A stretch of 34,193 bases of DNA. Source: Lobulomyces angularis (Eukaryota; Chytridiomycota; Chytridiomycetes; Lobulomycetales; Lobulomycetaceae). Shown here piece by piece: positions 1-34,193 of the stretch. Within the stretch, counting starts at the first letter, position 1. Each line of letters starts with the position of its first letter. The notes beneath the pieces were generated by a model, which worked only from the letters and a program-made list of their open reading frames with translations, did not search any database and was not told the origin of the DNA. The stretch is taken from positions 1 through 34,193 of the forward strand of contig JADHYX010000229.1 in assembly GCA_027604685.1 (NCBI GenBank), in the 5' to 3' direction. The translations under genes were made by a program, and so were the position numbers.

Positions 1-1447
1 ACCATTTTTTTAGTAAACATCTTGTTTTGTTAAAAGTTTATTATCATTTTCCAATTTTTTTTTTTCTAATAAATTCGTAATGTTTAGATCCACTTTCATG
101 TCTTCTTTGCATTTGAGTAAATCTAAGTTTCTCATCATTCCATCCTATATAAAAATTATATTTAATAGTTAATTAAAAAATTTGTTTTTACCCAAACAAT
201 ATAATAAATCTCCTTTATTTGGATCAATGTAAACATGATTTTCCTTTAAAATATTGTCTTGAAAAATTCTGAAGGTAAATCTTTTTTTTTTGGTTTACTA
301 CGATTGGGTTGTTATTCTCTCTTGGTTTGAATGGTTGGAGTCCCGTCTGGTTTTTTTCTCTTTTTTCCTTTCCTTTTCTATTCTTTTTTTTATTGTTTGT
401 TGTATTGTCTTCTGAACAAACAGTAATTGAAACTCCATCTGTTTCAATTGAATCTGAAAAAACCATTCCACTTCTTGATTTGAATGTTTTTTTTTCAAAT
501 TAAACAATTTGTTCCAAATTTCTTCCAGATTATCTTTTATATTTAGAGTTCCCATTGTTATTTCATTGCCTAATCTCGCCCAAAATCTTAAATATTTAAT
601 ATTTTAAAATGAATAAATAATAATAAAAAAGTGATTTACCAAAATCTTGAAAGATTTTTCCTAATACAACTTTTATTAAAATATTAGTGTGGAATCGAAT
701 ATGTCTTGGTATATTTGAAGTAGATAATGGAAATACATTAAATTGTTTTAGTTGATGTTGTTGAAACAATAAACCAAGTTTATAGTACGGTTCAAAATAT
801 TTAAAAGTATTACAAACATCATAAGGAATAGAATGTTTTTTCAATTGTTTCAGGTAATATATCTCTTAAAAGATTAACAACACTAAGGTCAAATTCATTC
901 AACTCATTAGTATCTGTAACGTTTTCCAAAATTATTTCTGCACTATCCTATTTCTTGCTTGTAAAACTTTTATCCATTCATTTTTTAGCATGTTTTCAGG
1001 TATTAAAGATAATTGTTTTTTAATAATCAAGTTTGAAATAAATGTTTTTAGTTTAGGAACAAAATGTTCTTGAATGTTGACAGTATAATTTGTAAATATC
1101 TTATTAGCTTGGTAAAGAGCAATTTGATCAAATTACTTGACATTTTCTTGTAAGTAGCCAAATTCAGTTTTATATTTTTCAATATATTCCATTAGTAATT
1201 AGTTAATAATAGAAATATATCCTAAACTAGTTTTTATTGTTTTTATTGAATGATTTAGAACCTTGTACATTCTAGTAAAAAAATCAACATTAATCATATC
1301 CCATTGTGCACTATAAAAATATGTTGAAGACCACAAAAATTTTTTTATCAAAAAAAAAATTTGCGAATTATTAAAATAGATAAACTTTAGTAATTTTAAA
1401 ACTTTAGCAAGACAATGGTAAGATTTTCTTTTTTTTTTTGTTTCCAA
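1..1447 (-). pseudogene. Decayed Fanzor/TnpB-like RNA-guided nuclease element, truncated by window edge
   Basis: Read on the minus strand, several broken segments line up in the order expected for a Fanzor-type protein. They are an N-terminal helical part (about 1447-1140), a segment with IPRHIRFHTN (about 844-640), TDGVSITV (about 450-423), and then YIDPNKGDLLYC, whose Asp codon at 223-225 fits the RuvC-I catalytic Asp. After a 47-nt intron (145-191) follows LRFTQMQRRHES. The rest of the RuvC domain would lie beyond position 1. The frame is broken by in-frame TAA codons at 1199-1201 and near 1133, and by frame changes near 945, 845, 465 and 90, several of them in A/T runs. The family assignment comes from remembered motif similarity, not a search. 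The breaks argue for a dead copy, although homopolymer sequencing errors could explain some. Confidence 0.5.
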
Positions 1448-2796
1448 ACAACTAGAATTAACACTTGTTGGTTTTTTTACTCAAAATTATTAAAAAAAAT
1501 GACATTTTGACACAACTCATCATTTTTCACTTCACTTGATGTAGCCTGGCCCACCTCCTCCACCTCCTCCTGGTGCACCTCCTCCTCCTCAGAATTCAGG
1601 TAATATTTTTAATTTGATTTTTTTCAGTGTAGTGCAACTCATCTTCAAAACGAAGTGATTACTATCAACTTTTACATAAACACTTTACATAAGCACTTGC
1701 CAATAAATGTTGTTGTAAATAATTCCATTCGTGTTATAAATTTTTTACTACCCAGTTTAATGGATTTCATTCATTATTTAAAAATTTATTTTTTTTTTTT
1801 GTTAAAATAATTAGGACCAATAGCTGCGAAGCCAAAGAACTTATTAAGTCAAATTGAAAAAGGAGCTAAATTAAAAAAAACTGTAACTAATGACAGATCT
1901 GGAGCCGTTATAGAGCGTAATATATACTTAATTAAATATTTTACAATACCCTGTTTTAGCACCGAAAGGACAATCTGTTTCGTCTGGAAATTCACCTGGC
2001 CAATTTAAAAAACCATACAATTCGGGGGGGCAAACTTCACAAACGACACAATCAAGTTCGCCGCAGCTTGGTGGACTTTTTGCTGGTGGAATTCCAAAAT
2101 TAAAACCTACTAACAGTAATTTAAGTATGAATTGCAGCTATAGTGAATTTAATTATCGTTTCTAGATAATTCAGGCAGTGCAAGGGCGAAGCCTTCCATT
2201 TTGCCAGCCAGGCCGAATAATCAAAGTCCAGTTAATATTTCAAATGCACCCCCTCCACCATTACGACAACCACCACCTCCCCCAGAACGAACTAGTCCAT
2301 CTTTCTCAAGAAAAGAATTTAACAATAGGTGAGTGAAATAATTTTATAATTTATTAACATGCACAATTTTAGTATAGGAAGTAAACCACCTCTTGCACCA
2401 GCAAGGTAATCATTTTCAGATAATTTTTTAAGAAGATTGTTAACTTTATATAGAGCAATACCTGCACCCCCTACAAAATCAAATGGTCCTCCTTTACCAG
2501 CAAGAAATTCACCAAAAGCAGCGTGGGAGGGAAATGATATTCAAAATAACAATTTTGTTAATGGGGGAAATTCAAGCGTTAATGGTAAGTACGAAAAAAT
2601 TGGAAGATGGAACTTTAGAACAGATCTACCGCCTCCTCGGATCATTAATGGATCTTCAGTAGAAAGTCCAAGGGTATCGAGCACTAGAAAGGCACCTCCC
2701 CCTCCTCCTTCTCGTAAAGGTATTTTTTTTTAGTAGGTATCGTTTTATTAACCTTTTTTTACAGCGGCAGCACCACCACCACCTCCTCCCAGATAA
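1415..2796 (+). CDS. VRP1: Verprolin/WIP-like actin regulator with WH2 motif
   Basis: WIP/verprolin proteins bind actin and WASP (Las17) and promote branched actin assembly at endocytic sites. Exons 1415-1417, 1545-1599, 1815-1916, 1960-2124, 2166-2328, 2373-2405, 2454-2719 and 2765-2796 join in frame to 272 residues. A proline-rich N-terminus (PGPPPPPPPPGAPPPP) is followed by a WH2 motif at residues 28-48 (LLSQIEKGAKLKK, then TNDRS). The verprolin-conserved GGLFAGGIPKL motif is at 91-101, polyproline stretches follow, and a WASP-binding-like RWNFRTDLPPP motif is at 225-235. The protein ends in another polyproline run. The family call is secure. The start is the weak point: it assumes an exon holding only ATG before a strong GTAAGA donor, because no ATG precedes the polyproline exon in frame. 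The protein is shorter than yeast Vrp1 (about 800 residues) and human WIP (about 500). Confidence 0.85.
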
Positions 2797-3185
2797 ATTT
2801 AATTTTAAGATATTTTATTTTAAAGTGTAATATAAGAATTCTTTTATTGTTTTATTTTTTTTTAATTTGAGGAAGAAAATTTTAATTTTTTCATAAAAAC
2901 GTAAAATTTGTTAATATTTTAAAAAAGATTGCTTAATATGATCGTATAAAGAGAGATTTTACCTTAAATCTATTTATTGAGATTAAGGGTTTAAATGATT
3001 AAACAATCTGATTGTTGTACATTAACTCTAACAAAATAAATTGCAATATCATATCATATTAGTAAAGTCTGAAACCAAAACTCAGCTTTTCTCTTTATGT
3101 TTCATCCAATAAAGAATCACAAAGAAGTGCATGAAATTGTATAAAAAGAAAAATAAAATTTTCTCAACCAAAAAAAAATTTATTG
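2797..3185. other. Spacer between VRP1 and the zinc-finger gene
   Basis: AT-rich 3' flank of the verprolin gene and upstream region of the next + strand gene. No open frame with coding character, RNA gene or repeat is visible. It contains T and A runs and should hold the polyadenylation signal of the first gene and the promoter of the second. Confidence 0.6.
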
Positions 3186-5272
3186 ATGTCAACCAAGTTT
3201 AAAACTCGGGAAGAACTTTTTGAATTTTCAGATGAAGAGGATTCATTCAGCATAAAGAATATACTTTCCAATAAAACTATGGAGGGTACTAGAGGTGCCA
3301 AAAAATTTTAGTTTGCAAATGATACTACACTCTTTAAATTTTTTTTTTTTAAACTTGCACGATATACATTGATTTATTCTTTTTATTTTTTAAAAATTTT
3401 GAGTAAAGTTACAAATGCAGAAAATGTGAAGGCAATTAGAAAACTTTCTTCTAAAAGTAAGATACATAAACGAAAACAAGATTCAACCAGTGAGAAATCC
3501 AGATCGTCTTCAGCTGAGCTGAGTTCAAGTCAAAGAGTTACTCGCAGTGTTAATAAAATTAAGAGCAGTGTGGATTTTCAGAGTGAGTGGTTTTGTGAAC
3601 TCTGCAACGAAGTTACCTCGTTGTTGTTGGCTGAATGTAAGAAATGTGATGCTCCTAATCCTAGTTTACAGATACCTTGTAAAGACCAGTTTTTTACTGA
3701 AAATGATGTTAAAATTCCCACAGCGAAGAAAAAAAGAGAAAATTCGGTTGATTTGTTAAAGGTACTTTTTTTTGGGAATTTATCTAAACACAATTTTTTA
3801 AAATAGGAGGGAGAACCTGGATGCGACAAACTTTTTAAAAAGAAACAAACTTACAATACAGATAGTGCTATCGTTATTGAATCTGATTCTGAAATAAAGG
3901 AAAGAAAAAATCCTAAAAAGTTGACAAAAAGAAGAAAAGATGTGAAAGTGCGGAAAGAAAACCAATCAAAAAAAAATTACATAGAACCAGTTGAATCAAG
4001 TAAAATGCCTATTTGCCATCAATCGGTCGATTTGAAATCTAGCGAGGACTTTTCTAAGGAACTAAAATCGGTTTTTAAAAAATATCCTTTAATTTAATTT
4101 TTTTAGGCAATTGAAAATAGTTTTAGCCACGGAAATAACCCTGTTAGTAATCTACCAGAAAAAAAGGTTGCTTCAAGGAATTGTGTGGAAAACAAGAGAA
4201 CCGACAATGTTGAAAGTATTTTAGATATTAAGGAAATAAACCCAGTAGCCAATGATGCAGAATTAACGGAAGAATTTGAAAACTCTACTTTTCACTCAGA
4301 AATTGAACAGTTTATTTCAATTTACAGCAAAAAGTCGTCCTTTCACAAAGTAAAAATAATTAAACGTGCATTTAAATTTCACATTTTTAAAGGAAATTCA
4401 AAATATTTCAAAATGTTTCACCCAGTTTTTTTCTGACTATGATAAGATGAAAGGAGAAGAAATTAAAATGAGAAACACTGGTTTGGTTAAATTTTTTTCT
4501 CACTTTAATACTTTTTTTTCAGGCTTACAACTTTTTGAAGAGGCCATAAATAAAAATTTAATAATCTGGAAAAATAAGCTGAATGAAAAACTTATTAATC
4601 ACGTAGACGAATTAAATAAAGAACAATCTCACCATTATGATGCAATAAAATCTGAAATACTCAGTTTTGCAAACGTTGTAGGTGCTGTTAGTGAAGAAGG
4701 TCTAAAAGTAAAGGATATGTGTGAGTCTTTGAACTCTAAGTTAAGTAGTTCATTAAGTGAAATGCTAGATCTAGCAGATATCTTAACTTGTAATTTTGAA
4801 TCCTTCGAAAATCAAGTTTTGATGGAATTTAATAGAAATTCACAGATGATGTCAGAATTTCGAGAAAATTTAACAGGTAGTTTTCTATTTTTGAACCAGA
4901 ATTTACAGTTTTTGTGGAAAAGGTTTAAGGCAGCGTACTGGTCTTCTTGAAAAAACGGTTAAAGACCTTTCATTTAATATGCAAGTAAAGGAAGAAAGCT
5001 TAAGGACACTAAATGAAAATAGGCTCGAGTATATTAAAAGATCACGTAATAGAAAAAATAATTTAGAAAAACAGATAGAGTTTTTGCGGTGTGAGGAGAA
5101 TAAACTAAACTTGGAAGAATCAAAATTAACTTTACTAGGAAAACGTAAGAGAGATGGTGAAGAAGAAGTTGGCGGAATAAAGAGAACAAGATTTGAGCAA
5201 ACTTCATTCAATTGTTCAATAAAAACAATACCAGTACTTTTCGGTGTATTAGTTTTTTTATTGTTGTTATGA
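3186..5272 (+). CDS. RanBP2-type zinc finger, coiled-coil protein with C-terminal membrane anchor
   Basis: Exons 3186-3285, 3421-3761, 3807-4070, 4107-4349, 4393-4480, 4523-4876 and 4923-5272 join in frame to 579 residues. A basic, serine-rich N-terminal part with NLS-like clusters precedes one RanBP2-type zinc ribbon. The ribbon has Trp90 and Cys92, 95, 106 and 109 (C-x2-C-x10-C-x2-C, followed by DAPNP). Residues 110-260 are charged and low in complexity. About 260-535 looks helical and coiled-coil forming. A basic patch (GKRKRDG) comes before a hydrophobic end, IKTIPVLFGVLVFLLLL (563-579), directly followed by TGA. Such a terminal segment fits a tail-anchored protein inserted after translation into the ER or nuclear envelope. 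RanBP2 fingers bind RanGDP, ubiquitin or RNA in other proteins, so a nuclear-envelope role is possible but inferred. I do not recognise the whole protein. The first intron (135 nt) is the least certain junction. Confidence 0.75.
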
Positions 5273-5458
5273 TGTTTATAGATAGTTAACAAAATATTAA
5301 ATATTTTACTGCATATTAAAAATACATTGTTTATAGGTTTTCCACTTGATATCTACCATACAATTTTTTCTGTATCTGACAGTTTGATATGTGTCAATAT
5401 GTTTACTTCAAGAGTTAACGCCATATTTATGTTAATTTTAGTTAAATTGGAATCTGAG

Positions 5459-7219
5459 ATGTCTTATTTACTTACTACAAAATTTATAGACGCGAAAAAA
5501 AAAATAATTACAAAAATGGTAGAAATAAAAACTCCAGGTAATCTTACACAATATTTACGGCAAATTTTCAATAATCTCAATTAGAAATGGTAATCACAAC
5601 AGAAGCTGAAGATAATGCTATTGAAAAAGGAAATTCAAAGGAAACACAAAAAAAATTGAAGTATTTAAATAATCTGGATAACGCACAACTACTAAGCGGT
5701 ATAAACATAAAAAAAAATTAACTGTTGTAAACTATTATTTGCTAGTGCCTGGTGGAGTAAACACTCTAGTTAATAAACTTTTAAACAAGCCAAATAAGAT
5801 TTTTCAAGAGTTAAGAATTGAAGATTTAGATGAAAATGTTATAAAACAAAAGTATTTTATATTAAAAAACTTTTTCTAAAATTGAATTTTTTAATATTAG
5901 ACTTGCAGCTTTGGAAGAAGAATTAGCTCAATACAAGGAAAAATGCCAAAGATAGTATGCACCATTTTTGTATTTACGACATTAATCTAGAAAATAATTG
6001 TTAGTAAAGCAGAAAATGAATGGTATATTAATGAGATTGAATCCTGTAAAAATGACACAGTAAGTGAGAATCTACAAGTAAGTGATACTATTTTAAATTT
6101 TGTAGACGGAGTACATTGCATTTTTGGAAGCAAAGAAAGAAGAAAAAGTTTCCATAATAAGTGACTTAACTGAAAGAAACAGAAAACAATTGCAGTTATT
6201 TACTGAGAAAAAACTTAAAAAAGAACTGGAAAACCAGCAAAAAATTGAAAGCATTAAAGTGCAAATAGAGGACCTTCATTTCAAATTAGAACAAAAACAA
6301 GAAGAAATAAATCATTTGTCAGATATAATGGTATTTAATTTGACTGCTAAAACTAATATTACGGAAAAAATAGGTCCGGAGGGCCAGGCATGAAACCCAA
6401 GTTTCAAAAATAAAAAAGGAAATGCAAGATGCCGAGATAAAGCATAAAAATCGAGTTTCCGAAATAGAACGAAAATTACTGGAAGGTAGAATGAAATGCC
6501 AGAAAGAGGCGGAAACACGGGTTCATGAGATGGAGAATGCCGCTCATGAAGTAATTTCTTGTCCGTATATGGGTTATTTTGTACTCATTTTTCATCTGAA
6601 ATAGAAAGCTTCACGATACTTGGATGTACATACCAAGACTTTAGAAAAGGAAAATGCTCAACTTGATCTCGAATTAAGAAAATTAATTATCCTTTCAGAA
6701 GAAAAACTGATAAAAAAAGGTTCATTTTATTTAAATTTGAAAAATTAAAGTTTCATTGTAGAATGGCTATTAAAGTCGAACAGGGATTTAACACAAGAAT
6801 TAAAAATAAGGGAAGACATTGTAAAACTGAGACTAAAAAAAATAGTTAAATGTCAAAAAAAACAATTTCAGGAGCAAGAGACAACAAGAAATTTTAAAAT
6901 AAAAAAGAAGCGAGAAGAAATGATTCAAATGCTGTTAAAAATTGGAGTTATTAAGAAAGATCTGGTGGATAATTTATTGCACTCTTCACAACAGAATCAA
7001 AACGAGAAGAACTTGGAATTCAATAGAGACGCTACTCTTTCTTCTGATGATTCCAAATTACTCTCACAACATTCTACAATAATTAATCCAACCGAGTTTG
7101 AAAAAAGTGTTGCAAATAAAAAAAATCCCCAAGATAACCCATATATCATAGATGGAGTAGATTTAATGGAGCTTTTAGATTTAAATGAGGATGATTTATC
7201 GGAATCGGACGAATTGTAA
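5459..7219 (+). CDS. DUF4515/BBOF1-like coiled-coil protein (basal body/flagellum type)
   Basis: Exons 5459-5537, 5585-5698, 5746-5851, 5901-5954, 6005-6059, 6106-6330, 6374-6550, 6605-6719 and 6762-7219 join in frame to 460 residues. About residues 100-330 are almost continuous charged coiled coil. The segment around residues 120-150 (ENEWYINEIE, then TEYIAFLEAKKEEK) and IEDLHFKLEQKQEEI resemble the DUF4515 family, which includes BBOF1/CCDC176, a vertebrate basal-body orientation factor, and CCDC121. Its partners in fungi are unknown. The C-terminal 100 residues are acidic and look disordered. The gene starts 186 bp after the stop of the zinc-finger gene on the same strand. An in-frame ATG lies 30 nt upstream, so the exact start is open. 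If the assignment holds, the species builds a flagellum. Long coiled coils give misleading similarity, so the family call is moderate while the gene model is strong. Confidence 0.7.
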
Positions 7220-7596
7220 ATTTTTAACACACTTGAATACTTTTATTAAAAATGTAGAGTTTAGAATTAATTTTGTGCTAAAATGTTAACTGATTATTCA
7301 GTTTTAGTATCACAAATGTAATTTTATTTACTTCGGTTACTTTTATCTTTTCTTTTATACAATTCTCCCTTATTAAAATTCTGATTCACAAATAACATTT
7401 GTTTTCTCGCGTGCACTTAAGGTTTTTGTACAAAGTATTTAAATGAATTCAAATAAATAAATAACAATTTGTGTATAAGTAAGCTGGAGTTTGTAGTGGT
7501 ATTTTCACTATTAAAAACTTAGAAATTTTTTAGTCTTGATAATGTTTCTAAATAGCTTAATTTTAAAATATAAATCCAACTTTTATAAAAATTTAA
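7220..7596. other. Convergent 3' spacer
   Basis: AT-rich region between two genes that end towards each other. It should hold both polyadenylation signals. No further gene, RNA or repeat is visible. Confidence 0.6.
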
Positions 7597-9540
7597 TTAC
7601 AATTTATTTAAAAAATATGAATTTAATTCTTTTAATCTTTCCTCCCTAACCTTTTCAATCAATTTTTTATTCGGTCTAGGTGCAACAGGTGGTGTAAAGC
7701 CTCTAAAATCGTCATTAAATTCTTTTTCACTTTTTATTTCAAGCTTCGAAATATCTTTGCCCTTATTCATTTTTGAGATGCTTTTTTTAAATTTAGCATC
7801 TATATTAGTGCTGTTTAAATCTATTGCACTATTATATATTGTTTCAGTTGAAGGTAGATGTGTACTTTTTCTTGATGACAAAGTTTTTGTTGACACCAGG
7901 TGCAAAGTATTTGTCGATTTATTTAATGAATGACTAGAATCTTCGCGCCTCTGTATTGGCTTTTCGTATTGTGAGTTGGAACTACTTAAAAGAGAAGAAG
8001 CGGATTTGTTTGATAGTTGTAAATTGTTAAAGCTTCTACAAAAATTGAAGTCAGAACTACTTCCAATAGATGTTGATGAACTAAAGAAATTTCTATTTAG
8101 CTGAGCAGATCCTTGAAGGTGCTTTTCAAGTGCATCATTGGTAACTTTCTTTGCAAGACTTTTTTCTTCATTTTTAAAGTCCGGTTTACGAAAAATTGAA
8201 AAGTTATAGTGGATCTCCAATATAAAATTTAAAGAGATACTTTTAGATTCCATTGCCAACATTTCCGTTAACGTTTTTCTCCAATTTTCGGAATCTATTT
8301 TTTGTATAGCTTTAGAAATATTGGAAGGTGTTAGGACGCTGCAATTATTTGTAAAAAGTTCTAAATTTTTATACCCTGTGTAAAAGTGGAATAAATAAGT
8401 AGGTGAATAGTTTGAGCTGTTCTTTCAAATTACCATGATACATCGCCAAAAAAATTAAACCACAGGAAAATATATCACATTTAAAAAATTTCTTCTTGTC
8501 ATCAAAATAGGTGCTATCAAACGAATTCAACTCCGGAGCGCTCCAAAATTCTGAGATGTAAGGAGTGTAATTTTGTGGTAATTCCTTATTTATGTTAATA
8601 GAACTTCCAAAATCTGTTATCAAAAGGTTATTCGTACTTTTTTCTATTAACCTGATAAAAGAGCAACAACAAAAATTAAATTGTAAATAAAAGTTAAAAC
8701 TGGGATTTACAAATTTTCTGGTTTAATATCAAGATGAGCAATGTCCCAGCTATGAAGGAAATTTAATCCGTTAACCAAATCTGGAAGTGCATCACAATAT
8801 AAATAAATAAATATTCAAAATTGAAGTATAACGTTTATTTCAAACCTTTAAAATAAGATTCTACAAGTGAGTTTGGTAAAGGCGAACCTTCGTTATTAGG
8901 TCCAGTTAAAATATCACATAGATTCTCACTCTAAATAAGGTAGAAGAGAATTAAAATATTGTTTTAAGCTAACTCAATGTTATTGATTATCAATTAGAAA
9001 AAGTCTGACCATGATATAATCTAAACTTAAAAAGCAAGTTTCTGGAAAATTGTCGTTAGGAAAAAACCTCATTCCATTAATGGATACTACATTTTTCATT
9101 TTTGGCAGACTTTGATTGTTAAATTCGTTTAGACAAAAATTTTTGAAATTAATGAAACAAACATCTTTTGAATGCAAATTTTCTTTTAGAAAAAAACTAT
9201 GTTTCTTGGTCGTAACGTTTATAACCTTCAAACATACAGTTTTTCCTTCTAAATTCGACACTTTATAAACTTTTCCAAATCCACTGTTTTCACTAATCAA
9301 ATTGGAATCTTGAATTTGATCCTTAAAAAAATTAAATTCTAATTCACTAAAGGTAAAGTTATTCTTTGGTGTTATATTGCATTTTAGAGGATTCTGAAAT
9401 ACTTTATTAAAGTTAAAACTTTTTCTTTTAAATTTGTTCCTTTTTTTTTCAAGTGAAGCTTTTTGGTTTAACGTGGATTCTGGATATCCTTTATGAAATT
9501 GTATTGTATTAGAAGAATTTTTAAATGGTTTAAATATCAT
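7597..9540 (-). CDS. Divergent protein kinase, Wee1/Myt1-like by motifs
   Basis: Minus-strand exons 9540-9010, 8930-8846, 8780-8711, 8651-8434 and 8375-7597 join in frame to 560 residues. The kinase domain covers about residues 75-370. It has a poor glycine loop (ENSGFGKVYKV, first two Gly positions replaced), the ATP-binding Lys105 (VCLKVI), the catalytic loop HLDIKPENL (Asp223), DFG at 242-244, APE at 267-269, and KCDIFSCGLIFL. HLDIKP and DIFSxGLIFL are typical of the Wee1/Myt1/Swe1 group, which phosphorylates CDK1 at mitotic entry. The overall match is weak, so an unplaced kinase is the safer reading. All catalytic residues are present, so activity is likely. The long tail is serine-rich and ends with PPVAPRP (530-536), a possible SH3-binding site, and a short helix. 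Confidence 0.8.
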
Positions 9541-9991
9541 GATTTAAGTTTTAATGATTTTTTAAGAAGCTTTTACAACTATAAAATTTCAGTCGCGTGG
9601 GAATTAAAAAAGAAAAAAGGTTATACGCGCTTCACAAAACAACGACACATTAAAATAAAAAAAATTCCTATTTAAAACTAACATTTCAAATTTTATTTTT
9701 GTTCTTATTTAGATATGCGTTAGAATTAGAATTAATAAATTACCACATACCATATAAAATTATTAACATAACTATTTACTAATTAAAATTAATTAATAAT
9801 AAAAATCGAGCACATTTAAGATGAAATAATTCCCAATTATTGTTTTTGAGGTAGTATCTTTGAATTTCTGGTGGAAAGGATCGTTAAAAAAAAACAAGAA
9901 AAATTTTCATTCAGAAAAGCACAATTTGAACAAACAAGGTTGTTTAATGAAAATGAAAAGATTATGTATTAAGATATTATAGTTTAACGAA
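9541..9991. other. Spacer between kinase 5' end and SLX9 3' end
   Basis: This stretch should contain the kinase promoter and the SLX9 terminator region, both acting on the minus strand. Short open frames here have no coding character. No RNA gene or repeat is visible. Confidence 0.55.
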
Positions 9992-10535
9992 CTAGTTAGC
10001 GATAGTGTTATTGATGTGTGCTTGAATTATGGAAATTGGGTTTTCACTAAATTTTTTATATTTCAAAATCTTCTGTACCCTAGTAATCTCTTCCAACCTA
10101 AAAAAAAAAGACATTATTTAACAACAAAAATAAAATATAGAAACTTACGCTACTTTTCTTCTATGTTTTTGAGAAACTGCTTTTTTGTTAATTTTAATAT
10201 TTTTTTCTTCCTTAGGTTTTTGTTCTTCATTCTTTGTTATCTCCAGCATCGCTTCTTTAAATGAATCCATATTGGGTATTTCTGACATTTTTTTCTTTTT
10301 GTTATTAAACTTTTTATCTTTTTTTTCCGAAAAATCTGCGACTTTCTTTAACCACATTTCCTTTTTCTGCTTTTTCCATTCTTTTTTTCCTAGTGAACAA
10401 CTTTTACTGCCTCCAAAATTTTCTAATGTAACTTCCTTCTGGTAAAATTTGGTTTATTAAAAAAATTGATTTAATAAAAAATACATTGCCAGGTCCCGAT
10501 GTTTTATAGCTTCTCTCTTTAACAATTTTTCCCAT
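9992..10535 (-). CDS. SLX9: SLX9/FAM207A-like ribosome biogenesis protein
   Basis: Minus-strand exons 10535-10485, 10438-10149 and 10097-9992 join to a 148-residue, very basic protein that starts MGKI. The C-terminal third (about 108-148) carries the SLX9-family pattern: KVALEEITRVQKIL, then a phenylalanine and NPISIIQAHINNTIA. In yeast, Slx9 associates with pre-40S particles and helps ITS1 processing and export of the small subunit; FAM207A is the human relative. The middle is a lysine-rich, probably unstructured stretch suited to RNA binding and nucleolar localisation. The length is near the lower end for the family (yeast about 210). The gene is divergent from the small basic gene at 10629, only 93 bp away. 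The assignment rests on the C-terminal motif; the exon junctions keep frame exactly. Confidence 0.75.
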
Positions 10536-10628
10536 GTTTATAGGAGGATATCTAATGAACAATAAAAAAAAAAAAAAAAATTTTCAAATTACTTTAAATT
10601 GCATTTTTAGTTATTTATTAATACTTTA
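10536..10628. promoter_or_regulatory. Bidirectional promoter region of SLX9 and the small basic gene
   Basis: The two ATG codons point away from each other and are 93 bp apart, so both promoters and both 5' leaders must fit here. The segment contains an A-run (about 10562-10580) of the nucleosome-disfavouring type. No specific binding site was recognised. Confidence 0.5.
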
Positions 10629-11105
10629 ATGGGAAAAATTAACGAGAAGAATGTTAAAAAAGGGAAATCGAAAAAGAAATTTTCTACAGCACAGACTATG
10701 CTAGACTTAATTTCTGAAGTTAATGATACCGCAGAAAGTAAAATTGGTGTTAAACTGGAGAGAATGGTATGCTATAGACATCTTTTTATTTTTATTGTTA
10801 CTATTGTAATATTTATTATTATTTTAAATTTTTTTAGAACAAGGTGAAAGAGTATGATAAAGAAAGAAAAATTGAAAAAAAAAAAAAAAATACTGAAAAG
10901 TTTAAAAGATTGGTATATTAGTATCATATTTTTTAAATAATTATATAATCCTTTATATTACTTCTAGAATGAAATTAAAAGTGAAATATTAAATAAAGGA
11001 AAAAATAAATCGTTTGCGAAGAAATTGCCTGAAGAAAAAACGAAAGCTGAAAGGATACTTGAAAAGAATTCTATCAGCAAAAGAAAAGTTAGATTCAAGG
11101 AGTAA
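10629..11105 (+). CDS. Small lysine-rich protein of unknown function
   Basis: Exons 10629-10766, 10838-10912 and 10968-11105 join in frame to 116 residues. I do not recognise a family. The protein starts MGKINEKNVKKGKSKKK, has one helical segment (TMLDLISEVNDT), then a strongly charged, helix-prone stretch (EKKKKNTEKFKRL), and ends in a basic KRKVRF motif. There is no signal peptide or membrane segment. Composition and the shared promoter with an SLX9-like gene suggest a nucleolar or ribosome-assembly role, but that is inference from context only. Two phase-0 introns with good GT and AG ends, and an open frame through all three exons, support a real gene. Confidence 0.6.
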
Positions 11106-11345
11106 AATTAAATTCAAAAATATAATTTAAATTGTTTGTTACCTAATACTATAAAAATTAAAAAAATTAATCTAATTTTACAATATATATTTATACTAAT
11201 GATTCAATAGCATGTTTTTCGTGAAAAGAAAACAAAACAGACAAAAAAATTGTATCATGAAAGTTGGATTAATTGAAAATTTGATTAATAAAAATTGCTT
11301 AATTCTAATATATATTTTGAAAATGTGTAAAAAAACACATAAAAT

Positions 11346-14300
11346 TCATGAATAAAATCCATATTTTCTGTTTTTTAAATTTCCGTTAAACGATACTGCA
11401 TTTAGATGAAAATCTAACAAACAGATATCACTAAAATTAAATCTAAAATTGGTTTCATTTATGATTTTTTTGAAATAATTATCATCTTGAAGTAAACTAA
11501 AATTTTTGTGAGCGAAGAATTTCAAGCCAGCTGCATTGGGTACCTTATTCTTTGATAATTCATCATCTTTAAAAAGGTATTTATTTAGAAGCAGGTTATA
11601 ATTATTAAAGTGATAAAATAAATTATATAATCCGTCATTTGCAACAAAGCTGATAAAATAGCACCACCAAAAGTTAATTTTTTGTAGGTGGGTTGATAAA
11701 GGAGACTCCTCATTACAAAAGGAGTTTGTTTTTAAATTGCTAAATTTCATCTTTTTGTCAAATTTCTTGTATTTAAAATATTTCTTAAACTTTATCCATG
11801 GTTTGGCGAAAATTAACTGTGCTTCAAAATCTAACGCCTGGTACTTAAAGAATGTTACTTCCTCCTTAACTTTAAATTTTTCTAGGTTAGTGACATCTCC
11901 ATCTTTATTCTTAAGAAAATTGTAATTGCTCAAAATTCCATTTAACTTATTAAAACAATGTTCCTCATTATTCGCAACTTTTTTTTCTGTTGATTCAAAA
12001 AGACACCCTTTATATCCTCCTAAACTAATACCAAACAGTTGATCAAAATTTTTGTTAAATTTACGCTCGTTGTTAAAATAATTCTGTATTTGTAAATGCA
12101 AAAAGTTCAACCAAAATTTTGAAAACATTATATTTTCATTTAAAAAAATTGCGATTTCTTCTTCATTACCATCAGTTTTAGGATTCCAGGAATTAATAAA
12201 ACTTAAGTTACTGTCATAGTCTACATTATCTGTGTATTTAAATATTAGTTTTTTTGTTCCCTTTTCCCACATAAAGCTATTTAAAAAGTCCAAGTCTGAG
12301 TTGTTCATCATTACATCATCCTTTGTACCTTCAACTATAATGTCTAAATCAATAATGGGATATTTCAACTCCAAAACATTTTGATCGATATTTTTCAGAT
12401 TTGAATTTTTAATGCTAATTAATAGCCTTTCTAAATTTTTTAATCCTTTCATAGTCCCAAATATTTTTAAAATTAACTTGTAGCTTGTAATAGTCAAGTT
12501 TGCATCATTACTAAAATTTTCTTTGCAATTTAGTCCATTGGATGTAAAATCATTTAAACCCCACATATTGTGAAGTTTAAACCTCGCAATTTTTTTGTCA
12601 ATGCCTCTAATAAAATTGTTGTGTATAGTTATTGGCCACGTATTTGTAATTTTCTTTTCTACAAAAATATTTATGGAAATAGTTAGTGGATTCTGTAATA
12701 TATCTTACTAAAAAAATTTTTTCCTGAAGGAAATTTTTCGACTGGTAAATAAAAAATCTTAATTCCTCCGTCAATTTCATCTCTTTGGTGAACTTTAGAA
12801 TTCAAAATTGACTGTTCGTTTTTATTAAAAATATTATTTCGCAATGCGATTTTAAATTCACTCAAAATGCCATTCCAAAACTTCACAACTTTTTCTAAAA
12901 AAAATTAACAATAAAAATCACACAAAAATTTTCAATAAAACAATACCAGATGATTTGAGAAATAAAAAACCTCCACACAAACTCCTATGATTTTGGACAG
13001 GCTACATTAGACAGAATTAAAAAAATTAAATATCAATATCTATACATCAATCTGCCCAATAACATCATAGCCCTTTCGAATTTTTCCAAATAAATAACTT
13101 CTTGGATCCTCAGACCAAATCATATCGGTATCTGCCAGAAGCACAGAATAATTTTTTTCTAATATACTAACAAAATATTGGAAAAAAAAATAAAATTCTT
13201 TTATTAAAATAAAAACAAATACCTAGACACTGTAGATGTTCTGTCAAGCATTAAATTCAAAAATCCTTTTTTCCCGTATTCAATCTGCTTATTTTCCAAA
13301 TTGCCATTGTTGTGACCACTGTCTACGAAAATAACTTCTTCTCCTATGTTCATTAAAAAATTGTATATTATTAAATCAGCTGCGATAAACAATCTGTTCT
13401 GATGTAAATTGATATTTTTTAAGTGACACAAAAAGTTTGAAACCATTAAAAGTTGATTCTTGTTAACGTAAAATATAATAACAAATTTAATATTTAAATC
13501 TTCAACATATAAAGAGCATCTTGCAAGCACTTTGTTTAAAAGTGAATCTGAATCTGGTCCAATTGATGAATTTGCAAATGCGTTAAACTTCTGGACACTG
13601 AAGGAAGACAATAGTGACGGTTCGAAGTTTAAATTGATCTCAATTTCTGGCATTGAATAATTGATCACTGTGGAAACTAATTTTTTCTCTATATTAAAGT
13701 TTGGCCAGTCACCAATAGATGAAAAATTTCCTATATCAGAATTAATGGTGATGTTTCTTTTCGCTAAAGTTACAGCTGCCCCAGTGCTATCTACCTCATT
13801 TAAATATAGGTTGAATACATTCATTTGTTTAGAAAAATCCAAAAAATAGCACCACCAGTTCAAATTGAATTCGTTAAAATACATATTGCTATTGTTCTCT
13901 GCTGCATTTAATTCGCAATTTTTTTTTACGTTGAATCTTTCACTAAAAGTCATATTTTTCACGTTTTCTGAATATAATAGAAAATTATTCCAGTTTTCCG
14001 AAAAAAAAACTTGAGCAAAAACATCTACTAATTGATATTTATAAGTATCTACTGTTGTCTGTTCTTTTTTTCTCAAAAAATTTTTTTCATTTAATAAATC
14101 AAAGGTATTGTTTAAAATTTTTTCACAAATATCGATCTTGTTCAAGTCTACATCAACTTTTTTATTAACCTTTTTAAACAAACACCCTTGATATCCTCTT
14201 AAACTAACGCCAAAGTACTCTTTTCTACTTCTTGTAGAATTTGGGGAGAAAAAATTGCGATTCAAGATGTTCACCAAAATCTCTAACCAAAATTCTGAAA

Positions 14301-15729
14301 AAACGATATCATCGTTTAAAAATATCGCTACATCTTCTACAAATTTCTGGCTGTTATTGATATTAAAATTTGGTTTCCAGCTCTCAAAAATTTGTAAACT
14401 CCTTCCCACATACTTTTTTCTAGCATGAATCTTTTTCTTTCCATATTTCCACCTAAAATTCAAAGCTGTTTTAATGGTTTTTTCACGATCAGAAAAACTG
14501 TCTAGTGTATACTGCGATTTTCTCTTTCTGTCATCATCAATAAATATATCCAAATCAATTTTAAGTTCACTATTCGTAGATAAAAGTAAAAAGTCAAAAT
14601 TTGTGTTTTTAAGTGATTTAAGCAAATTTTCCAAAGACGTATAACCCTTAAAGTTAGTAAAGATTTTCAATACCAATCTATATTTCTGTGCCACATTAAA
14701 TTAATAAGTTATAGTAGTTTTTTGCATTAATTTATAAACCTCAGATACATTTTTTTCATTGACTTCAAAACTTTTACCCACCTCCTTAACGTCGATTTCT
14801 TTCAATGGATACCCCAAAAAGATATCATTATCACGAGAACCATCCATAGGAGATTCCAGCTATATTTAACTAGATTAAAAATTTCATGTAACTTTTGTAA
14901 TACGTTAGGGGTGAAATTATCGTCAATCTGTATTTCAAAATTATTATCCGCAACAACTGTTTCGGGGAATAAATGAGATGAATTCTAAAAATTATATGTA
15001 ATTTTTTTAGTGAGTATTCATATTAACTATTCATACTACCTCTTTTTTTTGTTGATATCCTTCATTTTCCAGATCTGTAGAGTTATCAATATTATCAGTG
15101 GTTAAAACATTTGATAAAGTTTTTTTTAAACCCTTAATAAGAAGTCTATCAGTTAATTACAAACAATATAAAATTACGTTTTCAATTCCTTGTGGCATGT
15201 CGAAACTTTTTTTGTTTTCAATTACTTCCTCAGTATTCAAATTTTTTTCTACCTTTTTGTCATCATCAACGATATTATTTGATTTTTCTTCCACGTTAGC
15301 ATCAGGTACATTGACTTCAACTTTTTCCATTTCTACCAGATTTTCAACTCCACTTAATGGTGGATCAATATTATCAAAACTCTCAAATGGTTCTATTTCT
15401 GGGCTATTTTCGAAACGAGAATCAATAACATCATCTTTCTCACTAACTATCTCAGCAGTTTCTCGCGCGGAACCTTCCACTGCTTCTTCTAAATCAGTAA
15501 TCAAAGAGTCAATCTCCGATTCATAGTCGCCGTTTTCCTTGTTATTTCCTTGAAATTCCATAATATCTGAATCATCATAGTCTTTATATCTCCCTAAAAA
15601 AGGACTTTAACCAAATTGTTTGCAATGCTTACTGGTGTTGTTAAGTTGCAGAAAAAAAGAGATCGCAACGATAAAGAATATAAATACTGGCAATCTGCGG
15701 ATAAAGAAGGAACTTATAGAAGATCTCAT
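11346..15729 (-). CDS. Multidomain type II membrane glycosyltransferase (GT-A-like, GT77-like, diverged GT-A-like)
   Basis: Ten minus-strand exons (15729-15633, 15593-15178, 15132-15040, 14984-14904, 14859-14740, 14685-13223, 13166-13046, 13001-12947, 12894-12709, 12658-11346) join in frame to 1314 residues. Residues 13-29 form an uncleaved signal anchor (LPVFIFFIVAISFFLQL), and 34-265 an acidic stem, as in Golgi enzymes. Domain 1 (270 to about 600) is GT-A-like, with AIFLNDDIVFSEFW (NDD at 393-395) and a late WWCYF. Domain 2 (about 667-908) matches the Nucleotid_trans/GT77 pattern: LLADTDMIWSEDP (DTD 769-771), SLCGGFLFLKS, NEQSILN and IHNNFIRGIDKKIARF. Domain 3 (936 to about 1215) repeats domain 1, including YKLILKIF, SWNPK, GISLGGYKGCLF and WWCYF, but with NEN in place of NDD. 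A luminal role in building glycans of glycoproteins or cell wall is likely. Donor and acceptor sugars cannot be read from the sequence. Confidence 0.85.
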
Positions 15730-15941
15730 CTCTAAGCTGACACAAATTAATTTAAAGTAATTTTCAAAGTCCGAACTTTTGCATGCAACAAAAACATTTT
15801 TTAATCTAAAAAAAAATTGAGATCAAAATATAGAATAGACATAGTTAATAACAGCAAGTAAAAATTAAAACTAAGAATAATTTTTCTTAAAAAACCAAAG
15901 TTAAATTGTATGAGGCAAAAAAAAAAAAAAAAAAAATAAAA
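15730..15941. promoter_or_regulatory. Divergent promoter of the glycosyltransferase and Zn2Cys6 genes
   Basis: A 212-bp interval separates two genes that start in opposite directions. It includes a run of about 20 A (about 15919-15936) directly before the transcription-factor ATG. No defined binding site was recognised. Confidence 0.45.
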
Positions 15942-18578
15942 ATGAAACCTGACATGGAAAAGATGGAGTCAGAAAAAAATTTTAGTCAAATTAGTTGTAA
16001 ACGATGCCGAAGTTTAAAAAAGAAATGCGACAAAAATTTACCTAAATGGTTCTAATTAAATTCAATTATTTTCTAACTGCTTCCTTAAGTAAAAATTGTT
16101 TAAATCCTCGAACATTGAAAAAGTTTCCTAACATTGAATGTGAATATCCAATGGTTTGAATTCCTGTTGTTATTAATGCCAAAATATTTCTAAATACATT
16201 TTAATAGGCAATCAAACGCGGCCCTGTCAAAGGACTAAAAACTTTGCTTGTTGAAAAAATTTCAAGTCTTGAAAACGAAATGAAATCTCAGAATAAGCTA
16301 ATTGGTTTGTCTTTCATGTATATATATATATTGTCCTAAATTTTTTTTTTAATGTAGTTAATGAGTCGAATTTAAATAAAACCAACCTTTCTATTAGGGA
16401 TTCGTATTGTAATTTACCATCGGACCAATGCACAATCCAAAACCAAGGTAATTTAATAATTGGAATTGTATTTTGTTTTAACAATAAACTTTACCCAAGC
16501 TTTTTCTAATGGCGTTTCTAATTTAACGTTCACTCCAAGTACTACATATATCCCAGCCGCTGATGATAATCTTCTCACTGCTGAAGAAAACAATCTTTTT
16601 ATTTCCAATTCTTTTAATTTTTTTTCAAATTTAACCAATATACCTGAATCACCTCAATTTTACCCTAATTTTGATAGGACATTTTCATCTAACCTCCAGC
16701 TATTGTTACCTGATCCAAACATCAATGCGTCAACAATGGATTTCGAAATTACGCAACTTAGAAATCGTCTTATAGAACAGTGGTTCAAGGCACCAAGATT
16801 TTTCTTTTTCTTAACCTTTTAGTTAGTAAATTTTTAGAGAAATTTGCGATTCATTAATTACTTCTCCTTTTACAGCAAAGAAGAAGACTTTTTTAACAAA
16901 ATTGAAGGCGCTAACGCATTTCCGAATTATTTACTTAATGGTATTACGTAATTTATTATTTTTTAGTGATGTTAAATTGTTAATTTTTTTATTAAGCCAT
17001 TGCTGCAATAGTGTCTTCTAAATCAACACACCCACTGTTATTTACTGAAAAATTTGGAGGACCAAGAAATGCCAGTAGGATGTGGGCGTTAAAGGTTTTT
17101 GTTTCTTGGTAATTAAATTTAACGTTATTAGGCAGATGAGGAGGTTTCAAATTTGGATCCAAAAGCAGAAAATTTTACAGCAGAGACATTGCAAACTATA
17201 TTGATGCTCTCCATACACTTTTTTGAGAGCGATGAGCCGCGAGGTACATTTTTTTTTAATCAAGCTAACCTTTTTTTTTTAAGATTCTCAAAAAGCTAAT
17301 CACTGGATGTTTGAGTACGTAATTATTTATGCTAATATTTTACTCACTAAACTATAGATTATATAAATATGGACAAATATATAATTTTGACCGTCCTGTA
17401 AGTACAATTTAGAATAAGTATTTACTATTATTTTTAGTTTCAAATTCATGAAACTACTACTTTTCATCCGTTGCAAAATACTACTGGTGTAGAGGATAGA
17501 AGAAAAGTATGGGCTTCTCTTATGGTGCTAACTACTATATGTTCCCGGCCTTTAATTGCTCAGGAGGATGACTTAATGTGGATGACTTGCACTAAAAGTT
17601 GGACTGATTTGGGAATTCCTTTGGAAGATGATGGACTATTAACTTATGGAGCTGAAAGGATATCAAATACAATGGAAATTATGTTTCTTTACAGAAAAGT
17701 CATTCGTCATATTTTCATGCCTACGACAGGGACTTCCGCTGGTAATTGACAGTTTTTAAGCTTAGAATTTATTGAATTGTAATTTTTTATAGGTTCATCT
17801 ACAATGAGTTTAGTTTTAAAAGCCCCATCATTTTTACAATTAAACAATGCTTTATTGCAGTGGCTACAGAAAACATCTAGTAAATATCAATCCATTTTAG
17901 ATCTAAGCGATTTTTACGATGGTGTCAGGGAAATTAAATTTGAAAACTGGGATCTGAGGAAAAAAAATTGTCGGCTTACTTTAATTTTTTTACTTGCATT
18001 AACAATGTTGCACCAAAATCAACAAAAGAAGTTGAACACCTTTCATTCACATAATGTTGATAACAACAGCGCCTGTACTCAAGAAGAGGAGCATGATTTG
18101 GAGACTGACACAAGAGAAACTACTACACTTTTATGTAATATATCTTTGAAGGAAGATGCAGTTAAAGGAAACTCCTTTTTAATGATTTTATTAATTATCA
18201 GAGCTGTTGCCAGCTTGATTTATGTCCCAAAGGACGTGCAACTGATATATCCGCAAAACTATAAAAAATTTTTCGGTAATAAAATTAGAAATATACTCTA
18301 ATTTTTTTATTCACCTGTGAGTAGGATTCATTACTACGTCAAGTCTTGCTTGCAATGTATTTTTCACAATTACTGAGAATGGATTAAAAATTATTGAACA
18401 GCAAGTATTTTGGGGGAGTGATTCCTCAATAAAAAAAGAGGTCTTGACTATATTTAATGACCTTTTTTTGATAATACTAAAAAAACAGTCTGAATTAAAC
18501 AATTATTATTATGGAAGGCTAAAGAAAATAGAAGAAAGGCTTGGTTTTTTAGTAATTAACGATGATATGAAACTATAG
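15942..18578 (+). CDS. Zn2Cys6 (Gal4-type) fungal transcription factor
   Basis: Thirteen exons (15942-16048, 16090-16153, 16208-16304, 16358-16447, 16500-16779, 16840-16940, 16997-17094, 17132-17243, 17284-17314, 17358-17397, 17438-17741, 17793-18275, 18325-18578) join in frame to 686 residues. The N-terminal binuclear zinc cluster has Cys19, 22, 29, 36, 39 and 53. The first five have normal spacing, but the last loop is 13 residues, longer than the usual 6-8. A basic linker (KRGPVKGLK) and a short coiled coil (SSLENEMKSQNKL) for dimerisation follow. The fungal-specific middle homology region starts about residue 205 (YFSFYSKEEDFF, FPNYLLNAIAAIVSS) and includes DEPRDSQKANHWMF. Such proteins bind CGG-type sites and regulate metabolism; the target genes are unknown. 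The junction 16779/16840 is the least certain, because an alternative GC donor also keeps frame. Confidence 0.85.
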
Positions 18579-18958
18579 AATTTTCTTCTACCCAATTTTT
18601 TTTTAAAAAGTTAGTAGAATTTGTGTTGAAGCTATAATACAATTAAAGAAATTATTTATTAATTAATAATGCTTTGAAATATATACCAGTATTAAAATTT
18701 TTACTATTTTCATAAAATAAATATTATTTATTTGATAAAAAAAATTCCAAGATATAGTTACTATTTTGATGTAAATTTTATTAAACATTATTTAACTTTG
18801 TAAAAAAAAAAATATATTTATATTAGCCCAAAAACTCCATTCCTTCAACATTAATAAAAACCTTATATATAATAGAAAAAAAAAAAAGAATTATAAAATT
18901 ATTCTGAATGTAAATTAATTTTAAAGTTGTGTATTTGAAAAATAGTAGCCGATACAAA
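18579..18958. other. Convergent 3' spacer
   Basis: Very AT-rich stretch between the stop codons of the Zn2Cys6 gene and the ankyrin gene. It should hold both polyadenylation signals. Nothing else is visible. Confidence 0.6.
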
Positions 18959-21900
18959 TCAATTTTCTGTAGTTGACTGACAAAATTTTTTTTTTGGTGG
19001 TAAGTTTTTTCGAAAGCGCTTGTGTATATAACCATCACTTGCACTACTATCGATATTGGTAACGGTTTCTGTAGATTTAGCTTCCGTGACAACAGTCGAA
19101 CTGATGGAAATTAAAGAGCTATTGGAATTACCTTTGGATAAAACAGAATTTACTGTTGAATTATTTAAGGTAGATGGAACTGCATTATCTGATAAATCCC
19201 CAAAATTTTCTAAATTAAGAGGAATAATTTTAAGGAAATCTTTAAAACTTTTGAGTTCGCCTTCTAGTTTGTTTTTGTAGGTTTCATAAACCACTTCTAT
19301 CTCTTTAAATACTTCCTCTTCTTTTAAAAAATGAATATCATAATTGGATAACACTAAACCTTTTTTTCCTTCGTTATTTGTTGAAGTTCTTAGGTACTGC
19401 GGATTGATTCCAATTAGTAACATTAAATTGTAGACTGATTCAGAAAGTGGACTCCGTTCAAGTCGTTGTTTTTCAGATGTTATAGCCACCTTTTTTATTA
19501 GATTAGGATGCTTCTCCAAAAAGTCTGGACACTTTCGGTAACCCCATAGTAAAGATATTTGCATGTCGGTAATGTACCTAGACGTCTTTTTAACGTTTTC
19601 ATTGTCAGGAAGTGAAACGGCGTAAATAGCAACATCTTTCAGTCTTTTTAACATGAGCAATTTCATTTCTTCGGTTTCCAGCAATTTACTTTCCAACGAT
19701 TTTATTTCAGTAGGCGAACTGACATGTAATGAATCTGGAACCGAATCTCTTCTCCCCAACAAACTGGCTGTTAGTTCCTGGCCATCTTTTACATCGACAG
19801 GGGCAGTCCAGTCCTTTTTTTTTTTTATTTTTTTCTTTAATACAGAGGCAGGCACTGGAGCTGAAGGGGTTTCAATCGCAGGAATATTTGGTTTACTGGT
19901 AGAGGGAGAAGAAGTGTCTTTCCTTTCTCCGACTACAATATTCTTTACATTTAAAGCTTTTACTTTATTAAAATCAATTTTTTCCGAAGGTTTTAATGAA
20001 CTAGAACCACCTTTCTTTTCGGTATTAACATCTTCACTTTTTTCAGTTTTAACTACAGATTTTTCAATTTTAACAGTTTCCACAGATTGTTTTTCTGAAA
20101 TGTTGGAATCATTAACATTGGCATAACCTGTAAGATTAGAAATTTTTCTCTTCTTTCGTTGAGGGCTTTTTATAGTAACAGCAAGACTCGACGAAAGTTT
20201 ATGTTCTCCTTCTTTCTTGGAAGTATTTGGTTCTAAAAAAAGAGAAGTTGAGAATAAAAAAAAAATTATTTTTAGTAAAACCTGAATTTTCTAAAACATC
20301 TAATTTCTTTTTAGTTATTTTTTCCTTTTCTTTGTGTTCTTTTTTGATCTCTATATTCGAACTACTGTCCAATGCAGGTTCGTCTTCAATCTTCACTCTT
20401 TTTCTATCTGGCGAACTATCCCTTCCTTTTTGAAATCCTATTTCATCATCTTCATCAAGCGAATCTGTTCTTCTCCTTGGTGGCCGCCCAGGGCCTCTCT
20501 TTTTTTTCCCTTCGTTTGTCAAATCATTATCAGAGTATTTCAAGTCTTCATTGCTGTTATCCTTTTTTCTGTCGGTAAACTTATCTTTTCTTTTTCTTTC
20601 TGAGGAACCCGAAACTCCTTCACTTTGCTCTAAGTTTCTAATCAATGCTTGAATTTTTCTCTCCTCTCTTAGAGACATTTTAGTTGTATCGCTCGCACCC
20701 CACCATGTTGCAAGCCCTTTAGTGGTTAAATCTCTGGGATTTTCCTCAGAATCAACAGAATCAGCCCGAAATACTTTTTTTTTTTTTTCCCTATCTATTT
20801 CAACGGAGGAATTTCTACTCATTAACGATTCTGTATCTACTGTAGTACTTTTTTCATTTGGTATTACTGAAGGATTGAATTCCGCAGTTCGGTGTGGGAG
20901 CCATGTCGATTTGTCTCGCTTTAACAAATCCATAATTTTTGTTCTTAGCTTACTAGATCCATTATTGCTATTCAAAGAGGCTTGTATAGAGTCATTCCCA
21001 GCATTATTTTTCAATAAAACATTTGCACCAAATTCAAGTAAAACTTCCACCGTTTTATATTCACAGTTTGTTACTGCGTCCATCAATGCAGTGTCGCCAT
21101 CTAAACCAGCAGCGTCAACAGAAGCTCCATGCAAAAGTAAATATTCAACAACTTCGTGATGACCATTGAGAGAAGCTTCATGTAGAGGAGTCCAACCAGC
21201 GTTATCTTGTCCATTAACGTTAGCACCCATATTAATATATTCCTTCACTTTACCCAGTTCCCCATTAGCACAAGCATGATGTAAAGGTGTAAGACCATTC
21301 ATATCCTTGGTGAGTACTTTTTTTAAACTTTCCTGCCATTTTTTTAAATACATAATAATCCTCTTATCAGTGGCTACATCATATGGAGTTTCTTGGTCGT
21401 CATTTCGCAAGCTTGTGGAAGCCCCATTTTCAAGTAAAAACTGAACTACTTCAAAGTGGTGATTGGCACATGCATCATGTAGAGGTGTATCCTTATTATC
21501 CCCAACTGAGTTAACATCTGCTCCTGCTTGTACCAGGCATTTGACAATTTCTAAATGTCCATTGAGGCAGCTTTCATGGAGGGCAGTACAGTCAGCATTA
21601 TCACGTTGATGAATATTGATGCCTGCATTAATAAGTGCCTTGACTGATTCCAAATCGTTATTTGCAGCATGTTTAAACAACCTGTGTCTACCGCTTCGAT
21701 CCTTATCGTTTATCATTGAAAAAGGTAATGGGCGTTTTCTTCCCAATAAAATGACTCCTTCTTCTTTACCCACATCCAGTGAAGGTGATTTTCTTAAATG
21801 CCTATCCTTAAATGGTGATGTTTCGTCTCTGGTATATTCATCGCCTGATTTTACCTTTCGAATAATTTTTTTTGTAAGAATCTTTTGGCCACTGGAAGAT

Positions 21901-23880
21901 TTAGTTTTCTTAGCATACTCTTTTAATTTTTTTTGTTGCAAATCCAAGAAATCATCTGTATGCTTATTTTTTGACCCTGGTGGCCTACCTGGGCCTCTTC
22001 TTTTTTTAGAACTATCCAAGTTTGATCCAGTCTTTAAGGATTTTTTTAATTTATCCTTGGCAATTTCAGTATCACTATCAGAAGAATTTTCCTGTCCACT
22101 TCCAGCGGATTTCTGAGAAGGGCAATCTTCGTCACTGCCACTTTTCGCAGTATGTGTTTTACTACCACGATTTTTCTTCTCACCATCATCGTCACTGCTA
22201 AAATCACCTCCATATTCACTAGATATATCTGACTCTCCAAAAATATCAGCTGGCTTTGATTTTTTTTCTAATGGAATAATTTCTTTTATTGGCAGAGAAT
22301 TTTCAGAAATGGAAGGTATAGCACCAATTTTATTTGGTGAAACAGTTATTTTTAATAAAGGCGAAGAGGCTCTCACAATATCCATTGAAGAATTACAATC
22401 CTCTTGATTAATGGTTTTTGGCCCATGATAATTAGCGATCTTTGAATCATTTGGAGGGTGCTGACTTTGGGTATTATTACTACTGGTATTTATATTTCCT
22501 GTTATTACTTCTAAAAAAAAGTCAAAAAAAAAAAAATTTCAAACAATTATCAGTACCATCTTTGACAGCAGTGTCTGTGTTTTCAACTTTATTGAACTCC
22601 GGGGAATTAATTAATGGCAATTTTCCTTTGTCTTTCGCAGGACTTAATGATGGAGATTTTTTTAATTTTTTCAAATTTGCAGATCTTTCAGGTGTTGACC
22701 TACTAGAACTGGAATTTTTACTTGCATTTTTGGTATCATTGATTCTATTATCTCCTTTTCTAGTGCGAGATCTTCCTCTTGATGGACTACTTGATGAAGC
22801 AGAAGTACTCCTAGAATTTTTTTGTCGCCTTGACCTCGAAGAGCCTAAACTGGAATCTGATGAAAAGCTATTACTATCCACGGAAGAATAACGTTTTGAA
22901 TGATCGCCTTCAAATCTTTTATCATTAAACCTTTCGAAACTGCTACTACGTCGTCTCTCATGAAATCTATCTGGGCTGACACTGCGACGATACATACCAC
23001 CTTTTCTGTCTAAATCCCTATCTGGCTCCACCCAACCTCTGCGATTTCTAAAATTTGAGTTATAATTTCCATAATTTCGCCGATGTTCAGGGTGGTGATT
23101 TGGACCATTATAACGATTTGGTCTCTGAAAAGCGTCTCTCGAATAAGAAGAGTTATTTCTATCATAATTGTTTCTTTCCCAATTATAACGGTCTCTTTGG
23201 TAATCATCATGCGAAGGGTAATTCAAATCATCATATAGATATGGTTCATGCCGCCGAAAATCTCCTCTATCATAAAAGTTTCTCTCCCTCCCACTATCTA
23301 AATAAGGATTTCTAGATCTACCAAAACGGTCAGATGATCCTGGTCTTCTATCAAAATCGTCCATACCATTTGGCAAATCAATTGAATGATCATTTCCCCG
23401 TCTTCTATTATCGTAAATTCGGGACCGATCATCTCTCTCACGTATTCTATCTCTATCATCCTTCTCGCGCGATACAATATCAATTGCATTTGACGTACTA
23501 TGCGCATCTGAATTTTTTTTTGGCTGAAAATTTTCATTATTTTGTTTATAACTCAAGTCCAAAGGAGGTTTCCCTATAGTTTCAGACATCTTTTCACTAA
23601 CTGGTATAATTTTTGATTTTAATTGAGTAGAATGAATTATATGTGAAGATTGATTTAAATTGTAAGTTATTTTTTCTATTGCTGTATTTTCTGAAAAAGA
23701 ATTCAAAATTTTGGATATATTCCTAGTAGGAGAAGAGGTATAATTTGAATTCAAGTGATTATTTTTAGAGTAATTCTTGTTGTCTACATTAAGAGCAAAA
23801 TAGGGAAATTAATAACAGTAGATGAAAATTTATTAATCACTGATAAACGGAAGTGACAACTTTATTGAAGCAGTTTCCAT
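18959..23880 (-). CDS. Large ankyrin-repeat, AT-hook chromatin protein, Hos4-like (Set3 complex)
   Basis: Minus-strand exons 23880-23841, 23783-22557, 22510-20282 and 20232-18959 join in frame to 1589 residues. About 80-400 is rich in Arg, Asp, Tyr and Ser (RS-like and DR-rich, low complexity). An acidic region follows, then AT-hook 1 (KRRGPGRPPGSK, 592-604). Two blocks of ankyrin repeats (about 696-800 and 827-934) carry TALHESCLNGHLEIV, TPLHDACANHHFEVV, TPLHHACANGELGKV and TPLHEASLNGHHEVV. AT-hook 2 (KKRGPGRPPRRR, 1091-1103) comes next, then a less charged domain at about 1290-1480. This order resembles fungal Hos4, the ankyrin subunit of the Set3 histone deacetylase complex, and animal ANKRD11/12. 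Chromatin binding through the AT-hooks is likely; orthology is inferred. The RS-rich exon is joined by phase-1 splices to the ankyrin exon, so it belongs to this gene. Confidence 0.8.
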
Positions 23881-25620
23881 ATCACTTACCACAATAAAAT
23901 ATTTATTTACTGTTGACCTGAATCTTTAAAAAGTATTTAATTGTAATTTTATATAATTTTGAACAAACCAATTCTATAAAAGAAACGAAGCAGCCTGAAA
24001 ATAAAAATTTATTAATTTTTTGTAAAAAGAACCTTTAGTAAAATTAAAGTAAAAAAATTTTTTACCTTCAGTTAATTGTTGAATTGGTAACTTAAGATCG
24101 AATAGATTCTAGAGAAAAAAAATTTTTTTGACAAACTTAGTTAATTTAATTCATGTGTGAAAATAATTTATTTCTAAAATTAGATGACAAAATTAAAAGT
24201 TTCAACCTTCAAATTGTAAAAAAAAAAAAGATTATTTTTAAAGAGCTCACAACTTAAAAAATTTTATTGAAACTTGATAAGAGATATTTTGCGATAGAAA
24301 AATTATATGAAAAAATTCACACAACCCAATATAACTGAACTAAAAAAAAAGAAATGGCAGTTTTACCTTTATTGAGTTCAACACAGTAAATATGTTAACC
24401 TCTTAAACAGGTTACAAGTAAAGGAGGACAACAATCTTTGGTTGCTATTTTAAAAGTTCTAATAAATTAGATAATTAATTAGAATTATTTTATTAAAATA
24501 CCTGAAAAGTTGCGAAGTAGATTATGAAAAATTGTGTAACATTTAAAAAAAAAATCAAATTAAAGTTTTTGAAAAAAATAATGGTTGTTTACAAATTAAA
24601 CAATTAAATTGCCACTTGAATTTATCTATCTTTTAGCATTGCCATGAAAATTTTATAATATAAAATATATTCAACTGATTTTGTTTATTGAACCAGACTT
24701 TTTTGAAATTTTTTAATGCTACTCTAAGTAGCATTTCCTACTTTATTAAAGAAAATTCATCAGCACCAGTAGTTCAAGTAAGTTAAATAAGTTCCTGTAA
24801 ATATTTTTATCTTTTTTTGGACTATTTTTTATTGAGTTTAATAGTTCAACAAGATAACTTTCCTTTATTAATTTTTTTTCTAGGTTTTTACCAATAATTT
24901 TAATCTTACTAATGTTTAATAATAATTAGGGAAAGATATTGATGGTTTTTGGAGCGATAAATCCTGTCTATTTCTTTTTTTTTCACTTTTAATTCAATTT
25001 TCTGAAGGGCAGCAGTTAAGAATACAACTATGAAGTTAACTTTGCTGATTTGAAGTTGATTAGGAACTTATTATAATTTCGTTGTATTGTATATAGACAC
25101 TCAATATAACGCAAAAAAAAAATTAAGTTTTGTTTTCGGTAAAAACATTAGTTGATTCACTGACTGTCTACCTTGAAAATTTTTTAATGAAATTTCGGAT
25201 TTATTGAATTGAATTTTTTTTTTTATAGGTTTCACCTAAAAAATTTTAAAACACAGAATTCCTTTTACAAACATGGTATTTGAATGTGTGACATACTTGC
25301 GAATATTGCAAAATGATCTCTGAGAACGGAAACTCAAGCAAAATACTTACGATGCATTAATTTTTTAAATTAGATTTTGCTGCAATAATAATTTCGACAT
25401 CACATTGATTTAAAATTAAAAGCAACATTAGCAAATGATGATATTAGAATGCACATTGTAATAAAAAAATGTTGATAAAATTAACAAAAAAAAAAACGAA
25501 AATTTTAAATTAAAAAAATATTTTTCTATAATATTTTTTTTTATTGAAATTTGATTAATTTATAATTATCGCCTAAGATAAATCTAGAATCTATGTTATT
25601 TTAACCCAAAGGATATATTT
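23881..25620. other. Long AT-rich intergenic region
   Basis: This 1.74-kb stretch separates the 5' end of the ankyrin gene from the 3' end of the CorA gene, both on the minus strand. I see no coding frame, tRNA-like box pattern, spliceosomal RNA motif or tandem repeat. A minus-strand segment 23994-23890 has a CAG acceptor before it and a GTAAGT donor after it, so it may be a non-coding leader exon of the ankyrin gene. The rest is A/T runs and promoter space. Confidence 0.5.
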
Positions 25621-27569
25621 TTATCGTTTACGCTCAATCCATCTGAATTTAAAGGAAAAGAAAATTGTTGCAATTACCGAAAGTGCGGTGTAGACCCAGA
25701 AATAATAGTACCTATAATATTCAAAAATTAAAAAATCCTTAATAACTTCCATTTTGTTCAATTACCCGTTCTCTGTTTCAATTTCTGGAAAGTTTCGGAA
25801 ATTCATACCGTATACTCCAGCAAGAAAAGTAATAGGTAGAAAAATTACCGATACAACGGCCAAAGTTCTCATTGATTCTGTTAATTAGATAAAGTTAAAA
25901 AAACTCCACATTTTTTTTTCTAAAAAGTTACCATTTGTAGAATGAGAAATTGAATTGAAAGTTAAATCAATTAAATCTTTAGTATTTGTCTCAAATGCTG
26001 TAAACATTAAAAATTAATATAAAAATAATAAAATTACCTTGCAACTCTTCATTTACCATTATACACTGATCGGAAACATCATTGAAGTAAACTTTGGCTA
26101 ATTTTGAAATTGTAACTAAGCTTTCGTCTGCATTTTTGCTTTCATCTATGTTTCTTTCGCTGATTGCAGCAACCAAGGACTGTTGAGGTTTGAGAGCACG
26201 ATGAATCATCTTCAGCTCTTTTCCAATTAAGTGCAAAATTTTAGTGTAAATTTCTTTAGGATTCGAAATCACCATATCTTGTAAAGAATCTATCTGTTTT
26301 GCATAAAAATCTAAGAGTAAAGAATTATAATCAACGCAACCATCAATAAGTGAACTAAGAAGAAATTAATGTTTAATGTACTCTTTTTTATTTTACTGTA
26401 AAAGAATGGAGACATCCGATGATTTCCTCAACAAACTTTTTGGGTACTCAACTTTTTTTGCATTGTTACTAGTTGGTGGATGTGAATTGATATTTGCAAG
26501 AGGTTTTAATCGTTTTTTGAGTGATTCAGTAATTTGTTCACTTTCATTTTGAAAAATGGATATTATAACGCCATTGTTCAAAACAAAAAAAGAACACTGT
26601 TCAACTTGACATTCTGGTCTTCTAAAAAGCTCTAGTTGTTTACTTGACAAACCCAATTGCTTCAGGTACCCCTGGGCTCCACCAAACAATGTTGAGCAAA
26701 GTCCACGCTCCCCAGGCACATCAATTGAAGAGCTATTAATTGGTAGCTCAAAAGATTGTTTTCGACGAAATGGAGTTAGTATTCCTCTTTCACTTTCTGC
26801 GTTAACATTCTCTTTAACAAAAATATTAGAGCCTCAGATAAACTTTTTCGTACCTGAAACAAAGTTTTCTGACAAATTTAACAAAATCATACTAACAAAT
26901 AATTGACCATCATAGTAGTCACACTTAATTCTTTGAGGAATATGGAAAATATCCTAAAAATTTTCAGTTTTATTTAAAAAAAATATATCTTAAATAAAAA
27001 ATAGTACAAACCTCCAAGGCAAGAGGGTGCAAATTATAAAATTCACCTAATATTTTAACTACATCAAAAGAAATACCTTGGACATTAATCCATCTAACTT
27101 TAGAAAATGCAGGTCTTTCTTTTTGTAAAAATTTAGCTAAGGTTTCATTTTCCAAAGCTGTGTACTTGTAACTTTCTGCAAAAGAATATGCAAAGTAGAT
27201 AAAAGTTATCTCAATAAATTTTTTTTTTATTTATTTAAATACCTTGATCATAATCAATAACAGATATATTAGTTAAAGTGAAAATTTCAGAGATGTAGCT
27301 AGGCGGAAGCTGTTAGGCAGAGAGGTTAATTGATATTAATACAAAAAAAAATAATAAAATCTTCAAACCTTCAAATCAACACCAGAACTATTACCCAGAA
27401 GTAAATTACGGTCAAGCTTAGTAACTCTTTTTATTCTCATTACTTTGTGTGCAGCTTTTTTAAATTTCGAATGTTTCGGCACTTCACACTTTGCAGGATC
27501 TTCTACTTCATTAAGGGTTAAGTTTTCATTAGAAGAGGTAGTAGAAACTTCAGCTATAGGATTTATCAT
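25621..27569 (-). CDS. CorA-family Mg2+ (metal ion) transporter
   Basis: Minus-strand exons 27569-27369, 27309-27243, 27175-27012, 26953-26854, 26811-26397, 26354-26038, 25997-25932, 25877-25766 and 25711-25621 join in frame to 510 residues. The N-terminal cytosolic domain has the CorA features [32 protein letters not shown] and a long helical region before the membrane. The first membrane helix runs about 449-466 and ends with the signature YGMN (466-469), then [10 protein letters not shown], then the second helix at about 483-503 and a basic tail (RWIERKR). CorA proteins are pentameric channels that let Mg2+, and in some cases Co2+ or Ni2+, into the cell or an organelle. A serine-rich insert lies at about 180-320, as in fungal members. 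Which membrane it sits in cannot be told. The start at 27569 was chosen because the in-frame extension upstream looks non-coding. Confidence 0.88.
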
Positions 27570-27990
27570 GTCAATAGCAAGTGTTGTTTTTTGTAAAAAT
27601 GGCAAATGAAAAATGAAATTAAAGAATGTGAAGCCTCCATTAAATGTATTTGGAAAAAAAAGGAGGAAATTAAATGATCTTTTTTTTACAGCTATATGAA
27701 TTCTACTCAATTATTGATAAGTTGTAGTCAACTTGTGCTGTATTTTTCTGCTTTTAATGTTGCATTTCTACCTTTTTTTTGCTGCATTTTTTACTATTTT
27801 TTACTAATTTTCTTTATTAATTGACAGCTCTTTTATAAGAAAACGAGAAAAAAGCAAATATAGCAGCTACTCTAATTTTTTTTACATGTTTTTCTCAATT
27901 AAAAAGTAGTTTTAAATGTTTACAGCGAACTTCTTACTGACTGCACTTTGAAACGTTAAATATAAAAAAACCCACCAAATATTTCCCAAA
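27570..27990. promoter_or_regulatory. Divergent promoter region of the CorA and YOS9-like genes
   Basis: A 421-bp interval lies between two start codons that point away from each other. An open frame continuing upstream of the CorA start to 27710 reads as phenylalanine-rich low-information sequence and is not called. No specific site was recognised. Confidence 0.5.
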
Positions 27991-29931
27991 ATGAATTTTT
28001 TTCTCTTTATCAGCTTTCTGATATCAAGTTACATTATATGCAACCATCATGAATATTTAACAAAAGAAAATGAAAAGCTTTCAAAAGTAATAGTTTTTCA
28101 AGATTTGTATAAAAATAACTTGAAAGTAAACTTTTTGAAAAAAAGTGAAATGTCTACGTTTAGCATACTCAAATATGAAAGCAATGAATTGATGTTACTT
28201 AATAAAAATATGACCTGCTACATTAATAACAATTTCTATACCTACAAAAATAGTAAGGGATCTGAAACTAAGTTAAACAATCAATTGGAACACAAAATTT
28301 TGAGTTATAGTTTAAATGTGTTGAATAAACATTTCAAAAATAAAGATTGTCTATGTAAAAAATTTTTTTTTAATTAATAACTAACTTGCTTAACCTTAAT
28401 TACTTTTTTTAGCCTTTGAAAAGCACTTTTGGCAGTATGAATATTGTCACAACAGATATATCAGGTAAATGTAAAATTATGAATAAAATTATTAATTTAA
28501 TTATTTTAATGCAATTTATTAGACAATGGCTGGAAGTAAAAGGAGTAATTTACGGTGAGTACTACTTAGGCTACTATGATAATGAGGAAAGTAATGAAAA
28601 GATATTAAAAAAAGACGAAATGGGTATAATAATTTTTTTTTTTTTTTTTAACAAAAACAAAAAACAAAAAAAACAACTACCCATAGTGATAGATGATAGC
28701 GAGAATGGAAGGTTTTTAAAAAAACGATTTTTTGATGGTACGTATTGTCCTGATATTGGCAAAAATAGGTCAGCGCAAGTTGTGGTACATATTTTTTTTT
28801 TTTTAAAATATTTTTATCTTATCATTTGCAGTTCAAGTGCTGCACCCATGATCATATCGCTGATGTGAGGGAGTTTTCTGTTTGCTCATATGTTATTGAA
28901 ATACACTCTCCTGCAATGTGCAGTAAACTGAAAGAGTCCAAAGATGTAGAAATAAATGAGATTGAATGTATTTTAAATGAAGTTGTGGTTGAACATGCAG
29001 AAAATAAAAAAAATGAAGTATTGAGTGGTGCGCTAAATTCTGATGAAGTTTTTAGTGTTGTAGACTTTTCCAAATACTGCATAAAAGATAACAGTTTTGA
29101 TCATTACTGTGTGAAAAAGCAGAATGAAATTGTCAATGGTAATCATGAGGTATAACTGTAATTATTAGTATATTTTAACCGACGAAGCTTTCTGCTTTTT
29201 CTAAGTCAAAGGATAAAAAACTGCCGATATTTAATGAACTAACTGTAGAGGAGGATGAACTGGTAGTTTACGACAAATTACTTACTGTACTTGGTAAAAA
29301 AAAGCTAGCGCTACAAAAAAAAATAAATGACTTATCTGGTAAAGACGCAATGGATTCAGTAAAAGACTATGATATATTCAACAAAGCTTCGTATTCTACA
29401 AAGAAAAAAAATATAAAGCAGTCAATTCAAAACTATGTTAGCGACATGAAATTCGATAGCAGCAAGCAAAATAAAGAGTTAGGAGATTTTTTTTTTAATG
29501 AAGATGTACTCATTGAAATTGAAACCAATTTGAAAAACGGCAAATTAGCTTTTGAAAATAATTACAGCATGAACTTGATAGAAAATCAAATTTTTAAGGT
29601 GGCAGATCCAAACTCCTTAAAGTTAATTAAACTTTTTAAAAAAATACTAAAAAGAGACAAAATCAAAACGAAATTTAGTGAGGAAGAATATAGAATTATC
29701 AAACTAGAATTAAAAAATTTGAAATATTTGATAAAGAATGAATCAAAAAAATTGAAATTTAATGAGGAATATCTGCTCAAAACAAAACAGCAGCTTTTGT
29801 CTAAAAAAAAAGAAGATGCATTAATTTTTGAGATATATTCCTTTGTTGGAAGGAATTTGGAGTTTAACGAATTGAATTTAAAAAAGTTGATGAGTTTATT
29901 TAAACTTTTGAAGGAAAGTTCTAATGAGTAG
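27991..29931 (+). CDS. YOS9: Yos9/OS-9-like ER lectin with MRH domain
   Basis: Exons 27991-28354, 28413-28464, 28523-28623, 28687-28784, 28832-29149 and 29206-29931 join in frame to 552 residues. A signal peptide (MNFFLFISFLISSYIIC) sends it into the ER. The MRH domain lies at about 118-225, with FWQYEYCHNRYIRQW (127-141), EYYLGYYD, GTYCPDIGKNRSAQVVFKC and EFSVCSYVIEI. It keeps the Gln, Arg, Glu and Tyr that contact mannose in this family. Yos9/OS-9 reads trimmed N-glycans on misfolded proteins and passes them to the Hrd1 ubiquitin ligase for ER-associated degradation. The second half is a lysine-rich helical region that I cannot match, and there is no C-terminal HDEL-type signal. OS-9 has a Trp-Trp pair where this protein has Phe-Trp. 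The correct frame of the MRH exon appears only after splicing. Confidence 0.82.
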
Positions 29932-30526
29932 CTCTACATGTTTCCATTTTTTTGTAAAGTTATAGAGTTGTATAGTTTTAAATTCATTTAACAATATTTA
30001 TAAAAATATTAAAGAAAATCATTAATATTATTAAATATATAAAGTCAATTGTTTTTTAAATTTTTAAAGATGGTGGTTGATTACAACTTGTGTTTTCTCC
30101 GCCTGAGAGAAGCTACAGATTTTTCTTAGTAAAAAGACTTCTTTCTTTGCTCTTAATTGATATTGCTCGTCAAGATAAAAGTACTAGTTAAACATTTTGA
30201 GAACGAGTTTTCTTAAAGTTGTTCTATTTAGAAAAATGCTCTTTTGGTCTCTTTCTTGTTTGGTTGTGCAAGGAATGAAAAAAAATTTTAAAAAAAATTT
30301 TTTTTTTTTTTTTTTTTTCAGTTAATACATATTTTCAATTTAATATATAATTTCAATTTTTACGTCAACCTCAGTTTCTGCATATATATATTGTATATAA
30401 ATAATAGGAAATTGATAATATCAGTTTGGCTACATTAATTGAGTTTTTACTTGAAAGATTACTCAACTTCCTTCTTTTATGAATTTTTTTTGTTTTTAAT
30501 AGTACCTCAATTTTTTGTTTTTAAAT
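29932..30526. promoter_or_regulatory. Intergenic region and 5' leader of the WNK gene
   Basis: This holds the YOS9 3' flank and the WNK promoter or leader. An A/T block ends in about 20 T followed by CAG (about 30298-30321), which has the shape of a polypyrimidine tract and splice acceptor. A leader intron is therefore possible. Nothing else is recognised. Confidence 0.45.
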
Positions 30527-33500
30527 ATGAATAATCAACAAAAAAAAAACGAAAGTTTTCAAAGAAGTGGTACCTTTGACGAAGAGGAGGATTCCGATGA
30601 TGAGAATAGAGTAGTTGAGGTATTTTACCTTTTTTTACCTTTGCAATTTCTTATGCTCTTTTGTTTATTATTATATTTAAGACTTCACCGGATGGAAGAT
30701 TTGAAAGATACAACATTTGTCTAGGAAAAGGAGCTTATAAAGAAGTTTTTAAAGCTTTTGATCAAGAGAATGGATTTGAGGTAGCCTGGAATCATCTGAG
30801 ATTGGATAATTTTAGTAAACGTGATCAAACAAGAATTTTATCTGAAATTAGAATTCTAGAATCACTACGCAATGATAGTATTATCAATCTCTTTAGCTCT
30901 TGGATTGCTAAAGGAAAAGATGGAAAAGAAAAAGTTATATTTATTACCGAGCTGATGACTTCGGGAACTTTAAAAAATTACATAAAAAAAACTAAAGGGC
31001 AAATTAAGCCTAAAATTTTGAGAAGTTGGTCAAGACAAATTTTAAATGGTTTATTGTATTTACATACTAGAGATCCTCCTATTATTCATAGGTAGAAAAA
31101 TTTTTTTAGATTGAATTAATCCACTTTTTTTTTTAGGGATTTGAAATGTGAAAATATTTTTATAAATGGCCACAATGGGCAAGCTAAGATTGGGGACATG
31201 GGATTAGCAGCTATAAAATACAGGGATCACATGTCTTCTGTTTTGGGGTACATTGTTCTTCTTTTTTCAAAATAACTAATAAACTTCACAATAAACAATC
31301 ACTAGTACTCCTGAGTTTATGGCACCGGAATTATATGAAGAAAATTACGATGAGAAAGTTGATGTATACGCATTCGGAATGGTAGGTTTACTCCTATACA
31401 AGTTCCATTAATAGTATTAAAAATAGGTTGTATTGGAGATGGTAACTCGAGAATATCCGTATAAAGAATGTACAAATCAAGCCCAAATTTATAAAAAAGT
31501 TTCTTCTAATATCAAACCTCAAGCTTTACAAAAAATAGCTGATGAAAAAACTAGGTCTTTTATTGAATTATGTATTCTTTTCGATAAAAACGTTAGGCCT
31601 AGTGTTGAGGAATTACTTAACCATGAATTTTTAGCCGATACTGGATTGTGCAGTCTGTCTGGTTCTACTGGGTCACTTACTTTGATTTCTCCAATTTTCT
31701 CCCCCAAAGACACTCCTAAGGATACCCCTGTTAATTCTACATCTAATTTAATGGTAAGATAAATTCCAGATATCTTTTTTTATTATTATCATTTTTTTTA
31801 TTTTTTCTAGGAAAATTTTAGTTCATTTCCTTTTGGCGACAACAATAGTTCTTCCATTTCTAACATATCTGCTACTAATAGTCCCAGATTTTTTTCACCA
31901 ATTTTATCATCTCCTATGCAAAATATGGAAGAAATCTTATATACCAATACTCCTGCCCATATAACTGCTTCTTTTGATGTAGTAGATTCTGATACACACA
32001 CATTTCACATAACGAAGCATATCGACAAAGAAAACATGGAAAATTTATTGCCAGATGGTATGCAAGACGGAATTCTTATTGAAGTTATAGGAGAACCATC
32101 GTTGAACGAAGTTATTTTGCAAATGGTTTACTGTCCTAAAAGTTCACATTCTGAAACAATAAAGTTTCCTTTTAATTTGGATGAAGACACTGCAACTGAT
32201 GTTATTAGGTTTGTTAAAAATATTCTAATGATTTTTCGTTGACCTTTTCAAAAACATTGCAGTGAAATGGTGCAAGAAAATCTAATTCATGAACAGGACG
32301 AACAATTAGCGAGGAGAAAATTAGAGGCAGTTATTAGGAAAGTTCTTTTAGGACGCCGAAACAACATTTCCAATGGACCCCAATATTTTCAGCAAGATTC
32401 TAACAATTTTTTAGTTTCTGATGAAAAAAAGACAACCGATATTAATTTATTGCCATATGTATGTTTTACACCTTTAATTAATGTCTATTTTTTAATTTTT
32501 TTTTTTTAGAATCGACATATCTTTTCAAACGATTTTACCCATAATAAAGGTTTAGTTAATGAGAACATTTATCAAAATGCCTCTTCACCTATAAGGTCTC
32601 CTAGTACTCAAGTAAATAATGATGTCACTGACTCTCGATTACTGCCACCACGACTTCCGGTGAGTCAAACAAGTTACTCCATCCCTCATAAGGAAAAAAT
32701 CAACTCACCTCCTAGTATCAACCGCAACATATTTCCAACTTCCCCACGACGAACTGCAACATTTAACACATTGAACTCTCCAATAAACGTTGGAAGAAAT
32801 AAAAGAAATTTTTCTGACGAATCATCTGTGTCTTCAACATATTCTCGACCAACAACACCGAATGGAGGCGGTTATGTAATAAATCCTCTCACTGGTCAGC
32901 TAATTTTCGTTCAGGGAGAGGATCCTTACTTGCAACCTCAAATACATCAAAGCAACTATCCGTATAACGGATTATTTACCCCATACAAGCTATCTGATAT
33001 AAAGCACCATCACCCTGGAGGAGCTGGTGAACAATTTCCGTATTTAAGAGGAGTTTCATCATCTTCAAATAACAGCGCAAAATCTAGCATTAGCAGCAGC
33101 GAATCAATAATAATTCCAAACGGCAACGGGGAATTTTTTGAGTATGTAAGATCGGGCAGGCCAGTTATTCCAAATCCTGTCGTGGTAACTGGTGAACAGT
33201 TTGGAGGGTATTCTCAGCACTTTAATAGACAGTATATTCCCCTGCAACAGCATATTCCGCAATATCCTTCTGAAGAAGCTTACTTTAGACAAGCACAACA
33301 GCCTGCGTACAAACCTGATGAAGTAAACTTAGAAAAATTTAGTAAGCAACAGCAGTTTGCCGAGAATTTATCTATTTCAACTGAGGAAGGATGTTCAGTA
33401 GAAAAAATAAAAGATATTCACAATTTCATAAATTCTGAAAGGCAAAGTAACAAAAGCAGCCTCACCGTGGATAATCTAAATGTTGCCACAAATACAACTT

Positions 33501-33724
33501 TTTCCAATATACCTATTGAGCTTGAAAATGAATTTAATAGTTGTTTAATAAAAAAAGACGATTTTGATGAAAGCGAAAAGGAAAATTTTAATTTATCAGC
33601 CCTAAAAAAAGAAATGAATGAATTTATTGAAGTCGATAATTGTGAAGAGATTTTAAGTGGAATTGTAGGAATGAATTGCAGTACTAGTGGAATTGAAGAG
33701 GTTAAAGGATTAGGCTTATTATAA
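30527..33724 (+). CDS. WNK: WNK (with-no-lysine) serine/threonine kinase
   Basis: Exons 30527-30619, 30682-31091, 31137-31247, 31306-31381, 31427-31753, 31811-32208, 32263-32458 and 32510-33724 join in frame to 941 residues. The kinase domain (about 38-300) shows the WNK hallmark: the catalytic lysine sits in the glycine loop (GKGAYKEV, Lys51) and the usual lysine site is Asn68 (VAWNHLRL, as in plant WNKs). Other motifs are [15 protein letters not shown] (188-192), [26 protein letters not shown] and TREYPYKEC. An OSR1_C/PASK-binding-like domain follows at about 402-475 ([30 protein letters not shown]). The remaining half is serine-, proline- and glutamine-rich and looks disordered. Animal WNKs sense Cl- and osmotic stress and activate SPAK/OSR1 kinases; the fungal targets are not known. 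Identification is firm. Confidence 0.93.
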
Positions 33725-33929
33725 ATATTTTTTTCTATAGTTTTTTTTGTTATTTATTTAAAAAGTTAATAATTTTTTTTTTTGTATTTTTTTTTTTTAT
33801 ATATATCATACATATTTATTTGTAAAGCAACTTTAAATTATAATTTTTATACTTTTTAAAATCTAAACTTTTTTTTTTTTCCAATAAACAAAAAGATAAA
33901 AAAAAAAAAAATTTAATTTATTTATATTC
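33725..33929. other. Convergent 3' spacer with A/T homopolymers
   Basis: Short convergent region between the WNK stop and the stop of the minus-strand edge gene. It is dominated by T and A runs and should contain both polyadenylation signals. Confidence 0.5.
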
Positions 33930-34177
33930 TTAAAGTTGAGAAATAATTTTTAAATTAAATAACTTAAATCTGAGTAAAGTTTCACTTTTCCCCAAAATTT
34001 CTAACGTTTTACAAATATCTATTCCAACATCTGAACAAGTGATAACTTTTCTCAAGCATTTTGCCACAGCGGAAAATTTCAGAGGTGATGATTTTAATTT
34101 TGATTTTAGGTCAGTTTCGTTAAAGTTTTTTTCATCTATGGTCATAAGAAGAGAATTTAATGGTTTAAAAGTTTGGA
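33930..34177 (-). CDS. Last exon of an unidentified gene, cut by the right window edge
   Basis: On the minus strand a long pyrimidine run ending in TAG (34180-34178) precedes an open frame of 82 complete codons plus a split codon, ending in TAA at 33930-33932. The shape is that of a terminal exon. The peptide is helical, with AVAKCLRKVITCSDVGIDICKTLEILGK and a hydrophobic end (FKLFNLKIISQL). I do not recognise it. An ATG lies in frame at 34145, so a short complete protein is possible, but the strong acceptor just upstream favours a spliced exon. Confidence 0.5.
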
Positions 34178-34193
34178 CTAAAAAAAAAAAAAA

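Follow-up and report, generated by a model that had tools for sequence, protein, structure and literature searches.

The closest solved folds for the two outer domains of the protein described here are those of GnT-I, POMGNT1 and GnT-II (GT13/GT16), none of which has a GT77 part. In GnT-I the acidic donor motif is E211-D212-D213, of which only D213 directly coordinates the metal (PMC7014118), and the relatives of our domains share this kind of motif. Characterised plant members of GT77 are arabinosyl- or xylosyltransferases (PMC3797821). GT77 is likewise fused to another transferase domain in the Branch (PF02485) plus Nucleotid_trans architecture described for early-diverging fungi (PMC8778642), where, unlike in the locus studied here, the partner is present in one copy and is not GnT-I-like. 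A transferase fold seemingly without catalysis can also serve as an accessory domain or scaffold, as in LH3/PLOD3 and COSMC (PMC6082870, PMC7185993), which belong to other families and have no GT77; for the central GT domain of LH3, an accessory role has been proposed (PMC6082870). Finally, a 2012 survey assigns residues 70 to about 320 of the plant protein AT5G12260 by fold recognition to a GnT-I-like fold and gives “no indication” for residues 320-624 (PMC3522684). The titles and abstract openings covered by our literature search held no pointer to a fusion of GT77 with a GnT-I-like domain.

The window, by which we mean the whole 34,193-nucleotide stretch of DNA analysed, carries on its minus strand a gene in which a GT77 domain lies between two copies of a GT-A domain, A1 and A2. 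Spliced from 15729 to 11346, the minus strand gives exactly 1314 residues in ten exons without an internal stop, and the coding sequence stays open over 3945 nt. The nine introns of this predicted splice model are of the GT-AG type and 39-56 nt long; eight of them contain an in-frame stop, and intron 4, which has none, would shift the frame with its 44 nt. The longest stop-free run on the minus strand of the window reaches 498 codons; in 500 first-order resamples of this DNA, no run exceeded 138. Exon 6 (13223..14685, aa 270-757) carries A1, the first joint and the beginning of GT77 in one open frame, and exon 10 (11346..12658, aa 878-1314) holds the GT77 tail (IHNNFIRGIDKKIARF), the second joint, A2 and the stop codon, again in one open frame. 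Consequently, neither joint hangs on a predicted splice.

A second assembly agrees on the three-domain fusion. The Clydaea vesicula record P0069 (HK099_005804, 1258 aa), which comes from a contig of 60,563 bases, is the same gene, annotated as one protein with all three domains and differing from the window protein at four amino acids. It lacks exon 1, starting at an internal methionine, and also 13 residues at the start of A1, owing to a different acceptor for intron 5. These residues form the first strand of the domain and recur in A2, in a paralogue from the same genome and in the aligned relatives; we therefore prefer the 1314-residue model at this point. We conclude that this is one gene encoding one long protein. 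An earlier note on this DNA had joined the exons across nine introns into a single 1314-residue protein, and both the splicing and P0069 bear this out. The wrong joining of two or three adjacent genes would fit the nearly complete state of both A1 and A2 and the methionine at aa 909, just past GT77, but it is hardly credible given that both joints lie in uninterrupted exons, that A1 has no methionine near its start, that P0069 joins all three domains and that four further proteins (P0002, P0003, P0012 and P0018) have the GT77-to-GT-A joint in one polypeptide. Separate genes were rejected, the joints lying inside single exons and P0069 being one protein. With regard to separate transcripts with starts near 14694 and 12566, which the earlier note had named as counting against its model, the protein is free of methionine between aa 234 and 514, which leaves A1 without its own start near 14694; the in-frame methionine at aa 909 does lie close to 12566. 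Homologues that always occur as separate genes, the other observation said to speak against the model, are not what we find, both domains being present in 22 of the first 30 relatives listed.

Exon 1 (15633..15729, minus strand) supplies the start codon and the signal anchor (MRSSISSFFIRRLPVFIFFIVAISFFLQLNN) proposed in the earlier note, the most hydrophobic 19-residue stretch beginning at aa 9. Exons 2-5 (14740..15593, minus strand) encode an acidic stem, aa 33-269, with 63 D+E against 23 K+R in 237 residues and no significant match to our GT-A and GT77 profiles. A short cytosolic tail, a hydrophobic anchor, an acidic stem and lumenal domains make up the anatomy of a type II Golgi transferase. 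By this likeness, the window protein is probably a type II membrane protein of the Golgi.

The GT77 domain (12579..13407, minus strand, across exons 6-10) matches PF03407 over aa 696-904 with 91.5 bits against a cut-off of 22 (E 9.8e-26, profile positions 2-208 of 208), as the HMM check suggested in the earlier note for its GT77-like middle part would have it, and scores 130 bits in an hmmsearch with a profile built without window rows. A sequence search of the PDB with GT77 returned a single chance-level match (E 1.3). At the aligned columns the domain keeps DTD (aa 769-771), GG (aa 807-808, in CGGF) and HNN (aa 890-892, in HNNF); we take a DxD and a C-terminal HNN-type motif to be the markers of GT77, a choice also read from P0012. 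Among the 31 tabulated relatives, only P0012 has all three motifs. P0018 has DVD, GG and HAN, and in every other tabulated protein that has a GT77 part one or more of the three is missing. These two proteins, P0012 and P0018, are also the nearest to the window GT77 in sequence (63.9 and 52.9 bits).

The outer domains A1 (aa 270-660, exon 6, 13513..14685, minus strand) and A2 (aa 927-1314, exon 10, 11349..12512, minus strand) are 29% identical to each other (E 1e-26), and a GT-A profile built without window rows finds each alone, A1 with 97 bits and A2 with 57 bits. Pfam reported no family for either at E up to 10, GNT-I (PF03071) included, in a search whose filters drop most matches above E 0.1; PF03071 occurs only in remote relatives of the paralogue, and those with a named source are bacterial. 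Sequence searches of the PDB with A1 and with the GT-A domain of the paralogue gave no match. Comparison of predicted structures places A1 closest to POMGNT1 and GnT-I and A2 closest to GnT-II and GnT-I, the structural alignments with these three enzymes showing 6 to 12% identity. A1 and A2 are sister copies of a GT-A domain that is GnT-I/GnT-II/POMGNT1-like by its predicted fold; the earlier note, too, had named two GT-A-like copies. They differ from the solved enzymes in lacking EDD or EED as well as the Pfam GNT-I match. The structure model of GT77-A2 is of low confidence (pLDDT 60, pTM 0.51), and we left the relative placement of the domains out of the argument for this reason.

A genome search with A1 found A1, A2 and one further place, the paralogue at C1:34070-36265, which we modelled as 638 residues and which is near-identical to the Clydaea vesicula record P0001 (HK099_003815). 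Its GT-A domain has EDD, TWGQ and HREPG intact. We note that A1 and A2 (13223-14685 and 11346-12658) have no internal introns, and that the GT-A domain of the paralogue has five.

A search with the GT-A part of the paralogue, cut off at E 1, listed 68 proteins. Of the best-listed 30, 22 have both a clear GT-A and a clear GT77 domain. GT77 comes first in four (the chytrid proteins P0002 and P0003, together with P0012 and P0018), and GT-A comes first in the other 18, namely 12 flowering-plant proteins (P0007-P0011, P0013-P0017, P0024 and P0026), the moss protein P0020, and P0019, P0021, P0022, P0029 and P0030. In two more, P0006 and P0027, a weak GT77 tail (22 and 19 bits, respectively) precedes the GT-A domain. 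All ten two-domain proteins scanned with Pfam pass the PF03407 cut-off, eight of them being members of the training set of our purpose-built GT77 profile (P0002, P0003, P0012, P0018, P0020, P0021, P0029 and P0030). That profile contains no flowering plant and is the sole basis on which GT77 was judged in the 12 flowering-plant proteins; run against 71 sequences, it finds the C-terminal half of each of the 12 at E 2e-12 to 2e-18. By these profile matches, fusion of GT77 with a GnT-I-like domain is widespread in eukaryotes, in both orders, and the window gene is not peculiar in that. It also appears that the C-terminal half of AT5G12260-like plant proteins, left unassigned in the 2012 survey (PMC3522684), is a diverged GT77-like domain; our set contains P0011, a Hibiscus protein named after AT5G12260.

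Within this family, the window protein is homologous over both domains but departs from the single GT-A copy with an intact EDD. P0002 (Borealophlyctis HK104_008304) and P0003 (Blyttiomyces BDK51DRAFT_27876) have GT77 before GT-A, like the C-terminal half of the window protein, and P0001 is likewise of the chytrid GT77 plus GT-A type, its GT77 part being only presumed. Unlike the window protein, all three have one GT-A copy with EDD intact, and the GT77 domains of P0002 and P0003 are eroded (DPE and DPA, with neither GG nor HNN), the opposite of what is seen in the window. P0012 and P0018 share with the window protein the order and the presence of DxD and GG, but their EDD is intact too, their GT-A domain is single and P0012 has an extra N-terminal region. 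The AT5G12260-like plant family, the moss protein P0020 and P0019, P0021 and P0022 fuse the same GT-A domain to a GT77-like part; here, however, GT-A comes first, in one copy with EDD, and none has DxD, GG and HNN together. The pairing is shared with plants and other organisms, and what looks unusual is the arrangement in three parts, with decay of the partner that is intact as a rule.

The order A-GT77-A was seen in the window gene only, its P0069 record included, in an insensitive search. Of 1160 candidates from the protein collection, none matched A1 alone at E 1 or below, and aa 270-1314 found only the gene's own record among the 7986 candidates sharing most words that were scored; this second search missed P0003 and P0012, which are homologous and of suitable length, and is thus a weak test of A-GT77-A elsewhere. 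A scan of viral contigs with P0002 found no relative. Within the reach of these searches, the statement of the earlier note that no described enzyme is known to have this order stands for the three-part form; it does not extend to the two-domain fusion.

The outer domains also depart from the family in their donor site. Of the 67 relatives scored, which include P0001 as the paralogue's own record, 65 have EDD and two have EED, in a set found with the EDD-bearing domain of the paralogue as query and therefore favouring EDD-bearing matches. The first 31 of the 68 listed relatives were tabulated in full and the other 37 read at the EDD columns only (34 EDD, two EED, and P0035 not covering the site). 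A1 has NDD instead (aa 393-395, 14316-14308, minus strand) and A2 has NEN (aa 1051-1053, 12140-12132, minus strand). Among 17 rows, made up of 16 hand-picked relatives and the paralogue itself, 51 columns reach a conservation of at least 80%; at these, A1 keeps 29 residues, A2 24 and the paralogue 49. The changes in A1 and A2 extend to the G-x-WG stretch and to two residues of the REPG motif, E and G. Both copies differ at 17 of the conserved columns, and seven of these carry identical replacements, among them N for the glutamate of EDD and those of the two glycines in the G-x-WG stretch. In a tree of 17 of 19 rows (P0005 and P0021 dropped as near copies), A1 and A2 are sisters with 100/99 support, in a clade that unites two long branches (1.4 and 1.66 changes per column, respectively) and includes the unusual composition of A2; the tree leaves the place of the pair among the relatives unsettled. 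The shared replacements and the sister clade make it most likely that the donor site decayed before the duplication.

Our preferred reading, to which we give a probability of roughly 0.6, is that the window gene encodes a GT77 transferase with a pseudo-transferase domain on either side, both of these being largely non-catalytic, and that it derives from a two-domain GT77 plus GT-A enzyme. GT77 would be the catalytic part, dependent on metal and nucleotide sugar and presumably adding one sugar to a cell-wall or secreted glycan. A1 and A2, with catalysis probably lost as their motifs suggest, would be mainly accessory, contributing to acceptor recognition, dimerisation or folding, by analogy with the central domain of LH3 (PMC6082870). 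The ancestor would have been a two-domain enzyme as found in chytrids, plants and other organisms, whose GT-A part lost its donor motif and then duplicated to leave copies on both sides of GT77; the other activity may survive in the separate paralogue of the same genome.

The earlier note had suggested that a single polypeptide could build two successive linkages of one glycan here. An enzyme with two or three genuine activities, in which the sugar added by GT77 is followed by the next from A1, or from A1 and A2, would accord with the GT77 profile match, with the GT-A folds predicted for both copies, with the NDD kept in A1 and with P0012 and P0018, each a single protein in which both sets of motifs are intact or almost so. 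Tandem GT-A domains are known from other proteins, LARGE among them (PMC7185993). With the GT77-A2 model as query, Foldseek ranks LARGE1, LH3 and heparosan synthase 2 first, but the rmsd exceeds 20 and the model is of low confidence. In LARGE, both domains are active. The first acid of EDD, however, is present in all 67 relatives scored, as EDD or EED, and lost in both A1 and A2, and together with the changed G-x-WG and REPG residues and the 22 and 27 altered columns of 51 this makes the two-linkage reading an unlikely one, which we do not favour. A1 does keep the last two acids of its motif, including the aspartate matching GnT-I D213 that A2 has lost, and may on these grounds still bind metal or donor, with residual activity.

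A further alternative is that the A domains work by a changed mechanism, metal-independent or with a different donor, the original donor chemistry being lost. Some inverting transferases indeed work without metal and DxD (PMC7185993), the core folds are predicted to be in place, and A1 and A2 together seem constrained: compared with P0069, the stem has three differences in 226 residues and A1 plus A2 one in 766 (Fisher p 0.039, from four differences in all). Even so, we regard a changed mechanism as improbable. A decaying, pseudogene-like locus, with GT77 and both A copies drifting without function, would explain the very long branches of A1 and A2, but it is very improbable in view of 3945 nt open through nine clean introns, intact GT77 motifs and the fact that only one of the four differences from P0069 falls outside the stem.

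The window gene and its paralogue look like opposites, one having kept GT77 and the other EDD. The N-terminal part of the paralogue has no significant match to the GT77 profile (4.3 bits, E 0.08) and no Pfam match; P0002 and P0003 have at the same place a recognisable GT77 without its motifs. By its position and by analogy with these two proteins, this part is probably a decayed GT77, which is the basis on which we speak of reciprocal loss. We tentatively suggest, at somewhat under even odds, that reciprocal active-site decay has dismantled a two-activity GT77 plus GnT-I-like enzyme whose range extends from chytrids to plants, the decayed domains being kept as accessory parts. If so, GT77 alone would be left in one descendant, clamped between two copies of a pseudo-transferase domain, and the GnT-I-like site alone in the other, next to a dead GT77; this would provide a natural test of how pseudo-glycosyltransferase domains arise within one polypeptide and what they do. 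A fusion of two transferases invites a reading as coupled transfer, and most tabulated members of the family have one site apparently decayed and the domain kept. Opposite decay in two paralogues of one fungus would make the role of pseudo-transferase domains testable by comparison.

Several minor observations accompany these results. The extra N-terminal region of P0012, residues 60-356 of a 963-residue protein, precedes its GT77 and GT-A domains; it may represent a third transferase-like domain, but against the GT-A and GT77 profiles it gave no significant match. Another GT77 gene of this genome (L013 799-3549; G000:C7:28298-31048) has PF02485 and then PF03407 in neighbouring open frames, apparently fused. 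Elsewhere in the window lie a long ankyrin-repeat open frame on the minus strand (20199-22538; PF12796, E 2.6e-48) and a protein kinase fragment on the plus strand (30619-31095; PF00069, E 1.1e-19).
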